Source of the DNA: Candidatus Gastranaerophilales bacterium
GTDB taxonomy: Bacteria; Cyanobacteriota; Vampirovibrionia; Gastranaerophilales; Gastranaerophilaceae
Reading direction: 5' to 3'
DNA: 64,000 bases
Assembly (NCBI GenBank): GCA_944324445.1
Contig: CALUWL010000004.1
Span: 1-64,000 of the forward strand
Part shown: positions 1 to 64,000 of the stretch, piece after piece
How the letters are laid out: each line of letters begins with the position of its first letter
Numbering within the stretch: position 1 is the first letter of the stretch
The notes under the pieces: generated by a model
Seen by the model: only the letters and a program-made list of their open reading frames with translations
The model's database searches: none
What the model was told of the DNA's origin: nothing
Program-made: the position numbers and the translations under genes

Positions 1-145
1 TCTTTTTGCTTGATTCTCGTGTGAAAAGGTTAGTGTGTTAAATCTAACTATGTAGGGGGGAGGTATTTATGTCTTACATATATATAAAGTATATATTCAA
101 ATAAAAATTTCCAATTTTATTTATTTTGTTACATTTCTTAACACA

Positions 146-180
146 ATAAGAGCCAAGGCAAAGTCCGCCCTGGCTCTTAT
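146..180 (-). terminator. Hairpin downstream of the ankyrin-like gene
   Basis: Arms ATAAGAGCCA (146-155) and TGGCTCTTAT (171-180) pair perfectly, with further partial pairing inside the loop. It lies 17 bases past the stop of the minus-strand gene at 197-880. The T-tract on the minus side is weak, so termination efficiency is uncertain. The remaining sequence at 1-145 holds no gene that I can support. Confidence 0.6.
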
Positions 181-196
181 TTATCCTCAACTTATA

Positions 197-880
197 TTAC
201 TTGCTTTGCGGCGTAATTGCCATTAAATCGGCTATCGCACAAGATTTATTTATTCTATCAAATTCTGATTCTACAGCAAAAGAGATTGCTGTTTCACCAT
301 TTTCATCAGGACTATATATTGTTTCCAAAGCTTCAGCCGGTGCATATTTTGTGATTGTTCTTATTTTTTCGCCGCCTTCAAAAGGAGAAGATGCAGCATA
401 AGCAATTGCAGCTTTTCCGGTAGAATCTTTTATCAAAACTGCCTTTTTAAATTCCTTTGGGGCATATTTAGCCATTACAAACATTTTATCTAATCCGTTT
501 TCATCGCTTATAGCATAAATTAAAGGAGTGTTTCCTGAATCATCCAATACCAACATATCTTTTTTAAATCTTTTTGGATGAGCATTTGCAAATTCTCTCA
601 ATGCCACCACAGATTCAGCACCTTCTAATTTTGCCAGTCCATGCAACCCTATTTCATTGTTTTTATTTGTTTTTTCTGACTTTTGTTTTTTAACTTTTTC
701 TGATTTTACTTTATCAGAATGTTTTTTTGTAAACGAAATATTGTACATACTCTGCATTTGCTCTAAATTAGGCATAGCATAATTATTTGAAACTGATGCA
801 TTATTGACCGTTTTTTTAGATGCATTAATTTTTTGTGTTTTTTGTAAAATGTTTAGATTTTGAATTACCGAGATTTTCAA
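197..880 (-). CDS. Ankyrin-like repeat protein with MxI N-terminal signature
   Basis: This is a 227-residue protein of unknown role. Residues 1-75 are polar, Lys-rich and probably disordered. They begin MKISVIQ and carry NISFTK at about 47-52, a pattern shared with several other proteins in this window. Residues 80-215 hold three degenerate ankyrin-like units about 39 residues apart, seen as D-x-x-G-(N/K/E)-(T/A)-(P/A)-(L/I)-x-(Y/F)-A at about 114, 152 and 192. The start is TTG at 880, chosen because AGGAG sits 8 bases upstream (889-893). There is no signal peptide or membrane segment. Ankyrin folds bind other proteins; the partner is unknown. It is a single gene with its own downstream hairpin. 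Confidence 0.8.
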   Translation of the reverse strand: MKISVIQNLNILQKTQKINASKKTVNNASVSNNYAMPNLEQMQSMYNISFTKKHSDKVKSEKVKKQKSEKTNKNNEIGLHGLAKLEGAESVVALREFANAHPKRFKKDMLVLDDSGNTPLIYAISDENGLDKMFVMAKYAPKEFKKAVLIKDSTGKAAIAYAASSPFEGGEKIRTITKYAPAEALETIYSPDENGETAISFAVESEFDRINKSCAIADLMAITPQSK

Positions 881-945
881 TGTTCTTTCTCCTATTTCCT
901 AACAACCAGCATAAATATAAAACTTGTAAAAAAAATTTTTTGCTA

Positions 946-2256
946 CTAAAGCGAATTTATCAAATCTTTTATCTCATCAAAAGAATAACAATCTTTTATG
1001 ATATGTATTTTCATATTTTTATTTATTTTCCTAACATCATCAATCTTGACGCCATCTAAAAAAACTTCTTCATAATCTTCGCCGATTTTTTTGAGCATAA
1101 CCGAAGGAATAATTAAATGTTCAATTTCTCTATTTTGAATAACATTTATAATATCACTTCCGACTATGAGTCCTGCGACGTTAATATCTTCTCCAAAGAA
1201 GTTATTTTTAACCTCAAGGACTTCAAAATTCAGGCCTTCGACATTAATTTGTTCTCTAAATTCCGAAAAAATTTTACATGCCGTCGTAGCTGTTATTATA
1301 GTAACTTTTGAAAAATTTTTCAATTTTTTCTTTAATTTTTTTAAATTTTTCTTGAAACTATCCTTTAAAAGCCTTATTGCTCCCACTCCGTCTTCAATTT
1401 GCAAAAAATCCCCGTAATATTTCTTTTCGGGAACATCAAGCCCTGCAATTATAAAAAATTCGTCCGACACCATTGCAACTTGTTTTTTTATCGATTTATT
1501 AAAATCATCAACGATTTTAATTGTTTCAAGCGCTATTTTTTTATCTACTTTTTTAAATTCCTCTTTTCTGAATTTTGAAATTCCGACAGGAACAATCGCA
1601 ACCGATTTTAAAACAGATTTTACTTGTTTTAAATCTTCAAGAGTTCTTTTTAATTCTTCTCCGTCATTAAAATCGGGACACAAAACAATTTGACAATGCA
1701 GTTTTGTTTTAATTTTTTTAAAACGTTTTAATTGCTCCATTATATTTTTTGCATTAGGATTTCTGGTCATTTTTTCTCTTAATTTCGGATTTGTCGTATG
1801 AACAGAAACAAAAAGCGGAGAAATATGATATTTTTCAATTCTTTCCCAATCTTCTTCCCTAAAATTAGTTAAAGTAACATACGTTCCTTGAATATAAGAT
1901 AATCTCCAATCATCATCTTTAACATAAAGACTATCTCTTAAGCCTTTGGGCTGTTGATCAACAAAACAAAATATACAATGATTTTGACATCTTTTAACTT
2001 TATCAAATACAGCAGATGTAAATATTATTCCTAAATCTTCATCAAAATCTTTTTCAATTTCATATTCTTCAATTTCACCATTGTTATGCTCAACAAGAAG
2101 GTTAATTTCTTCATCATTTATTAAAAAACTATATTCAATAATGTCTTTTGGTGTCTTAGAATTAATTGAAATAATTTTATCGTCTTTTTTAATACCTATT
2201 TCATCTGCAATAGAATTTTCTATAACATTTTCTACAATTATATTCATTTTATTCAT
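946..2256 (-). CDS. DUF512 radical SAM protein with N-terminal PDZ-like domain
   Basis: A 436-residue protein of the PDZ/radical SAM/DUF512 family. The N-terminal ~70 residues resemble a PDZ domain (IADEIGIKKDDKIISIN). The cluster-binding cysteines are C90, C94 and C97 in CQNHCIFC, the C-x3-C-x2-C arrangement that holds a 4Fe-4S cluster and cleaves S-adenosylmethionine. The C-terminal half matches the DUF512 region in character (VLCPDFNDGEE, IVPVGIS). The substrate of the family is not established. An internal ATG three codons in is an alternative start. It overlaps the upstream padR-type gene by 4 bases (ATGA), so the two are probably translated together. Confidence 0.9.
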   Translation of the reverse strand: MNKMNIIVENVIENSIADEIGIKKDDKIISINSKTPKDIIEYSFLINDEEINLLVEHNNGEIEEYEIEKDFDEDLGIIFTSAVFDKVKRCQNHCIFCFVDQQPKGLRDSLYVKDDDWRLSYIQGTYVTLTNFREEDWERIEKYHISPLFVSVHTTNPKLREKMTRNPNAKNIMEQLKRFKKIKTKLHCQIVLCPDFNDGEELKRTLEDLKQVKSVLKSVAIVPVGISKFRKEEFKKVDKKIALETIKIVDDFNKSIKKQVAMVSDEFFIIAGLDVPEKKYYGDFLQIEDGVGAIRLLKDSFKKNLKKLKKKLKNFSKVTIITATTACKIFSEFREQINVEGLNFEVLEVKNNFFGEDINVAGLIVGSDIINVIQNREIEHLIIPSVMLKKIGEDYEEVFLDGVKIDDVRKINKNMKIHIIKDCYSFDEIKDLINSL

Positions 2257-2744
2257 AGAGCTTTTATCAATTTTTCCAATTCTTCCAATGTTATTTCTAT
2301 TGTTCTTTTTTGAATTTCGCTTAAATTTATATATTCGTTTTTAAGCCCTCTTTCAAGCTTTATTTTATGCAATTCAAGAACATTTAAAATATTATTTTTA
2401 AATTCAACATACTCGCTAACACTTAAAACATCACTGCAATAAATCGCAACTTTAGCTTCATTTATGACATGATAAGGATTTTCCGATCTAAAAGTTAAAA
2501 GCAAGTCAACAAGATGTTTTCTTCCTTCTTTTGTAATTGAATATGTTTTAGATAGCATTCCGCCATCAGTCATTTTTTCAACATATTCAACACAACCGAT
2601 TTTTTCCAGCCTTTTAAGAGCCGGATTAACTGTTCCTGTGCTGGATTTTAGAAATGCAAAGAATAATTCATCAGCTATTTTGTTGAGTCTATATATGGTT
2701 GCATCATATTTATTTAAAATATAAAGTATTACGATTTCAAACAT
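2253..2744 (-). CDS. PadR-family transcriptional regulator
   Basis: A 163-residue winged-helix regulator. Residues 1-90 fit the PadR domain: an opening strand-helix (MFEIVILYILNKYDATIYRL), a recognition-helix region (STGTVNPALKRLEKIGCV) and a wing ending in YSITKEGRKHLVDLL. The C-terminal ~70 residues are helical and should form the dimer interface. The ATG at 2744 has no Shine-Dalgarno sequence, but a GATAAT box lies 8 bases before it, so the transcript may be leaderless. It overlaps the DUF512 gene by 4 bases and is divergent from the glycosyltransferase-like operon, which it might control. Its ligand is unknown. Confidence 0.88.
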   Translation of the reverse strand: MFEIVILYILNKYDATIYRLNKIADELFFAFLKSSTGTVNPALKRLEKIGCVEYVEKMTDGGMLSKTYSITKEGRKHLVDLLLTFRSENPYHVINEAKVAIYCSDVLSVSEYVEFKNNILNVLELHKIKLERGLKNEYINLSEIQKRTIEITLEELEKLIKAL

Positions 2745-2752
2745 ATTTTTAT

Positions 2753-2775
2753 ATTATCACAACTTTTGATATATT
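2753..2775. promoter_or_regulatory. Possible divergent -10 boxes between padR-like gene and membrane operon
   Basis: On the minus strand GATAAT (2758-2753) lies 8 bases before the ATG at 2744. On the plus strand TATATT (2770-2775) lies 7 bases before the ATG at 2783. Neither gene has a Shine-Dalgarno sequence. The -35 matches are poor and the region is very AT-rich, so this is a tentative call. Confidence 0.3.
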
Positions 2776-2782
2776 AATAATT

Positions 2783-4267
2783 ATGAATTATTTAAAAATA
2801 TTCGATAAATTAATCTCAAAAATAGCCCCTTTGGCTTTTATTATTTTAACATTTTTTTATTCTGTATTTAGAATTCCTTTTTTTGATGAAGCATACAGCT
2901 ATATAATTTCAAACTTAAAAATCTCCGAAATATTCTATTTAACAAGAATTGAAGGACATCCTATATTGTGGTATTTAATTTTAAAATTAACCGATTTTAA
3001 TTTTTACCCCTATACAATGCTTATTATAAATTGGGCTATAGTTTCAATTTTAATTATATTTTTCTGGAAAAAAGCTCCTTTTAATAATTTAATTAAATTT
3101 TTAATTACTTTTTCTTATCCTTTTTTTCATTATTTCGGCGTTATTGCAAGACCTTACGGATTAACTATTTTAGCTATTTTTTTATTATGTTATTTTTATA
3201 AAGACGCAGTTAAAAAACCTGTTTTATTTTCATCTTTAATTGTTCTTTGTTTTAATACGTCGGCTATGGGGATGTTCGGGGGGTTTTGTTTTTTGTGCTT
3301 ATTTATTTATGATATAAAAGAAAATTTTAAAAATTTAGAAAAAAAGTCCGTATTTTATTTTCTATTGATACTATTTTTTGGCTTTTTACTTTTAATTGCG
3401 CAATTTTTAAACACCCAAAAACCAATTTTAAGACCAATAGAAACCATTCAAGAATTTCTGCAAAATTGTATGCATTTTATTTATTTACCTCTTGGTGATA
3501 ATATTTTTCAAACATTATTTTTTGTTTTTGGCTGCATTTTATTTTATCTTGTACCTTATATTCTTTTTAAAAATTCAAAAAAAGCCTTTTTCTTGCTTAT
3601 TACGACATATTCTTTAATGACTTTGTTTTTTGTTAAAATTTATATAGGCGCAATTTGGCATTATTATTTTTATTTCATTTATTTAATTGCATCACTTTGG
3701 ATATGCTGGGATAAAATAAATAAAATTAGTATTTTAAAAATTGTTTTTACAATTTTTCTTATGTGCTCTATTTCTCCTTTTGCTTTTTATGAAAAAGGAT
3801 ATGATCCTGCAATAGATACAAGCAAATATCCGTTTATGTTAAATAGGATTTTAGATAATAAAGAATTTAAAAATTCAAAATTGTTTTGTCTTGATTGGTT
3901 TTCACCTTTTTCAGCGGGATTGCTGCCTTATTTAAAAAGTAATAATATTACAATATACGATTTAAACGGATATGATAGAACAACCTTTAACAGCCTTAAA
4001 TTAACACCGAGTTACTACAATACTCCTTTTTTTGGGGATGATTTTATAAAACATCTTGATAAAAGAAAAAACAACTATTTAATCACACAAAACTACTTTT
4101 TTACACAAGGATTTATAGCTAAAAAAGTTGAATTTATAAACAACCAAAAAACAAACGGCTTTATTTATGAAAGCGAAAAAGTTAAGATATTCTTTGAATT
4201 AAAAGAATATTACCCTGATATACCTTTTAGTATATACAAGATTAATTATGAACAAAAAACTAAATAA
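2783..4267 (+). CDS. Multi-pass membrane glycosyltransferase-like protein, paralogue 1
   Basis: A 494-residue protein with about ten hydrophobic segments and a soluble C-terminal tail of ~130 residues. The first loop carries R-I-P-F-F-D-E-A followed by EGHPILWY. An acidic D-E pair in the first external loop is typical of GT-C glycosyltransferases (PMT/ArnT-like), which use lipid-phosphate sugars; assignment to that fold is inference. It shares these motifs, a KKAPF block, an A-R-x-Y motif and a C-terminal YDLNGYDRT motif with the genes at 4248 and 7093. An upstream in-frame ATG at 2699 would run through the padR-like gene, so 2783 was chosen. It overlaps the next gene by 20 bases. Confidence 0.85.
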   Translation: MNYLKIFDKLISKIAPLAFIILTFFYSVFRIPFFDEAYSYIISNLKISEIFYLTRIEGHPILWYLILKLTDFNFYPYTMLIINWAIVSILIIFFWKKAPFNNLIKFLITFSYPFFHYFGVIARPYGLTILAIFLLCYFYKDAVKKPVLFSSLIVLCFNTSAMGMFGGFCFLCLFIYDIKENFKNLEKKSVFYFLLILFFGFLLLIAQFLNTQKPILRPIETIQEFLQNCMHFIYLPLGDNIFQTLFFVFGCILFYLVPYILFKNSKKAFFLLITTYSLMTLFFVKIYIGAIWHYYFYFIYLIASLWICWDKINKISILKIVFTIFLMCSISPFAFYEKGYDPAIDTSKYPFMLNRILDNKEFKNSKLFCLDWFSPFSAGLLPYLKSNNITIYDLNGYDRTTFNSLKLTPSYYNTPFFGDDFIKHLDKRKNNYLITQNYFFTQGFIAKKVEFINNQKTNGFIYESEKVKIFFELKEYYPDIPFSIYKINYEQKTK

Positions 4268-5699
4268 AATAATACCATTTATATATTTGATTTTATGCCT
4301 TATTATAGCTTTTTCAAGGGTGCCTTTTTGGGATGAAGCAAGAGCTTGGCTGATTGCGCAAAATTGCAATATATTTGAATTTTTGGATATGATGAAATTG
4401 GAATGCCACCTTTTTATATGGTATTTAATTATTGCGCCTTTTGCAAAATTAAACCTTTTTTATCCCTATTCAATTTATATTTTAAATGCTTTGTTTTCGT
4501 TTTTTGCAATATATGTTTTATGGCAAAAAGCGCCCTTTTCAACCTTAGAAAAAACTTTAATAACTTTTTCAACTCCTTTTTTATTTTTGTGGGGTGTTGT
4601 TGCAAGGTGCTATAGCATTGGAATTTTATTTCTGTTTTTAGCGCTTACTTTTTATAAAATCAGATTTAAAAAACCTTTTATATATATTTTATTGATTTCT
4701 TTATCAATGAATACGTCTGTTATGGCATTTATAGGCGGGTTTTATTTATCTTTAGTATTTTTATTTGAAAGTTATTCAAAAAAATATTTTAAAAAACTGC
4801 TTTTAATTTTTACATTAACTCTTGCTATTGTTTTTATTCAGGTTTTTTCACTTAATCCCGATTACTTAAAACAAGCACCCGAAATGGCGTTTTTAAGGGA
4901 TTTTTTAGCTTATATATTTAACCCTTTAGTTATAATTCCTGAATTTAAAATACAATCTTTTTTAATGAGCATTTTAAGACTAAGTGCTCTTATAACAGCA
5001 TTTTTCTTTATAAAATTTTGCTTAAAAAATAATAAAAAAACCTTATTTTTCATTTTTTCTACCTATTTTTCAATGGTAATTTTATTTACATTTTTCTATA
5101 GCGGAAATTTCTGGCATTATTTTTATTTTTATCTTTATTTTATTGCGGCATTTTGGATTTTAAGAGCTGAAAACAAGCCTAATAAAAGTTTGAATATTTG
5201 TTTTTTAATAATATTAATTTGTTTTATGTTTAAAGGTTCTCTTTTCATAGATTCAAAACTTACTACAATCAACAATTCAACCTCAAAATCTATTGCAGAT
5301 GAAATTTTAAATAATCCTTTATATAAAAATAAAAAATTATTTTGCCTTGACCCTTGGAGCGATATTGCACCATCCAGCTTGCCTTTTTTAAAAAATAAAG
5401 TGATTATTTACGATATTTATAATCAGGATAGATTTTCCTATGAAAGCATGCGAAGCCAGCTGAAATTTAACACAGCAAGCTTTAATCCTGATGAATTTGC
5501 AAAATTTGTTGATGATAAATCCATACTTTTAACTACTACCGCTTTTTTAAACCATGAAGAAAATAATCCCTTAAGAAAATTTGATAAAAAAACGGGAATA
5601 ATTTCTTTTCAAGGCACAACACACAAAATTTCATTCATTCCATTAAACAGAAACGAAAAAAATCATCTTTACAGTTACGTAATAAAAATATATAAATAG
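4248..5699 (+). CDS. Multi-pass membrane glycosyltransferase-like protein, paralogue 2
   Basis: A 483-residue paralogue of the preceding gene. It has the first-loop motif R-V-P-F-W-D-E-A at about 24-31 and ECHLFIWY about 25 residues later, where the other two copies have EGH. The shared KAPF block, VVARCYSIG motif and FWHYFYFYLYF segment follow. About ten membrane helices and a soluble C-terminal tail with LDPWSDIAPSSLP and IYDIYNQDR are visible. It starts inside the end of paralogue 1 (20-base overlap), which implies co-translation. By analogy with GT-C enzymes it would transfer a sugar from a polyprenyl-phosphate donor at the outer face of the inner membrane; acceptor and donor are unknown. 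Confidence 0.85.
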   Translation: MNKKLNKIIPFIYLILCLIIAFSRVPFWDEARAWLIAQNCNIFEFLDMMKLECHLFIWYLIIAPFAKLNLFYPYSIYILNALFSFFAIYVLWQKAPFSTLEKTLITFSTPFLFLWGVVARCYSIGILFLFLALTFYKIRFKKPFIYILLISLSMNTSVMAFIGGFYLSLVFLFESYSKKYFKKLLLIFTLTLAIVFIQVFSLNPDYLKQAPEMAFLRDFLAYIFNPLVIIPEFKIQSFLMSILRLSALITAFFFIKFCLKNNKKTLFFIFSTYFSMVILFTFFYSGNFWHYFYFYLYFIAAFWILRAENKPNKSLNICFLIILICFMFKGSLFIDSKLTTINNSTSKSIADEILNNPLYKNKKLFCLDPWSDIAPSSLPFLKNKVIIYDIYNQDRFSYESMRSQLKFNTASFNPDEFAKFVDDKSILLTTTAFLNHEENNPLRKFDKKTGIISFQGTTHKISFIPLNRNEKNHLYSYVIKIYK

Positions 5700-5760
5700 T
5701 TAACACAAATTATTTTTAGTATAAAATAATCATTGATTATTTAGAGGAAAAGATTAATTA

Positions 5761-6516
5761 ATGGAAATTAAGGAAGCAATTAAACCATCTGAAGAAAATT
5801 ATTCAGAAAAAGATATAATTGATGCTGTCAGGAATACTGATTTAAAACACATTGCAATAATTATGGACGGAAACAGACGCTGGGCAAAAGAGCGTATGCT
5901 GCCATCTATGATGGGGCATAAAAGAGGGGTTGACGCTCTTAAAAAAACGGCAAGAGCCTGCAGTGATTTTGGAGTAAAATATTTAACTTTATACGCTTTT
6001 TCAACCGAAAATTGGAACAGAAAAAAAGAAGAAGTTGATTTTTTAATGGATTTACTTGCAACTACACTAAAAAATGAGCTTAAAGAATTAAACGAAAACA
6101 ACGTAAAGATGAATTACATCGGTAATTTATCCCAATTAAACCAAAATCTGCAAAATATCTTAGCAGATTCTGTCGAATTAACAAAAAACAACACAGGTGT
6201 CGTTTTAACTATTGCAATAAACTATGGCGCAAGAGATGAAATGGCTAATGCAATTAAAAATATCATAAAAGACGGCATAAAAGAAAACGAAATAACTCCT
6301 GAATTAGTGTCAAATTACCTTTATACAAAAGATATGCCTGACCCTGATTTGTTAATCAGAACAAGCGGAGAAAAAAGAATCAGTAACTATTTATTGTGGC
6401 AAATAGCATACAGTGAAATATATATCACTAACATTTATTGGCCCGAATTTGATAAAAACGCTCTTGCAGGCGCTATTAAAGAATTTGCAAGCCGCCAGAG
6501 AAGATGGGGAAAATAA
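5761..6516 (+). CDS. uppS: Undecaprenyl diphosphate synthase (cis-prenyltransferase)
   Basis: A 251-residue enzyme that condenses isopentenyl diphosphate onto farnesyl diphosphate to make the C55 lipid carrier for peptidoglycan and surface glycans. The signature IAIIMDGNRRWA places the catalytic Asp at residue 36. GHKRGVDAL, LYAFSTENWNR and the C-terminal PDPDLLIRTSGEKRISNYLLWQ complete the family motifs. Length is normal. A Shine-Dalgarno GAGGAAAA lies about ten bases before the ATG. It sits between the GT-C-like paralogues and overlaps rdgB by 13 bases, so lipid carrier synthesis and the membrane transferases are probably made together. Confidence 0.97.
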   Translation: MEIKEAIKPSEENYSEKDIIDAVRNTDLKHIAIIMDGNRRWAKERMLPSMMGHKRGVDALKKTARACSDFGVKYLTLYAFSTENWNRKKEEVDFLMDLLATTLKNELKELNENNVKMNYIGNLSQLNQNLQNILADSVELTKNNTGVVLTIAINYGARDEMANAIKNIIKDGIKENEITPELVSNYLYTKDMPDPDLLIRTSGEKRISNYLLWQIAYSEIYITNIYWPEFDKNALAGAIKEFASRQRRWGK

Positions 6517-7109
6517 AATTGAAAAATTCAATAAAAATAACTCTTGCAACGGGAAATATGCATAAAGTTGAAGAAATTAATCTGATTGCAAAAGATTACA
6601 ATATTGAATTTGTATTGCCTGAAGGAAATTTTGACCCAATAGAAAACGGTTCAACTTTTCTTGAAAATGCCTATTGCAAAGCGCTTTTTGCCTCTAAAAA
6701 CGGTAAAACAGAACTATATCTTGCAGATGATTCAGGGTTGTGCACTGAAGCGCTAGACGGGGCTCCGGGGATAAAAAGCGCAAGATATGCACCGACTGCT
6801 GATGAAAGAATTGATAAACTGTTAAATGCAATGAAAAATTCCGCTAACAGAAATGCAAAATTCGTATGTGCAATGGTTGTGGTTAATAAAGAAGGAAAAA
6901 TATTATATGAAATTCAAAAAGAATGCCTCGGCAAAATTCTTTTTGAAAGAAAAGGCAATAACGGTTTTGGCTATGACCCGATATTTTTTGTAAATTCTAA
7001 AAACAAAGGAATGGCAGAACTTTTACCGGATGAAAAATCAAAAGTTTCACACAGGGCTCAAGCGCTTGATTGCGTTTTAAATTGGTTAAAAAATGAAATT
7101 AATCAATAA
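6504..7109 (+). CDS. rdgB: Non-canonical purine NTP pyrophosphatase (RdgB/HAM1)
   Basis: A 201-residue enzyme that hydrolyses dITP, ITP and XTP to the monophosphates, keeping deaminated purines out of DNA. Diagnostic motifs are TLATGNMHKVEE near the N-terminus, ADDSGLCTEALDGAPGIKSARYA in the middle and FGYDPIFF with SHRAQAL at the end. The ATG at 6504 overlaps uppS by 13 bases; a TTG at 6519 would give a slightly shorter protein and cannot be excluded. The gene overlaps the next membrane gene by 17 bases. It probably sits here only because of operon structure. Confidence 0.96.
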   Translation: MGKIKLKNSIKITLATGNMHKVEEINLIAKDYNIEFVLPEGNFDPIENGSTFLENAYCKALFASKNGKTELYLADDSGLCTEALDGAPGIKSARYAPTADERIDKLLNAMKNSANRNAKFVCAMVVVNKEGKILYEIQKECLGKILFERKGNNGFGYDPIFFVNSKNKGMAELLPDEKSKVSHRAQALDCVLNWLKNEINQ

Positions 7110-8538
7110 TTATCTAAATAAATATTCAATTTTTATTTTTGCTATAGTAACTTTTATTATTTGCTTTTTAAGAACGCCTTTTTGGGATGAAACACACGCT
7201 TTTGAAATCGCCCGTTTAAATTTATTTGAAATATTTCAAATTTCAAGTATCGAAGGGCACACCTTTCTTTGGTATTTTATTTTAAAGCCTTTTTCAAATC
7301 TTAATTTATATCCTTATTCAATGTTTTTTATAAATTGGCTTTTTAGTGTTTTAGCAATTTTTATTTTATGGAAAAAAGCTCCTTTTAAACCTTACATAAA
7401 AGCGCTAATTACTTTTTCTGCTCCTTTTATGCTATATTTTGCCCCCGTTGCAAGATGTTATAGTATTGGTATTTTATTTTTATTTTTAATATGTGCTTAT
7501 TATCCATTAAGATTTAAGAAGCCCTATGCATTTACTTTTTTAATTGTTATTTGCGCAAATACAAGTCTTATGGCAGCTATAGGCTGTTTTTGGATAGGAT
7601 TAATTTATTTTTTTGAACTGATTGAAAAATATAAATCAAACAAAATCAATAAAAAGACTTTTATAAAAATATTTTTGATTTTTCTTTTATGTACTTTTAT
7701 TTTATTTGCACAATTTATTTTTGTACAAACCCCAAACACAGGCGGCAGAGCGGATTTTATTAAAAGATTTATTAATTTTGTAATTTTACCTTACGGAAGT
7801 AATATTTTTCAATTTTTATTACATCTTGTATCTTCACTTTTATTTTACGTAATTCCTTTTTATCTTTTTAAAAAATCAAAAAAAGCATTTGTTTTTGCTT
7901 TAGGCACTTATTTAACTTTAACTTTTATCTTTATTTTTATGCATCAGGGAAGCTATTGGAATCATTATTTTTATTATATCTATTTAATTATTTTATTTTG
8001 GATTTTTAATAGGCAAATTAAATCAAAAATAGTGCTGCAGCTATTTAATTTAATAATATTTTTCGCGCTTTTTCCTTTTGCACTGCACGATAACTGCAAA
8101 ATGGAATACATTTATTCATCTAAATCAAAAGAAATATCAAATTTTATTTCATCTAATGAAACCTTAAAAAAATCTAAATTATATACTCTTGAATGGTGGA
8201 GCGATATTTCGCCTGCATCTGACATATATTTAGCAAAAAAAGGAATTGATATATACGATGTCAAAAACAGAAAAAGAACAAGCTATGAAAGCTTAAAAGA
8301 TATTTTTAAGTTGAAAGACTATTTAATTGATTTTGATGAATTTTATCAAAATACTCCGAAAGATTTTTATATCTTATCTGCGGGTTCTTTGTTTAATCAA
8401 AAATTCAAAAATATGTATGTTATTTTACTTAATGACGGTAGTTATATCTTTAAAACCAAAAAAGCAAGCTATAAATTAGAAAAAGTCCAATACAAAAAAG
8501 ATTTAAATTTAACAATCTACCAAGCTGTTAAGTTATAA
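7093..8538 (+). CDS. Multi-pass membrane glycosyltransferase-like protein, paralogue 3
   Basis: A 481-residue third copy of the GT-C-like family. It shows R-T-P-F-W-D-E-T in the first loop, then EGHTFLWYFILKPF, KKAPFKPY, VARCYSIGI and a soluble tail with LEWWSDISPASD and IYDVKNRKRTSYESLK. About ten hydrophobic segments are visible. The start lies 17 bases inside rdgB, without an intergenic promoter. The copies differ most in the middle helices and the tail, as expected for paralogues with different acceptors. The alternative is a non-catalytic membrane protein of the same fold. Confidence 0.85.
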   Translation: MKLINNYLNKYSIFIFAIVTFIICFLRTPFWDETHAFEIARLNLFEIFQISSIEGHTFLWYFILKPFSNLNLYPYSMFFINWLFSVLAIFILWKKAPFKPYIKALITFSAPFMLYFAPVARCYSIGILFLFLICAYYPLRFKKPYAFTFLIVICANTSLMAAIGCFWIGLIYFFELIEKYKSNKINKKTFIKIFLIFLLCTFILFAQFIFVQTPNTGGRADFIKRFINFVILPYGSNIFQFLLHLVSSLLFYVIPFYLFKKSKKAFVFALGTYLTLTFIFIFMHQGSYWNHYFYYIYLIILFWIFNRQIKSKIVLQLFNLIIFFALFPFALHDNCKMEYIYSSKSKEISNFISSNETLKKSKLYTLEWWSDISPASDIYLAKKGIDIYDVKNRKRTSYESLKDIFKLKDYLIDFDEFYQNTPKDFYILSAGSLFNQKFKNMYVILLNDGSYIFKTKKASYKLEKVQYKKDLNLTIYQAVKL

Positions 8539-8560
8539 TTTTTTATGATAGTATTTTTTT

Positions 8561-9859
8561 ATGGAATTTAACCCTGTTTTAATATCAGTAATAGTTTTGT
8601 GTATTTTATGTCTGCTTAAAATTAATGTTTTATTTTCATTAATGATAAGCGCAATTGTTGCAGGCCTAATTTCAGGTATGGGCATAGAAAAAACCATGAA
8701 TCTTTTTGTTTCAGGCATGGGACAAAATTCAGAAACTGCTCTAAGCTATATTTTACTTGGTACGTTAGCTGCAGCAATGACACACACAGGACTTGCCAAT
8801 ATATTAGCTATTAAAATTTCAAAATTCATTAAAAACAATAAATACGCACTTTTAGGAATTTTGGTTTTTATTTCAGTCTTATCGCAAAATTTAATTCCTG
8901 TTCACATTGCTTTTATACCTATTTTAATTCCGCCCTTGCTTAAATTAATGAACAAATTAAAGCTAGATAGAAGATCAGTTGCCTGCGCACTTGCTTTTGG
9001 CTTAAAAGCGCCGTACATAGCTATTCCTGCAGGTTTTGGTTTAATCTTTCAAGGACTTGTCGCAGATAACATGACACAAAACGGTATAAAAGTTTTAAAA
9101 ACAGATGTTTGGCACTACACTTGGATTTTAGGTCTTGCGATGTTTGTTGCACTTTTAGTTGCGGTTTTTATAAGCTACAGAAAACCAAGAATATATAAAG
9201 AAGTTAATGAGCCGACAATTAACAATATCGATGAAAAACTGCAAAAAAAACATTATATAACTCTTTGCGGAGCATTTGTTACACTAATTGTTCAACTTTG
9301 GAGCGGATCTTTGCCTTTAGGCGCTTTAGTCGGACTCGGTGTTATATTTGGTTTTAGAGCTGTTTCACATAAAAAAATGGATATCTTAACAGATGAAGGC
9401 GTAGGCTTAATGGGCTATATTGCTTTTGTAATGCTTGTTTGCGCCGGATATGCTCTTGTACTTAAAGAATCAGGCGGAATAGATAGTCTGGTAAATTCCG
9501 CCATCCCGTTTATACAAAATTCAAAATTTTTAGCTGTGTCTTTTATGCTTTTAATCGGGCTGATTATAACCATTGGAATAGGTTCATCTTTTGGTACAAT
9601 ACCAATTTTAGCAGTTTTATTTATCCCCGTTTGCACAAAGCTGGGTTTTTCAACACCGTCAATTATAATATTACTAGCAGCAGCTGCCGCTCTTGGAGAC
9701 GCAGGTTCACCAGCATCAGATACCACATTAGGACCAACGGCAGGCCTAAATGCTGACGGACAGCACAACCACATAAAAGACACGTGTATTCCGACTTTTA
9801 TACACTACAATCTTGCTCTTGTAATAGCTGTTTTTATAGCTGTTTATCTAATCTATTGA
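8561..9859 (+). CDS. NhaC/YuiF-type membrane transporter
   Basis: A 432-residue inner-membrane transporter with about 11-12 helices. Two related halves each contain a Gly-rich helix break (GLKAPYIAIPAGFG; GIGSSFGTIPILA). The C-terminal segment GDAGSPASDTTLGPTAG followed by NHIKDT is the conserved end of the NhaC-like, YuiF branch of Na+/H+ antiporter-family proteins. Several members of that branch are annotated as antiporters and some may carry amino acids, so the substrate is open. It follows paralogue 3 after 22 bases; TATAAT at 8534-8539 may give it its own promoter. Its last 7 bases overlap the convergent small gene. Confidence 0.88.
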   Translation: MEFNPVLISVIVLCILCLLKINVLFSLMISAIVAGLISGMGIEKTMNLFVSGMGQNSETALSYILLGTLAAAMTHTGLANILAIKISKFIKNNKYALLGILVFISVLSQNLIPVHIAFIPILIPPLLKLMNKLKLDRRSVACALAFGLKAPYIAIPAGFGLIFQGLVADNMTQNGIKVLKTDVWHYTWILGLAMFVALLVAVFISYRKPRIYKEVNEPTINNIDEKLQKKHYITLCGAFVTLIVQLWSGSLPLGALVGLGVIFGFRAVSHKKMDILTDEGVGLMGYIAFVMLVCAGYALVLKESGGIDSLVNSAIPFIQNSKFLAVSFMLLIGLIITIGIGSSFGTIPILAVLFIPVCTKLGFSTPSIIILLAAAAALGDAGSPASDTTLGPTAGLNADGQHNHIKDTCIPTFIHYNLALVIAVFIAVYLIY

Positions 9860-10176
9860 CCAAAGCACCTTTGGATAGAATTTTGAAGCTGCTGTTTGAC
9901 GCTTTGTTCTTCCGCATCAATCATCTGCAATTGCGTTTGTAATCTTTGCAATTTTAAATCCAATGCTTTTTCTGCTTGATATAATCGTTCTTTTTTCTTT
10001 TCAAGAGCTTTCATTTCAGGACTATCCGGATCCATATCCGAACCGTAGCCTACAATTTCATTTATTTGCGATGACAAATCCAATTTTGTAGACGAAACAA
10101 GTTGGATTTGATATTCTAAATCCGACCTATAGCTATTTATTTGTGCTAATCTCGCTTGTGCGATCAATAGTCCCAT
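9853..10176 (-). CDS. Short MGL-QAR coiled-coil protein
   Basis: A 107-residue, almost entirely helical protein. It starts MGLLIAQARLAQINSYRSDLEYQIQ, split here as MGLLIAQAR plus a helix. The protein at 24119 opens MGLAASQAR and then has NVEYQGQQ at the matching place. The two also share a C-terminal block: LKLQRLQTQLQMIDAEEQ here against MELNQLDTEQKAI there. The short form lacks the ~200-residue central domain. The function is unknown. There is no signal peptide. It begins 2 bases after the stop of the 89-residue gene upstream, so the two form a small operon. Its 3' end overlaps the convergent transporter gene by 7 bases. Confidence 0.82.
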   Translation of the reverse strand: MGLLIAQARLAQINSYRSDLEYQIQLVSSTKLDLSSQINEIVGYGSDMDPDSPEMKALEKKKERLYQAEKALDLKLQRLQTQLQMIDAEEQSVKQQLQNSIQRCFGQ

Positions 10177-10178
10177 AA

Positions 10179-10448
10179 CTATCTCATTTCGTTAAATTTA
10201 TTGCCTCTTAGAAAAACATGCTCATTGTTTTGAGCTATCAGTTTTTCCATTTGGTTTAATTGATGTATTTGGTATTTAAGCTTGTATTTTACCATTTTCC
10301 TTTTTTTGTTTATGGAAAGTACATCTTTTAAACCCGCAGTAACCTCTTTTTGCAAGATTTTTATCGGATTATTTCTTCTTAAATAATTTCTTGAATAATT
10401 TAAGAAAGTTTTTAATCTTTTAATGCTTGTTTTAAGTGATTGCTGCAT
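10179..10448 (-). CDS. Small basic helical protein paired with MGL-QAR gene
   Basis: An 89-residue Lys/Arg-rich protein without signal peptide or membrane segment. I do not recognise its family. Helical heptad-like segments cover about 1-60 (LKTSIKRLKTFLNYSRNYL; KYKLKYQIHQLNQMEKLI). The sequence ends NEMR, and the next start codon follows after 2 bases, which suggests translational coupling. GGAGAAG lies close upstream of the ATG. Because the downstream gene belongs to a coiled-coil family, this protein could be its chaperone or assembly partner; that is a guess from context only. Confidence 0.7.
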   Translation of the reverse strand: MQQSLKTSIKRLKTFLNYSRNYLRRNNPIKILQKEVTAGLKDVLSINKKRKMVKYKLKYQIHQLNQMEKLIAQNNEHVFLRGNKFNEMR

Positions 10449-10650
10449 TTTGGGCTTCTCCTTGTATTGTTTTTATCAAAGAGAGTCCTACTTTAATAAA
10501 AACAAATACGAAATGAAAATTGTCTTTTTGTAAATATATATTACATTCTTGCTTAATATTTAAGTCGTCAATTGCAATTTAAAACTTTAAAGATTGATAC
10601 AAAACTTTACAAAATACTTAGCCTAAAAGACTATTAACATTCTTAATAAT

Positions 10651-10679
10651 TTAACTTTAAAATATTTTTTTGTTATAAT
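10651..10679 (+). promoter_or_regulatory. Sigma-70-type promoter for secDF
   Basis: TTAACT (10651-10656), a 17-base spacer and TATAAT (10674-10679) precede secD. A leader of ~27 bases with GAGGA (10701-10705) then leads to the ATG at 10712. This is one of the best promoter matches in the window. The rest of the 263-base gap between 10448 and 10712 is AT-rich; it must also hold the promoter of the divergent small genes, which I cannot place. Confidence 0.65.
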
Positions 10680-10711
10680 TTGAATAAATATTATAGTTTT
10701 GAGGAAATCAA

Positions 10712-12022
10712 ATGAAAAATAAACTGATTCTTTTTTGGATTATTATGGCAATTACAATTGCAAGCATTTTTGTAGACTACAAAAAACCTGCAAGTTTAGG
10801 ACTGGATTTAGTCGGCGGTTCAAGGTTAATGCTTGAAGCTCAAACATCTTCTTCTGTCCCAAAAATCACACCCGAAATAATGGATAGTTTGCAATACGCA
10901 ATTGAAAACAGAGTCAATGCTATGGGTGTAGGAGAAACCATAGTCCAAAGAGTCGGAACAAAAAGATTATTAATCGAAATTCCCAATATAACAGATACCG
11001 CTAAAGCAAAAGAATTTATCGGTCAAACCGCTCAATTAGAATTTAAAAGACCAAAAATGCTTCCTGATGGCACTATGGATTGGGAATCTACAGGTTTAAC
11101 AGGTAAAGACTTAAGAAAATCTTTAGTAGGTTCAGCTCCAACAACCGGAGAATGGATGGTTGAATTAGAATTCAATGCAGAAGGCGCAAAGAAATTTTCT
11201 GATTTAACAAAAGAATTAACCGGAAAACAAATGGCAATTTTCTTTAACGGAAAATTACAATCTGCCCCAAGAGTTAATGAACAAATCTCAGGCGGCAGAG
11301 CGCAAATAACAGGCGGAGAAGGCGGTTTTGAATACGCTGAAGCAAAAGAAATGGTTGACCTTTTAAATGCAGGTGCACTGCCTGTAGGTGCTGAAGTAAT
11401 TCAAGAAGAATCCGCAGGACCTACATTAGGTCAAGACAGTATTAATAAATCAAAAATCGCAGGTATAATTGGTATAAGCGTCGTTATGTTATTTATGATT
11501 TTATACTATAGAGTTTTGGGGCTTATTTCCTGCTTTGCGTTAATAATATATTCACTTGTAAACTTTGCAATATTTAAGTTAATACCTGTTACATTAACTT
11601 TGACAGGTATTGCAGGCTTTATTCTTTCAATTGGTATGGCAATTGATGCTAACATATTAATCTTTGAAAGAACAAAAGAAGAACTTAAAATGGGACGTTC
11701 GCTTTTCACTGCTATAAATTCAGGCTTCGATAGAGCATTTACAAGTATTTTTGATTCAAACGTTTCAACAATTATGACTTGTTTAATACTTTATTATTTC
11801 GGCGCCTCTATGGTTAAAGGTTTTGCTTTAACATTGATAATAGGTGTATGTTTATCTATGTTTAGCGCAATAACGGTTACCAGAAACTTTATGCACTTAA
11901 TATTCGGTTCAAAAGAAATGAAATATCCTGAATTATTTGGTTTAAGAAAAGAGGATATTGAAAATGCTTACCTAGCAACCGAAACCAAACGTGAAAAAGC
12001 AAAATTCGGTGTTTTGGATTAA
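10712..12022 (+). CDS. secD: Protein translocase subunit SecD
   Basis: A 436-residue subunit of the SecDF complex, which uses the proton gradient to pull proteins out of the SecYEG channel. One N-terminal membrane segment is followed by the conserved GLDLVGGSRL, a periplasmic P1 region (about 30-240) and five closely packed membrane helices. The helix-4 motif DANILIFERTKEEL carries the conserved acidic residue of the proton path. It is shorter than the E. coli protein, as in many non-proteobacteria. secF follows after 27 bases; the genes are separate and not fused. Confidence 0.97.
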   Translation: MKNKLILFWIIMAITIASIFVDYKKPASLGLDLVGGSRLMLEAQTSSSVPKITPEIMDSLQYAIENRVNAMGVGETIVQRVGTKRLLIEIPNITDTAKAKEFIGQTAQLEFKRPKMLPDGTMDWESTGLTGKDLRKSLVGSAPTTGEWMVELEFNAEGAKKFSDLTKELTGKQMAIFFNGKLQSAPRVNEQISGGRAQITGGEGGFEYAEAKEMVDLLNAGALPVGAEVIQEESAGPTLGQDSINKSKIAGIIGISVVMLFMILYYRVLGLISCFALIIYSLVNFAIFKLIPVTLTLTGIAGFILSIGMAIDANILIFERTKEELKMGRSLFTAINSGFDRAFTSIFDSNVSTIMTCLILYYFGASMVKGFALTLIIGVCLSMFSAITVTRNFMHLIFGSKEMKYPELFGLRKEDIENAYLATETKREKAKFGVLD

Positions 12023-12049
12023 TAAAATAACTATCGGGAGAAATTTATA

Positions 12050-13036
12050 ATGGCAAATACTAATTTAATTAAAGATAAATACAAACTGGATATAGTTAAA
12101 TACAGATATTTCTGGTTAAGCTTCACGGGCATTTTATTAATCCCTTGTATTGTTGCAATAATATACCTTATGGTTACCCAGCCAAATCATTCGCCTTTAA
12201 AATTAGGAATTGATTTTACAGGCGGTACAATTTTGCAATATAGCGTAGATAAAAAGATTTCGATTGATGAAATCGGAAAAATAAGAACAAATTTACAAAA
12301 AATCGGAATTAAAAACCCTGTAATTCAAACCACAACAGAAGCGGGTTCAGGCGAATCAAAATCCGAAGTTAAAAATTTAATTTCAATCAGAACCACTTTT
12401 ATAGGCGACAAAGAAAGTAAAGATAAAGTTAGCAAAATAACAGATGCTTTGGTTAGTGATTTTAGCTCAGCTCAACTTGTACAAGTAAATTCAGTAGGTC
12501 CAACACTAGGGTCTGAACTTTTAAGAAACACCATGATGGCTTTAATTTTAGCTTTTATATTAATGGTTATCTATATATCGTTCAGATTTAGAACGGAATA
12601 CGGCTGGATAGCGCTGTTAACTTTATTTCAAGATGTCATTGTTGTAGTCGGTGTATTTGCAATTAAAGGTATATTTTTTGACACTACGGTAGATAGCTTA
12701 TTTATCACAGCTTTACTTACAATTATCGGATATTCAATAAATGATACGATTGTAGTATTTGATAGAATAAGAGAAAATATGCGTTTTCTTGCAAAAAAAT
12801 ACTCATCAGGAGAAATTATTGACGCATCAATTAACCAAACTTTGGCTCGCTCAATCAATACTTCTGCTACAACTTTATTTACATTGTTAGCTTTGTATTT
12901 CTTTGGCGGCTCTACTATTAAAGATTTTGTTCTTGCAATTATAATCGGTGTTATTGCAGGTGCTTATTCTTCAATATTTACCGCAGGTACTATTTTATCA
13001 ATTGTTAAAGAAAAAATAGAAAAGAAAAATGCATAA
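12050..13036 (+). CDS. secF: Protein translocase subunit SecF
   Basis: A 328-residue partner of SecD. It has an N-terminal membrane segment, the conserved LGIDFTGGT motif, a short periplasmic domain (about 55-155) and five C-terminal helices. The motif YSINDTIVVFDRIREN contains the conserved Asp and Arg of the helix-4 region. A GGGAG Shine-Dalgarno sequence lies ten bases before the ATG at 12050. The last 8 bases overlap the next gene, so three genes are transcribed together. Location is the inner membrane. Confidence 0.97.
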   Translation: MANTNLIKDKYKLDIVKYRYFWLSFTGILLIPCIVAIIYLMVTQPNHSPLKLGIDFTGGTILQYSVDKKISIDEIGKIRTNLQKIGIKNPVIQTTTEAGSGESKSEVKNLISIRTTFIGDKESKDKVSKITDALVSDFSSAQLVQVNSVGPTLGSELLRNTMMALILAFILMVIYISFRFRTEYGWIALLTLFQDVIVVVGVFAIKGIFFDTTVDSLFITALLTIIGYSINDTIVVFDRIRENMRFLAKKYSSGEIIDASINQTLARSINTSATTLFTLLALYFFGGSTIKDFVLAIIIGVIAGAYSSIFTAGTILSIVKEKIEKKNA

Positions 13037-13469
13037 AAAAAATAAAAAAGAATATGATTCTCTTGCGCATTTTGTTATATCGACAAGAGAGCGCTTAGGC
13101 TTATCACAAGAAGACTTGGCAGAAAAATCAGCTCTTTCATTAAATATAATTCAATCCATAGAACAAGGTCTTGATTTATTTTTAGCTACAACGATAAGAC
13201 AAAAACTGGCAAAAGGCTTAAAAGTTGACAACAAAGAAATCAAACAATACGAACTTAAAACCGATTTTACGTTAGCTAAAAATTCAAAAATGGATGAAAT
13301 AAGAGAAACTATACTTTTAAATTCAAACAACCCGCATCTTGAAATAAAATGCCCGATTTGCGGAAGCAACCTTTCGTATAGAATAGCTAAATTATATGAT
13401 CTTGAAGATAATTTGGTTCTGCGCCCCAAGGCAAGATGCACTAAATGCCCTTTTCAATTAACGGATTAA
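13029..13469 (+). CDS. Helix-turn-helix protein with C-terminal zinc ribbon
   Basis: A 146-residue protein with an XRE-type HTH at about 12-70 (STRERLGLSQEDLAEKS... ESIEQGL-like block). It is followed by a zinc-ribbon-like tail with CPICG at about 114-118 and CTKC at about 137-140. The combination suggests a DNA-binding regulator with a metal-stabilised tail; target genes are unknown. It begins inside secF (8-base overlap), so it is co-expressed with the Sec genes. Its stop codon overlaps the stop of the convergent GGDEF gene. Alternatively it could be a small RNA- or protein-binding adapter. Confidence 0.82.
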   Translation: MHKKNKKEYDSLAHFVISTRERLGLSQEDLAEKSALSLNIIQSIEQGLDLFLATTIRQKLAKGLKVDNKEIKQYELKTDFTLAKNSKMDEIRETILLNSNNPHLEIKCPICGSNLSYRIAKLYDLEDNLVLRPKARCTKCPFQLTD

Positions 13470-15250
13470 ACCTCATAAACTACTTGATTTCTGCCGGATT
13501 CTTTAGCTTTATATAGGCATTTATCCGAATATTCAATGATTTCTTGAGGTTTTGTACCGTTTAATCCAACAGTGGCTACTCCAACGCTAATTGTTACATT
13601 GACTTTTTCATTATTTGCAAGCACGAATTTATTGTTTCTTACTGTGTTGCATATTTTTTCTGCAGTAATTACAGCTTCATTTTTATTAGTGTTAGTTAAT
13701 ATAATAGACATTTCTTCGCCGCCATATCTGCAAGCAATATCAGATGTTCTTGAATTTTTCTTTAAAATTGAAGCAACCTGTTTTAAAACACAGTCGCCGG
13801 ATTGATGACCGTATGTATCATTAAATTTTTTGAAAAAATCTATATCTATTAAAATCAAAGAAAAGACTGTACCATATCTTTCAAAATTATTAACCTGATT
13901 AATCATTTGTTCTTGAAAATATCTATGGTTATATAATTGAGTCAAACCATCGGTTACTGCTAATTTATAAGTTTGCTCATAATCTTTTGATTTCATTAAA
14001 TATTTTTCACAATAAATCAATATAAAAGTTGCAACTATTGAAATACAAGGCAAAACAACCGATATCCATAAATTAAATTTGGACATTATAACAGTAGCAG
14101 CTATAGCATACAATGTTAAAGAAGCAAACAAAAAGAAAATTGTTTTTGGAACTGACGGTGTTTTAAGGACATAGTATCCAACAATAAAACATAATATAAT
14201 TGAAATCAATAAATCAATTTTTGGAGAAACTTTTTTAATAAAATTATTATCCAAAATATTATTTAAAAAAGTAGCATGAAATTCTACTCCTGCCATATTA
14301 GATTCAGTCGGAACGCTCTTAATATCAGACAAACTCGTTGCTGTTGTTCCAACATAAACTATTTTATCCTTAAAATTCTCATCAAGATACTTTGTATTTT
14401 GATCTTTTATAGCTTTTATTACTTCCCATAGAGGAGTGTGCCTGTATGTTCCGCTTTTTCCATACCAATTTAAAATAGCTCTTTGAGTAAAATCAAGAGG
14501 AATTATATGATTTTCATCTATTATAATTTTACTATCTTCAATACTTACACTATCTTGACCCAACAAATCTATTGCAACCGCCAAAGATAAATTAGGATAG
14601 TAATCTCCTTTATATTTAAAAATCGGAGTTGTGTTCCTGATTATTCCATCGCTATCTCTTGTAACATTTATAATTCCAATATTTTTGGTTACCGCCGCTA
14701 GTTCATCCATAACCGTTCTTGAATTAATAAAAGTAATATATTCATTATCCTTTAAACTGCCTTTATCAATATGTAATTTTAATTTATCATCCAGCTGTTT
14801 TGATTTTCTGATTTCATCTGAATAATTGTCAAAATTCATAGAAAGGTATATATTTTTATTATTTTTAACAGTATTTATAAAACTTTTATCTGCTTTAACA
14901 TCGTTTAAATTTGGCTTAACAAAAAGTAAATCAAATATTATAAACTTAGGTTGAGCTATCTCAATTCCTTCAACAGTTTCACTCCAGATCTGCCTTGAAA
15001 TAGGCCAAGAGCCGTATTTATCCATGATGTATTCATAAGTAGCATCGTCTACAGCCAAAATTACAATATCATTATTAGCTTTTTTATACTTTGAAATTAT
15101 ACTTTGTCTTAAATCAAAAGAATTTTGCTCGACTTTTGTTATAAATTCTTGAAAAACCTTAAAATGTCCAAGCCAAAGGATTAACCCAAAAAGCATAGAA
15201 ACAATCATTGCATATATTATATAAATAAGAAATTTCTTGGAATTATTCAT
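13466..15250 (-). CDS. CHASE2-sensor diguanylate cyclase
   Basis: A 594-residue membrane protein that should make cyclic di-GMP. An N-terminal helix (about 8-28) leads into an extracellular CHASE2 sensor domain (about 35-340; VILAVDDATYEYI, FDLLF), then three helices (about 345-425) and a GGDEF domain (about 430-594). The active site reads GGEEM instead of the usual GGEEF; both Glu residues are present, so activity is likely. R-T-S-D lies five residues before it, a complete RxxD inhibitory site. The start follows one base after the stop of a 60-codon gene. Ligand and downstream receptors are not visible in the window. Confidence 0.94.
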   Translation of the reverse strand: MNNSKKFLIYIIYAMIVSMLFGLILWLGHFKVFQEFITKVEQNSFDLRQSIISKYKKANNDIVILAVDDATYEYIMDKYGSWPISRQIWSETVEGIEIAQPKFIIFDLLFVKPNLNDVKADKSFINTVKNNKNIYLSMNFDNYSDEIRKSKQLDDKLKLHIDKGSLKDNEYITFINSRTVMDELAAVTKNIGIINVTRDSDGIIRNTTPIFKYKGDYYPNLSLAVAIDLLGQDSVSIEDSKIIIDENHIIPLDFTQRAILNWYGKSGTYRHTPLWEVIKAIKDQNTKYLDENFKDKIVYVGTTATSLSDIKSVPTESNMAGVEFHATFLNNILDNNFIKKVSPKIDLLISIILCFIVGYYVLKTPSVPKTIFFLFASLTLYAIAATVIMSKFNLWISVVLPCISIVATFILIYCEKYLMKSKDYEQTYKLAVTDGLTQLYNHRYFQEQMINQVNNFERYGTVFSLILIDIDFFKKFNDTYGHQSGDCVLKQVASILKKNSRTSDIACRYGGEEMSIILTNTNKNEAVITAEKICNTVRNNKFVLANNEKVNVTISVGVATVGLNGTKPQEIIEYSDKCLYKAKESGRNQVVYEV

Positions 15251-15251
15251 T

Positions 15252-15434
15252 TTATTTACCGCTTATATAGCCATAAGTTAACTCGTCTATAATCTTATAA
15301 ACAGGATTATTATCACAAAATTCCAGCTTAATACCCAATTTATATATCAACTCAAAAAGCTCGCTTTTAACAGGCGGCTCATTTGTTCCTGATATAAATT
15401 TTAGCAAACATTTTTCATTTTGACTGCATAACAT
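15252..15434 (-). CDS. Small protein upstream of the diguanylate cyclase
   Basis: A 60-residue protein that I do not recognise. It has two Cys residues near the N-terminus (C3, C9) and one at about 40, and no signal peptide. The stop codon lies directly before the ATG of the CHASE2-GGDEF gene (one base between), which favours a real, translationally coupled gene. The arrangement would let it set the translation level of the cyclase or act as a small partner. Coding potential is moderate because of its size. Confidence 0.55.
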   Translation of the reverse strand: MLCSQNEKCLLKFISGTNEPPVKSELFELIYKLGIKLEFCDNNPVYKIIDELTYGYISGK

Positions 15435-15528
15435 AAATTGATTTTCTTATATTGTAAATATAATTAAATCAACCGTAAGAACAGTTTAGGAACAATTTTT
15501 ATAATATAAATAATGTATTTTTTCTAAA

Positions 15529-16812
15529 TCAAAGGTCTGAAATAACAATCGTGAAATCTTTTCCTGTACGATTTATGCCTATAGGATCATAAATTGTATG
15601 CTGATCTTTAATTTCAGGAATTGTTTTTTTAAGATCATTAATCATCTCGCCTGCTATATCAAGATTATGAATTGCTATATAATCTTTAGAAGCAGAAGAT
15701 GCAGGCTGCATTTTAATATTCACTATTCCTTTTGCTTCAAGTTCTTGTTTTAGAATATTTGCAGTATCTTCTTTAGCGTTTGCATATAAAATTCCAACGT
15801 TTAAATCTTTGTATTCAATATCAGTTTTATTTCTATATACCATTTTATTAATTAAATCTTGAGTTCTGATTGGATCTATTATCCAGTAGCTTATAACTCC
15901 TTTTGTAGAAGGCGAACCAGGGATAGTAGCTATCTGAATTGTTGATGTATCAACATTTTTTGCCATTCCAGCAAATTTAGCTAAGTCGTATGCTGATAAA
16001 TCCGTTTGAATATATTCAGGAATTATTTTTAATAATTCAGGAATCTTCACAATAACAGTGGGGTCTTTTAATCTTTCAAGAAGCGCATTAAAGAACCATT
16101 GTTGACGACGAATTCTTCCAATGTCGCCGAATGAATCGTGTCTAAATCTTAAATAACCCTCTGTTTGTCTTCCTGATAGAATTTGATTTCCTTGTTTTAA
16201 GTTTATATGAAGATTAGCTGAATAATCATCATATTTCATATTTTTTTCTATATAAATAGGTAAGCCGCCCAAAGTGTCAATCATTTTTATGACACCTTCG
16301 TTTGAAATAGCAACATAATTATTGATTTTAACCCCAAAAGTTTCTTCAACGGTTCTAACCGCCAGCTTTGCTCCGCCAAAAGCAAAAGCGTGATTAATTT
16401 TATCGGCTTTATTTCTTCCTGCAATATAAACTTTGGAATCTCTAGGAATAGAAATTACATTGATATTCTTACCATAGGGAGCAATACTGATTAAAAGCAT
16501 TGTATCTGAACGATTACCTTTGAAAGGATTTTCAGAATTTGTAGCAACATCAACACCCATAAGAAGAATGTTTTGTCTTCTTGGGGAAAAATTAAAACTT
16601 AAATCAATAGGATTATGACTTTTAGTTTCGGATGAGGCGAGTATATTATTTTCCACTTTATTATTTACAAAATAGAAAATTGCCACACAAATTAAACCAA
16701 TTAACAATATCAATTTAGGAAAATTGTTGTTTTTCTTTTGACGTCTTCTTCTTTTATATTGCGGACGAATAGGGACTCTGTATATATGTGTTCTTTCTTC
16801 TATGGTGTTCAT
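15529..16812 (-). CDS. LytR-CpsA-Psr (LCP) family ligase with LytR_C domain
   Basis: A 427-residue membrane-anchored protein. A basic cytoplasmic N-terminus (RPQYKRRRRQKK) precedes one membrane helix (about 33-49). The LCP domain spans about 80-245 with NRSDTMLL, SIPRDSKVYI, HAFAFGG and RFRHDSFGDIGRIRRQQ, which supply the conserved Arg and Asp residues that bind the polyprenyl pyrophosphate. A C-terminal LytR_C domain follows (about 330-427). LCP enzymes move glycans from undecaprenyl pyrophosphate to peptidoglycan or other acceptors, which fits the uppS operon nearby. A TATAAT box at 16844-16839 (minus) is a possible promoter. Confidence 0.94.
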   Translation of the reverse strand: MNTIEERTHIYRVPIRPQYKRRRRQKKNNNFPKLILLIGLICVAIFYFVNNKVENNILASSETKSHNPIDLSFNFSPRRQNILLMGVDVATNSENPFKGNRSDTMLLISIAPYGKNINVISIPRDSKVYIAGRNKADKINHAFAFGGAKLAVRTVEETFGVKINNYVAISNEGVIKMIDTLGGLPIYIEKNMKYDDYSANLHINLKQGNQILSGRQTEGYLRFRHDSFGDIGRIRRQQWFFNALLERLKDPTVIVKIPELLKIIPEYIQTDLSAYDLAKFAGMAKNVDTSTIQIATIPGSPSTKGVISYWIIDPIRTQDLINKMVYRNKTDIEYKDLNVGILYANAKEDTANILKQELEAKGIVNIKMQPASSASKDYIAIHNLDIAGEMINDLKKTIPEIKDQHTIYDPIGINRTGKDFTIVISDL

Positions 16813-16938
16813 TTTTTTAACCGTGCTTTATACTTGCTATTATACTACATAAAAAACAAAAATTTTTATTTTTGTCCTACACAAATAATAAAATTTAGTG
16901 TATCATCTTATTGTAATGCTTCTTTAAAGGGACAAGAA

Positions 16939-17547
16939 TTGTTTACTACTACGAAAAAATTTATAAAAAAATATTTTAAATTTTTTATATTAATGTATTT
17001 TTTCACTGCGCTATCTACTATAACATTAGCAGAAAATAATAGCAATATAGAAGATATAAAACAACAAGCTTACGCCCTTTACGCTACTCAAAACTTCACG
17101 GAAGCTCAAAAATTGCTTGATAATCTTCCTGTGGCAGAAAAAAATGCCGAAATTTATCTTCTTCTTGCAAACATCGAAGAAGAAAAAGGAAATGATAATA
17201 TTGCAATTCAAAATTTAAACAAAGCCCTAGATAAAGACTATACGTACTATAAAGCTTATTATAATTTAGGATGTATCTTTGCAAAAAAGAAATCCTACTT
17301 GCTTGCTGCAAACAATTTTGAACTTGCAATAAAATACAATAATTCTTTTGCAAGTGCTTATTACAACCTTGCCTGCTGCCAAATTAAAATGAAAAATTAT
17401 AATCAAGCAAAGAAAAATTTAATTAAAGCAATTGAATTTGAGCCTCAAAATAAAGATTTTTACTTTAATTTGGCGTACTGTTATAAGCAGTTAAACAAGC
17501 AAAAACAAGCCAAAAAACTGCTTGATACATATAATTCTTTTAGTTAG
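16939..17547 (+). CDS. Exported tetratricopeptide (TPR) repeat protein
   Basis: A 202-residue protein with an N-terminal signal or anchor segment (FKFFILMYFFTALSTITLA) and about four TPR units (residues ~40-200: AYALYATQNFTEAQKLL; AYYNLGCIFAKKKSYLLAA; AYYNLACCQIKMKNYNQA; FYFNLAYCYKQLNKQKQA). TPR domains bind proteins; this one would act outside the cytoplasmic membrane. The start is TTG at 16939, with AAAGGGA at 16926-16932. An upstream in-frame ATG at 16738 was rejected because it runs through the divergent LCP gene. The 3' end overlaps the convergent ABC gene by 8 bases. Confidence 0.85.
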   Translation: MFTTTKKFIKKYFKFFILMYFFTALSTITLAENNSNIEDIKQQAYALYATQNFTEAQKLLDNLPVAEKNAEIYLLLANIEEEKGNDNIAIQNLNKALDKDYTYYKAYYNLGCIFAKKKSYLLAANNFELAIKYNNSFASAYYNLACCQIKMKNYNQAKKNLIKAIEFEPQNKDFYFNLAYCYKQLNKQKQAKKLLDTYNSFS

Positions 17548-19294
17548 CAAAATTTGATATTTCCAATGATTGTCTAAATTCAGAATTATTTTTTAAATTT
17601 TCAAAAGTATCAATATCTATTTTGCCGTTTTTATTTATAAATATGATTTTAGTACAATTTTTTAGAGTATTTAACCTATGAGCTATTGAGATTATAGTTT
17701 TTTTACCTTTCAAGCTTCCTAAAATTTTATTTATTTTTTCTTCAGATATAACATCAATTGAAGATGTCGGTTCATCTAAAATAATTAAATCCTTGTTTTG
17801 ATATAACGTGCCAAGCAAAGCTATTCTTTGCTTTTGACCATGGGATAATTCGCATATTTTTTTATTTTCATCAATATTTAAACTTATATCAAATTTATCT
17901 ATAAATTTTTTAACTTTATCTTTATCATATATTTCGCTCATTGCAATATTTTCAAAAATATTATCAAAAATCATATTGAAATCTTGGCTCAAAAAAGCTA
18001 CATTATTTTGCCATTGAGCTATATTATCACCATCTAAAATATTGTCGTCAATAATTATCCTGCCGCTATCAGGTTTAATAAAACCGGATAAAATCATTGT
18101 TAAAGTTGTTTTATAGCTTCCGCTTTGACCTGCAATACCTATAAAATCGCCTTTATTTATCTCAAGATTGACATTTTTTAAACCGTTACCATTATCAAAA
18201 GAAAAACAAACATTTTGAAAAACAATTTTTTCAAATTTCATTTTTTTATCTGTTATTTTACAATTTATCTTGTCTTTAAAATTATCATCAAATTTAAGTA
18301 ATTCTTTTACAATTTTTTCATTTGAATTAATGCAATAAAGACAGCTTTGTGCGCGATTTATTAACGGCGTAAGACGCAAAATAATAACACAAATCGTACA
18401 AATAGAAGTTAAAATTAATGAATTATCGAAATTAGAAGTTAGGTATAAAGAGGCTAAAACTAAAGCAAAAATAAACATTACGGAAATTTCGGTAAAATAA
18501 ATATGAAAGACGTTGTTAAAATTTCTGTCGTTATTCAAAGAAGCATATTTTTTAGCAGATGCACTAAATTGCTCTATAAAATAACCTTGCATATTATTTA
18601 GTTTTATTTCTTTATAAGAATTAATTGCTTTCAAAAGTATTGAATGCATTAAATCATGAACTTTTGAATAGTTTAAATTTTGATAATTGGATTGCTTTTT
18701 TAAGTATAAATATTCAAACATACTTAAAATTGCGATAAATACCGTTGCAATTATTGCTGCAATTGTGAATTTGACAAAAAGATATGAAATTATAATCGCC
18801 GCAACAACAATATTTACAACCAGATTAATATATTTTTGCAAATATTGTAAAACAACAAGGTTAGTTTTTGATATTATATTTAATTTTTCATCTTTAGGAA
18901 TTGAATTTATTGTTAAATAATCCTGCAAAATAAGATTTTTTAATATTTTAGTAATAATTTTTACCGACAAATCTTCTAAAATTGAATTATTAAATTTAGT
19001 AAAAAACAACATATAAACATTTTTTAAAATGTATATTGAAATTATTAAGAACCCTAAAATTAAACTTATTTTTGAAGCATTTGAAATATTAAAATTTTCA
19101 CTAAAAAATTCGATTATTTTACTTAAATATTCACTATTTGGGTTTGATAAAAATAAAACAAATTGAAAAACAAAAACTAATCCGATATATTCAAAAAAAC
19201 CTGCAATCAAAGAAAGAATAACCAAAAAATAGAATCTATATTTATTCTTAGCATAAAATCTATTAATTATTTCGTTAAATAATTTTATCTGCAA
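17540..19294 (-). CDS. ABC exporter-type half transporter (fused membrane and ATPase domains)
   Basis: A protein of ~584 residues with six membrane helices in the first ~330 residues and an ATPase domain after it. The signature reads LSHGQKQRIALL, the Walker B LIILDEPTSSID and the switch ISIAHRL. The Walker A reads GQSGSYKTT: a Tyr replaces the second conserved Gly of GxSGxGKS/T, which is unusual. Such half transporters dimerise and export lipids, peptides or glycans; the substrate is unknown. TTG at 19294 was chosen as the start because AAGGA precedes it by 9 bases. A start at 19360 would overlap the divergent gene. Confidence 0.88.
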   Translation of the reverse strand: MQIKLFNEIINRFYAKNKYRFYFLVILSLIAGFFEYIGLVFVFQFVLFLSNPNSEYLSKIIEFFSENFNISNASKISLILGFLIISIYILKNVYMLFFTKFNNSILEDLSVKIITKILKNLILQDYLTINSIPKDEKLNIISKTNLVVLQYLQKYINLVVNIVVAAIIISYLFVKFTIAAIIATVFIAILSMFEYLYLKKQSNYQNLNYSKVHDLMHSILLKAINSYKEIKLNNMQGYFIEQFSASAKKYASLNNDRNFNNVFHIYFTEISVMFIFALVLASLYLTSNFDNSLILTSICTICVIILRLTPLINRAQSCLYCINSNEKIVKELLKFDDNFKDKINCKITDKKMKFEKIVFQNVCFSFDNGNGLKNVNLEINKGDFIGIAGQSGSYKTTLTMILSGFIKPDSGRIIIDDNILDGDNIAQWQNNVAFLSQDFNMIFDNIFENIAMSEIYDKDKVKKFIDKFDISLNIDENKKICELSHGQKQRIALLGTLYQNKDLIILDEPTSSIDVISEEKINKILGSLKGKKTIISIAHRLNTLKNCTKIIFINKNGKIDIDTFENLKNNSEFRQSLEISNFAN

Positions 19295-19340
19295 AATAAA
19301 TTCCTTGAAAAATATATTATGTTTAATTATACTCTTGACT

Positions 19341-19967
19341 ATGCAGAATCTGTCAAGCAAAGAAAATTATTTCATCGGAGTTGCTCTATCAAATTCATCA
19401 AATTATGATAGCTCGATTTGTGTTTTAGATAGAAATTTAAAAATAATATTACTTGATAAATTCTACTACGCTCAAGATATAAATTATTTTTTTGAAACTT
19501 CACCTTATATTAAAAATTCAATAGTCGCCTTTAGTGTTCCATACGACAACAGAATGTTGGATGGTAAATGGAGAATACACTGCAAAAATTACAAACCCCT
19601 TTTTGATAACTTTAAAATCAATAAAGACGATTGGACAAACAGGATTTCAAAAAGATGTCTTGATACAATTAAAAATTTGCAAGAAAGAAATATAAAAGTA
19701 ATAAGATGCGATATCAACCAACTTCGTCGTTCCTATGGACTTTGTCCGCATTATTTATCAAGAACTTCAGTTGATTGCAAAAATCTTCAGACATCTCTTA
19801 AAATTAAGTACAACTTTAATCAAATACCAGATAATATGCTGCCTGCTTCATCATTAGAGTCAATAATAGTTGCTATGTTTGCTTTTGACTATATAAAAGG
19901 TGTTGAAACATCAACCATGTTTATACTTGATAGCGTTCCGGTTTTAGAAAGAAAAATTTTTAATTAA
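19341..19967 (+). CDS. Possible RNase H-like (DUF429-type) protein
   Basis: A protein of ~208 residues. The start YFIGVALSNSSNYDSSICVLD followed by a second strand pair (LKIILLDKFYY) and IVAFSVPYD resembles the opening of RNase H-like domains such as DUF429, but I see no full set of catalytic acids, so the assignment is weak. A TATACT box just upstream and the position of the divergent ABC gene favour the ATG at 19341 over an in-frame start at 19305. It ends 2 bases before the convergent GH57-type gene. The product has no signal peptide and should be cytoplasmic. Confidence 0.7.
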   Translation: MQNLSSKENYFIGVALSNSSNYDSSICVLDRNLKIILLDKFYYAQDINYFFETSPYIKNSIVAFSVPYDNRMLDGKWRIHCKNYKPLFDNFKINKDDWTNRISKRCLDTIKNLQERNIKVIRCDINQLRRSYGLCPHYLSRTSVDCKNLQTSLKIKYNFNQIPDNMLPASSLESIIVAMFAFDYIKGVETSTMFILDSVPVLERKIFN

Positions 19968-19969
19968 AA

Positions 19970-22486
19970 TCAAACTTTTCCGGTCAAACTATCTATTTTG
20001 TTTTGGTAAAAGTCCATATTAATATTTAATTTTCTTCCTATTTCAAGCAAATTCAAAAACAACTTTCTGATATCATGTTCTTCTTTTGAAGCTTGCATTT
20101 TTTCGTAAAATTTTTCAAAATCAAGACAAAACATATCATAGAATATATTTTGGGCAGTATCTATTTTTGTTTCTATTTGCAATTTCTCTAATAAATCAAA
20201 GAAATACAACAATTCTTGAGTATTTTTACAAGTTACATGATTTTTTAATTGCGTAATTAATTTTGCAAGGCTTCTGGATAAAATATCCTTTGCATTTGAA
20301 TTACCCAATTTTATCTTAAATTTATCAGTCAATTTCTTAATTTCAAGAATTTTCTGGACTTTATGCTTATCTCCGTAAGTTGTCATTTGAGTAAGAAGCC
20401 TTGTGAGATTAGCAAGCAAAGTAAATTTTGCGCTGACTCTAAAGCTTTCAGGTATATCCATACCTAAATCATTCAGATAACTAATTGGAGTCAACAAGCT
20501 ATCATACAGGTCTTTATATGTTTGACCGACTTTTTCAAGTCTTGAATATATAAGATTTTCAAGAATCGTCTTTCTTTTATCCATCGGTATATCTTTAAGA
20601 GAATAAAATCTCGATCCGTAATACAATTCAATTGCCTGAAGAGTTTCAACCGTAGTACCATTTAAAAATGCTTTTGTAATTTCTTTCTTTTCAAGATTAT
20701 AATCATCCAAACATTTATACTCTTTAACAGCGCAATAAAAATCATAATTTTGCGTTTGAAGCATTATATAGCTCATTTCTTTTTTTTCAAGAGTAATTTT
20801 AGATGTTATTTCGATTCTTCCGCAATTAAGTGTGTTGTTTAGATTTGTATATTTTTTGCTTCCATTTTTCTTTATTTTAAAGCAATACAAGTCTTCTTCT
20901 TTTTTTGACGATTCTTTTTGACCTTCGTCAAATGAAGATTCTATAGCATATTGAGCTGTTATTTTATCAAAACCGATTGCAGAAGGTTTCACCCAACGAT
21001 TATAGATATCCTTACCGTTTCCGAATTCCATAATGTTGCTTTTTGCCTTTTGTAATATAGATAGGAAGGTTTTTTCATAATTGACTTTTACAAATTCACT
21101 TGAAAGTTCAATTGCTCTATATGCATATTTTAAAATTTGTACTGTTTCAATTCCAGAAATATCTGCAAAAAACCAACCGCAACTTGTATACATTAATTGG
21201 CTGAATCTTTGAATTTCCATCAATTTTAAGGCTTTTACCTTTTCTTGAGCGGTTAAGTTTTTCTTTGCATTTTGTTTAAAGAACTTATCTATATTTTCTT
21301 CTGAACGATCAAGAATAACATCTATATAGTTATTTCTTGCTTCCCAAAAATCTTTATAATATTTTGTACCTTGAATGGAGCATAATTTAATCAATTCATC
21401 TCTAAGATAATCCATTGCCTGACGCAAAGGTTTTCTCCATTTTTGATTCCAATGAGGCTGTGCTCCGGTTGAACATCCGCAATCATCCATCCACCTTCCG
21501 ACACCATGGCAGCAGCTCCAAGCTGAAACAGGTTTAATATCAACTTCAAATTGCGGCGGATACATTTCTAAATACTGACCGTAATTTGTAATTTCGAAAC
21601 CAAGATCTTTAGCCCCAACTCTTAAAACATAAGCTAGCGCCATATCTCCAAATTTTGTATGATGACCGTAAGATTCACCATCTGTTGCAATGTTTACTAT
21701 TTGAGTTCTGTTTCTTGATTCAACATATCCATCATTCAATCTGTATGCAAATTTTTTGCCATCTTGCAATAGATTATCAAATGCAACCGATTTAGATATT
21801 GAACCGTCATAGAAAAATAAATCTATATATTTTTGTTTATCCGTACCTTCAACAAAATATCTGTACGGTTGCGATGGATCAATCGTTCCCCAAGAAACGT
21901 CTTGCCAATTGTGTTCCCCTATTTTATTTACACATTTTGCTTGATGAGGAGATAATATTGTAAATTTAACTCCGCAATCAATCAAAACTTCAAGCGTTTG
22001 AGAATCAACAGCAGTTTCAGCCAGCCAAATTCCTTCTGCGTTTCTTTTAAATCTTTTTTGAAAATCTTTTAGCCCCCAAATAACTTGAGTTATTTTATCA
22101 TTTTGATTTGCAAGAGGCATTATAATATGATTATAAACTTGAGCAATAGCGCAACCATGCCCGTCATACATTTCAATTGATTTTTTATCTGCTGCTAATA
22201 CCCTTTTATAAGCATCAGAATCATGTTGTTCCATCCAGCTTAATAATGTCGGACCAAAATTAAAGCTCATGTATTGGTAATTATTTGAAATTTCTATAAT
22301 AGAATTATTCCCGTCCACAATTCTGGATGCGCCATTTGGACCATAACATTGCCAAGAAATCTTCTCATTCCAATCATGATTAGGAAAAGCGCTTTCTTGT
22401 ATCTCTATTTCTTCTATCCAAGGATTCTCACGGGGCGGCTGATAAAAATGTCCGTGCACCGTTAAATATTTTTTATTTTCACTCAT
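19970..22486 (-). CDS. GH57-type glycoside hydrolase (DUF3536 family)
   Basis: A protein of ~838 residues. The N-terminal half is a GH57-like domain: HGHFYQPPRENPW (the His pair of region 1), GIWLAETAVD (carrying the Glu expected as nucleophile) and NIATDGESYGHH (carrying the Asp expected as acid/base). The C-terminal half fits the DUF3536 domain, found next to GH57 domains in cyanobacteria and others. Such enzymes act on alpha-glucans, probably intracellular glycogen. No signal peptide is present. A GTG at 22495 is an alternative start. The gene follows a periplasmic protein gene on the same strand by about 29 bases. Confidence 0.9.
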   Translation of the reverse strand: MSENKKYLTVHGHFYQPPRENPWIEEIEIQESAFPNHDWNEKISWQCYGPNGASRIVDGNNSIIEISNNYQYMSFNFGPTLLSWMEQHDSDAYKRVLAADKKSIEMYDGHGCAIAQVYNHIIMPLANQNDKITQVIWGLKDFQKRFKRNAEGIWLAETAVDSQTLEVLIDCGVKFTILSPHQAKCVNKIGEHNWQDVSWGTIDPSQPYRYFVEGTDKQKYIDLFFYDGSISKSVAFDNLLQDGKKFAYRLNDGYVESRNRTQIVNIATDGESYGHHTKFGDMALAYVLRVGAKDLGFEITNYGQYLEMYPPQFEVDIKPVSAWSCCHGVGRWMDDCGCSTGAQPHWNQKWRKPLRQAMDYLRDELIKLCSIQGTKYYKDFWEARNNYIDVILDRSEENIDKFFKQNAKKNLTAQEKVKALKLMEIQRFSQLMYTSCGWFFADISGIETVQILKYAYRAIELSSEFVKVNYEKTFLSILQKAKSNIMEFGNGKDIYNRWVKPSAIGFDKITAQYAIESSFDEGQKESSKKEEDLYCFKIKKNGSKKYTNLNNTLNCGRIEITSKITLEKKEMSYIMLQTQNYDFYCAVKEYKCLDDYNLEKKEITKAFLNGTTVETLQAIELYYGSRFYSLKDIPMDKRKTILENLIYSRLEKVGQTYKDLYDSLLTPISYLNDLGMDIPESFRVSAKFTLLANLTRLLTQMTTYGDKHKVQKILEIKKLTDKFKIKLGNSNAKDILSRSLAKLITQLKNHVTCKNTQELLYFFDLLEKLQIETKIDTAQNIFYDMFCLDFEKFYEKMQASKEEHDIRKLFLNLLEIGRKLNINMDFYQNKIDSLTGKV

Positions 22487-22515
22487 CTTTTTCACTCAAT
22501 AGCTATTTAATTAGT

Positions 22516-23013
22516 TTATTTATTTTCCTCTTTTTTTGCTTTTTTTATAACATTTAAGCTTTCAACATCTAACCAAGGATCATTCAAAGCTGTTGAAAAT
22601 ACTTTTGCAGTTAATTCTATTTTATCACCCGTATCTAAATCTATATGTTTTTCAGCCAACTCTTTTTTAAGAAAAAGCTTCATTTCAGATAACGGTATAT
22701 TATGATCAATCACATCATCTCTTTGGATTAAAATTCCGATATATTTTGTACTAGGACGCATAGCCTTACTGTAATCAAGCCCTAAAGTTGAAAATTTATC
22801 AAAAGTAGCTTGCATTTTAACTGTTTTATTTAAATATTTTTGAGGATTTGCAACAATATTCAAAGGTGTTGCATTTATCACTTTTACAGCCTGTGTCTGT
22901 TTTGCAGGTTGCTTAGCCGGTTGTTTAGAATCCCCCAGAGCGTACTCGCTTGTACCTATAAAAACACCAAAAGCCATTGTAAATATAGCTGCAAATATTA
23001 TATTTTTTTTCAT
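22516..23013 (-). CDS. Exported protein with PAKQ-rich linker
   Basis: A 165-residue protein with a clear signal peptide (MKKNIIFAAIFTMAFGVFIG), a short linker with repeated PAKQ, and a ~120-residue domain beginning at about 45 (INATPLNIVANPQKYLNKTVKMQATF). The pattern of a placed residue pair followed by KYLNKTVKMQ is like small OB-fold stress or binding proteins, but I cannot name the family. It should be periplasmic. It precedes the GH57-type gene by about 29 bases on the same strand and may share its transcript; no functional link is evident. Confidence 0.8.
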   Translation of the reverse strand: MKKNIIFAAIFTMAFGVFIGTSEYALGDSKQPAKQPAKQTQAVKVINATPLNIVANPQKYLNKTVKMQATFDKFSTLGLDYSKAMRPSTKYIGILIQRDDVIDHNIPLSEMKLFLKKELAEKHIDLDTGDKIELTAKVFSTALNDPWLDVESLNVIKKAKKEENK

Positions 23014-23066
23014 TTTTTCCTCTTTTTATCAATTATATTGTTTCAAGCAATAGTTTAGCATATTTT

Positions 23067-23963
23067 TTATTGATTTAAAATATCAACTTCGCTATTTTTT
23101 AGATTTAAGTATTTTATCTGATTATAAAAAGCCATTTGTTTAATTTCTTCTTTAGTTAAAACATTTTTTTCAAATAAATTTCTGCATATTTCATCTAGTG
23201 TTTTATTTGAACCTGCTAAAGTACCGTTTTCATCTTTACCTTTAGAATTTATTTTTTTATTGCAAAAAATTATATCCTGCTCACTGTTAGATGAAGGCAA
23301 ACTATCGCTTACAAGAAGGATTTTGTCCTTGGGTTTTGTTTTAAAGCACAATTTCAAAATATTTTCAGATAAATGTATTAAATCTGCAATAATTTCACAA
23401 TAAATATCATCATTAATTAAGCCTTCAAGAGCAATTGAATTTGTTCTATGATGAATAGGATTCATAGCATTAAAATGATGAGTTGTTGCAACACAGTTTT
23501 TTAAACTTTCACCTATGGTGTGTCCTGCTTGAGTTTTAATATTTTTATCGTTTAAATAATCAATTAAATCGATATCGTTTTCAGGTGCTATAGTTACAAT
23601 TTTAACTATATTTTCAAAATCACCTGTAACTTTTTTAAAATTTGAAACAGTGGGTTCAAGAAAAGTATTTTTATCTTGAATACCTGCTTTTTCCTTGCTT
23701 AAAAAAGTTCCTTCAAGATGAGCGCCTATTAAATATGTTTCTTCATTTATACTTTTTAACTGTTCATTTTGTATTTTTTGAAATAAAGCAAGCTGTCTTT
23801 GGATATTTTCAATGCTTTCTCCGACAAGAGTGGGGCAAATTCCTTTAATATTTCTTTTATATAAACTTTTCAAAACAAACTTAACTTCTTCATAATTTGC
23901 ATAATTAAAATTAATTCCAAAGCTTCCATGGATGTGATTATCTATATAAAAAACTTCTTTCAA
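23067..23963 (-). CDS. nagA: N-acetylglucosamine-6-phosphate deacetylase, short form
   Basis: A protein of ~298 residues that should remove the acetyl group from GlcNAc-6-phosphate, feeding amino sugars into glycolysis or wall synthesis. Metal and substrate motifs are present: HIHG near the start, AHLEGTF, AGHTIG, THHFNAMNP and LVSDS, with GTLAGS near the end. Family members are ~380 residues; the N-terminal beta-sandwich strands are missing, so this is a trimmed version. TTG at 23963 was chosen because AAAGGAAAA lies 7 bases upstream. TTG at 23996 would sit on the predicted transcription start. No nagB is nearby. Confidence 0.88.
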   Translation of the reverse strand: MKEVFYIDNHIHGSFGINFNYANYEEVKFVLKSLYKRNIKGICPTLVGESIENIQRQLALFQKIQNEQLKSINEETYLIGAHLEGTFLSKEKAGIQDKNTFLEPTVSNFKKVTGDFENIVKIVTIAPENDIDLIDYLNDKNIKTQAGHTIGESLKNCVATTHHFNAMNPIHHRTNSIALEGLINDDIYCEIIADLIHLSENILKLCFKTKPKDKILLVSDSLPSSNSEQDIIFCNKKINSKGKDENGTLAGSNKTLDEICRNLFEKNVLTKEEIKQMAFYNQIKYLNLKNSEVDILNQ

Positions 23964-24001
23964 TTTGACTTTTCCTTTAAAATCCTTAATCCACAATATA
24001 G

Positions 24002-24030
24002 ATTATAATATGGATTTATAAAATTGTTAA
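24002..24030 (-). promoter_or_regulatory. Promoter for nagA
   Basis: Read on the minus strand: TTAACA (24030-24025), a 17-base spacer and TATAAT (24007-24002). The predicted transcription start is near 23995, about 32 bases before the TTG start at 23963. It resembles the secD promoter (TTAACT-17-TATAAT). Confidence 0.6.
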
Positions 24031-24118
24031 TAAATGTAAAGAAAAAAAATATATTTCTAAAGTCATCATACTCAATTGTCGTATATGAAAATGTAAATAC
24101 GAAGGAAAAGGTGACAAT

Positions 24119-25144
24119 ATGGGATTAGCTGCGAGTCAAGCCCGCTTTCTTGGCTTAACCGCAAGGAAAAGCAACGTAGAATATCAAGGGCAGCAAATAA
24201 ATCAACAAAGAGTTGCGTTGTCTAACGAGGTAATGGGTTTATATCGAGAATACAATAATCTTGATGTTCCTGTACCTCCAGCTGTAAACGATTATCAAAA
24301 AAGCGTTTACAAACTTGATTCAACCTATGAAGGCTATCAAATAGATAACTTTACTAAAATTTTAGACGGCGAATACGCAGGCTACTATGATGTAACTTTA
24401 TCTTGCGAAAAAGAAATTGCAAAAGCATATACTTATAGTGCAAAAGATAGCGTAATTACGGCTCAAAAAGGAAGCAACGGCTATTCATATCTTAATTTCC
24501 AAATGGGAACGGAATCTTATACTTATGATGAAAACGATCCGGATAATTCAACTATAACAAAAATCACATCCGATTATGAAAAATATCAAGGTTTATCAAC
24601 TATTATGAATTCTCAAGGTATAACATCCGGAACATTTTATATGTATATGAAAAATGGAGTCGCTTATTATACATCTGAAAACGACCTTGATTCAACAGCA
24701 TTTGAAACTGTTGACGGCAAGAATATGTATTATGGCACATACACGTTTGACTATCAAGGAGCGCAAAAAACAATTGAAAATATTCAAGCAAAAGCTGCGC
24801 TAACTCAAGATTCAAGCGGAAGATTAATGTCAATTCAAATCTTAGATTGCGAAGATGCATCTGATTTAGTCGGAAACACATATTCAATTACAACCGGAAC
24901 TGAAAATGATCAAGCAGCATACGAAGATGCAATGAATGAATATAATTATCAAAAACAACTCTACGAAAGAGAAGTAGAAAAAATTAACCAAAAAACAGAA
25001 ACTCTGCAAAAAGAAGATCGAAGCCTCGAAATGGAGCTAAATCAGCTTGATACAGAACAAAAAGCAATATCAACCGAAATGGAATCAATATCAAAAGTTA
25101 TTGAAGATACCATTAATTCAGTATTCAAAACCTATAATTCTTAA
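24119..25144 (+). CDS. Long MGL-QAR coiled-coil protein
   Basis: A 341-residue protein of unknown function. The N-terminal helix begins MGLAASQARFLGLTARKSN and has Gln-rich heptads (EYQGQQINQQR). Residues ~70-255 form a Tyr- and Asp-rich central domain without a recognised fold. Residues ~270-341 form a long coiled coil ending DTINSVFKTY. The N- and C-terminal blocks match the 107-residue protein at 9853-10176. There is no signal peptide; the first helix may act as an export or assembly signal, as in axial filament proteins (inference). A strong Shine-Dalgarno sequence (GAAGGAAAAGG) precedes the ATG. A terminator follows. Confidence 0.88.
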   Translation: MGLAASQARFLGLTARKSNVEYQGQQINQQRVALSNEVMGLYREYNNLDVPVPPAVNDYQKSVYKLDSTYEGYQIDNFTKILDGEYAGYYDVTLSCEKEIAKAYTYSAKDSVITAQKGSNGYSYLNFQMGTESYTYDENDPDNSTITKITSDYEKYQGLSTIMNSQGITSGTFYMYMKNGVAYYTSENDLDSTAFETVDGKNMYYGTYTFDYQGAQKTIENIQAKAALTQDSSGRLMSIQILDCEDASDLVGNTYSITTGTENDQAAYEDAMNEYNYQKQLYEREVEKINQKTETLQKEDRSLEMELNQLDTEQKAISTEMESISKVIEDTINSVFKTYNS

Positions 25145-25181
25145 CATATCACTCCTACCATTTCTATTATTCCTTTGTATT

Positions 25182-25218
25182 TTTTACCCGTCTTTTAAAA
25201 ACAAAAAGACGGGTAAAA
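25182..25218. terminator. Bidirectional terminator
   Basis: Arms TTTTACCCGTCTTTT (25182-25196) and AAAAGACGGGTAAAA (25204-25218) pair perfectly, with A/T tracts on both sides. It lies between the plus gene ending at 25144 and the minus gene ending at 25221, and suits both. Confidence 0.85.
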
Positions 25219-25220
25219 TT

Positions 25221-25406
25221 TTAATATGCTTTAAAAAATCTTTGTTTTGTACCATTTTCGCCAACTTTAATTTTAATTTGCCGCATACACTTAGGGCATC
25301 TTCCAACATAATAGGTACCTTCTTTATTTTTATAAATTCTGCCGTAAACATTGCAACATTCAAATAAGATTCCCAAAAAATTCAAGTTTTTATTTTTTTT
25401 ATCCAT
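25221..25406 (-). CDS. Small zinc-ribbon-like protein
   Basis: A 61-residue protein. After a short N-terminus it has ECC at about 17-19 and the motif GRCPKCMRQIKIKVG at about 36-50, ending RFFKAY. Two Cys pairs (C18/C19 and C38/C41) could hold one zinc ion. Small proteins of this pattern occur in several phyla, without a known function as far as I know. It is alone on its strand and ends at a shared terminator. The Shine-Dalgarno sequence is weak, so the exact start is unsure. Confidence 0.68.
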   Translation of the reverse strand: MDKKNKNLNFLGILFECCNVYGRIYKNKEGTYYVGRCPKCMRQIKIKVGENGTKQRFFKAY

Positions 25407-25524
25407 AACGAAAAATATGACATATTTAGTATTTTATTAAATCAGTTTTTCGTTTGAATTTTTTTGCAATTTGCTTGAAAAAGTTGTAAAATAAATCAAA
25501 ACAGTATTATGAGGAATTTTGCCC

Positions 25525-26847
25525 ATGGGTTTACATATGCAAGTTATAATTGCGCTTTTATTAGGTATCAAAAGAAACGGACACATATTTATAGGCTTGT
25601 TACTTGGTGTGCTTGTCGGTTTTCTTTTTCCGCAAGAAGCTTACCCGAGGGTGTATAATATACTAAATTTCATAGCTACAGGGTTTATTTATGTAATTCA
25701 AATGGTGGTTTTACCCTTGGTTATGAGCGCAATAATTATAGGTATCTCTAATATCGGAGATTCAAAACAACTTGCTAAACTGGGCACAAAAATGCTTTTA
25801 TATTATGGTATTATAACAGTAATTGCAGTAAGTATTGCGTCATTTATAGCTCTTGCACTGCATCCGGGTGTTAATGCGCAAAACCTTGTAAATCCTGATG
25901 TAATTCAAAATATACAAGGAAGCGTTGCTGAAGCCATACAATACCAAAAAGAAAATATGGCTCAAATATTTTTAGATTTGATCCCTAAAAATCCCTTTGA
26001 GGCTTTATCTACAGGGAAAATGATTCCTATCATTATTTTTGTTACCATTTTTTCAATTGCACTAACTAGAGTCGGCGAAATTTCAAGACCCTTAGTTTCT
26101 CTATTTGAAAGCGTTTTTGCAGCAACAATGAAAGTAACTGATTGGATTATGTATTTAGCTGCCCCCGGTATTTTTGCACTAACCGCAACATCTGTTGCAA
26201 GCTTTGGAGTTTCCGTATTTAATGATATATCTAAATACGCTCTTGCAATAGTGTTAGCTCTTGCTGTTCAATTCTTTATAGTTTATCCTTTAATGTTGAA
26301 AATCTTCTCAAAAGTACCTGTAGGAAAACTATACGCAGCAATATCAGAAGCCATTATGGTCGCTTTTGGTACAGCAAGCTCTTCTGCAACACTACCTTTA
26401 ACAATCACCTGCTGCGAAAAAAGAGGTATCTCAAATAGAGTATGCTCTTTTGTTCTTCCTTTGGGTGCAACTTTGAATATGGATGGCACCGCTATTGTTC
26501 AAACAATTGCGGTCATATTCCTTGCTCAAATGTATGGCATTGATTTATCACCATTGTTAATTTTTGAAATAGCATTTTTAGCTATAATAGCTTCTTCAAC
26601 CTCAGCGGGAATCCCAGGTGCCGGCTTAATTACTATTGCTCTTGTTTTAAATGGAATAGGTTTAACTCCTCAACAACTTGTTGTCGGTTTTTCTCTATTA
26701 TTTACAATCGAAAGATTTGTTGATATGCTAAGAACAATCTGCAACGTTACATCAGACGCTGTGGTTGCTGCCATAATAGCCGATAATGAAAATGAGCTGA
26801 ATTACGAACTTTTATGCGGACAACCTGCTGAAAATAAGGCGCAATAA
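25525..26847 (+). CDS. Dicarboxylate/amino acid:cation symporter (DAACS family)
   Basis: A protein of ~440 residues with about eight to ten helices and two re-entrant loops. Signature motifs are TASSSATLPLT (the serine-rich hairpin), LGATLNMDGTA (helix 7, sodium and substrate site) and SAGIPGAGLI (second hairpin), with RFVDMLRTICNVTSDA near the end. It takes up glutamate, aspartate or C4 dicarboxylates with Na+ or H+. GAGGA (25511-25515) fits the ATG at 25525, with 9 bases between; a TTG at 25519 is too close. It is followed by rlmH after 3 bases. Confidence 0.94.
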   Translation: MGLHMQVIIALLLGIKRNGHIFIGLLLGVLVGFLFPQEAYPRVYNILNFIATGFIYVIQMVVLPLVMSAIIIGISNIGDSKQLAKLGTKMLLYYGIITVIAVSIASFIALALHPGVNAQNLVNPDVIQNIQGSVAEAIQYQKENMAQIFLDLIPKNPFEALSTGKMIPIIIFVTIFSIALTRVGEISRPLVSLFESVFAATMKVTDWIMYLAAPGIFALTATSVASFGVSVFNDISKYALAIVLALAVQFFIVYPLMLKIFSKVPVGKLYAAISEAIMVAFGTASSSATLPLTITCCEKRGISNRVCSFVLPLGATLNMDGTAIVQTIAVIFLAQMYGIDLSPLLIFEIAFLAIIASSTSAGIPGAGLITIALVLNGIGLTPQQLVVGFSLLFTIERFVDMLRTICNVTSDAVVAAIIADNENELNYELLCGQPAENKAQ

Positions 26848-26850
26848 AGA

Positions 26851-27267
26851 TTGAACATTAAAATAATACTTGAGGCAAAATTAAAAGAAAGTTTTTACAA
26901 AGAAGGCGTTTTTGAATACCAAAAGCGCCTTTTAGGACGAGTTAACGTTATAGAAGTCCAAAATATTGAAGAATACATTAAAAACAAACAAAATGCTTAT
27001 ATTATAACTCTTGAAATCGAAGGAAAAGAATTATCCAGCGTTGATTTTGCAAATAAATTAAAAGATATTGAAAACGATGGTTATTACAACGAGATTTTAT
27101 TTTTAATAGGCGGAGCTGAAGGTTTAAATGAAAATGTAAAGAAAAAATCAAATTTTAAACTTTCAATGTCTAAAATGACTTTCTTACATCAAGAAGCTGT
27201 GTTAATATTAATAGAACAAATATACAGGGCTTATAAAATTTTAAACAATGAGCCATATCACAAATAA
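26851..27267 (+). CDS. rlmH: 23S rRNA (pseudouridine-1915 N3)-methyltransferase RlmH
   Basis: A 138-residue SPOUT-type enzyme that methylates pseudouridine 1915 in helix 69 of 23S rRNA. The knot region LFLIGGAEGLN, the FKLSMSKMTFLHQEA segment and the C-terminal RAYKILNNEPYHK match the family. It dimerises and acts on the assembled 70S ribosome. The start codon is TTG at 26851, 3 bases after the symporter gene, so the two are co-transcribed. A purine-rich stretch (AATAAAGA) is the only ribosome-binding signal. Confidence 0.95.
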   Translation: MNIKIILEAKLKESFYKEGVFEYQKRLLGRVNVIEVQNIEEYIKNKQNAYIITLEIEGKELSSVDFANKLKDIENDGYYNEILFLIGGAEGLNENVKKKSNFKLSMSKMTFLHQEAVLILIEQIYRAYKILNNEPYHK

Positions 27268-27278
27268 AAGAGGTAAAA

Positions 27279-28577
27279 ATGAGAGCGGTTGACTTAATCG
27301 AAAAGAAAAAACAAGGGCTGGAGCACACAAAAGAAGAAATTTATTTTCTTGTTGAAAACTATATGAAAGGTATTATTGAAGATTATCAAATGTCAGCTTG
27401 GCTTATGGCGGTTTGTTTTCAAGGATTAAGTGATACTGAAACAGCATATTTAACTCAAAGTTTTGTAGATTCCGGTGAAATTCTTGATTTTTCAAATATT
27501 GCAAAACATGTTGCAGATAAACACTCTACAGGTGGAGTAGGAGACAAAGTTACTCTTGTTTTAGCACCGATTTTAGCGAGTCTTGGAGTACATACCGCAA
27601 AATTATCAGGAAGAGGCCTTGGTTTTACAGGCGGCACTATCGATAAACTCGAATCTATTCCAAATTTTAGATGTGAGCTTTCTAACGAAGAATTCTTTAA
27701 TCAAATCAAAAATGTTAAGGTTGCGATTTCTTCTCAAAGCCCAAACTTAACACCTGCTGACGGCAAAATATATGCTCTTAGAGATGTAACAGCAACAGTA
27801 GATAATAAATCATTAATTTGCGCTTCGGTCGTATCAAAAAAAATTGCATCAGGGGCAACATCTATTGTTTTGGATGTTAAATTTGGCTCGGGTGCATTTA
27901 TTAAAACAAAAGAAGAAGCAAAAGAACTTGCCGATTTAATGATTAAAACCGGAAAACTTTTAAATAGAAAGATAGATGTAGTTATAAGCTCGATGGAGCA
28001 ACCCTTGGGCTTTAACATCGGAAATAGTCTTGAAGTTATTGAATCAATTGAATTTTTAAAAGGCTTTTACGGCGAAGATTTATACGACATAACTCTTGCC
28101 CTTGCCGGAAAAACTCTTATTAACTGCGGGCTTGCTTATGATGATACTGACGTTAAAAAAATGGTGGATGAAGTTATCAAAAATGGCTCTGCTTTGCAGA
28201 AATTTAAAGAAATAATTAAAGCCCAAGGCGGAAATGTTAACGTTATAAACGATTATTCATTATTTGAAATCGGTAAAAACAAAATGGAAATAAAAGCACT
28301 GGATAGCGGATACATTACAAAATTAACCGCACTTGATATTGCACACAGCGCAAAGCTTTTGGGCGCAGGAAGAGATAAAAAAGGCGATAAAATTGATTTT
28401 GGAGCAGGAATTATCTTAAAAAAGAAAATATCCGATAATGTAAACAAAGGCGATACAGTTATGGAACTTTATTACAACAATGTTGAACAATCAAAACTTG
28501 ATGAAGCAATTAAAATAGCAAGAAACTCATTTAAAATTTCAAAAATAAAAGTTGAAAAACCTCAGTTAATTTTTTAA
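27279..28577 (+). CDS. Pyrimidine-nucleoside (thymidine) phosphorylase
   Basis: A 432-residue enzyme that splits thymidine, deoxyuridine or uridine with phosphate for nucleoside salvage. KHSTGGVGDK (81-90) binds phosphate. SGRGLGFTGGTIDKLES, SSQSPNLTPADGKIYALRD and GSGAFIKTKEEA are conserved in the family. A three-domain layout with a C-terminal pyruvate-carboxylase-like fold fits the length. GAGGTAAAA precedes the ATG. It lies between rlmH and ilvA on the same strand. Sequence alone does not separate DeoA from the broader-specificity Pdp type. Confidence 0.94.
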   Translation: MRAVDLIEKKKQGLEHTKEEIYFLVENYMKGIIEDYQMSAWLMAVCFQGLSDTETAYLTQSFVDSGEILDFSNIAKHVADKHSTGGVGDKVTLVLAPILASLGVHTAKLSGRGLGFTGGTIDKLESIPNFRCELSNEEFFNQIKNVKVAISSQSPNLTPADGKIYALRDVTATVDNKSLICASVVSKKIASGATSIVLDVKFGSGAFIKTKEEAKELADLMIKTGKLLNRKIDVVISSMEQPLGFNIGNSLEVIESIEFLKGFYGEDLYDITLALAGKTLINCGLAYDDTDVKKMVDEVIKNGSALQKFKEIIKAQGGNVNVINDYSLFEIGKNKMEIKALDSGYITKLTALDIAHSAKLLGAGRDKKGDKIDFGAGIILKKKISDNVNKGDTVMELYYNNVEQSKLDEAIKIARNSFKISKIKVEKPQLIF

Positions 28578-28598
28578 ATATTAAAAAGGGGAATAATT

Positions 28599-29810
28599 TT
28601 GGAAACATTATCATTAAAAAAAGTATATGAAGCAAGAGACATTTTATCAAAAGTTGCAAGAAAAACAGAACTTATACATTCTTCTTTTTTAAGCAGAAAA
28701 AATAATGTTTTTTTAAAAGCAGAAAATCTTCAATTAACAGGATCGTTCAAGCTAAGGGGTGCTTATTATAAAATTTCAAAATTAACTGATGAGCAAAAGA
28801 AAAAAGGTATAATAGCTTGTTCAGCAGGTAACCACGCCCAAGGAGTCGCACTTGCAGCTAAAGAAAATAATATTAAAGCCACAATCTTTATACCCGCAAC
28901 AGCGCCGCTATCAAAAGTAGAAGCGACACGCTCTTATGGCGCGGATATCAAATTAATAGACGGAGTCTATGATGATGCTTACAGGGAAGCTGTAAAATTT
29001 CAAAAAGAAACAGGCGGTATTTTTATTCATCCTTTTGATGACATCGATGTAATAGCAGGTCAAGGAACAATTGCTCTTGAAATATATGAACAATTATCTG
29101 ATGTTGATGCCATTGTTGTTCCAATCGGCGGAGGCGGCCTAATTTCAGGTATTGCAGCAACCATAAAACAATTAAAACCGGATTGCAAAATATACGGCGT
29201 TCAAGCAGAGCGCGCTAGCTCAATGTATGCATCTAAAAAAGAACATAAAAAAGTTGAACTTCGTTTTGTAAATACTTTTGCAGACGGCACCGCAGTAAAA
29301 GTTCCGGGGGATTTAACTTTTGATTTTTGCGAGCATAGCGTAGATGAAATTATAACAGTAACAGAAGATGAAATTGCATGCGCGGTTTTATCTTTAATAG
29401 AAAAAGAAAAATTGATTTCAGAAGGTTCAGGAGCATTATCAGTTGCAGCAGTTATGTTTGACAAAATCCCGCTTGAAAATAAAAATGTTGTTTGCGTAGT
29501 ATCGGGCGGCAATATTGATGTAAATATACTTTCAAGAGTAATAAACAGAGCTCTTCTAAAAGCCGGCAGAATATCTAACCTTACAGTTGAATTATTAGAT
29601 AAACCAGGACAACTAAAAGAAGTAAGTTCAATTATTGCTAAATACGGCGCAAATGTTATTCGAGTAAGACACAATCAAGGCGGAGAGGGCACGGATATTA
29701 ATGATTGTTACTTAAAAATCTCAATGGAAACAAGAGATTTTGAACATTTCAACAAAATCAAAAATGCTCTTATTGATGCAGGATATAATATTCTATCAAC
29801 AGTTCAATAA
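28599..29810 (+). CDS. ilvA: Threonine ammonia-lyase with C-terminal ACT domain
   Basis: A 403-residue PLP enzyme that converts threonine to 2-oxobutanoate and ammonia. The PLP lysine is K51 in TGSFKLRGAYYK. SAGNHAQGVA and GGGGLISGIA (phosphate loop) are present. Residues ~325-403 form an ACT domain (TVELLDKPGQLKEVSSII), so it is probably feedback-regulated by an amino acid. The length matches the one-ACT form found in many anaerobes. The start is TTG at 28599, with AAAAGGGGA upstream. ridA follows after 12 bases; RidA clears the reactive enamine that this enzyme releases. Confidence 0.95.
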   Translation: METLSLKKVYEARDILSKVARKTELIHSSFLSRKNNVFLKAENLQLTGSFKLRGAYYKISKLTDEQKKKGIIACSAGNHAQGVALAAKENNIKATIFIPATAPLSKVEATRSYGADIKLIDGVYDDAYREAVKFQKETGGIFIHPFDDIDVIAGQGTIALEIYEQLSDVDAIVVPIGGGGLISGIAATIKQLKPDCKIYGVQAERASSMYASKKEHKKVELRFVNTFADGTAVKVPGDLTFDFCEHSVDEIITVTEDEIACAVLSLIEKEKLISEGSGALSVAAVMFDKIPLENKNVVCVVSGGNIDVNILSRVINRALLKAGRISNLTVELLDKPGQLKEVSSIIAKYGANVIRVRHNQGGEGTDINDCYLKISMETRDFEHFNKIKNALIDAGYNILSTVQ

Positions 29811-29822
29811 AAAGGAGAAAAA

Positions 29823-30191
29823 ATGGAAAAAGTTTATACAAAATTAGCACCTGAACCGGTTGGACCATATTCACAAGCAATTAAAAAAAATGGCTTTCTA
29901 TTTTGTTCAGGACAAATCGCAATAAACCCCGAAAATAACGTGTTTATAGATGGAACAATCCAGGAGCAGACAGAGCAAGTTATGAAAAATATCAGTGCAG
30001 TTCTAAATGAAGCAGGATATGATTTCAATGATGTTATTAAAACAACTTGCTTCTTGGCTGATATGAATGATTTTCAAGAATTTAACAAAATATATTCAAA
30101 TTATTTCATATCTGAACCCGCAAGATCTTGTGTTCAAGCAAAACTTCCCAAAGGCGCTTTGGTTGAAGTTGAAGTTATTGCATTAAAATAA
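29823..30191 (+). CDS. ridA: RidA-family enamine/imine deaminase
   Basis: A 122-residue trimeric enzyme. PVGPYSQAI, LFCSGQIAI and SEPARSCVQAKLPKGALVEVE are family hallmarks. R101 is the active-site Arg that binds the substrate carboxylate, and E115 lies at the usual position near the end. RidA hydrolyses 2-aminoacrylate and 2-aminocrotonate, the intermediates released by threonine/serine dehydratases, and so protects PLP enzymes. Linkage to ilvA directly upstream supports this role. An AAAAGGAGAAAA Shine-Dalgarno sequence precedes the ATG. Only one base separates its stop from the convergent gene. Confidence 0.95.
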   Translation: MEKVYTKLAPEPVGPYSQAIKKNGFLFCSGQIAINPENNVFIDGTIQEQTEQVMKNISAVLNEAGYDFNDVIKTTCFLADMNDFQEFNKIYSNYFISEPARSCVQAKLPKGALVEVEVIALK

Positions 30192-30192
30192 T

Positions 30193-30519
30193 TTATTTTA
30201 AACTTTGCAATATATAGTTATTTATACCATTTTTAAAATTAATAGCTTCAAAACCTGATAAATTAACGAAGCTATTAATTTTATTATTTTGGTTATAGTT
30301 CGGATGTTCTGCACATTCAATATTAAAATTACAAGGCTTGCCCAAATTTTGAACATTATTGATTTTATTTAATTCAACTTGCGAAACTGTTTCTTGAAGT
30401 ACATCTTCAAATGTATTTTCATAAGCTTCTTGAGCATTAAATGTTGCTTGCGAACTTATTTCTACGCTGCTATCCAAAGCAAGCATTTGTGTGGCATTAA
30501 AAGATATTGTATTTATCAT
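30193..30519 (-). CDS. Unknown small protein with MxTISFN N-terminus
   Basis: A 108-residue protein beginning MINTISFN, a version of the short N-terminal signature seen in five other proteins of this window. The rest is Asn- and Glu-rich with no recognised domain and no membrane segment; a Cys pair lies in the second half (NFNIECAEHPN). AAAGGAAAAT directly before the ATG is a good ribosome-binding site. It is separated by one base from the convergent ridA. It might be a small effector or surface protein; no function can be given. Confidence 0.7.
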   Translation of the reverse strand: MINTISFNATQMLALDSSVEISSQATFNAQEAYENTFEDVLQETVSQVELNKINNVQNLGKPCNFNIECAEHPNYNQNNKINSFVNLSGFEAINFKNGINNYILQSLK

Positions 30520-30542
30520 ATTTTCCTTTAAATCTAAGTAAA

Positions 30543-30567
30543 ACCTTGATTAAAAAATAATCAAGGT
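30543..30567 (-). terminator. Terminator of the isochorismatase-like gene
   Basis: Arms ACCTTGATTA (30543-30552) and TAATCAAGGT (30558-30567), followed on the minus strand by TTTT. It lies 16 bases past the stop of the gene at 30583-31119. Confidence 0.7.
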
Positions 30568-30582
30568 ATGAACAGTAGCAAT

Positions 30583-31119
30583 TTATTTAATTAGTGCTTG
30601 AATTTCTTTAAAATTAACATGTTTTGATGTTTTTAAAAGTTCAAAAAGAGCAATTTCAAGAGTAATTACACTTGCGCCCTTTTGTTTAGCTAAATCAAGA
30701 GCTGTTTGATGATTTTCATTACATCTTGAAGCCGAGCAATCCTTTAATATATAGACTTTATATCCATTTTCTAAAAAATCAATTACGCTTTGCAAAACGC
30801 AAATATGAGTTTCTATGCCGAAAATTATTATATTTTTATTTTTAAGCTTATCAAATTCATTTCTAAATTCATCTGTTTTATATGCACTGAAACTTGTTTT
30901 TTCAACTGTTAAAAAATCTTTTATTGACATTATCTCGCTAACCGTTGCCCCTAAACCTTTTGGATACTGTTCGGTTATTATAGTATCCATATTTAAAATA
31001 TTTGCAGCCTTCATAATTTTTACTGCATTATTTTTAATCTCTTCACCATTTTGAAGCATATTAACAAGTTTGTCTTGAATATCTATGCAGACAATGGTTG
31101 TGTTATTTGTGTCAAACAT
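30583..31119 (-). CDS. Isochorismatase-like cysteine hydrolase
   Basis: A 178-residue hydrolase with the triad D13 (VCIDIQDKL), K74 (VEKTSFSAY) and C107 (GIETHICVLQS). The family includes nicotinamidases, N-carbamoyl amidases and isochorismatases; the residues next to the triad do not decide between them. A bacterial YcaC-like or nicotinamidase-like role is possible. GGGAG lies ten bases before the ATG. It is a single gene with its own terminator, next to the ribosomal operon on the same strand. Confidence 0.9.
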   Translation of the reverse strand: MFDTNNTTIVCIDIQDKLVNMLQNGEEIKNNAVKIMKAANILNMDTIITEQYPKGLGATVSEIMSIKDFLTVEKTSFSAYKTDEFRNEFDKLKNKNIIIFGIETHICVLQSVIDFLENGYKVYILKDCSASRCNENHQTALDLAKQKGASVITLEIALFELLKTSKHVNFKEIQALIK

Positions 31120-31205
31120 TTATATAATACTCCCTAAGTCAGATTTATTATTGCATTAATTTTAAAATTAGTCATGGGATATATGTATGATTTTATATTC
31201 ATGAA

Positions 31206-31233
31206 AAAAACCGCTTTAAAAAGCGGTTTTTTA
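31206..31233 (-). terminator. Terminator of the ribosomal protein operon
   Basis: Arms AAAAACCGCTT (31206-31216) and AAGCGGTTTTT (31221-31231), loop TAAA, GC-rich core and T-tract on the minus strand. It lies 21 bases past the stop of rpsI. Confidence 0.9.
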
Positions 31234-31254
31234 AAATTGCATATAATTTCAAAA

Positions 31255-31665
31255 TTATCTTTTTGAGAATTGAAATCTTTTTCTTGCACGTTTACGACCG
31301 TATTTCTTACGTTCTTTAATACGTGAATCACGAGTAAGCATACCTTCTTGTTTTAAAGTTGCTTTGTATTCTTCGTTGATTTCAACTAAAGCTCTTGATA
31401 TTGCAAGCTTAATAGCATCAGCTTGAGCACTAACACCGCCGCCAATTGCTTTAACTCTAACATCATATTTATCTTGATTTTCTGTTAAAACAAGAGGGCT
31501 GTATATAGTCATTTCAAGAGAAGGTCTGTTGCCGAAATAACCTTTTAAAGTTTTTCCGTTAACAAAAATTCTGCCTTTGCCTGAAACAACTTTGGCAACT
31601 GCAATTGAGCATTTTCTTCTGCCTGTTTTTATAACTTCATGTTTATCTGTATTTTTAGCAGCCAT
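31255..31665 (-). CDS. rpsI: 30S ribosomal protein S9
   Basis: A 136-residue protein of the small subunit head. TGRRKCSIAVAKV near the start and the C-terminal tail KKYGRKRARKRFQFSKR, which reaches the P-site tRNA, are diagnostic. Its ATG overlaps the last base of rplM (TAATG arrangement). It is the last gene of the operon; a terminator follows. Confidence 0.98.
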   Translation of the reverse strand: MAAKNTDKHEVIKTGRRKCSIAVAKVVSGKGRIFVNGKTLKGYFGNRPSLEMTIYSPLVLTENQDKYDVRVKAIGGGVSAQADAIKLAISRALVEINEEYKATLKQEGMLTRDSRIKERKKYGRKRARKRFQFSKR

Positions 31666-32105
31666 TATTTATCTCCTTTTAATTCATATACTTCAGGTTT
31701 TTGGGCAGCATGCGGATGTTCAGCCCCTGCGTATACTTTTAATTTTTGGAATTGTTCATCACCCAATGTGTTATGAGGAAGCATACCTTTAACGGCTTTT
31801 TCAATTGCGCGTGTCGGAGTTTTTTCCATCATAGCTTTGAAGCTAATTTCTTTAAAACCTCCAGGGAATCCTGAATGGCTTCTGTATAATTTATCAGTTT
31901 CTTTTTTACCTGATACCGTAATTTTATCCGCATTTATTATGATAACAAAATCTCCGGTATCAACATTTGGTGTATATTGAGGTTTATTTTTACCTCTTAA
32001 TATGTTAGCAGCAGCAACTGCAACTCTTCCTAATGTTGCACCTTCTGCGTCAATAACATACCATTTGCGTGTTATTTCCAGTGGTTTTGCACTAAAAGTT
32101 TTCAT
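31665..32105 (-). CDS. rplM: 50S ribosomal protein L13
   Basis: A 146-residue protein. [31 protein letters not shown] and [13 protein letters not shown] match the family along its length. It binds early to 23S rRNA during assembly. It lies 15 bases after truA and overlaps rpsI by one base. The rplM-rpsI pair is conserved in almost all bacteria. Confidence 0.98.
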
Positions 32106-32120
32106 TATTTACCTTCCTTT

Positions 32121-32912
32121 TTAAGAATTAATTTTTTGAATATAACTATCTACATCATCATAACCAACGTATTCAAGGCATAAGCCTTTTGCATCGATTA
32201 CATTTGCAGCTTTAGACCTGTCTTTGGATATCAACACTTCTTTCATAACCTCGGGTTTAAGATTATTTCTGTCCATATAAAGAAGCTGCCCTACAACAGT
32301 TCTAACCATATTATAGAGAAATCTGTCGCCTATAATATCTATAAAGATAAAATTTCGTCTTTCTGTTATGTTTGCTTTGGCTTTAGCATAATATATTCTG
32401 CAATCATTATAAGGGTTATCCGATGCAGATTTAAACGCTGAAAAATCGTGATATCCAATCAAATAGGATAACGCCTGATTAATTTTTTCAACATTCAACT
32501 TGTTATAAGGATAAAACAGATAACTATCCGAAAAAACCGAAGCAACATGGTCATTTAAGATTGTATATCTGTAATGCTTATATTTTGCAAATTTTTGCGC
32601 ATGAAAATTGGAATCAACTTCATTAATCGCAAAAACCTTCACATCACAAGGAAGAATACAATTAAGAGAATACAAGAACTTATCCGTATTTTCTATTTTA
32701 CTTAAGGTGTCAAAATGGGCAGTTTGAAACTTAGCTGACACTTTAGCATCTGTTCTTCCCGAGAAAAACGTTTTTATTTTACCTTTTGTCAATGTACAAA
32801 GTGCTTTTTCAATTTCTCCTTGGACAGTTCTTTTATCGGGCTGTTTCTGGCTTCCGAAAAAATCATCTCCACGAAATTCAAAGCAAATGATGTATCTAGC
32901 CTGAAATGTCAT
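32121..32912 (-). CDS. truA: tRNA pseudouridine(38-40) synthase TruA
   Basis: A 263-residue enzyme that makes pseudouridine at positions 38-40 of the tRNA anticodon arm. The catalytic Asp lies in FFSGRTDAKVSA (about residues 50-60); the usual form is GRTDaGVHA, so this copy diverges in the last part. YRYTILN, FLYNMVRTVVGQLL and DAKGLCLEYVGY are also present. It overlaps rplQ by one base. In cyanobacteria truA also lies between rplQ and rplM. Confidence 0.95.
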   Translation of the reverse strand: MTFQARYIICFEFRGDDFFGSQKQPDKRTVQGEIEKALCTLTKGKIKTFFSGRTDAKVSAKFQTAHFDTLSKIENTDKFLYSLNCILPCDVKVFAINEVDSNFHAQKFAKYKHYRYTILNDHVASVFSDSYLFYPYNKLNVEKINQALSYLIGYHDFSAFKSASDNPYNDCRIYYAKAKANITERRNFIFIDIIGDRFLYNMVRTVVGQLLYMDRNNLKPEVMKEVLISKDRSKAANVIDAKGLCLEYVGYDDVDSYIQKINS

Positions 32913-33340
32913 TAAACTAACTGAATTAATGCCATCTCTGCATTATCGCCACGACGGGGAGTTAATCTTAAGATTCTTGTATATCCGCCATTACGAGTTG
33001 CATATTTTTTACCGATTACAGAAAATAATTGTCTTAAAACAGATTGTTTAGGTAATTTTCTGCCTTCTGGCATTACATCAAACAATTCACCTGTTTCAAC
33101 GTCAATAAATTTTTCTGTTTCGATATCATATATATCTTTTTTTGCTTCACGACGAGCAGCTAAGTCGCCTTTTTTAGCAAAAGTGATAATTGATTCTGCA
33201 TAAGGCTTAAGAGCTTTAGCTCTTGCCATTGTAGTTGTAATTTCACCATTTAAGAACAACTGTGAAGCCAAAGTGCGCAATAAAGCTTTTCTTTGATCAG
33301 CAGCCTTAGATAGTTTATGAATTTTACGACCGTGTCTCAT
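32912..33340 (-). CDS. rplQ: 50S ribosomal protein L17
   Basis: A 142-residue protein. RHGRKIHKLSKAADQRKALLRTLA at the start, cut here as RHGRKIHKL plus RKALLRTLA, and TRNGGYTRILRL near the end identify L17. It is somewhat longer than the usual 115-130 residues. The extra length lies around 80-105 (DIETEKFIDVETGELFD), a loop at the surface of the protein. It follows rpoA after 25 bases and overlaps truA by one base. Confidence 0.97.
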   Translation of the reverse strand: MRHGRKIHKLSKAADQRKALLRTLASQLFLNGEITTTMARAKALKPYAESIITFAKKGDLAARREAKKDIYDIETEKFIDVETGELFDVMPEGRKLPKQSVLRQLFSVIGKKYATRNGGYTRILRLTPRRGDNAEMALIQLV

Positions 33341-33365
33341 TTTATCTGTTCCTTACTTTTGACTG

Positions 33366-34343
33366 TTATATTAATTCAAGATCATCGGCATCTTCAGGGT
33401 TGGGTTGCAAATCAAGCCCCATTTGATGAAGTTTTTCGATTACTTCATCAGAAGATTTTTTACCGAAATTTTTAATATTCAATAAATCATGTTCTGATTT
33501 TTTCAATAATTCAGACATAGAATTTATACTTGCTCTTTTTAAGCAGTTATAAGCTCTGACTGACAATTCTAAGTCTTCAATTGTTAAAGAAGGCGTAGTT
33601 TCAACAGCTTCTTCTTGTACTTCAATTATTTCAGGTTTAGCCTGTACAGGAGTTCCTGAAATACCTGCAATTTGACTAAAGTGTTCGATTAGAAGGTTTG
33701 AAGCTTTTGATAAAGCTGCACCAACTTCGATTGAACCATTTGACCAAATTTCAAGAGTTAATTTATCAAAATCTAATGATTCACCTACACGAGCAGGTTC
33801 AACATTGTAGCTAACTCTTCTGATTGGCATAAATACTGCATCAATTGGCAATAAGTCGATAGGAAGTCCGTTTTTTTGTTCTTTTAAAACATCTGTCGTA
33901 ACATATCCTTTGCCAACTTCCACAGTGATATCTGCATGAATTGAACCACCTTCGGACAATGTACAAATTACACAATCAGGATTTACAATTTTAACTCCAG
34001 CAGGAAGTTCAATATCGCCCGCTAAAACAGGTCCCGGTTTTGTAGCATCCAATCTTAAGTGTTGAGGTTCAATAGAATCAGTTTTAACCACAACGGATTT
34101 TAAATTCAACATTATATCGATAACATCTTCAACAACTCCGGGAATTGAAGTGTATTCGTGAGTAATACCTTCTATTCTGACAGAAGTTACAGCAGCACCT
34201 TCAAGACTTGATAACAACACGCGTCTTAAAGAATTACCAATTGTAGCACCATAGCCTCTTTCTAGTGGCTCAATAACGAATTTACCGTATTGAGAACCAT
34301 CTGATGAAGTTGTTGTGTTGATATTTTTGATTTTAAGTTCCAT
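33366..34343 (-). CDS. rpoA: RNA polymerase alpha subunit
   Basis: A 325-residue subunit. The N-terminal domain (about 1-230), with GYGATIGNSLRRVLLSSLEGAAV, dimerises and starts polymerase assembly. A linker leads to the C-terminal domain (about 250-315; LELSVRAYNCLKRASINS and LLNIKNFGKKSSDEV), which contacts upstream promoter DNA and regulators. It lies between rpsD and rplQ in the usual order of many bacteria. GGAGAG precedes the ATG. Confidence 0.98.
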   Translation of the reverse strand: MELKIKNINTTTSSDGSQYGKFVIEPLERGYGATIGNSLRRVLLSSLEGAAVTSVRIEGITHEYTSIPGVVEDVIDIMLNLKSVVVKTDSIEPQHLRLDATKPGPVLAGDIELPAGVKIVNPDCVICTLSEGGSIHADITVEVGKGYVTTDVLKEQKNGLPIDLLPIDAVFMPIRRVSYNVEPARVGESLDFDKLTLEIWSNGSIEVGAALSKASNLLIEHFSQIAGISGTPVQAKPEIIEVQEEAVETTPSLTIEDLELSVRAYNCLKRASINSMSELLKKSEHDLLNIKNFGKKSSDEVIEKLHQMGLDLQPNPEDADDLELI

Positions 34344-34361
34344 AATTTTATTCTCTCCTAA

Positions 34362-34964
34362 TTATTTAGAGTAGTATTCAATAACGAGTTGTTCTTTAAA
34401 TTCAGGATCAAGTTCTTCCCTTTGAGGAATTCTATCAAATGTTATTTTTAATTCATTTCTATCAACTGTTAACCAAGCGTAATTCAACGCTAAATCAATT
34501 GATTCAATAACATTTTTGATGAATTCTTTTGAATTTTCTCTAACTGTAACAACGTCGCCTGCTTTCAATAAATAAGAAGGAATATCAACTTTTTTACCGT
34601 TAACAAGAACGTGTGCGTGATTAACTATTTGTCTTGCTTGTCTTCTGGTAATTGCAAAACCGGCTCTGTAAATAACATTATCAAATCTTGATTCAAGAGT
34701 TTGTAACATAATTGTACCGGTAACGCCTGTTTTTCTTGTTGCTTTTTCATAATATTTTGCAAACTGTTTTTCGCTAACCAAATAAGTCATTCTAATTGTT
34801 TGTTTTGCTTTTAATTGCAAAGCATAATCAGAATTTTTCTTTCTGAGAGCACCATGTTGACCAGACGCGGTTTGTCTCATTGATGTTGTCAATTTGCGGT
34901 TTGACAAATCTTTAACACCATAATTTCTGAATAATTTATTTGTAGGTCCTGTATATTTAGCCAT
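34362..34964 (-). CDS. rpsD: 30S ribosomal protein S4
   Basis: A 200-residue primary 16S rRNA-binding protein. The N-terminus (MAKYTGPTNKLFRNYG) lacks the zinc-binding Cys set found in some S4 proteins. The S4 RNA-binding domain begins at about 90 (LESRFDNVIYRAGFAITRRQARQ in part). The gene lies between rpsK and rpoA as in E. coli. In cyanobacteria rpsD is usually elsewhere, so this order mixes two patterns. Confidence 0.98.
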   Translation of the reverse strand: MAKYTGPTNKLFRNYGVKDLSNRKLTTSMRQTASGQHGALRKKNSDYALQLKAKQTIRMTYLVSEKQFAKYYEKATRKTGVTGTIMLQTLESRFDNVIYRAGFAITRRQARQIVNHAHVLVNGKKVDIPSYLLKAGDVVTVRENSKEFIKNVIESIDLALNYAWLTVDRNELKITFDRIPQREELDPEFKEQLVIEYYSK

Positions 34965-34994
34965 TTTAGCTCCTATTATTTATCAATTACTTAA

Positions 34995-35381
34995 CTATAC
35001 TCTGCGTTTTTTAGGTGGACGGCATCCGTTGTGAGGAATTGGAGTTACATCTTTAATTAATGTAATTTCAAGACCTGCGCTTTGAATAGCTCTGATTGCA
35101 GTTTCTCTACCTGAACCAGGGCCTTTAACGTATACTTCAACCTTTTTCATTCCTTGATCGATTGATTTTTTTGCAACAATTTCTGCTGCACTTTGTGCTG
35201 CAAAAGGAGTTCCTTTTCTAGCACCTTTAAAACCGCAACCACCAGCAGAAGCCCAAGCAACAGCGTTACCTTGAGTATCTGTAGAAGTTACAATGGTATT
35301 ATTGAAAGTGGATTGAATATGTACAACCCCTTGCAATATATTTTTTCTTTCTTTCTTTTTAGTTTTTGTCGGTTTAGCCAT
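34995..35381 (-). CDS. rpsK: 30S ribosomal protein S11
   Basis: A 128-residue platform protein near the Shine-Dalgarno binding site. [36 protein letters not shown] and the C-terminal [18 protein letters not shown] identify it. AAAAGGAAAT precedes the ATG. The gap of 50 bases to rpsM holds no separate signal that I can see. Confidence 0.98.
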
Positions 35382-35431
35382 TATATATTTCCTTTTAGTT
35401 TATTATGCATATTAACATTTAGCGATTTACA

Positions 35432-35800
35432 CTATTTTTTCTTGTTTGCAATTGGGCCTGTTTTTTTGCCGCGTCTTGTTCTTGCGTTTGTTTTTGTTCT
35501 TTGACCACGAACAGGCAACTTTCTTCTGTGGCGAATACCACGATAAGAATTAATTTCACTTAAACGTTTGATGTGTAGTGATTCTTCTCTTTTCAAATCA
35601 CCTTCAATTGTATAGTGAGCAATTTCGTTTCTTAATTTTTTAATATCGTCATCTGTAAGATCGTCTGTTCTCAAATCTTGAGAGATATTACAAGCAGCTA
35701 AAATTTTAGCACTTCTTGTTGGTCCGATACCATAGATGTAGGTTAAAGCTATAACCATTCTTTTATTACGGGGTAAATCGACCCCTACTAATCTTGCCAT
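35432..35800 (-). CDS. rpsM: 30S ribosomal protein S13
   Basis: A 122-residue protein of the head that contacts the P-site tRNA and L5. [20 protein letters not shown] and [22 protein letters not shown] are diagnostic. It follows rpmJ after 52 bases in the common infA-rpmJ-rpsM order. AGGAGAAAAT precedes the ATG. Confidence 0.98.
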
Positions 35801-35852
35801 TTATTTTCTCCTATTTTGACATTTCTTTTATTAATTCGGTGATACAAGTAAA

Positions 35853-35966
35853 TTATCCTTGTCTTTGTTTGTGTTTCGGATGTTTGCAAACAACCGTAAC
35901 TCTGCCGCGTCTTTTAATTATTTGGCAGTCTTTACATATTTTTTTTACTGATGCTCTTACTTTCAT
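35853..35966 (-). CDS. rpmJ: 50S ribosomal protein L36
   Basis: A 37-residue protein. It starts [20 protein letters not shown] and ends [10 protein letters not shown]. The zinc ligands C11, C14, C27 and H32 are all present, so this is the zinc-binding (C+) form. It lies 12 bases after infA and before rpsM, which is the standard position. AAAAGGACAAAA provides the ribosome-binding site. Confidence 0.97.
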
Positions 35967-35978
35967 TTTTTTGTCCTT

Positions 35979-36194
35979 TTATTTTAATCTGTATGTTATT
36001 CTACCTCTGCTTAGATCATAAGGTGTCATTTCGACTTTAACCTTATCTCCGGGCAATATACGGATGAAATTTTTTCTTATTTTTCCAGAAATATGAGCCA
36101 AAATTTCATGTCCGTTTTCAAGCTCAACTCTAAACATTGCATTCGGCAATGATTCAAGTATTGTTCCTTCTAGTTCAATTACGTCTTTTGACAT
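35979..36194 (-). CDS. infA: Translation initiation factor IF-1
   Basis: A 71-residue OB-fold protein that occupies the A site during initiation. [18 protein letters not shown] and the ending [18 protein letters not shown] are typical. ATG at 36194 was chosen: AAGGA lies 6-10 bases upstream and the length matches the family, while an in-frame start at 36230 adds 12 residues unlike IF-1. It is the first gene of this operon. secY and adk, which usually precede it, are not here. Confidence 0.97.
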
Positions 36195-36517
36195 ATTTTT
36201 CCTTATTTTTAATTCAGTATACTCAATCATACATGTTGAATTTTTCTTTGCAAGTTAAATTAACCGAAAAATCCTTAAATTTAGGTGATTTTAGTACAAT
36301 ATTTAAAATAATTTTTTTAAATATACAACACAATAAGTTAATTCAATATTCTATAAAGTTAATATTTTCGGGAATTTATAGCCCTTTTGTTAACATTTGT
36401 TAATTTTTTAAAAAAATCTAAATTTAAAAAAATAAATTTACATAATTTATCTTATACTTAACTCGAATGTATAAATTTATTATTTTATTTATAATATTTC
36501 TAAAAAAGAGGGGTTTT

Positions 36518-37498
36518 ATGATTACATTAAAAAATATAAAAGATTTTCTTGAATTAACAAGGGCTTATGCACTTGGAGTTACTTTTGCATCATTGTTTCC
36601 AATTGTCGCATTTGCTCACTACAGCGAAAATTTCAATTTATTAAATCTTTTATTATTAACAATAGCTCTTTGCTGCGTGCATCTGGGTGCAAATCTTTTT
36701 GATGATTATATTGACGTTAAAAGAAAAATCAATCAAGGAATTTCACTTGAAAACATTAACTTTAATTCTTTTATTCCTAAAGCAAAATTAATTTTAGACG
36801 GCACTTTTTCATTTAAAAAAATAAGTATAATATTAATTGCATTATTTATGCTTGCAATTACAATCGGTGCCTATTTTGCATTTGTGTCAGGCTGGCAGGT
36901 ACTTTTGTTTGCAGCTATAGGCGGAATATTAACAATATTTTATCCATATTCATCAAGATATTATTGTGCTGAAATTATAATAGGATTAATATACGGACCA
37001 TTGATGATTATGGGCGGCTTTTTTGCTCTCACCGGAGAATTTAATTCAAATTTATTTTTACTTTCTTGGGCAATATTTTTTGCTGTTCTTATTCTGCTTC
37101 ACACTCACAGTATAATGGATTGGGAATTTGATGAAAAAGACGGCAAAAAAACATTATGTCTGCTTTCAAAAACAAAAATAAATGCAATAAAAGTATTAAA
37201 AGGCATGATTTTTGCTTCATATTTTATTGTATTATTCGGAGTCTTGAACTCAAATTTAAATCCTCACACGCTATATGTCTTTTTAACTTTACCAATTGCA
37301 ACAAAGTTGCAAGAATCAATAAATGATTATATAAATATTAATGATGTTAAATTCACTCCAAGATGGTATTATGGTTTCTTTGAAAATTGGAAAGAAATAG
37401 AAGATAAGAACATAGCCTTCTTTATGTATAGATTTTATCTTGCGAGAAATTTTTCATTCTTTTTTGCTCTTTTTGCAGCAATCGGAACAGTAGTATAA
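36518..37498 (+). CDS. UbiA-family prenyltransferase
   Basis: A 326-residue membrane protein with about nine helices. The first Asp motif is NLFDDYIDVKRK (about 70-81) and the second is DWEFDEKDGKK (about 206-216). These bind Mg2+ and the prenyl diphosphate. TRAYALGVTF at the N-terminus is typical of the family. MenA (menaquinone) is a likely role, but UbiA members also make other prenylated lipids, so no symbol is given. ATG at 36518 has AAGAGGGG 7 bases upstream; an in-frame ATG at 36467 lacks such a site. The next gene follows after 15 bases. Confidence 0.9.
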   Translation: MITLKNIKDFLELTRAYALGVTFASLFPIVAFAHYSENFNLLNLLLLTIALCCVHLGANLFDDYIDVKRKINQGISLENINFNSFIPKAKLILDGTFSFKKISIILIALFMLAITIGAYFAFVSGWQVLLFAAIGGILTIFYPYSSRYYCAEIIIGLIYGPLMIMGGFFALTGEFNSNLFLLSWAIFFAVLILLHTHSIMDWEFDEKDGKKTLCLLSKTKINAIKVLKGMIFASYFIVLFGVLNSNLNPHTLYVFLTLPIATKLQESINDYININDVKFTPRWYYGFFENWKEIEDKNIAFFMYRFYLARNFSFFFALFAAIGTVV

Positions 37499-37513
37499 TT
37501 TGAGAAAATATGT

Positions 37514-38059
37514 ATGAAAAAGATAATATTATTTATAGTTTGCTTATATTTAGGGGGAATTATTATGTCTAGTGCATTAGATAAAGTAGATGTTTTTACG
37601 GTTGTAAGCAATAATTTTAAAAACAATGATTTTCTTCCAAATGAACAAGTCTATAAAGGCTACGGCTGTGAAGGCGGAAATATCGCACCTGAACTATCTT
37701 GGGCAAATGCACCCGCTAACACTAAAAGTTTTGCAATTATCTGTCATGACCCGGATGCACCAAGAGAAAACGGCTGGTATCATTGGCTTGTTGTAAATAT
37801 ACCTGCAAACATTACATCATATAAAAAGTCTCTACCTAAAGGTGCGCTTGAAACAATCACCGATTTTAATTCTTTAGGCTACGGCGGCGCTTGTCCCCCT
37901 GTAGGACATGGTATTCATCACTATAATTTTACAGTGTATGCTCTAGATGTTGAAAAACTTGACGTTGAAAAGAACACAAAACCAACAGAAGTTGAAAAGA
38001 AAGTTCTTGCTCACTCAATTGCTAAATCAACAATTACAGCACTTTATGAAAGAAAGTAA
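37514..38059 (+). CDS. PEBP/YbhB-YbcL family protein with signal peptide
   Basis: A 181-residue protein. A hydrophobic N-terminus (IILFIVCLYLGGIIM) suggests export. The phosphatidylethanolamine-binding fold is shown by GGNIAPELSWANAPANTKSFAIICHDPDAP, quoted in two parts (GGNIAPELSW; ICHDPDAP), and by WYHWLVVNIP and GHGIHHYNFTVYAL. The conserved DPDAP and GxHHY line the anion pocket. Bacterial members have no settled function. It follows the UbiA-type gene after 15 bases. Its 3' end overlaps a convergent small gene by 16 bases. An internal ATG at residue 18 could give a cytosolic form. Confidence 0.9.
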   Translation: MKKIILFIVCLYLGGIIMSSALDKVDVFTVVSNNFKNNDFLPNEQVYKGYGCEGGNIAPELSWANAPANTKSFAIICHDPDAPRENGWYHWLVVNIPANITSYKKSLPKGALETITDFNSLGYGGACPPVGHGIHHYNFTVYALDVEKLDVEKNTKPTEVEKKVLAHSIAKSTITALYERK

Positions 38060-38304
38060 TCACAAATAAGCTTTTCTTTTTTCTTAAAAGGATTAATGCA
38101 AATCGCCTCTTTTATTCTTTGAGAAAAAGACGGCTTGTAACAAAGCTTTTTGTATCTGTCAATAAGAATAGCCTTTTGTACGATAATCTTATTGTATTCT
38201 TTTGATTTTTCATCATCAAATTCTATATCAGGGGCTAATTCTTTTAATTTTTTTTTGCATTTTAAGATTTCTGCTTCAAGTGATTTTTGATTACTTTTAC
38301 TCAT
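38044..38304 (-). CDS. Small helical protein of unknown function
   Basis: An 86-residue Lys-rich protein, predicted helical at about 5-50 (LEAEILKCKKKLKELAPD), with three Cys residues. I do not recognise it. It overlaps the end of the convergent PEBP gene by 16 bases. AGAGAAAAG lies before the ATG, a weak site. It could be a real small gene or a chance reading frame; its composition resembles nearby genes. Confidence 0.5.
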   Translation of the reverse strand: MSKSNQKSLEAEILKCKKKLKELAPDIEFDDEKSKEYNKIIVQKAILIDRYKKLCYKPSFSQRIKEAICINPFKKKEKLICDYFLS

Positions 38305-38479
38305 GTCTTTTCTCTATAAACTATGGGGACGTAATAATCAAGGGGATTTCCCTTTGCTTTTTTATAATACAACATTTAAAAAATTAAAACTCATCCATAA
38401 AATGGAAAATATTTTAACAAAACATATATTCACTCAAATATAGTATTTTTACAAACAAAAAAAGAATTAAAATACTTAT

Positions 38480-40684
38480 ATGAAAAAGCTTGTTTATGCA
38501 TATTTACATACCCATTGGGATAGAGAATGGTATCGAGACAAAGAAGACTTTAATTTAAGATTTTTGGATGTTTTCGATATCGTATTAGATGAATTAAAAA
38601 AAGAAAACGCTCCGTTTTTTTACTTAGATGGACAAGTTATAGCACTTTTGGATTATTTGAAATTCAGAAAAGAACGCTTACAGGAAGTTTTATATTTTAT
38701 TAAAAACAAAAAACTTGCAATAGGTCCATATTTTGTAAGTGCAGACAGCTACTTAATTAATTTTTGCTCTATGTTAAAAAATTTAGACATCGGAATGAAA
38801 ATTTCCTCAGAATTTTTTCAAAAAGATTTTATAGGCTATATGTCAGATATTTTTGGAGTTTCAAATTCGGCTTTTTTAGCACTTAAAGAAAAAAATATTG
38901 ATAAAGCTTTAATTTGGAGAGGAGTTAACCCTAAAAGCATAAAAAACAATTGTAATTTTATAAAAAATGATATAAAAACAACTTGGCTTGTTCAAGGTTA
39001 TTTTAACGACTTTTTGCACAATGGAAATATAGAAGGATTAGAAAAATATCTGGATAAAATAGCTAAATATTCAAATTCGCCCCTTTTGCTTCCAATAGGC
39101 GCCGATCATTTAGGAATGCTAAAAAATGCTAACGAAACAATTAAAGAAATAAATAAAAAATTAAAAAATTATATGATAATTCTATCAAGTCCTCTTGAAT
39201 ATTTTTCAAATTCAAAATTCGAAAACAAAAATGCACCTGATGAATTTTTGGATAATTCGGATACATACATTTTAAACGGAGTATATAGCGCAAGAATATA
39301 CCAAAAAATAAAGAATGCAAATATACAAAACAATCTTTCAAAAATAATTGAACCTTTGAATTTTTATACTGAACAAAAATATGATAAAAATATTGAAAAT
39401 ATCTATAAAACTTTGTTGAAAAATTATGCCCATGACGGAATCTACGGCTGTTCAATTGACTCTGTTCACAGAGCAATCGATGCAAGATTTGAAAAAACTG
39501 AAAATGCGATTTCTGCAATTTTAAAAAATCTTATCGGTGATTTTAAGAAAAAAAACAATATCAATGGAAAAACAAAAGATAAAATCGGTTTGTTCAACCT
39601 TTCAAATAAAAATAACATTAAAACTATTGAAATAACATCACCATATAGAATTGCAAACACTCAGCTAATATCCAAAAAAAGAGGTTTTTGCGACGATTTA
39701 TTATATGATATATATAAAATCCCCGTAACAGAAGATATAACAACGATTTATACTCAAATTGCAGAAATTTCAAATAATGAAAAATATTCATTTAACACAG
39801 TAAAAATTAAAAAACCTGAAAAATTAGTTACAATAACTCCAAAATCCATAGAAAACAAAAAAATTAAACTTGAAATTAAAAACAATAAAATTTTTATAAC
39901 GGATTTTAAGCAAACTTTTGAACTTAAATTAACCGATATTAAAGATGAAGGCGACAGCTATAATTTTGCACCAAAAGGAAAATATCAAAAACTTGAAATT
40001 TTAAAAACCAAAGTAAAATATGATGGCATAATTAGATGCACTCTAACATTGTATTTTAAAGACATTGAACTTGATGTTATATTAGATAATCACTATGAAT
40101 ATTTAAAATTCAAAACAAAAATAAAAAACAAAAAGAAAAATCATAAATTGCAGTTAGTACTTGTTTTAGATGATAACATTTCAAAAACAATATCAGATGA
40201 TGCGTACGGAATTATAAAAAGAAATATTGATTTTAACTACAATATTCAAAAATATATGCCCGCAAAAAGACCGTTTGAACTTAAAAATAACATTTTTCCT
40301 ATGCAAAATTTTGTCAATGCAAATAATGTAACTGTTATGACTAAAGGATTAAATGAATACGAAATATACAAAAACGAGCTTAGGATATGCTTATTAAGGG
40401 CAATAGATACAATATCAAATCCCAAAAATAAAGTTAGAGCAATCCCCGCAGGGCCGGATTTGAAATGCCCCGAAGCTCAATGTATGGGATTAATTGAGGC
40501 AGAATTCGCGCTAATATTTGGCAATTATAAAAAAGCATATAAAACATTAGATGAATTTTACAAAAATTATGTTACAGTTGAAGGAAATTACAAAGAAAAT
40601 ATAAACTTTAAATTAGATGAAATACCTGAAAACACTTTTATATACGGAATAAATGAAGGTAGAAAAATTATTTATAAATTTTAA
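38480..40684 (+). CDS. GH38-type alpha-mannosidase-like protein
   Basis: A 734-residue protein. HTHWDREWYR (residues 10-19) supplies the zinc ligands H10/H12/D14 region, and MSDIFGVSNSAFL (about 121) contains D123 at the expected nucleophile position of GH38 enzymes. HDGIYGCSIDSVHRAID (about 315-331) is another conserved block. The C-terminal half is a beta-rich region without clear motifs. The family cleaves alpha-mannosides and related sugars. No signal peptide is visible, so it is probably cytoplasmic. It is shorter than most GH38 proteins (about 850-1000 residues). The 175-base gap before it holds no gene. Confidence 0.88.
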   Translation: MKKLVYAYLHTHWDREWYRDKEDFNLRFLDVFDIVLDELKKENAPFFYLDGQVIALLDYLKFRKERLQEVLYFIKNKKLAIGPYFVSADSYLINFCSMLKNLDIGMKISSEFFQKDFIGYMSDIFGVSNSAFLALKEKNIDKALIWRGVNPKSIKNNCNFIKNDIKTTWLVQGYFNDFLHNGNIEGLEKYLDKIAKYSNSPLLLPIGADHLGMLKNANETIKEINKKLKNYMIILSSPLEYFSNSKFENKNAPDEFLDNSDTYILNGVYSARIYQKIKNANIQNNLSKIIEPLNFYTEQKYDKNIENIYKTLLKNYAHDGIYGCSIDSVHRAIDARFEKTENAISAILKNLIGDFKKKNNINGKTKDKIGLFNLSNKNNIKTIEITSPYRIANTQLISKKRGFCDDLLYDIYKIPVTEDITTIYTQIAEISNNEKYSFNTVKIKKPEKLVTITPKSIENKKIKLEIKNNKIFITDFKQTFELKLTDIKDEGDSYNFAPKGKYQKLEILKTKVKYDGIIRCTLTLYFKDIELDVILDNHYEYLKFKTKIKNKKKNHKLQLVLVLDDNISKTISDDAYGIIKRNIDFNYNIQKYMPAKRPFELKNNIFPMQNFVNANNVTVMTKGLNEYEIYKNELRICLLRAIDTISNPKNKVRAIPAGPDLKCPEAQCMGLIEAEFALIFGNYKKAYKTLDEFYKNYVTVEGNYKENINFKLDEIPENTFIYGINEGRKIIYKF

Positions 40685-40753
40685 TGATATAAAAACAATT
40701 TTTCAGGGAATAACAATACAAGAAACTATGCAGGTAAAGAAGTGGAGTAATTT

Positions 40754-41590
40754 ATGCTAGAAACAAAAGAAGCTGTAGAAATTTTCGAAAAATACGGCAT
40801 AAAAACCCATGTTGACAATAACAACATGATAATTATTTCTCATTATTCTCAACCTAAAGAAAAAACTTTCAGTGAGCTTGGAATAAATGAAGATGAATTA
40901 ATTGAACGAGTAATTGCTTGTGAAGGCAAATTTGACACAAGAAAATCAACTCTTACAACCTTTCCTTTGATTGCTTGCAAGGAAATAAGGCTTGATAGCA
41001 ACACTAAAATTTCAGAAATGCCGAATCTAAAAGCAGTAGGTATCTTATTAGCAAATGAACACTTAAAAAAACTTCCTAAATTGAAATCAGCAGGTTCAAT
41101 CGCACTTGAAAACTCGATAATAAAATCTTTACCAAAATTAAAAGAAGTTGCAATATTAACTGCTCAAAATAGCGCCCTAAAAGAACTTCCGGCTCTTGAA
41201 AGAGTTGGAAAAATGTGTATAGTTGATTGTCCGATTGAAGATTTAAAAAATCTCGAATATGCTCAGGAATTGTTTATATGTTCAACTGACGAAAACAATA
41301 AGATTGATATTTCTCAATTAAACAAACTTGAAGAAGTTGAAAATTTATTTGTAGTAAATTCAACATTAAAAGCGCTTCCTAAACTAAAAAAAGCTAAAAA
41401 AATCGCTTTGTATAATTGCGAAATTAAAAGTGTTAAATCATCAATTAATGCTGAAGTTGAAATAAAAACAGAAATATCTGATGAACAACTAAGCGAAAAA
41501 TTTGATAAATTCAGCGATTGGTATAATTCCGAAATTTTCCAAAATTCAATGGACTTAATAGGAAATATTGTAAATCAAATAAAAAGCTAG
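40754..41590 (+). CDS. Leucine-rich-like repeat protein
   Basis: A 278-residue protein. After ~50 residues it has the module ELGINEDELIERVIACEGKFD, quoted here only by its ends (ELGINED; EGKFD), also found in two copies in the 653-residue protein at 57831. Six to seven short units of about 20 residues follow, each with Leu-Pro-x-Leu-Lys (EMPNLKAV; KLPKLKSA; SLPKLKEV; ELPALERV; ALPKLKKA). This looks like a leucine-rich-repeat solenoid for protein binding. There is no signal peptide. GTGGAG precedes the ATG. A strong terminator follows. Confidence 0.85.
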   Translation: MLETKEAVEIFEKYGIKTHVDNNNMIIISHYSQPKEKTFSELGINEDELIERVIACEGKFDTRKSTLTTFPLIACKEIRLDSNTKISEMPNLKAVGILLANEHLKKLPKLKSAGSIALENSIIKSLPKLKEVAILTAQNSALKELPALERVGKMCIVDCPIEDLKNLEYAQELFICSTDENNKIDISQLNKLEEVENLFVVNSTLKALPKLKKAKKIALYNCEIKSVKSSINAEVEIKTEISDEQLSEKFDKFSDWYNSEIFQNSMDLIGNIVNQIKS

Positions 41591-41591
41591 A

Positions 41592-41625
41592 TTTTAAACC
41601 CCTCAAAAATGAGGGGTTTAAAATT
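41592..41625 (+). terminator. Terminator
   Basis: Arms TTTTAAACCCCTC (41592-41604) and GAGGGGTTTAAAA (41611-41623) with loop AAAAAT. It starts 2 bases after the stop of the repeat protein gene. Confidence 0.9.
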
Positions 41626-41719
41626 ATTAAGAAATATTAAAAAAGTATATACTTTTGAAATACTCATCTTAAAAATGTTTTTATAAATATGTAAGTAATT
41701 TTAAATACAAGGTTTAAAG

Positions 41720-42106
41720 ATGAGTCAAGTTCAAAATATAACTAAATATGATGAAACAAGTATTCAATCAAATGAATCAAACAGATTTTCAACTTGCGAA
41801 GAAATAGTTGAACAACTTGTTGAACAAGGGCTTCCAAAAACCTTTTCACCTGTTAATTTTATAAATAAAATCGCAAAAGCGTATAATATAAATTCTCAAG
41901 AAGCAAGAACCTGTTTAAAACTTGCCATAAAACAACTTGAAGCTTCAAAAAGCGATGAAAATTATCAAAAAGAAGAAAAGTTATACGGACAATCCGGATA
42001 TTTCTATCCAAGCGGATATACAACTGAAATATCAGGAAAAAAAGACGGTATGGATAGTTTATCTTCATTAGGAAATTACAATAAATTGATGTTTGGATTA
42101 CGCTAA
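41720..42106 (+). CDS. Small protein of unknown function
   Basis: A 128-residue protein. The first ~25 residues are Ser/Gln/Asn-rich. A helical region follows (about 25-80; CEEIVEQLVEQGLPKTFSP; EARTCLKLAIKQLEAS), and the last ~45 residues are Gly/Tyr/Ser-rich. No known domain, signal peptide or membrane helix is visible. AAGG lies 7 bases before the ATG. The last codons form the left arm of the terminator hairpin that ends the gene. Confidence 0.78.
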   Translation: MSQVQNITKYDETSIQSNESNRFSTCEEIVEQLVEQGLPKTFSPVNFINKIAKAYNINSQEARTCLKLAIKQLEASKSDENYQKEEKLYGQSGYFYPSGYTTEISGKKDGMDSLSSLGNYNKLMFGLR

Positions 42107-42120
42107 TCAAACATCAATTT
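42083..42120 (+). terminator. Terminator overlapping the 3' end of the coding region
   Basis: Arms AAATTGATGTTTG (42083-42095) and CAAACATCAATTT (42108-42120). Pairing continues inward with GATTA/TAATC around one bulged G. The stop codon of the gene lies in the loop and right side, so the last eight codons are part of the stem. Confidence 0.8.
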
Positions 42121-42202
42121 ATCTTATTCCATTGGGCAATATTTATTTTTTTTATGTTTTTTGGTATATTGAAAGGGTAAAAGTTGTGTTGTAGGTTTAA
42201 AA

Positions 42203-43906
42203 ATGAAAATTAATCCGGTTAGTTTGAATTGCACAAATTACAGCAATTTTAAAAATACAAAAAAAACTATTGCTTTTTTAGGCAGCATAAGCAAAGATTC
42301 TTTTGAATCAGTTAATTCAGGTCAAGTAACAAAATTAAGAGGAGAACTTTCCGCAGAAGAAATAAAAGACATTTTAGATAAAATGACACCTGAAAACCTT
42401 ATTTCAAAAACCGGACAAAGAGAAGTCTATAAAATAAACGGAAAAATTGTTAAAACAACAGCAACCCCTGAAAGTAAAAATTTTGTTACGGCTGAAAATT
42501 TTGCACTTGAAAAACTTTTTGAAGACAATATAACAACAACAGCAAAACCATTAGGATTATTTGATATCAAAGGAGATAACCAATTTTACGAAGGCGTAAG
42601 ATATTTTCAAATTCAAGAACCGATAGATGCAAAATCAATAGGCACAAATCCCGAAAACTATTCAACGGAAATGTTCAAAAAGTATTTATCAGCTTTATTT
42701 GATTTAGACGAAAAAGGTTTTATCAACCATAATTTAACTCCTGAAAACATAGGAATTACACCAAATGGTGATATCAAAATATTTAATTTTGGTAATTTTA
42801 GCTTTATTAATGACTATGGTGAAACACTAAATACTTCTAAAGAAGAAAGAGCTTCAATCAGCAATTTTTTCAACAGCACAAAAAAACAAGCAAAAGATAG
42901 AATGTCATTAATTTTTACAAAAGCACGAGTACTTTTTGACAGTAATCAGGCAATTTTTCTTCAAAACCCCAAATTACCTTTAGCTTCAAATGTATCTGTT
43001 TTTGAAACGTCAGTTTTATACCCTTATTTAACAGATAAAAATACTCAAAATCCTCTTGAAACTTTTATAAGTTATCTAAAAACAAAAGGAGAGGTTTATT
43101 GCCCCAAAATGACTGCTTTTATCGAAAATTTTGAAAATATAAACTCTCAACATGCAAACCCCGAATATGCAAAAAAATTAAAATGCGATGCTCTTAATTA
43201 CCAAAAAATATTACAAAAATTACTTTCAAAAGAAGATACAGACATTATTCAAGCAGAAGCCGCAATGATTCAATTTAAAAAATCTGTAAAAGAAAACAAA
43301 AAACCTAACGGCGGTGAAGTTTTAACAGCATATAATCAATTAACCGAAATATTGAATAAACTTATTGCTTCTGAAGACGAATCAATTAAAAAATATGCAT
43401 CAATAAATCTTGAATATTCAAAAAAAACATATGGTAACTTAGGGATAAGTATTTTTACCCAAAAAGAACCGCTAAAAACCAATCTTGTTGAAATATTATT
43501 CCCAAAAGCAAAAGAAATTAGCGAAACTTTTGAACCGCAAAATATAGAAGAACAAATTAAAACTACAGCAAAAGAAACCGCTAAAATGCTTGAAGAATCA
43601 TTAGAAGACACTATAGAAACAATTAAACAAACAACAAAAAGCACTGTCGAAAATGTGCAAACAGCTAAAAATTCTGTGGTAAATGAAGGGGTTGCTCAGC
43701 TGAAAAAATCAAAAGCACCAATTGCAATTGCAGGGATAATTGCTTTTGGAGGTATAGCAGGGTTGTTAAAACTAATCAAAAAAAACAAATTTAAAAACCC
43801 AACCCCAAAACCAAATATAATAAAAAGCAGCCCAATAAACCTAACAAATAGAATTATTACAAACTATAATGCCAACAAAGATACTTTTAAAAGCTTTATT
43901 CATTAA
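42203..43906 (+). CDS. Pseudokinase-like membrane protein
   Basis: A 567-residue protein starting MKINPVSLN, followed by NFK at 15-17 (the recurring N-terminal signature). Residues ~60-215 look like a compact kinase fold: VYKINGKIVK (75-84) for the Lys strand, AENFALEKLF (97-106) for helix C, and FINHNLTPENIGI (173-185) for the catalytic loop. In that loop the HRD Asp is N177 and the usual Lys is T179. N182 is kept, and DFG reads NFG (195-197). So catalysis is doubtful. Residues ~220-500 are helical. One membrane helix lies near 508-528. Its role is unknown. It ends overlapping ispF by 11 bases. Confidence 0.85.
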   Translation: MKINPVSLNCTNYSNFKNTKKTIAFLGSISKDSFESVNSGQVTKLRGELSAEEIKDILDKMTPENLISKTGQREVYKINGKIVKTTATPESKNFVTAENFALEKLFEDNITTTAKPLGLFDIKGDNQFYEGVRYFQIQEPIDAKSIGTNPENYSTEMFKKYLSALFDLDEKGFINHNLTPENIGITPNGDIKIFNFGNFSFINDYGETLNTSKEERASISNFFNSTKKQAKDRMSLIFTKARVLFDSNQAIFLQNPKLPLASNVSVFETSVLYPYLTDKNTQNPLETFISYLKTKGEVYCPKMTAFIENFENINSQHANPEYAKKLKCDALNYQKILQKLLSKEDTDIIQAEAAMIQFKKSVKENKKPNGGEVLTAYNQLTEILNKLIASEDESIKKYASINLEYSKKTYGNLGISIFTQKEPLKTNLVEILFPKAKEISETFEPQNIEEQIKTTAKETAKMLEESLEDTIETIKQTTKSTVENVQTAKNSVVNEGVAQLKKSKAPIAIAGIIAFGGIAGLLKLIKKNKFKNPTPKPNIIKSSPINLTNRIITNYNANKDTFKSFIH

Positions 43907-44375
43907 TTAAATCAACCAAAACAATTGCCTGAGCTGAAATAGATTGCCCCTCTCCCATTGAATCTAGTTTCTCATTGGTTTTTGCTTTAATTGAAACTTG
44001 ATTTAACTCAAGATTCATAGTTTCAGCTAATTTTTTTCTCATATCATCTATATAGTTTGATAATTTTGGTTTCTGACAAATTATATTAGTATCAATGTTA
44101 ACTATCCTATAGCCTTCGTTTTTCAGTATTTTACAGGTTTCTTTTAATAGTTCAAGACTATCTGCGCCTTTATATTTTTCATTGGTATCCGGAAAATGAT
44201 AACCTATATCACGTTTAGCAATTGAACCTAAAATAGCATCAATTATAGCATGAGATAAAACATCGGCATCACTATGACCCAACAAACCCAATTCGTAAGG
44301 AATCTTAATTCCACCAAGTATCAAATCCCTATCTTGAACCAATTTATGAATATCGTAACCTAAACCTATTCTCAT
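43896..44375 (-). CDS. ispF: 2-C-methyl-D-erythritol 2,4-cyclodiphosphate synthase
   Basis: A 159-residue enzyme of the MEP isoprenoid pathway. GYDIHKL gives metal ligands D8 and H10; HSDADVLSHAI gives the third His. IGYHFPDT and KTNEKLDSMGEGQSI, quoted by short parts, match the family. It makes the cyclic precursor for isopentenyl diphosphate, the substrate of UppS and of the UbiA-type protein's prenyl donor. It overlaps the upstream HAD gene by 4 bases (ATGA). Confidence 0.97.
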   Translation of the reverse strand: MRIGLGYDIHKLVQDRDLILGGIKIPYELGLLGHSDADVLSHAIIDAILGSIAKRDIGYHFPDTNEKYKGADSLELLKETCKILKNEGYRIVNIDTNIICQKPKLSNYIDDMRKKLAETMNLELNQVSIKAKTNEKLDSMGEGQSISAQAIVLVDLINE

Positions 44376-45169
44376 AAAACAAATTCCTCAATATATCTGA
44401 CAAGCTCATTGCTATCAACACTTTTACAATGATATTGGGCAACTTTTTGAAGTTCTAAACTGTTATTTCCAACCGAAATTCTTATTCCGGCATTTTTTAA
44501 TAAGTCTATATCATTATCCTGATCGCCCGAAGCTAAAACCTCATCATCAGATAAATTCCAATATTTTTTAAGGAAATTTAAAGCATTTCCCTTAGAAGCA
44601 TTTTTATCGGTTATTTCAAGATAACAGCTCGAGCTTTGAACAATTGTTAAAATACCTTTATACTTTTCTTGAAGCTCTTTTTTAATTTTTTGCATTATAT
44701 CGTTATCTTCAATAACACCAAGAATTTTGGGTAAATCATTAATTTTTAATTTGTCAAAACTATCTATATATTTATAAGTTGTGCCTCTGCCATTACAGTA
44801 TTCGTGCATTATACGCTTATTATCGTCTTCTACATAAAGTGTATCGTCATTATATACGTGAGTGTGAATTTTGTTTTTTCTTAGATAATCAATTATTTCT
44901 AATGATATATTATTATCAATCGGTGCTTGCCAAAGAATTTTTTCTTTTGTTCTTACAACAGCGCCCTGATAACATACAACAGGAGTATCTAAATTAAAAT
45001 TTTTTGCTGCATATTGCGCTCCCATAAACATTCTGCCTGTTGCTATAACAAGTTTTACGCCTTTATTTTTAACTTTTTCTATAACAGAAACCATCTCATG
45101 CGTATATGTTCCGTCATAGTTCATTAAAGTACCATCAATATCACTTATCCAAAGTTTAATTTTTGTCAC
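44372..45169 (-). CDS. Cof-type HAD family phosphatase
   Basis: A 265-residue phosphatase. Motif I is WISDIDGTLMNYDG with nucleophile D10 and D12; motif II-like VIATGR; motif IV is ASGDQDNDIDLL. A type C2B cap lies between (about 80-190). The Cof/YidA class acts on sugar phosphates, flavin mononucleotide or pyridoxal phosphate; the substrate here is unknown. It overlaps ispF by 4 bases and so is co-translated, which does not by itself place it in isoprenoid synthesis. Confidence 0.92.
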   Translation of the reverse strand: MTKIKLWISDIDGTLMNYDGTYTHEMVSVIEKVKNKGVKLVIATGRMFMGAQYAAKNFNLDTPVVCYQGAVVRTKEKILWQAPIDNNISLEIIDYLRKNKIHTHVYNDDTLYVEDDNKRIMHEYCNGRGTTYKYIDSFDKLKINDLPKILGVIEDNDIMQKIKKELQEKYKGILTIVQSSSCYLEITDKNASKGNALNFLKKYWNLSDDEVLASGDQDNDIDLLKNAGIRISVGNNSLELQKVAQYHCKSVDSNELVRYIEEFVL

Positions 45170-45245
45170 AACATTACCTCAATTAAGTATTTTTATTATA
45201 CAATAAATATAAAGATGTAATTTTAAATAGGAGCTTACAAAAGTA

Positions 45246-46619
45246 ATGGCTGAAAAGATTGAAAGACAAAGACCAAAAGAACAGGATAAATTTGAAAGAA
45301 GACACAATTTTAGCGCTGTTGAAGAAAATTTTACAGCAGAACAAGCACTAAAAGAAGCCTCAAGGTGCTTGCATTGCAAAAATGCAAGATGCAAACAAGG
45401 ATGTCCTGTTAATATCGATATTCCTTCATTTATCGCAGAAGTTAAAAACAATAACTTGAAAGCAGCCGGTGATATCATACGTCAATCTTCTATGCTGCCT
45501 TCCGTTTGCGGAAGAGTTTGCCCTCAAGAAAAACAATGCGAAGGAAACTGCATACTGGGTATTAAAGGTGAAGCCGTTGCAATCGGAGCTCTTGAAAGAT
45601 TTGTCGGAGATAACACTTCAGCTTCAGAAGTTGAAATCAAACCAAACGGCAAAAAAGTAGCTATTGTAGGTTCAGGATGTGCCGGTATGACTGCTGCAGC
45701 CGACCTTAGAACAGCAGGTTTTGAAGTATCTATTTTTGAAGCACTGCACGAATTTGGCGGCGTTTTAAGATATGGTATTCCTCCTTTCAGACTTCCAAGA
45801 AACGTCTTAGATAGAGAAATCGAATCCCTAAAAGCTATGGGAGTTAAATTCTTTAAAAATGTTATAGTAGGAAAATCAATTACCCTAAAACAACTTCAAG
45901 AAGAAGGCTATGAAGCAATTTTCATCTGCTCTGGCGCAGGGCTTCCCAAAATGATGAATATTCCGGGAGAAAATTTAAACGGAGTGTATAGCGCAAACGA
46001 ATTTTTAACAAGAGTAAATTTAATGCACGCTCAAAGTCCCGATACGCCGACTCCTCTAAAAGTAGGTAAAACAACAGCTATTATAGGCGGCGGAAATGTT
46101 GCAATGGATGCAGCAAGAACTGCCGTTAGAGTAGGCTATGAAAAAGTTTATATATTTTACAGAAGAACAGAAAAAGAACTTCCTGCACGTTTAGAAGAAA
46201 TTCGCCATGCTAAAGAAGAAGGTGTTGAATTTAAATTTCTTCATGCACCTGTTGAGATTTTTGGCGAAGACGGCTGGGTAAAATCAATGAAATTTGAAAT
46301 AATGGAGCTTGGTGAACCCGATGCTTCAGGTCGTCAAAGGCCTGTTGGAACAGGAAAATTTGTTGAAGTTCCACTGGATAGCGTTATTGTTTCACTTGGA
46401 ACAGGCCCTAATCCGATTATTCAAAGAAGTGCCGAAAACGAAGCTCTTGAGCTAAATACAGATAATAAAGGCTATATTGTAATAAATGAAAAAGGCGAAA
46501 CTTCAATAAAAGATATATATGCAGGCGGAGACGTTGCTCCTTTAGGGCCATCTACTGCAATTAATGCTATGGGCGCAGGAAAACGTGCCGCTAAAGCTAT
46601 TATTGAAGCTTTAAGTTAA
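45246..46619 (+). CDS. Glutamate synthase small-subunit-like NADPH flavoprotein
   Basis: A 457-residue flavoprotein. The N-terminal Fe-S domain has C41, C44, C49 and C53 (CLHCKNARCKQGC) plus a second set (SVCGRVCP, CEGNC). VAIVGSGCAGMTAAADL binds FAD and AIIGGGNVAMDAARTAV binds NADPH. The length fits the stand-alone GltA-type glutamate synthase (TIGR01316-like) and also the NfnB-type transhydrogenase subunit. No large glutamate synthase subunit gene or nfnA is adjacent, so the choice is open. TAGGAG lies 12 bases before the ATG; a TATACAAT box is upstream. Confidence 0.92.
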   Translation: MAEKIERQRPKEQDKFERRHNFSAVEENFTAEQALKEASRCLHCKNARCKQGCPVNIDIPSFIAEVKNNNLKAAGDIIRQSSMLPSVCGRVCPQEKQCEGNCILGIKGEAVAIGALERFVGDNTSASEVEIKPNGKKVAIVGSGCAGMTAAADLRTAGFEVSIFEALHEFGGVLRYGIPPFRLPRNVLDREIESLKAMGVKFFKNVIVGKSITLKQLQEEGYEAIFICSGAGLPKMMNIPGENLNGVYSANEFLTRVNLMHAQSPDTPTPLKVGKTTAIIGGGNVAMDAARTAVRVGYEKVYIFYRRTEKELPARLEEIRHAKEEGVEFKFLHAPVEIFGEDGWVKSMKFEIMELGEPDASGRQRPVGTGKFVEVPLDSVIVSLGTGPNPIIQRSAENEALELNTDNKGYIVINEKGETSIKDIYAGGDVAPLGPSTAINAMGAGKRAAKAIIEALS

Positions 46620-46701
46620 TAAAAGTTAACAAAAGCAAGCGGTACTGTCAATTTTTTATCTTGAGTTATCTTGTATAGGAAGAATTTGATAAGGAAAACA
46701 A

Positions 46702-47451
46702 ATGTACGAAGTAAATTCAAATAAAGCCTATATAAATGGTCGTAACGGTATATATGACGGGAAAATTAACAATCCTTCGGTTCGCTACGGCAGAAATGCG
46801 GTAGATAACTACAAGGGTTATGTTTCTGATTTTCAATTTAATGCTGTTAAATTACCTAATACCAAAGGGTTAGCTTCTCTAACTGAAGACAAGTTTGAAA
46901 GCAGAATGGCTCAACTTGAAGATGCAATTAATAAAATTGATAAACAAAAAATGCCGCCTGTTAATTTTGAGCATACTTATTCAGAACTAAAAGACGGCTC
47001 AATTGATACAATATCTCTTATGGCGGCAAGTTATGAAGAACTTGGAGATGCTTCAATTAAAACAGCTGCATTATCCAAAAAACTTAAAGATACTTTTACT
47101 CCAAGTATTTTTAAACAATTAACACTAAAATTTAAAGCATTTTTAAAAGGGGCAAAAACTCCAAAAATAAAATATCATCCAAACAAAATGTCTGCTAAAG
47201 CATATGATTTAAATAATGACGGTAAAATTGACACCGCAGAATATGCAGCAAGCATTATTGTATCTGATAATTTATCAAACGGAAAAACAGACGGAACAAT
47301 TACAAATCAAGGTATGAATAAATCTTTAGCTTATGCAATAGAAAGCAATTTTGATGTTGCAAGGGAAGAATTATCGGAAATATATGAAAGCTATAACTTA
47401 AAAGCTGCTCAAGAAGAATTCTTAAGCAATCCGAATAATTTAATCAAATAA
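46702..47451 (+). CDS. EF-hand protein of unknown function
   Basis: A 249-residue protein without signal peptide. The first ~55 residues are Asn/Tyr-rich. Residues ~60-150 are helical. A complete EF-hand loop, DLNNDGKIDTAE, lies at 169-180, with D169, N171, D173, D177 and E180 at the Ca2+-binding positions. Only one canonical loop is visible, so it may pair with a degenerate one or with a partner. AAGGAAAAC precedes the ATG. It is separated by 8 bases from the convergent HTH gene. The N-terminus differs from the MxI signature seen in other accessory proteins here. Confidence 0.82.
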   Translation: MYEVNSNKAYINGRNGIYDGKINNPSVRYGRNAVDNYKGYVSDFQFNAVKLPNTKGLASLTEDKFESRMAQLEDAINKIDKQKMPPVNFEHTYSELKDGSIDTISLMAASYEELGDASIKTAALSKKLKDTFTPSIFKQLTLKFKAFLKGAKTPKIKYHPNKMSAKAYDLNNDGKIDTAEYAASIIVSDNLSNGKTDGTITNQGMNKSLAYAIESNFDVAREELSEIYESYNLKAAQEEFLSNPNNLIK

Positions 47452-47459
47452 AATAAAAA

Positions 47460-47780
47460 TTATTCAAAATTTAAAAACTTAACTATTTTATAAATATACT
47501 CAATTTTATTTTGATTAAAATTATTTAAATAAAGATTTATTTCTTTAATTAATTCTGATTTATCTTTTAAATGATCATTAGAAAACATTTCTTCAAGTGA
47601 TATATTAAGGGCTTTTAAAATTTTTTCTAAGGTTTCAGCTTTGGGAAAGTAATAACCCAATTCAATTCCGGATAGATTTCTTGCAGAAATATCTATTTTT
47701 TCAGCGAGTTGTTCTTGAGTAAGATTTCTTGTTTTTCTTACTCTTTTTATTTTTTCTCCAAGCTGTTTTTTTATATCCAT
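47460..47780 (-). CDS. XRE-family HTH regulator
   Basis: A 106-residue regulator. The helix-turn-helix covers about 8-62: IKRVRKTRNLTQEQLAEKID, then ARNLSGIELGYYFPKAETL. The remaining ~40 residues are helical and may form a dimer interface. Two palindromic sites lie upstream (47793-47822 and 47889-47905), which suggests autoregulation and control of the divergent gene at 47986. GAGG lies 8-11 bases before the ATG. Confidence 0.9.
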   Translation of the reverse strand: MDIKKQLGEKIKRVRKTRNLTQEQLAEKIDISARNLSGIELGYYFPKAETLEKILKALNISLEEMFSNDHLKDKSELIKEINLYLNNFNQNKIEYIYKIVKFLNFE

Positions 47781-47792
47781 AGATATACCTCT

Positions 47793-47822
47793 TACATCAA
47801 TTTTTTTAAAATAATTGATGTA
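47793..47822. promoter_or_regulatory. Palindromic operator of the XRE regulator
   Basis: Perfect inverted repeat TACATCAATT (47793-47802) / AATTGATGTA (47813-47822) with a 10-base spacer, 13 bases before the regulator start. Likely its own binding site. Confidence 0.6.
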
Positions 47823-47888
47823 TGATATTATGATATATTACAATTTGTTAAGCTTAAACATAGCTATATATCTATATTTTTAGAATTA

Positions 47889-47926
47889 TTGATATAGAAC
47901 ATCAAAAAAATTATCAATTTTATAAT
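47889..47926 (+). promoter_or_regulatory. Second operator half-sites and -10 box for the gene at 47986
   Basis: TTGAT (47889-47893) and ATCAA (47901-47905) form an inverted repeat with a 7-base spacer. TATAAT lies at 47921-47926, followed by a leader with AAAGGAAAC. The repeat overlaps the expected -35 area, which fits repression. The half-site ATCAA is also part of the operator at 47793. Confidence 0.45.
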
Positions 47927-47985
47927 GAAACTTTCTTTTATATAAATATCAGCGTGTTAATACTATTAAAGAAAGGAAACAAATT

Positions 47986-48435
47986 ATGTCAGAATTAAGT
48001 GGTGTTAGGTTAAATGCACAAAACAAAATTGCATGTAATGCAGAAAAAGCAAAAAACAAAGCAGCCTTCGCAGCTAAAGGCACTCTTGCCACAGGAGCCT
48101 ATGTTGGAGCCGGACTATTGGGTTTAAATAGCGTATATAACAATGGCTCTTTAAGTAAATTCCCTAAATTAAATGCTGCAATTTGTAAAGCGCTAACTAA
48201 TGTTGAAGATGGTGCGTGCAAACTATTTACACAAATAAAAAATTCAAAAGCAATAGAAAATTTTAAAAATGCATCAAAAAGTGAAAAGGGGTTAATGATA
48301 GCAATGCCTGCACTTCTTTTAGGACTTATTACAAAAGTTGCAATCTCTTACAATAAAATGTCTCATGAAAATGATTTAACAGAACAAAAATACGTATATA
48401 AACAAAAAGCGCAAAATGCAGCAAATGTCATATAA
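47986..48435 (+). CDS. Small membrane protein of unknown function
   Basis: A 149-residue protein. Helix 1 is about 27-50 (AAKGTLATGAYVGAGLLGL) and helix 2 about 103-121 (GLMIAMPALLLGLITKVAI). The region between is basic and helical (about 60-100). The C-terminus is polar. I do not recognise the family. AAAGGAAAC precedes the ATG. It is divergent from the XRE regulator and has operator-like sequence in its promoter, so it is probably its target. A bidirectional terminator follows. Confidence 0.8.
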   Translation: MSELSGVRLNAQNKIACNAEKAKNKAAFAAKGTLATGAYVGAGLLGLNSVYNNGSLSKFPKLNAAICKALTNVEDGACKLFTQIKNSKAIENFKNASKSEKGLMIAMPALLLGLITKVAISYNKMSHENDLTEQKYVYKQKAQNAANVI

Positions 48436-48437
48436 TT

Positions 48438-48463
48438 AAAAAGCCCTTATATAAGGGCTTTTT
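48438..48463. terminator. Bidirectional terminator
   Basis: AAAAAGCCCTTAT / ATAAGGGCTTTTT is a perfect palindrome of 26 bases between convergent genes. The stop codon of the 44-codon minus gene overlaps its edge. Confidence 0.9.
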
Positions 48464-48596
48464 AATTTAAAATTTTTTCTATATTAAAAATATACCCTTC
48501 GGGTTTATTTTGACAAATTGTATAAATTGCAGAACCAATTAACATAATATAAGAACACACAAAACAAACAGCAATTATTTTTTCTTTTTTAATCAT
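48462..48596 (-). CDS. Tiny membrane protein coupled to the pilin-like gene
   Basis: A 44-residue protein (MIKKEKIIAVCFVCSYIMLI, then GSAIYTICQNKPEGYIF, ending KILN). Residues ~7-27 form one membrane helix with basic residues before it. It begins 2 bases after the pilin-like stop codon, and AAAAGGA in the end of that gene is its ribosome-binding site, so coupling is likely. It has three Cys residues, two in the helix. It could help membrane insertion or assembly of the pilin-like protein; that is inference from position only. Confidence 0.6.
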   Translation of the reverse strand: MIKKEKIIAVCFVCSYIMLIGSAIYTICQNKPEGYIFNIEKILN

Positions 48597-48598
48597 AA

Positions 48599-49336
48599 CT
48601 ATTCCTTTTCTTGAATTGATTTTTGAAGCCATTCATCAGCCCTTGTGCCAGTTAATATTTTCCCGTCTGCTCTAATACCGTATCCAAATGGATCTTCGCC
48701 ATTATCAATTCCATCTACATCCATGCAAAAAACTTTATAAATTAAATCAAAAGAAGAGTCCAGGGTATAGTCTACAAGGTTGCCGTCTTCATCAAATTCT
48801 GCTGTATCATTCCAATTTCCAGGGTTACCAAAAAGCCTTTTGCCAGTAGTTTTATAATTACAGTAAAAATGGTGAGCAGGACTAACTTGATAAAAACCTA
48901 CCCCGTCGTTTGTTGTTATTTCGTTTTTCTTATATTTCTGACACCTTTCATCTAATACATTTTTTAAAGACTCTGTATTATCAACTCCATTTACTATTGC
49001 AATATGAATATGAGCATTATCGACTCCTTCATCAACATCAGAGCAAGTTACACTTTTCGCATTTATTACATCAGCAAATGTTTCGCAAAAAAATGTAGCT
49101 GAATCAACAGGGACGCCATTAGCTCTAATTCCTAAATCACCATCTAAATAATATTTATCAGAATTAACAAGTTCTCTTATAACAGCTCCAAGAGTATTAT
49201 GCCCTTTTTTAAATTTCATAACGTTTTCATTTGGAGCAGAATTAATTGCAACAGGCAGCAATATAGCAGTTAAAACTCCAATAACTGCTAAAACTATCAT
49301 AATCTCAGCTAACGTAAAACCTTGGGGATATTTCAT
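48599..49336 (-). CDS. Type IV pilin-like (pseudopilin) protein
   Basis: A 245-residue protein with a class III signal: KYPQG|FTLAEIMIVLAVIGVL. Cleavage would fall after G6, leaving F as residue 1 and E at position 5, as in type IV pilins and type II secretion pseudopilins. The N-terminal hydrophobic helix (7-29) is followed by a globular domain with several Cys residues (FFCETF, VTCSDVD, DERCQ, HFYCNY, VFCMDVD) that may form disulphides. No assembly ATPase or prepilin peptidase gene is in the window. A tiny membrane gene follows after 2 bases. The upstream region carries palindromes shared with a divergent HTH gene. Confidence 0.9.
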   Translation of the reverse strand: MKYPQGFTLAEIMIVLAVIGVLTAILLPVAINSAPNENVMKFKKGHNTLGAVIRELVNSDKYYLDGDLGIRANGVPVDSATFFCETFADVINAKSVTCSDVDEGVDNAHIHIAIVNGVDNTESLKNVLDERCQKYKKNEITTNDGVGFYQVSPAHHFYCNYKTTGKRLFGNPGNWNDTAEFDEDGNLVDYTLDSSFDLIYKVFCMDVDGIDNGEDPFGYGIRADGKILTGTRADEWLQKSIQEKE

Positions 49337-49355
49337 TACAATTCCTATTATAATC

Positions 49356-49380
49356 TATAAGTTATATATTATAACTTATA
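49356..49380. promoter_or_regulatory. Palindromic operator between the pilin-like gene and the HTH gene
   Basis: Perfect inverted repeat TATAAGTTATA (49356-49366) / TATAACTTATA (49370-49380), spacer TAT. It lies 19 bases before the pilin-like start and shares the core TATAAGT with sites at 49393-49400 and 49412-49423. Confidence 0.6.
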
Positions 49381-49411
49381 ACACTATTATATTTATAAGT
49401 CAATATTTATA

Positions 49412-49423
49412 TACTTATAAGTA
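49412..49423. promoter_or_regulatory. Palindrome at the HTH gene start codon
   Basis: TACTTATAAGTA is self-complementary and ends on the A of the ATG. TATACT (49410-49415) overlaps it as a possible -10, 7 bases before the ATG. Binding by the gene's own product would block its promoter. Confidence 0.5.
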
Positions 49424-49641
49424 TGGATAAAGCTACTTTATTAAAAAAATTCGGTAAAAATGTTAAAATAGAAAGAATAAAAAAAGATTTAACACAAGAA
49501 CAGCTGGCAGAAATCATGAACGTATCTCAAAATTATATTGCTAATATTGAACGCGGAAAAGCAAATATGTCTTTAGTTAAAATATATGAATTATCAAATT
49601 ATTTAAATGTAAATATAAAAACACTGATAAATTTTGATTAA
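49423..49641 (+). CDS. Small XRE-family HTH regulator
   Basis: A 72-residue regulator that is almost all helix-turn-helix (about 10-66): VKIERIKKDLTQEQLAEIMN, then VSQNYIANIERGKANMS. No additional domain is present, as in phage-type repressors. No Shine-Dalgarno sequence is present; a -10-like TATACT sits 7 bases before the ATG, so the mRNA may be leaderless. The palindromes at 49356-49423 lie between it and the divergent pilin-like gene, so it probably controls both. A perfect terminator follows. Confidence 0.88.
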   Translation: MDKATLLKKFGKNVKIERIKKDLTQEQLAEIMNVSQNYIANIERGKANMSLVKIYELSNYLNVNIKTLINFD

Positions 49642-49642
49642 T

Positions 49643-49676
49643 AAATTAAGCCCTATCAATTGATAGGGCTTAATTT
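49643..49676. terminator. Bidirectional terminator
   Basis: A perfect 34-base palindrome centred at 49659/49660 (core AAGCCCTATCAATTGATAG and its complement). It ends both the HTH gene and the convergent alaS; the alaS stop codon touches its edge. Confidence 0.9.
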
Positions 49677-52336
49677 TATAAAGTATTTAAAATATCATTT
49701 TCAATTTTTAATAAGATATCTTCAATTCCTTCTTGGGTTTTGCCCATTCCTTGAGCCATCTGCGGTCTGCCGCCGCCATTTCCGCCAAGAGCTCTTGCAA
49801 TTTGACCTACTAAATTGCCTGCAGATACCTTTTTAGTTAAATTATCGCTAACTTTTGCAGTTATAAAGACTGTTCCGTCTTTTTTCATAGAGCAAAATAC
49901 AATAACACTATCTCCAAGTTTGCTTGAAAGTAGTTCAATTCCAAGCTTAATAGCGTTCGGCGCAAAATCTTCAATTTTTGTTACCAAGATTTTGACACCT
50001 GATTTTTCTTTTGCTTTTGATAAGAAAGTATTGAAGCTGTCTTTTGCTCTTTGAGCTTCCATATCACCGATTTTGGATGATAAATCTTTAACTTCTTGAG
50101 TTAATTTATCAATCTTTTCTTGAATTTTATCAGCAGGGATTTTATTATCAACAGATAATTTATCTAATTCATCAGCTTTAGACTCCAAAAGCTCAAAAGC
50201 AGCATTTGAACATACGATCTCAATTCTTCTGACACCTGCTGAGCTTGCAGATTCAGATATAATTTTTGCTAATCTTAAGTCTTTAGCATCATCAACATGA
50301 CAACCCGCGCAAAGTTCTTTCGACATACAATTACCGCTGTAATCATCAAAGCTTACAACTCTTACTGTATCTCCATATTTTTCGCCAAATAATGCCATAG
50401 CACCTGTTGCATTGGCTTCATCTAAAGACATTACTTGAGTTGTTCTTTTTAAACCGTTATTTATCCAGTTATTTATATTATTTTGAACTTTTTTAAGTTC
50501 CTCTTTAGTTAAAGCTCTTTCAAAAGTAAAATCATAACGGGTCTTATTTTCTTCTACGTAAGAGCCTGCCTGATGAACATCTCGACCCAAAACCTTTTGG
50601 AGCGAAGCTTGAAGAAGATGAGCAAGCGAGTGATGTTTTGTTATTTCCAATCTTCTTTGAATATCAATTTTAGCATTAACTTTATCACCTTTTTTAATTT
50701 CTTTTTCGCCTACTATAGTTCTATGAACAAAAATATCTTGAACTTTAAAAGTTTTAATAACTTCCAAGTTCTCATTTTCGATATTTAAAATACCGCTATC
50801 CCCGACTTGTCCGCCGCATTCAGCGTAAAAAGGAGTTTTATTCAAGATAATATCAAAAACATCGTTTTGTGCTATTTCAACATTTTTTCCGTTTTTATCA
50901 ACAATAGCAATAATTTCTGCTTCATCTTCAAATTTATCATAACCGACAAAATCCGTTGCAGGATTATTAATATAATTCAAATCATCAGTTATGACAACTT
51001 TTTGCATAGCATTTCTTGCTCTTTGCTTTTGCTCTTCCATAGCAGTTTTAAAGCCAGCTTCATCAACATTTAAGCCTTTTTCTTCAGCTATTTCTTTTGT
51101 TAATTCAAAAGGAAAACCGTATGTATCATATAATTTAAAAGCATCATCACCTGAAATAGTCTTTGAATTATCTTTAATTGCTTTTTCTATAGCACTTTCT
51201 ATTAACTGATAACCCTTATCAAGAGTAAGTTTAAAACGTTCTTCTTCTTTTAGAATTGTGTCTAAAATTTTCTTTTCGTTTTCTTTTAATTCAGGGTATT
51301 GAGCAGAGTATTTTTCAATTACCGTCTTAACAACAGGTTCTAAAAACGGCAAATTGAGTCCTAAAAGATATCCATGACGCAAAGCACGTCTTAAAATCAT
51401 TCTTAAAACATAACCTCTACCTTCATTAGAAGGCATAATACCATCTGCAATCATAAACGAAACACATCTTGCATGGTCAACTACTATTCTTAAAGAAATA
51501 TCCGTTTTTTCATTTTCTTTGTATTTTTTACCTGAAATTTCACATACTTTATCTAAAATATGTTTTAAAATATCTGTTTCAAAAGTTGATTCAACCCCTT
51601 GGCAAACCATTGCAATACGCTCTAAGCCCATGCCTGTATCAACATTTTTCTTATCCAGAGGGCTTTGATTTCCTTCTTCATCTTGAAAAAGTTCAGTAAA
51701 TACCATATTCCAAATCTCAACCCATCTATCGCATTCACAGGTTGCAATAGAACAATCATCTGAACATTTCAAATGTTCGCCAAGGTCATAATGAATTTCA
51801 CTGCATGGCCCGCAAGAACCAGTTGGCCCCGGAGGCCCCCAGAAATTATCTTTTTTACCTTTTCTTATTATTCTTTTTGGATCTATATCAGTTGAATTTT
51901 TCCAAATTTCATAGGCTTCATCATCTGTTTCAAAAATTGTAACCCAAAGACGATTTTTATCTAATCCAAGATACTCAGGACTTGTTACAAATTCCCAAGC
52001 CCAAGGTATAACTTCTTTTTTATAATAATCACCCCAAGCAAAATTACCGAGCATTTCAAAAAATGTGTGATGACGAGGTGTTCTTCCAACATTTTCAATG
52101 TCTGAATCTTTGCCGCCTGCTCTTGCGCATTTTTGACAAGTTGTAGCTCTAGCAGGAGTATAGGGGCATTTTTCAATACCTAAATAATATGGAACAAATT
52201 GAACCATACCGGCACTTGTTAAAAGTAAAGTCGGATTATCAGGTATTAAACTTGAACTTTTAACACGTGTAGAATTATGTTTTTTTTCGAAAAAACTTAA
52301 AAAACCTTCTCTTATTTCGTCAACTGTTTTCATCAT
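49676..52336 (-). CDS. alaS: Alanyl-tRNA synthetase
   Basis: An 886-residue enzyme. The class II core (about 1-240) has RTPRHHTFFEMLGNFAWGDYYK in part and GPPGPTGSCGPCSE. The editing domain (about 560-720) has the zinc set HHSLAHLLQ and ELCAGCHV. The C-Ala domain ends GGGRPQMAQGMGK. All motifs and the full length are present. The start is ATG at 52336 or the next codon. The gene stands alone, with no T-box or leader structure in the 40 bases before it. Confidence 0.98.
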   Translation of the reverse strand: MMKTVDEIREGFLSFFEKKHNSTRVKSSSLIPDNPTLLLTSAGMVQFVPYYLGIEKCPYTPARATTCQKCARAGGKDSDIENVGRTPRHHTFFEMLGNFAWGDYYKKEVIPWAWEFVTSPEYLGLDKNRLWVTIFETDDEAYEIWKNSTDIDPKRIIRKGKKDNFWGPPGPTGSCGPCSEIHYDLGEHLKCSDDCSIATCECDRWVEIWNMVFTELFQDEEGNQSPLDKKNVDTGMGLERIAMVCQGVESTFETDILKHILDKVCEISGKKYKENEKTDISLRIVVDHARCVSFMIADGIMPSNEGRGYVLRMILRRALRHGYLLGLNLPFLEPVVKTVIEKYSAQYPELKENEKKILDTILKEEERFKLTLDKGYQLIESAIEKAIKDNSKTISGDDAFKLYDTYGFPFELTKEIAEEKGLNVDEAGFKTAMEEQKQRARNAMQKVVITDDLNYINNPATDFVGYDKFEDEAEIIAIVDKNGKNVEIAQNDVFDIILNKTPFYAECGGQVGDSGILNIENENLEVIKTFKVQDIFVHRTIVGEKEIKKGDKVNAKIDIQRRLEITKHHSLAHLLQASLQKVLGRDVHQAGSYVEENKTRYDFTFERALTKEELKKVQNNINNWINNGLKRTTQVMSLDEANATGAMALFGEKYGDTVRVVSFDDYSGNCMSKELCAGCHVDDAKDLRLAKIISESASSAGVRRIEIVCSNAAFELLESKADELDKLSVDNKIPADKIQEKIDKLTQEVKDLSSKIGDMEAQRAKDSFNTFLSKAKEKSGVKILVTKIEDFAPNAIKLGIELLSSKLGDSVIVFCSMKKDGTVFITAKVSDNLTKKVSAGNLVGQIARALGGNGGGRPQMAQGMGKTQEGIEDILLKIENDILNTL

Positions 52337-52373
52337 AATACTTTGATGTTAGCACAAAAAAAGAAAAAATAAA

Positions 52374-52393
52374 AAGAGCATAAAAATGCTCTT
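52374..52393 (-). terminator. Terminator of the His-rich peptide gene
   Basis: Arms AAGAGCAT (52374-52381) / ATGCTCTT (52386-52393), followed on the minus strand by a T-rich run. It lies 26 bases past the stop at 52419. Confidence 0.85.
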
Positions 52394-52418
52394 AGGAAAA
52401 AATTGCAATGTTAAAAAG

Positions 52419-52700
52419 TTAAATTGAAAAATTTAAGCTAAATCTTCCGCCCGAACAACCGCACAAAAACGGAAAAAAGTGGCTGCATCCGGGGCTTCTA
52501 TACCATAAACCATAGTGCACGCGAGAAGGATGATAGTGATATACATAGCGTGGCGGAGGCGGAGCCGGATGATATGCATGAGCGTGAATATTTGCATGGC
52601 CGCCTCTTGGCGGGTGATTTTTTGGGTGGCCTTTTGCAAAAGCACAATTTGAAGCTAGCACCAAAACTGCAAGCATCAATAATATAAATCTTTTTTTCAT
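52419..52700 (-). CDS. Small exported His/Pro-rich protein
   Basis: A 93-residue protein. A signal peptide (RFILLMLAVLVLASNCAFA) is followed by a His/Pro/Tyr-rich stretch (AKGHPKNHPPRGGHANIHAH and YHPAPPPPRYVYHYHP). It ends with a Cys/Phe/Gly segment (CSHFFPFLCGCSGG). About thirteen His residues could bind Ni, Zn or Cu. The function is unknown: a periplasmic metal buffer or envelope protein is possible. GAGGGAAGCC precedes the ATG. Reading frames on other phases over this locus are shadows. It has its own terminator. Confidence 0.82.
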   Translation of the reverse strand: MKKRFILLMLAVLVLASNCAFAKGHPKNHPPRGGHANIHAHAYHPAPPPPRYVYHYHPSRVHYGLWYRSPGCSHFFPFLCGCSGGRFSLNFSI

Positions 52701-52843
52701 AGGCTTCCCTCTCTTTTTTTAATAATATCGTCAATATTAATAGCTTTTTATTCCATAATTGTCGTTATTGCATAATTTGCACCCTAAATCAGGCAGAAAG
52801 ATAAAAGCACTGCCGATAAAAACTTTTTTATAATCAAAACTCC

Positions 52844-53134
52844 TTAATAATTTATCTTAGCTGCCGCTCTTACTGTTTCTTCTTGAATCCTTTTTTCCCT
52901 TAAAGTTTGTCTTTTCCATTGTGGAGCTAAATATCTTGCACCTGCAGTAGACATCATAAAATAACCGTTCGTACATAGTGCGCCGTTTCTTGAGCACATT
53001 ACATTAGAACCTTGACTATATGAAGGTTGCGCAACATTATTAATAACATATACATTCGTAGTATCCGCTAAACAAAAACCACTCAGCGACATAATTGCAA
53101 TTGATAATGTAGTTAATAATTTTATTTTTTTCAT
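52844..53134 (-). CDS. Small exported protein of unknown function
   Basis: A 96-residue protein with a signal peptide (MKKIKLLTTLSIAIMSLSGF, cleaved near CLA-D) and a mature part of ~73 residues. That part has VMCSRNGALCTNG, whose two Cys residues could form a disulphide, and a basic helical end (KRQTLREKRIQEETVRAA). I do not know the family. ATG at 53134 has AAGGTGG upstream; an in-frame start at 53143 would add three residues. It may be periplasmic or surface-attached. Confidence 0.78.
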   Translation of the reverse strand: MKKIKLLTTLSIAIMSLSGFCLADTTNVYVINNVAQPSYSQGSNVMCSRNGALCTNGYFMMSTAGARYLAPQWKRQTLREKRIQEETVRAAAKINY

Positions 53135-53235
53135 AATTTCCACCTTCTGATTCTTAAAACGAGGGTGAAAATAAAAATGTTCATTTTTAAATTAAAAATT
53201 AATATTTCTTTACAAAAAAGTTCGATTTAATTTAC

Positions 53236-53263
53236 TTGATTATTTTTTTTGATATTGTATTAT
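53236..53263 (+). promoter_or_regulatory. Probable promoter of the tRNA gene
   Basis: TTGATT (53236-53241), a 16-base spacer and TATTAT (53258-53263), 17 bases before the tRNA. An overlapping TATAAA at 53261-53266 is an alternative -10. Confidence 0.45.
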
Positions 53264-53280
53264 AAAAAAGCAAAGAATTT

Positions 53281-53355
53281 GCGGAAGTAATTCAGTGGTA
53301 GAATGCTTCCTTGCCAAGGAAGATGTCGCGGGTTCGAGTCCCGTCTTCCGCTCCA
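53281..53355 (+). tRNA. tRNA-Gly (anticodon GCC), CCA encoded
   Basis: The acceptor stem GCGGAAG (53281-53287) pairs with CTTCCGC (53345-53351), discriminator T, CCA at 53353-53355. The anticodon arm is CTTCC-TTGCCAA-GGAAG with anticodon GCC. The TPSI-arm reads GCGGGTTCGAGTCCCGT. It reads GGC and GGT codons. Confidence 0.97.
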
Positions 53356-53360
53356 TTTAA

Positions 53361-53384
53361 AAGAGGGTTTTAGCCCTCTTTTTT
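53361..53384 (+). terminator. Terminator after tRNA-Gly
   Basis: AAGAGGG / CCCTCTT hairpin with loop TTTTAG and six T residues. Confidence 0.9.
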
Positions 53385-53401
53385 GCATATAAAGGTACTT
53401 T

Positions 53402-53983
53402 ATGAGAATAAACAGCACAAACAGCCCACAATTCAAAAAAACATATATTTTTCAAGTTCCAAAATCCTCACTTCAAAAACCAAATGACTTGGACTATTGC
53501 TTAGATGTTTTTGCAGGAAGTATAAAGGATGCAGGCAAATCACAACAAAAAACTGCAAAAGCATTTATATTTGTAGAAAATCCGGGATATAACCATGCAA
53601 GAAGAGTATTAAATTTTTATCCTGAATATTCTAATTGTTCTATACATTGGCTAAATCAAAACGCAAAAACAGATATAGAAGGACCTTTTGATGAGAATTC
53701 TGTTTCTTTTATGGTTTTTACCGATGAAGAATATGATAAAGCAGTAAAAACGTTTAACAAGAACACTAATTTAAAATATTATATTAATATGTTAATAGAT
53801 TCCTTCAAACAAAAGAAAAAAAAAGAAAATCCAATTTTAAATCAACTTGCAAAAGAAGCAAGATATTCTGAACGCTTAAATGAAAAAGCCTTGGATATAA
53901 TTGGAGATTCGCCTGCACTTTTAGTAAAAACAAATGACCTTAAAGATCTCACTCAAAAAATAAAATTAACAATTTTTGCCTAA
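53402..53983 (+). CDS. Unknown protein with MRI N-terminal signature
   Basis: A 193-residue protein. It opens MRINSTNSPQFKK, a variant of the signature found in several unrelated proteins here. The middle contains alternating strand and helix segments (FIFVENPGYNHARRVLNFYP; VSFMVFTDEEYDKAVKTF), the end is helical. No catalytic motif, signal peptide or membrane helix is visible. AAAGG lies 6 bases before the ATG. It begins 18 bases after the tRNA terminator and overlaps the convergent gene by 4 bases. I cannot assign a function. Confidence 0.78.
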   Translation: MRINSTNSPQFKKTYIFQVPKSSLQKPNDLDYCLDVFAGSIKDAGKSQQKTAKAFIFVENPGYNHARRVLNFYPEYSNCSIHWLNQNAKTDIEGPFDENSVSFMVFTDEEYDKAVKTFNKNTNLKYYINMLIDSFKQKKKKENPILNQLAKEARYSERLNEKALDIIGDSPALLVKTNDLKDLTQKIKLTIFA

Positions 53984-54678
53984 TAATAAACTTCAACTTC
54001 ATATGTTTTTTCGGGTTTTAGACGAACATGTCCTCCTCTTATAGGCATAAAAATTATTCCGCTATTGTACAATAACACAGAAAAAGTTCTTGCAACAGGA
54101 TATATCCAAATTGAACGATTAGCACCTCTAGCACTTAATTCAGCATCAAGTTTTAGATTATTTGCAAGAACAAAATTACCTAAAACCAATTCCGAAGGAA
54201 GCCCATATATACCATTTTGATTAATATTTTCAACCCTTGCTTTTATAGGTGTACCTTTAGAATAAGTTTTATTTTTATATTTAAAATCATTTGCAAGTAC
54301 AAAATCAATATATTCGCCTTCTTGAAGATTTGATTTTGTTGTATAATACTCTTTTGGAGAAATTTCCATTACCGAAGTTCGCATACAATCATATCTTACT
54401 TTGCGATTTTTATTATTTTCTATTTTAGCTTTAATTTTTGGATCTTTTGCTATAGTATTTTCAACAAATTCATCTTTTATATATATTTGAGGCTGTTTCT
54501 TAATTTTTAAATTTTTATCAAGCGTAGCCAATACAAAATCATCACGTACGATAAATTCTTTATTGTTTTTTATTTTGAAATTATCCTCTTTTAAATATTG
54601 AGCAAAAATATTCTCGTCAGCAAAAGATATATTTCCAAAAAATACATTTAAAAATATAATTAAGACAATTTTTTTCAT
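53980..54678 (-). CDS. Exported beta-rich protein next to an M48 protease
   Basis: A 232-residue protein with a signal peptide (MKKIVLIIFLNVFFGNISFA). Residues ~100-232 are beta-rich, with two related stretches about 45 residues apart (IDFVLANDFKYKNKTYSKGT and LGNFVLANNLKLDAEL), suggesting a repeated unit. It ends HVRLKPEKTYEVEVYY. The start codon lies directly against the stop of the M48 protease gene. A role as periplasmic partner or substrate of the protease is possible. The family is not recognised. Confidence 0.78.
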   Translation of the reverse strand: MKKIVLIIFLNVFFGNISFADENIFAQYLKEDNFKIKNNKEFIVRDDFVLATLDKNLKIKKQPQIYIKDEFVENTIAKDPKIKAKIENNKNRKVRYDCMRTSVMEISPKEYYTTKSNLQEGEYIDFVLANDFKYKNKTYSKGTPIKARVENINQNGIYGLPSELVLGNFVLANNLKLDAELSARGANRSIWIYPVARTFSVLLYNSGIIFMPIRGGHVRLKPEKTYEVEVYY

Positions 54679-55359
54679 CTACAAATACTTTACTTTTTTA
54701 GTTGAATTACTTTTAATTTTTTCTTCAAGTCTTTTTCTGTTTTCTTTTGAAGTTATTAAGAAATTTTGATATATCATGTTATCTTTATATTCATTCTGAA
54801 CAAGATATTCAGGATATTTTGTATAAATGTATTCATAAATTGTAGCAGTCCTTCTTGATGTCAGAGGGTGTGTTGAAAAAACATCATATCTGTATTCAGG
54901 AGCAATTCTATTTAATGCAACAATCAATCCTATCGGATTATAGTTTGCTTTCACCATAAAATCCACCGCTCTTTTATCTGCCTTATATTCATAATTTTTT
55001 GAATTAAAAACATTCATAAAAGAAAAATACCCCCTTAAAATCCCTTGTCTATAATCAATAGCATGAGAAATTTCATGGGCTAAAACTCCTGCAAGTTCAT
55101 TTTCATCTTGAGTATATTTAATTAAAGAATCATATACGCCTATAGAACCATCTCTATAATATGTCGATGCATTTGGATCTTTTGTATTATTTATTACATA
55201 AAATGTTATTTTGTATGGAATTTGATTTGCATTTAAAAGTCTATAACCTATTTCACAAACAATTTTTTCATTTTTACCTGCCGTTTTAACTTCTACAGTT
55301 AATGCCATTACAGGAAGCGAAAACAACATAACCAAAAGTACTAATAAAAATTTTTTCAT
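54679..55359 (-). CDS. Exported M48-family zinc metallopeptidase
   Basis: A 226-residue protein with a signal peptide (MKKFLLVLLVMLFSLPVMA). The active site is LAHEISHAID (HExxH, about 92-97 region), and the third zinc ligand Glu lies in YEYKADKRAVDFM. STHPLTSRR is another conserved block of the family. It is a short, soluble or periplasmic member like BepA/LoiP-type proteases but without TPR units. It should degrade or chaperone envelope proteins. The gene at 53980-54678 starts at its stop codon. Confidence 0.9.
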   Translation of the reverse strand: MKKFLLVLLVMLFSLPVMALTVEVKTAGKNEKIVCEIGYRLLNANQIPYKITFYVINNTKDPNASTYYRDGSIGVYDSLIKYTQDENELAGVLAHEISHAIDYRQGILRGYFSFMNVFNSKNYEYKADKRAVDFMVKANYNPIGLIVALNRIAPEYRYDVFSTHPLTSRRTATIYEYIYTKYPEYLVQNEYKDNMIYQNFLITSKENRKRLEEKIKSNSTKKVKYL

Positions 55360-55430
55360 ATCAAAACTCCTTATTAATTTATGATATGAAATCTGAATAA
55401 ATCAGGCAAATTATTTAAAAATGTTAATTA

Positions 55431-55456
55431 AAAAGCTCTCAGATTTGAGAGCTTTT
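55431..55456 (-). terminator. Terminator
   Basis: Arms AAAAGCTCTCA (55431-55441) / TGAGAGCTTTT (55446-55456), loop GATT. It lies 8 bases past the stop of the exported protein gene at 55465. Confidence 0.9.
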
Positions 55457-55464
55457 TAATTAAA

Positions 55465-55767
55465 TTAATTCAGTTTAGTACATCTTCCATATTTATAAAA
55501 TATTTTAGCTGATTCCCATTGTGTTCTTGACACATCTCTATCGCACAAAACATAAGTGCCTGAATCCAAAACTTTTACCTTGCAAAATCTTTGCTTTTCA
55601 ACTTTGCAATTGTAAGTATCGCCATATCCGTCTGCATTAAAGAATTGTTCTTTTAATTCTTTATATTCATCATCTTTCAGGACATCTTTTTTTGTTTTTG
55701 TTTTTGCACTTACTGCCATTGTTCCAACAAGAGTAAGTAACATAAATAATGCTAAAATCTTTTTCAT
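55465..55767 (-). CDS. Small exported protein with conserved Cys
   Basis: A 100-residue protein with a signal peptide (MKKILALFMLLTLVGTMAVSA). The mature part has a Lys-rich linker and four Cys residues (YNCKVEK, RFCKVKV, YVLCDRD, GRCTKLN), which could form two disulphides. No family is recognised. GGAGAAT precedes the ATG. It follows serS after 9 bases on the same strand and may be read from the same transcript before the terminator. Confidence 0.78.
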   Translation of the reverse strand: MKKILALFMLLTLVGTMAVSAKTKTKKDVLKDDEYKELKEQFFNADGYGDTYNCKVEKQRFCKVKVLDSGTYVLCDRDVSRTQWESAKIFYKYGRCTKLN

Positions 55768-55776
55768 TTTATTCTC

Positions 55777-57039
55777 CTAAATTTTATCGAAGCCTGTATA
55801 TTTTCTTAAAACTTCAGGTATTATAATGTGCCCGTCTTTTGTTTGGAAATTTTCGCAAATTGCAGCCAATGTTCTTCCAACCGCAAGCCCTGAACCATTC
55901 AATGTATGAACAAATTCAACGGATCCATCTTTTCTTCTGAAACGGATATTGGCTCTTCTTGCTTGATAATCACCAAAATTAGAGCAAGATGAAATTTCCT
56001 TATATGAATTGTATGACGGCATCCACACTTCTAAATCATAACATTTTTTTGCACTAAATCCAATATCGCCTGTTGATAAACAAACTCTACGATAAGGAAG
56101 TTTTAGCAATTCAAGAACGTTTTCAGCATCTTGAGTTAATTTTTCGTGTTCGGTTGCCGAATCTTCAGGTCTTGTTAATTTTACAAGTTCAACTTTATTA
56201 AATTGATGTTGTCTTATAAGTCCTCTTGTATCTTTTCCTGCTGAACCTGCTTCTCTTCTAAAACAGGGAGTGTATGCAGTCATATATTTAGGAAGATCGT
56301 CTTCAGATAAAATTTCATCCTGATAAATGTTTGTAACAGGAACTTCTGCAGTCGGTATTAAATATAAATCTTCATCAACGCATTTAAACATGTCTTCTTT
56401 AAATTTTGGAAGCTGTCCTGTTCCTGTCATAGTCTTTGAATTAGCCATAACAGGAGGTAAGATTTCCTCATAACCTCTTGTTAAAGTGTGAGTATCCAAA
56501 AAGAAATTTATAATTGCGCGTTCTAATTTTGCGCCATAATTTCGATAAAGGGTAAATCTTGTATGAGCTAGCTTAACACCTCTTTCAAAATCTAACATTC
56601 CAAGCTCAGGGCACAAATCCCAATGTGCTTTTGCCTCAAAATCAAATTTTGCAGGTTCACCCCATCTTTTTATTTCAACATTCGCGCTATCATCTGCTCC
56701 AATTGGTATTTCAGGATCAGGAGTATTTGGAATAAATAACAATGCTTCTTTTTGTTTATTATCCAATTCGTTTAACTTTTCTTCAAGAGCTTTTGCTTGC
56801 TCACCTATGGCTCTAATTTCAGCTTGAATTTCAGTTGTATCTACCCCTTCTTTTTTCATTAATCCGATTTTATTTGATTCAGTTTTTCTTTTTGCTCTTA
56901 AATTATCAAGCTCAAATTGAACTTTTCTTCTTTCTTCATCAATCTTAATTACGTTATCAACTGATAAATCAGGGTTTCTTCTCTTTAAAAGTTCATTTAT
57001 TTTTTCGGGGTTTTCTCTAATTAATTTAATATCAAGCAT
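55777..57039 (-). CDS. serS: Seryl-tRNA synthetase
   Basis: A 420-residue class II synthetase. An N-terminal antiparallel coiled coil (about 30-105) binds tRNA-Ser. The core includes [36 protein letters not shown] (by parts [17 protein letters not shown]) and [22 protein letters not shown] near the end. It overlaps rluB-like gene by 8 bases. No T-box leader is present. Confidence 0.98.
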
Positions 57040-57763
57040 TTTTATTATTCCTTATTTTTTCCAAATATAATCTTAATTCTTTTATTTGTCTGGGTTTAAT
57101 TTGTTTGATTTCGCCTTTTTTCAAACCCGTAAGTTCAATATTTGCATGTCTTATACGTTTTAAATTTATCACACTATGACCCAAAAATTCAAACATTTTT
57201 CTAATTTGACGATTAAGACCTTGATATAAAACAATCTCAAATAAAGTATCGGTTTTATTTTCTTCAAGAATTGTCCAATCGCAATAGGCAATTTTACCTT
57301 TTTCAATTTCAATTCCTTCGGTTAATTTTCTTAATTTTTCATCGGTTAACTTTCCTTCTACTCTTACAAGGTATGTTTTTGCAACTTTAATTGAAGGATG
57401 AGTTAATTCATAAGAAAGATTTCCGTCATTTGTTAAAATTACAAGACCTGATGAGTCTTTATCTAAACGCCCCACGGGATTTAGACGATGAAATTGTTCG
57501 GGTAAAATATCATAAATTGTTTTTCTGCCTTTTTCATCCGATTTTGTTGTAATGTAACCTGCAGGCTTATAAAATTTATAATATTCAAGCTTATCGGAGC
57601 GAATTAATTTATCATCAAGCGTAACTTTATCCTTGGTTCTTATTTCAAAACCAAGCATAGTTACAACTTTACCGTTTACTTTAACTCTGCCTTGTTGAAT
57701 ATATTCATCCGCTTTTCTTCTCGAACATAAACCGCTTTGAGCAATATATTTATTAATTCTCAT
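57032..57763 (-). CDS. RsuA/RluB-family rRNA pseudouridine synthase
   Basis: A 243-residue enzyme. An S4 RNA-binding domain (1-60: [22 protein letters not shown]) precedes the catalytic domain; the nucleophilic Asp lies in [43 protein letters not shown] is also conserved. It modifies 23S (RluB-like) or 16S (RsuA-like) rRNA; sequence reading does not settle which. It overlaps serS by 8 bases. Confidence 0.93.
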
Positions 57764-57830
57764 AAGTGAATTGTAGCATGGATTTATAATTATTTGGCAA
57801 TAAATTAAAAGTTTTTGTTTTATTTATTTT

Positions 57831-59792
57831 ATGAATATTTCTTCAATTGGCAATTTAAAAATTAATAGTAAAATTAATCAAAATAAACAATCCGAATTTA
57901 AACCTAAAAAAACACAGAAAGACACATTTGAACTAAGTTTCAAGGGTTTGCGCAAAAAAGATTTTGATGGATTAGATTTAATGATTGTTGAATTATTTAA
58001 AGCACCAATTGAAAAATTTGCAAATAAAGATGATTTTAATTTGTGGACTGAAAACAACATTAAAAATATTTTAGAAAATAATTTTAGCGCAAGATCACCC
58101 CAAGCAACCGCACAAAGAAAAGCAATTATTGGCGAATGGAATTCATATTTATCAGATAAAAACGGTGCATATTTTAGCAATAAACCGTTGCAGCTTTTAA
58201 TTTTATCTTCTATAACAAACAACTTAAAAGAAAATAACGATAAAACCCCGCCTGTCTTAAACGGCGGCGCTTTGGCTAATACCATTACATTTATGGAACA
58301 AGAATTAGCTAAAAACCCCAAAGAAAAATTAAATTTTCTAAAAATTTATAATTCAAAATTGCAGGAAATTTATTCTTCAATTAGTGATGAAAGTTACAGC
58401 AAAGATGGGGTTTGGATTAAAATTCCTTCTTTTGAACACGATAGCAAAAACTTTAAATCTAATGTTGAAAAATTAAAAGCCTTGAGTCATCCAAATTGGT
58501 GTACGGCTTCAACTCAGGCAGAACCATACCTTGAAAAAGGTGATTTTCATATTTACATGGCTGACGGCAAACCAAAGGTAGGTATTCGCTTTAACGGTGA
58601 TGAAATAGCTGAAATACAAGGACAGAGAAACAATTCTCAAATTCCGCTTTTATACAGTGAAGAAATAAAAAAATACACAAAAGAAAATAATTATAAAGGA
58701 CTTGAAGATAAAATCCAAGCAGCAGTTGATACAGCTGAAAAATATGCTCCGCTTAAAGAAGAATTAAAACCTCTAATTGAAAACAGGGATTATCTTGCGA
58801 TTTTTAATCATCCGGAATTTAATTGCGAAGCGCAAAAGCTTGACAGCGGAAACCTAAAAATAAAAAAATTTGTTTCATCTGATTTAGAATTTTTTGGAAT
58901 TAGCGCAAATGAACTTATGGATGCAGTTGAAGTAGTGGATGGTGATTTTGATTTAAATTCAACTAATATTACACGTTTTAAGAATTTAAAAGAAGTTAAC
59001 GGCAATTTAGATTTGTCAAATTCTTTAGTAAGCAATACAGGTTCACTTCAAAAAGTAAAAGGTCAACTAAAACTTGATTCAACAAAAACAGATATCGGCA
59101 ATAATTTATGCGTTGTTGAAAAAGAAATTTATGATACAAACGAACCAAATGGTTTTAATAATAATTTAAATGCTCAAGTTCTAATAAATAAATTAAAACA
59201 CGCAAAAAATAAAAAAGAAATTTTTAAAGCTCTTGGAATAAGAACAAAAGAACTTGAAGATAGAACTTTAAAGATAGAAAAATATCACCCCAATGAACTC
59301 GAAAGCCTTATGTTGTTAAGAGATTATACCGAAAATCCTTTTGAAACAATAGGAATAAACGAAGAAGATTTGCTTGATGGGGTAAGTATTATTGTAGGAG
59401 ATTTAAATCTTGAAAATACAAACATAAAAACTCTTAAAACAGTTAAAAAAATTGGCGGAGATGTTGTTTTAGAAAATTCTAATTTAAGCTCTCTTGGAAG
59501 TGTTGAGCTAATTAGAGGCAGCCTTTGCGCCAATAATTCTAAATTAAAAAGCTTAGGTAATTTGCAAGTTGTAGGAAAGGATGCTCAACTTTCAAATACC
59601 GCAATAAAAAGCACAAGGTATTTAAAAAAAGTCGGCGGAAACCTTTATTTAGATAACACCAATACAGAAAAAATTTATTATCTGACCGGTAAAAACTTAG
59701 GCGGAAAAATATATATCGATTCATATTCTTTCCCCAATCTCGATGAAAGATTATACACTCTCGGTTTAGAAGACAAAACTGTTATCAGATAA
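57831..59792 (+). CDS. Large repeat protein with WCTAS motif and MxI signature
   Basis: A 653-residue protein. It begins MNISSIGNLKI and has LSFKG at about 38-42, a form of the window's N-terminal signature. Residues ~200-280 hold a compact block with NWCTASTQAE, GDFHIYMADGKPKVGIRF and EIQGQ, which looks like a defined domain. Residues ~345-430 and ~500-640 hold two related repeat regions beginning FFGISANEL and TIGINEEDL, followed by leucine-rich-like units (GDFDLNSTNIT; GDLNLENTNIK). The same module occurs in the protein at 40754. No signal peptide or membrane helix is present. No Shine-Dalgarno sequence is visible before the ATG. Confidence 0.85.
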   Translation: MNISSIGNLKINSKINQNKQSEFKPKKTQKDTFELSFKGLRKKDFDGLDLMIVELFKAPIEKFANKDDFNLWTENNIKNILENNFSARSPQATAQRKAIIGEWNSYLSDKNGAYFSNKPLQLLILSSITNNLKENNDKTPPVLNGGALANTITFMEQELAKNPKEKLNFLKIYNSKLQEIYSSISDESYSKDGVWIKIPSFEHDSKNFKSNVEKLKALSHPNWCTASTQAEPYLEKGDFHIYMADGKPKVGIRFNGDEIAEIQGQRNNSQIPLLYSEEIKKYTKENNYKGLEDKIQAAVDTAEKYAPLKEELKPLIENRDYLAIFNHPEFNCEAQKLDSGNLKIKKFVSSDLEFFGISANELMDAVEVVDGDFDLNSTNITRFKNLKEVNGNLDLSNSLVSNTGSLQKVKGQLKLDSTKTDIGNNLCVVEKEIYDTNEPNGFNNNLNAQVLINKLKHAKNKKEIFKALGIRTKELEDRTLKIEKYHPNELESLMLLRDYTENPFETIGINEEDLLDGVSIIVGDLNLENTNIKTLKTVKKIGGDVVLENSNLSSLGSVELIRGSLCANNSKLKSLGNLQVVGKDAQLSNTAIKSTRYLKKVGGNLYLDNTNTEKIYYLTGKNLGGKIYIDSYSFPNLDERLYTLGLEDKTVIR

Positions 59793-59843
59793 AAAAGGCA
59801 ATTTTTTTAACAAAAAAGTTTTTATTTAAATAGAGGATTGATT

Positions 59844-60524
59844 ATGGGAAAATTTTTAAGATTTTTATTTAAAAAACAAAAAAGTACGATAAAAAAATCT
59901 ATTTTACTTGGAAAATGCGCAGGTAAAAAAATTGCAACGGTGAACGGAGCAACTTTAACGATAGATAACGGCGCAGAAAAAAAGAAAACAATGAATGAAG
60001 AAAAAATCGAAAATATTGTTGAAAAATGCTTAAAAAATCCTGAAAAATTTTTTGAATATATAAAAGGGGCAAAAACCCCTGTTTATAAAATTAAAAATGC
60101 AGACAAAATACTTTCTTTAATTAACGAACAAGAAGGTTTTATTCTTCCGCAAAATGGCTTTAAGGCGCTATATTTAAATTTAATTTTAAATAAAAAGCTG
60201 TCAGCAAAAACAACAGAAATGTTTGTTTTAAGAAACTACAACGTAAACAGTTATGCAATTGCTTATCAATTTTATAATTGGTATGGATATAAAATGAAAC
60301 TTGAAGGTTTCGAAGAAAGTACACAGAAAAAATTTAAAAATGTCTTTGAAATTTGCGAAACGAACAAAATTGATGATTTATCTTTTGAGGAAATTTTAGA
60401 ATTAAAAAGTGCAATAAAAAGAGATATTGAAGCAATAGATTTTGTTAAAAAACTTGCAGTTAAAAATCAAATGGCAAAGAAAAATCTGGATAAAATTAAA
60501 GAAAAAAAATTAGTAAAAATATAA
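59844..60524 (+). CDS. Basic helical protein of unknown function
   Basis: A 226-residue Lys-rich protein. The first 50 residues are very basic (FLRFLFKKQKSTIKKSILLG). The rest is helical with several Tyr/Asn-rich turns (NYNVNSYAIAYQFYNWYGYK). No domain is recognised. AGAGGA (59832-59837) is 6 bases before the ATG at 59844; an in-frame TTG at 59838 is directly adjacent to that site and unlikely. It follows the large repeat protein after ~50 bases and could share its transcript. Confidence 0.78.
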   Translation: MGKFLRFLFKKQKSTIKKSILLGKCAGKKIATVNGATLTIDNGAEKKKTMNEEKIENIVEKCLKNPEKFFEYIKGAKTPVYKIKNADKILSLINEQEGFILPQNGFKALYLNLILNKKLSAKTTEMFVLRNYNVNSYAIAYQFYNWYGYKMKLEGFEESTQKKFKNVFEICETNKIDDLSFEEILELKSAIKRDIEAIDFVKKLAVKNQMAKKNLDKIKEKKLVKI

Positions 60525-60549
60525 AAATTTTGTATGGGGGGAAATAAAA

Positions 60550-60577
60550 AAGGATATTTTTTTAATATCCTTTTTTT
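60550..60577. terminator. Bidirectional terminator
   Basis: AAGGATAT / ATATCCTT arms with a TTTTTTA loop and A/T tracts on both sides. It overlaps the last codons of the solute-binding protein gene, whose stop begins at 60562. Confidence 0.85.
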
Positions 60578-61803
60578 AATGCTTCAGATAATGTTTTTAC
60601 TTTATTTTTGATTTCGTTATCTGAAATATTTTCTTTTAGTAAAATTTCTTCCAATGTTTTATTTATTAATTCATTTGTTGTTTTTTTATTTTCGTCCGGA
60701 AATTCTTTATCGTTAAGGTTTTTCAATTGTTTAGCACTTATACATCTGGATTTATCCACTAAATCATTTGAGCAATTTGTAAAATACTCATTTTCAAGAG
60801 CATATTTATTTGCAGGCAAAACATTAGTTAATTTAGAAAGCTGAAGCTGGTTTTTTTCATTTGTTAAAAGAAGCGCAAAATCAAGCGCTGCTTGTATATT
60901 TTTAGATTTTTTCGGAATAATCAAATTCATTAGTGAAATATCATATTTTTGATTTTCACCTGTTAATTGCTCGCTTAGAGCTGATTGAGCATATATATCA
61001 GGAGCATTTTGTTTAATCATATTAATAAAATTTGACCCTGCAACAATAATTAAAGCTTGCGAAGACATGTATTTTTCAATTACTTCTCTATGATTAATCG
61101 TGAGAACATCTTTGGGTAAAAGATTATTTTTATACATATCGTTAAACATTGAATAAATTTTATTTGCAGAATTAATTTCTTGTTTTGTTTCAAGTTTATC
61201 TATATCGTATTTGTTTAAAATTTTAGCTAATGTATCTCCTTCATTTAAAGAAGCAGCAAAAGGCGCAATATTTGAACAGGTTTTAAGCCTATTTGAAATT
61301 TTATATAATTCATCATAAGAAGTTATAAAATTTTTATCCAAACAATTTTCATATATTTTTTTATTATATATAGTAACCGGACTTGTTGCATAAAAAGGCA
61401 AGGCATAAATTTTGCCGTTATATTTTAATTTGTTTAAAAGCCCCTCTTGAAATTGACTTGTAATTTCATCACTAAAAGTATAAAGAGCATTTCTTTGAGC
61501 TAAAATTATCGAAAAATCAGGATTTAAATTAACTAAATCAGGAGGAGTTGAAGATAAAATCGAAGCAAGTGTTCTTTTTTGTGCTTCTTGAATTGGAATA
61601 TCAACCCATACAACTTTATAATCAGGATGAGATTTTTCAAAATCAGCAATAATACTATTTATTTCTTTTTCATAAATCGGCTTTAATTGAATAGACCAAA
61701 AGGAAAGCTTTTTTTTCGCGTCTTTTTTGTGAGAAAGAAAACCAAAAAATACTATCCCTAAAATTAAAATTATTAAAAATATATATAGAATTATTTTTTT
61801 CAT
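60562..61803 (-). CDS. Sugar-type ABC solute-binding protein, membrane-anchored
   Basis: A 413-residue family 1 extracellular solute-binding protein. The N-terminal helix (about 4-25) has no lipobox Cys, so it is either cleaved as a signal peptide or kept as an anchor. LSFWSIQLKPIYEKEINSII, DLVNLNPDFSIILAQRNAL, KIYALPFYATSPVTIYNKKIYE and PKKSKNIQAALDFALLLTN are typical. Family members bind sugars or glycerol-3-phosphate. No permease or ATPase gene is adjacent, which is unusual. It diverges from rarA with only 19 bases between the start codons. Confidence 0.9.
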   Translation of the reverse strand: MKKIILYIFLIILILGIVFFGFLSHKKDAKKKLSFWSIQLKPIYEKEINSIIADFEKSHPDYKVVWVDIPIQEAQKRTLASILSSTPPDLVNLNPDFSIILAQRNALYTFSDEITSQFQEGLLNKLKYNGKIYALPFYATSPVTIYNKKIYENCLDKNFITSYDELYKISNRLKTCSNIAPFAASLNEGDTLAKILNKYDIDKLETKQEINSANKIYSMFNDMYKNNLLPKDVLTINHREVIEKYMSSQALIIVAGSNFINMIKQNAPDIYAQSALSEQLTGENQKYDISLMNLIIPKKSKNIQAALDFALLLTNEKNQLQLSKLTNVLPANKYALENEYFTNCSNDLVDKSRCISAKQLKNLNDKEFPDENKKTTNELINKTLEEILLKENISDNEIKNKVKTLSEALKKGY

Positions 61804-61822
61804 ATTGTGTTAAAATTATACA
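61804..61822. promoter_or_regulatory. Compact divergent promoter region
   Basis: This 19-base gap holds TATAAT on the minus strand (61820-61815) for the solute-binding protein gene and TAAAAT on the plus strand (61811-61816) for rarA. The -10 boxes overlap. Any -35 elements must lie inside the opposite genes. rarA has no Shine-Dalgarno sequence. Confidence 0.4.
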
Positions 61823-63040
61823 ATGAATTTATTTGATTCGCTAGAAAATAATAATAAACAAATTCCTTTGGCGGAATTAATGCGTCCAAAGTCGCTGGAT
61901 GAATACTTGGGACAAACAGGTGTGATAAACACCAATTCACCTTTTTACAGACTTTTAAAAGCAAAAAGGTTGTTTTCTTTTATTCTTTGGGGACCGCCAG
62001 GGTGTGGTAAAACAACATTAGCAAGACTTTGTGCTAAATATCATAATGCAAAATTTATAGAACTTTCTGCTGTTAATTCAGGTGTAAAAGATATAAAAGA
62101 AACGGCGCAAAATGCTAAATTAAACTTAAGAGAAGGTTTTAAAACCATTGTTTTTATAGATGAAATCCACAGATTTTCAAAAACCCAGCAAGATGCGCTT
62201 TTACCTTATGTTGAATCGGGACTATTTTATTTTATAGGTTCAACAACGGAAAATCCTTCTTTTCACACCGTTCCTGCGCTAATTTCCCGTGCTCAGGTTA
62301 TTATGCTTAATTCAATTGATAATAATTCAATTAAAAAAATAATTTTAAAAGGATATGATTACCTTTGCAAAAATTACGGAAATAAAACTTTACCCGATGA
62401 AACCTTAAACTGCATAGCAGAATTATCAAACGGAGATGCGCGATTTTCACTTAATGCAATTGAAAATTCTTATTTTGCATCAGATGAAACCATTGAAAAA
62501 ACAACCGTAGAAGAACTTTTGCAAAAATCAAGCGTGAAATATTCCATTGATTCACATTATGATTATGCAAGCGCTTTTCAAAAAAGTTTGAGAGGCTCAG
62601 ACGCAAACGCTGCCATATATTACCTTGCTAAAATGCTTATAGCAGGAGAAGATCCTCGTTTTATTGCAAGAAGATTAATTGTGGTTGCCTCAGAAGATGT
62701 CGGAAACGCTGATTTCAGAGCTTTATTAATAGCGCAAGCGGCTCTAAGAGCCGTTGAACATCTTGGCATGCCCGAAGCAAGAATTACTCTGGCGCAAGCT
62801 GTTGAATTTGTCGCAAGAGCTAAAAAATCAAACAGAGCAATTAAAGCTATAGACATGGCTATTGCTGACATAAAATCAGGACTTGATTTTCTGCCGCCAA
62901 AACATTTAAGAGATGCACACTATAAAGACGCTCAAAAATACGGCTTCGGAAAAGATTACGTATATACGCACGATAATCCCGAATTTCAACAACAATTTAT
63001 GCCGGACGAGATAAAAGATAAAAAATATTTCGATTTATAG
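61823..63040 (+). CDS. rarA: Replication-associated recombination ATPase RarA (MgsA)
   Basis: A 405-residue AAA+ ATPase related to clamp loaders and yeast Mgs1, acting at stalled forks. Walker A is GPPGCGKTT (57-65), Walker B is VFIDEIHRF with D113/E114, sensor 1 is STTENPSF. The C-terminal domain has EDVGNADFRALL, MPEARITLAQAVEFVARAKKSN (in parts) and LPPKHLRDAHY. The first residues carry the RPKSLDEYLGQ motif that marks the family. It starts 19 bases from the divergent solute-binding protein gene. Confidence 0.97.
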   Translation: MNLFDSLENNNKQIPLAELMRPKSLDEYLGQTGVINTNSPFYRLLKAKRLFSFILWGPPGCGKTTLARLCAKYHNAKFIELSAVNSGVKDIKETAQNAKLNLREGFKTIVFIDEIHRFSKTQQDALLPYVESGLFYFIGSTTENPSFHTVPALISRAQVIMLNSIDNNSIKKIILKGYDYLCKNYGNKTLPDETLNCIAELSNGDARFSLNAIENSYFASDETIEKTTVEELLQKSSVKYSIDSHYDYASAFQKSLRGSDANAAIYYLAKMLIAGEDPRFIARRLIVVASEDVGNADFRALLIAQAALRAVEHLGMPEARITLAQAVEFVARAKKSNRAIKAIDMAIADIKSGLDFLPPKHLRDAHYKDAQKYGFGKDYVYTHDNPEFQQQFMPDEIKDKKYFDL

Positions 63041-63208
63041 CTACTCAAACTATTGCAAAAATAAGGTTTTTTATATAAAATTATTTTTGTTATATAAATA
63101 TTGTGTTGATTATGTAAACATTTGTAAAGTTAAATTAATTGTTTTTAGCAAAAAAAATTATGTTTTTACTTTATACAAGTGTATTAATCCCGACTAGGAG
63201 AAAAGGTT

Positions 63209-64000
63209 ATGCAAATAGGCGCAGTAAATCCGGTTAATTTTAAAAGCAACGAAATAATGGTACTTCCGACAAGCAAGGATTACCGTTACGATAATGAATT
63301 TATTGATTTAAATTCTGATGACTATACCGTTACAGAAGACGAAGATACTTTTGAAGCATCTGAAAATAAAATTGACAAAAAACCGGATAGCGAAAATAAG
63401 CCTGTTGAAGAATCTCGAAAATTCAATGTTTCAGGCAAAGATATTGAAAATTTTGCAAAAACCATAGATAAAACAAGAGGCGATGTTAAAATTTCAACTA
63501 TTTTAGCTAGTGGTGCATTCCTTGTAGGAGTATTGGTTAAAGGCAACAAAGCTACTGAAAAAATCTCAAGAATAATCGTTACATTTGGCGAATCAGCATC
63601 TAAAGCTGCAGTAGGATTGATTGGCAAAGCAAATAAAAATTTCAACACAGAAGCTGTAAAAGCTGTAATTGCAAATAAAGCAAATAAATTAAGAGATAAT
63701 GCCGCAAATGAAAAAATGCTAAACGGCATCAAAACTTTTGTAGACAAAATCATACCTCAAAGAGCAGCTGCAAACGGTGAAGTTTTAAATACTGCAGGTG
63801 ATGCGGTAGTTAAGATACTTGATAAAATGGGCATAAGAAACACTGCAGGTCTTGTAAGAGGCTGCGCAACAGGTGCTATAGCTCTTGGATTAACAGATAA
63901 ATTCGCTGATAAAGTTGAAAACATTCAAGATAAAGCTGAAATCGAATCTGCTAAAAGACATTTAACCGGCGAAGGTTTTAACGTAGCAGCAGAATTAATA
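63209..64000 (+). CDS. Partial gene: Ala/Lys-rich protein with MQIGAVNPVNFKS start
   Basis: An open reading frame of 264 codons running off the right end, so the C-terminus is unknown. It opens MQIGAVNPVNFKS, a clear form of the N-terminal signature in this window. Residues ~25-70 are acidic and polar. Residues ~75-260 are helical with Gly/Ala-rich membrane-like segments (TILASGAFLVGVLVKG; GLVRGCATGAIALGL). TAGGAGAAAAGG precedes the ATG. The gap of 168 bases after rarA contains no other gene. A minus-strand reading frame at 63322-63753 is a shadow of this gene. Confidence 0.85.
   Translation, partial: MQIGAVNPVNFKSNEIMVLPTSKDYRYDNEFIDLNSDDYTVTEDEDTFEASENKIDKKPDSENKPVEESRKFNVSGKDIENFAKTIDKTRGDVKISTILASGAFLVGVLVKGNKATEKISRIIVTFGESASKAAVGLIGKANKNFNTEAVKAVIANKANKLRDNAANEKMLNGIKTFVDKIIPQRAAANGEVLNTAGDAVVKILDKMGIRNTAGLVRGCATGAIALGLTDKFADKVENIQDKAEIESAKRHLTGEGFNVAAELI

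Follow-up and report, generated by a model that had tools for sequence, protein, structure and literature searches.

A predicted membrane-tethered pseudokinase in an undescribed kinase-like family of Gastranaerophilales

Introduction

What becomes of a protein kinase once its catalytic acids are gone? The question is raised by a gene in the stretch of DNA analysed here, a 64,000-nucleotide window from a Candidatus Gastranaerophilales contig, in which a block resembling the catalytic and metal-binding loops of kinases carries asparagines at the positions of both aspartates. Bacterial pseudokinases are well recognised as a class and largely unexplored experimentally (PMC12599244). A literature search, made mostly without subscription papers, returned none that joins Gastranaerophilales or Melainabacteria with a pseudokinase. 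The remark in the first-pass annotation that descriptions of such proteins are rare for bacteria of this type is in keeping with that search. Below we ask in turn whether the protein is a kinase relative, which residues it has lost and in what order, on which side of the membrane it would lie, and whether the gene is maintained or decaying.

The gene and its kinase homology

The reading frame and the positions of the motif residues are as first annotated. The parts of the gene and its two flanking neighbours are as follows.

42203..43906, + strand: pseudokinase gene, a single open reading frame of 567 amino acids with a full-length orthologue in genome G020
42203..42322, + strand: N-terminal leader, residues 1-40, with an IAFLG motif at 23-27; predicted disordered, without a hydrophobic signal
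42398..42607, + strand: kinase N-lobe, residues 66-135, with its strands, Lys84 and helix C bearing Glu98
42725..42748, + strand: catalytic loop NHNLTPEN, residues 175-182, with Asn177 for the HRD Asp and Asn182 kept
42785..42793, + strand: NFG in place of DFG, residues 195-197
42965..43522, + strand: all-helical family-specific region following the active site, residues 255-440
43544..43708, + strand: long predicted pre-membrane helix, residues 448-502, of low sequence conservation
43721..43777, + strand: single membrane helix, residues 507-525, with Lys on its flanks
41720..42106, + strand: orf128, conserved upstream neighbour on the 5' side of the slot
43896..44375, - strand: ispF-like gene, convergent, bounding the slot on its 3' side and overlapping the pseudokinase stop with its own 3' end

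The catalytic-loop block FINHNLTPENIGI spans residues 173-185 and IKIFNFGNF residues 191-199. Lys84 is encoded by AAA (42452-42454), Glu98 by GAA (42494-42496), Asn177 by AAT (42731-42733), Asn182 by AAC and Asn195, at the DFG-Asp position, by AAT.

Taken alone, the protein has no kinase match in Pfam or NCBIfam, and its kinase membership rests on its relatives and on profiles. As a single query it matched nothing in the genome contigs. A phmmer search of the PDB reached E = 0.037, nearly all matches being kinases aligned on the catalytic loop. PADLOC returned a weak match to the kinase PD-T4-6 (E = 0.002, residues 150-209), which we read as kinase homology only and not as a role in phage defence. 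The profile comparisons rule out a chance resemblance: the window protein and its orthologue, taken as a pair, match a profile of ordinary bacterial Ser/Thr kinases with a probability of 95 and E = 2e-8, and match nine intact-site relatives, profile to profile, at E = 9e-38. In the Ser/Thr kinase alignment HNLTPEN falls on LDLKPGN and FNFG on IDFG; over the longer stretch GFINHNLTPENIGITPNGDIKIFNFG of the pair lies on GIIHLDLKPGNIMINKEGTARLIDFG of the kinases, which places Asn177 and Asn195 on the two Asps. We also considered, and rejected, an alignment in which the Asp is displaced: the loop contains none that could take its place, and the motif of the orthologue aligns free of gaps.

The wider family gives the same picture. 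Its profile retrieves kinases from the PDB (E = 2.9e-9), Pfam Pkinase is matched by 18 of 21 members at E<0.001, and two relatives score above the curated cut-off. Like bacterial Ser/Thr kinases of PF00069, the window protein presents a Lys strand, a helix-C Glu, a loop ending in Asn and a loop ending in -FG, the motifs matching in order and spacing; it differs in that the HRD and DFG Asps are both Asn. The ABC1/UbiB family (PF03109) is also matched, by 14 of 21 members, and the family has a DLQxGN-type loop, but the match is weaker than that to PF00069 for most members and the window protein itself has none. By these comparisons the window protein is a relative of protein kinases and, on its residue losses, a predicted pseudokinase, as the first-pass annotation had proposed.

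Catalytic residues across the family

Members of the family were found in 89 of 383 Gastranaerophilales genomes (E<1e-5), and it constitutes an undescribed kinase-like family of this lineage. Homologues with both Asps intact exist and align in the same register as the window protein, the point on which the original reading might have failed. The HRD Asp is present in 69 of 71 members; one exception is a misaligned insertion and the other is the window protein, the sole member with Asn there, this Asn177 resting on one base in one metagenome-assembled genome. The DFG Asp (position 195) is present in 66 of 71, and is replaced by Asn in three confidently aligned members, namely the window protein, its orthologue and L010 (L010:691-2583), which reads NFD, keeps the HRD Asp and lies on a branch separate from the other two. 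The window protein thus lacks both acids of active protein kinases (Asn177, Asn195) and retains their beta-3 Lys and helix-C Glu (Lys84, Glu98), the upstream Lys strand and helix-C Glu of the first description. The third replacement then listed, Lys to Thr179, does not stand as a loss of this protein in particular, since Lys is missing there in most family members (DLQ, DLS, DLN).

The losses extend to the glycine loop. In 37 relatives, 27 columns reach a conservation of at least 90%; the window protein keeps 17 of them, including Glu98, Asn182, Asp169 and Gly172, and the ten that it has lost include Gly70 (here Thr), Asp177 and Asp195. Since both acids and the glycine-loop Gly are gone, phosphotransfer would be very unlikely; with the Lys-Glu pair and Asn182 still present, the fold may be retained, perhaps together with a nucleotide pocket. 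The orthologue in G020 keeps the HRD Asp (NFDLSPEN) and already reads NFG, which points to a simplest order of loss in which the DFG Asp would have gone first and the HRD Asp second, in the window lineage. Elsewhere in the family a subfamily of about 600 amino acids (L045-L051) has Arg for the beta-3 Lys and keeps the catalytic Asp and DFG; two of its members, L049 and L050, come from different genera and are nearly identical, suggesting recent transfer.

Described pseudokinases offer partial parallels. ActPs2 (PMC12599244) shares the Asn at the HRD Asp and a C-terminal transmembrane region; compared by description only, it differs in being actinobacterial, in having Arg for the beta-3 Lys, where the window protein keeps Lys84, in its mostly deleted DFG and in its large insertions. 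EssB/YukC of type VII secretion (PMC12599244) is likewise a membrane-anchored, non-catalytic kinase-like domain, although all its motifs are degraded and it sits within a conserved secretion locus, of a kind not seen here.

A predicted kinase-like core with a helical second half

Structure prediction agrees with the sequence comparisons, though the models are not independent of them because both were built on alignments of kinase relatives. For the window protein the AlphaFold model, built on a 21-sequence alignment (mean pLDDT 69.9), orders its strands and helices like a kinase N-lobe, with helix C at 91-107, the catalytic loop following a helix at 155-170 and NFG following a strand at 191-193. 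Foldseek against the PDB gave protein kinases for 50 of 50 among the matches listed, with probability 1.00. An intact-site relative, L085, is modelled with higher confidence (mean pLDDT 79.7, 334 residues at 90 or above), its PDB matches being kinases and two lanthipeptide synthetases with a kinase domain; here too an N-lobe and an active site of kinase type precede an unusual half made up of helices alone.

The predicted kinase arrangement, in secondary structure order and by Foldseek, is thus one of N-lobe and active site. The C-terminal half superposes poorly on the PF00069 C-lobe: long alignments to kinases give high rmsd and low TM-scores, since what follows the active site is a region of helices specific to the family, in which NP, SN and FE motifs (residues 255-440) are kept across members. 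On these models the family should be termed kinase-like, with a divergent C-terminal half.

Membrane helix and cellular side

Residues 507-525 form the only strongly hydrophobic stretch (Kyte-Doolittle 2.26), and this C-terminal membrane helix, correctly recognised at the outset, proves to be the best-conserved segment of the protein (62% identity to the orthologue over residues 501-529). The accompanying suggestion of an exported or surface protein is not borne out: the N-terminal 60 residues peak at a hydropathy of 0.24 and contain no signal peptide, so the protein lacks the N-terminal hydrophobic signal expected for export, and the MKI start with its following I-x-F-x-G motif is widespread in the lineage, on unrelated proteins included. 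The IAFLG of the leader corresponds to ISFKG in many relatives.

The motif itself can be written [ILVT]-[STA]-F-[KGLQT]-[GASTN] (ISFKG, TSFGA, VSFKA) and often follows an MKI-type start, within N-terminal residues 20-60. Among 382 open reading frames from the window and L085-L102, a sample biased by family members, it occurs 70 times in bins 0-59 and about once per later 20-residue bin, examples being the window gene at 42203 and neighbours in L090, L093, L095 and L096. It may be a lineage-wide N-terminal signal.

Locus and tempo of evolution

Across the genus the gene order LRR gene, orf128, ispF, HAD gene is kept, and the pseudokinase occupies the slot between orf128 and ispF in two of 16 genus genomes compared (the window genome and G020); two of the remaining compared genomes also lack orf128. 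The slot is variable (L123, L127, L131, L132, L133) and in some genomes empty. Open reading frames of about 90 amino acids fill it in G021, G025, G016 and G019, and in G001 it holds one of 127 amino acids that starts with MKI and includes a membrane helix; its kinship to the pseudokinase is only a candidate one. There is no conserved kinase or phosphatase neighbour of the pseudokinase gene.

The syntenic orthologue belongs to another species of the genus and is full length, with 37% identity measured end to end, whereas neighbouring proteins of the two genomes are 75-85% identical. In identity at four-fold sites the pseudokinase (0.39) resembles its neighbours (0.37-0.58), so that the protein evolves fast and the locus is not old; the same neighbour-like value fits vertical descent, and the idea that the window gene arrived recently by horizontal transfer is not favoured. 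Conservation is higher at codon positions 1 and 2 (0.57, 0.60) than at position 3 (0.46). Identity to the orthologue is 54% over residues 136-203, the catalytic-loop region, and 54% over 254-312, and falls to 20-42% outside the conserved stretches.

A gene that lost its activity first and now drifts towards deletion, without present function, could show some of these features, and the rarity of the gene at the locus, its low identity relative to its neighbours, tree tips of about 1.05 changes per site and the short G001 frame at the same site would all fit. We consider this unlikely. Neither lineage has a stop, against about 21 per lineage (minimum 11) in a neutral simulation to the same divergence; identity is uneven along the protein, the membrane helix and active-site region standing out against 20-26% in other stretches, and constraint therefore persists and is patterned. 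The upstream, promoter-bearing regions of the two genes are also alike, which again speaks against decay; a promoter scan scored at shuffle level. This is fast evolution rather than plain decay.

A probable non-catalytic partner and its alternatives

Most likely the window protein is an enzyme turned non-catalytic partner that evolves unusually fast. More specifically, it is probably a tail-anchored, cytosolic, membrane-tethered scaffold or regulator built on a kinase-like core. That core has lost both catalytic acids and would retain the fold, with the Lys84-Glu98 pair and Asn182, and is joined through the helical region and the long helix to the C-terminal membrane helix. The domain would no longer perform phosphate transfer and would act by shape, with or without metal-free nucleotide; by analogy with EssB/YukC, we infer that it may bind a partner on the membrane's cytosolic face and scaffold or gate it.

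Two further readings appear improbable, and about equally so. In the first, the protein would be an active enzyme of changed chemistry, comparable to the AMPylase SelO or the glutamylase SidJ, that uses Lys84, Glu98 and Asn182 and has in Asn195 a weak ligand for metal. Those three residues are kept, and two family branches carry Asn at the DFG position, so that function may tolerate it, but SelO and SidJ keep an acidic DFG residue (table in PMC12599244) that the window protein lacks, along with the HRD Asp and the glycine-loop Gly.

The second would make it the allosteric partner of an intact-site relative in the same genome (G000), as a pseudokinase-kinase pair. This relative (C69:4375-5730, L002) is 31% identical to the window protein, reads NGIINCDLQAGN and LIDFG with both Asps intact (DLQAGN, DFG), and gives the genome's sole Pkinase match, although it lies on a 6.5-kb contig that may be misbinned, which leaves its genome membership uncertain. 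G020, moreover, has the orthologue and no second family member, and the relative (L002, L004, L005, L008) is 89-94% identical between species whose ispF proteins are 72-76% identical to that of the window, and hence appears to move between species. The Ser/Thr phosphorylation set of G000 is very small, and a PP2C_2 phosphatase was not found there.

Significance

A predicted pseudokinase, an orthologue that is half degraded and many intact-site relatives all occur in one uncultured gut lineage. With all three states in one lineage, the order and the consequences of catalysis loss become directly comparable. In addition, the family presents a kinase-like fold whose helical C-terminal half is divergent. 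Tentatively, we see here a lineage-restricted, membrane-tethered kinase-like family with a new helical C-terminal half, one branch of which may have become stepwise, rapidly diversifying pseudokinases that would serve as a fast-evolving interaction module.
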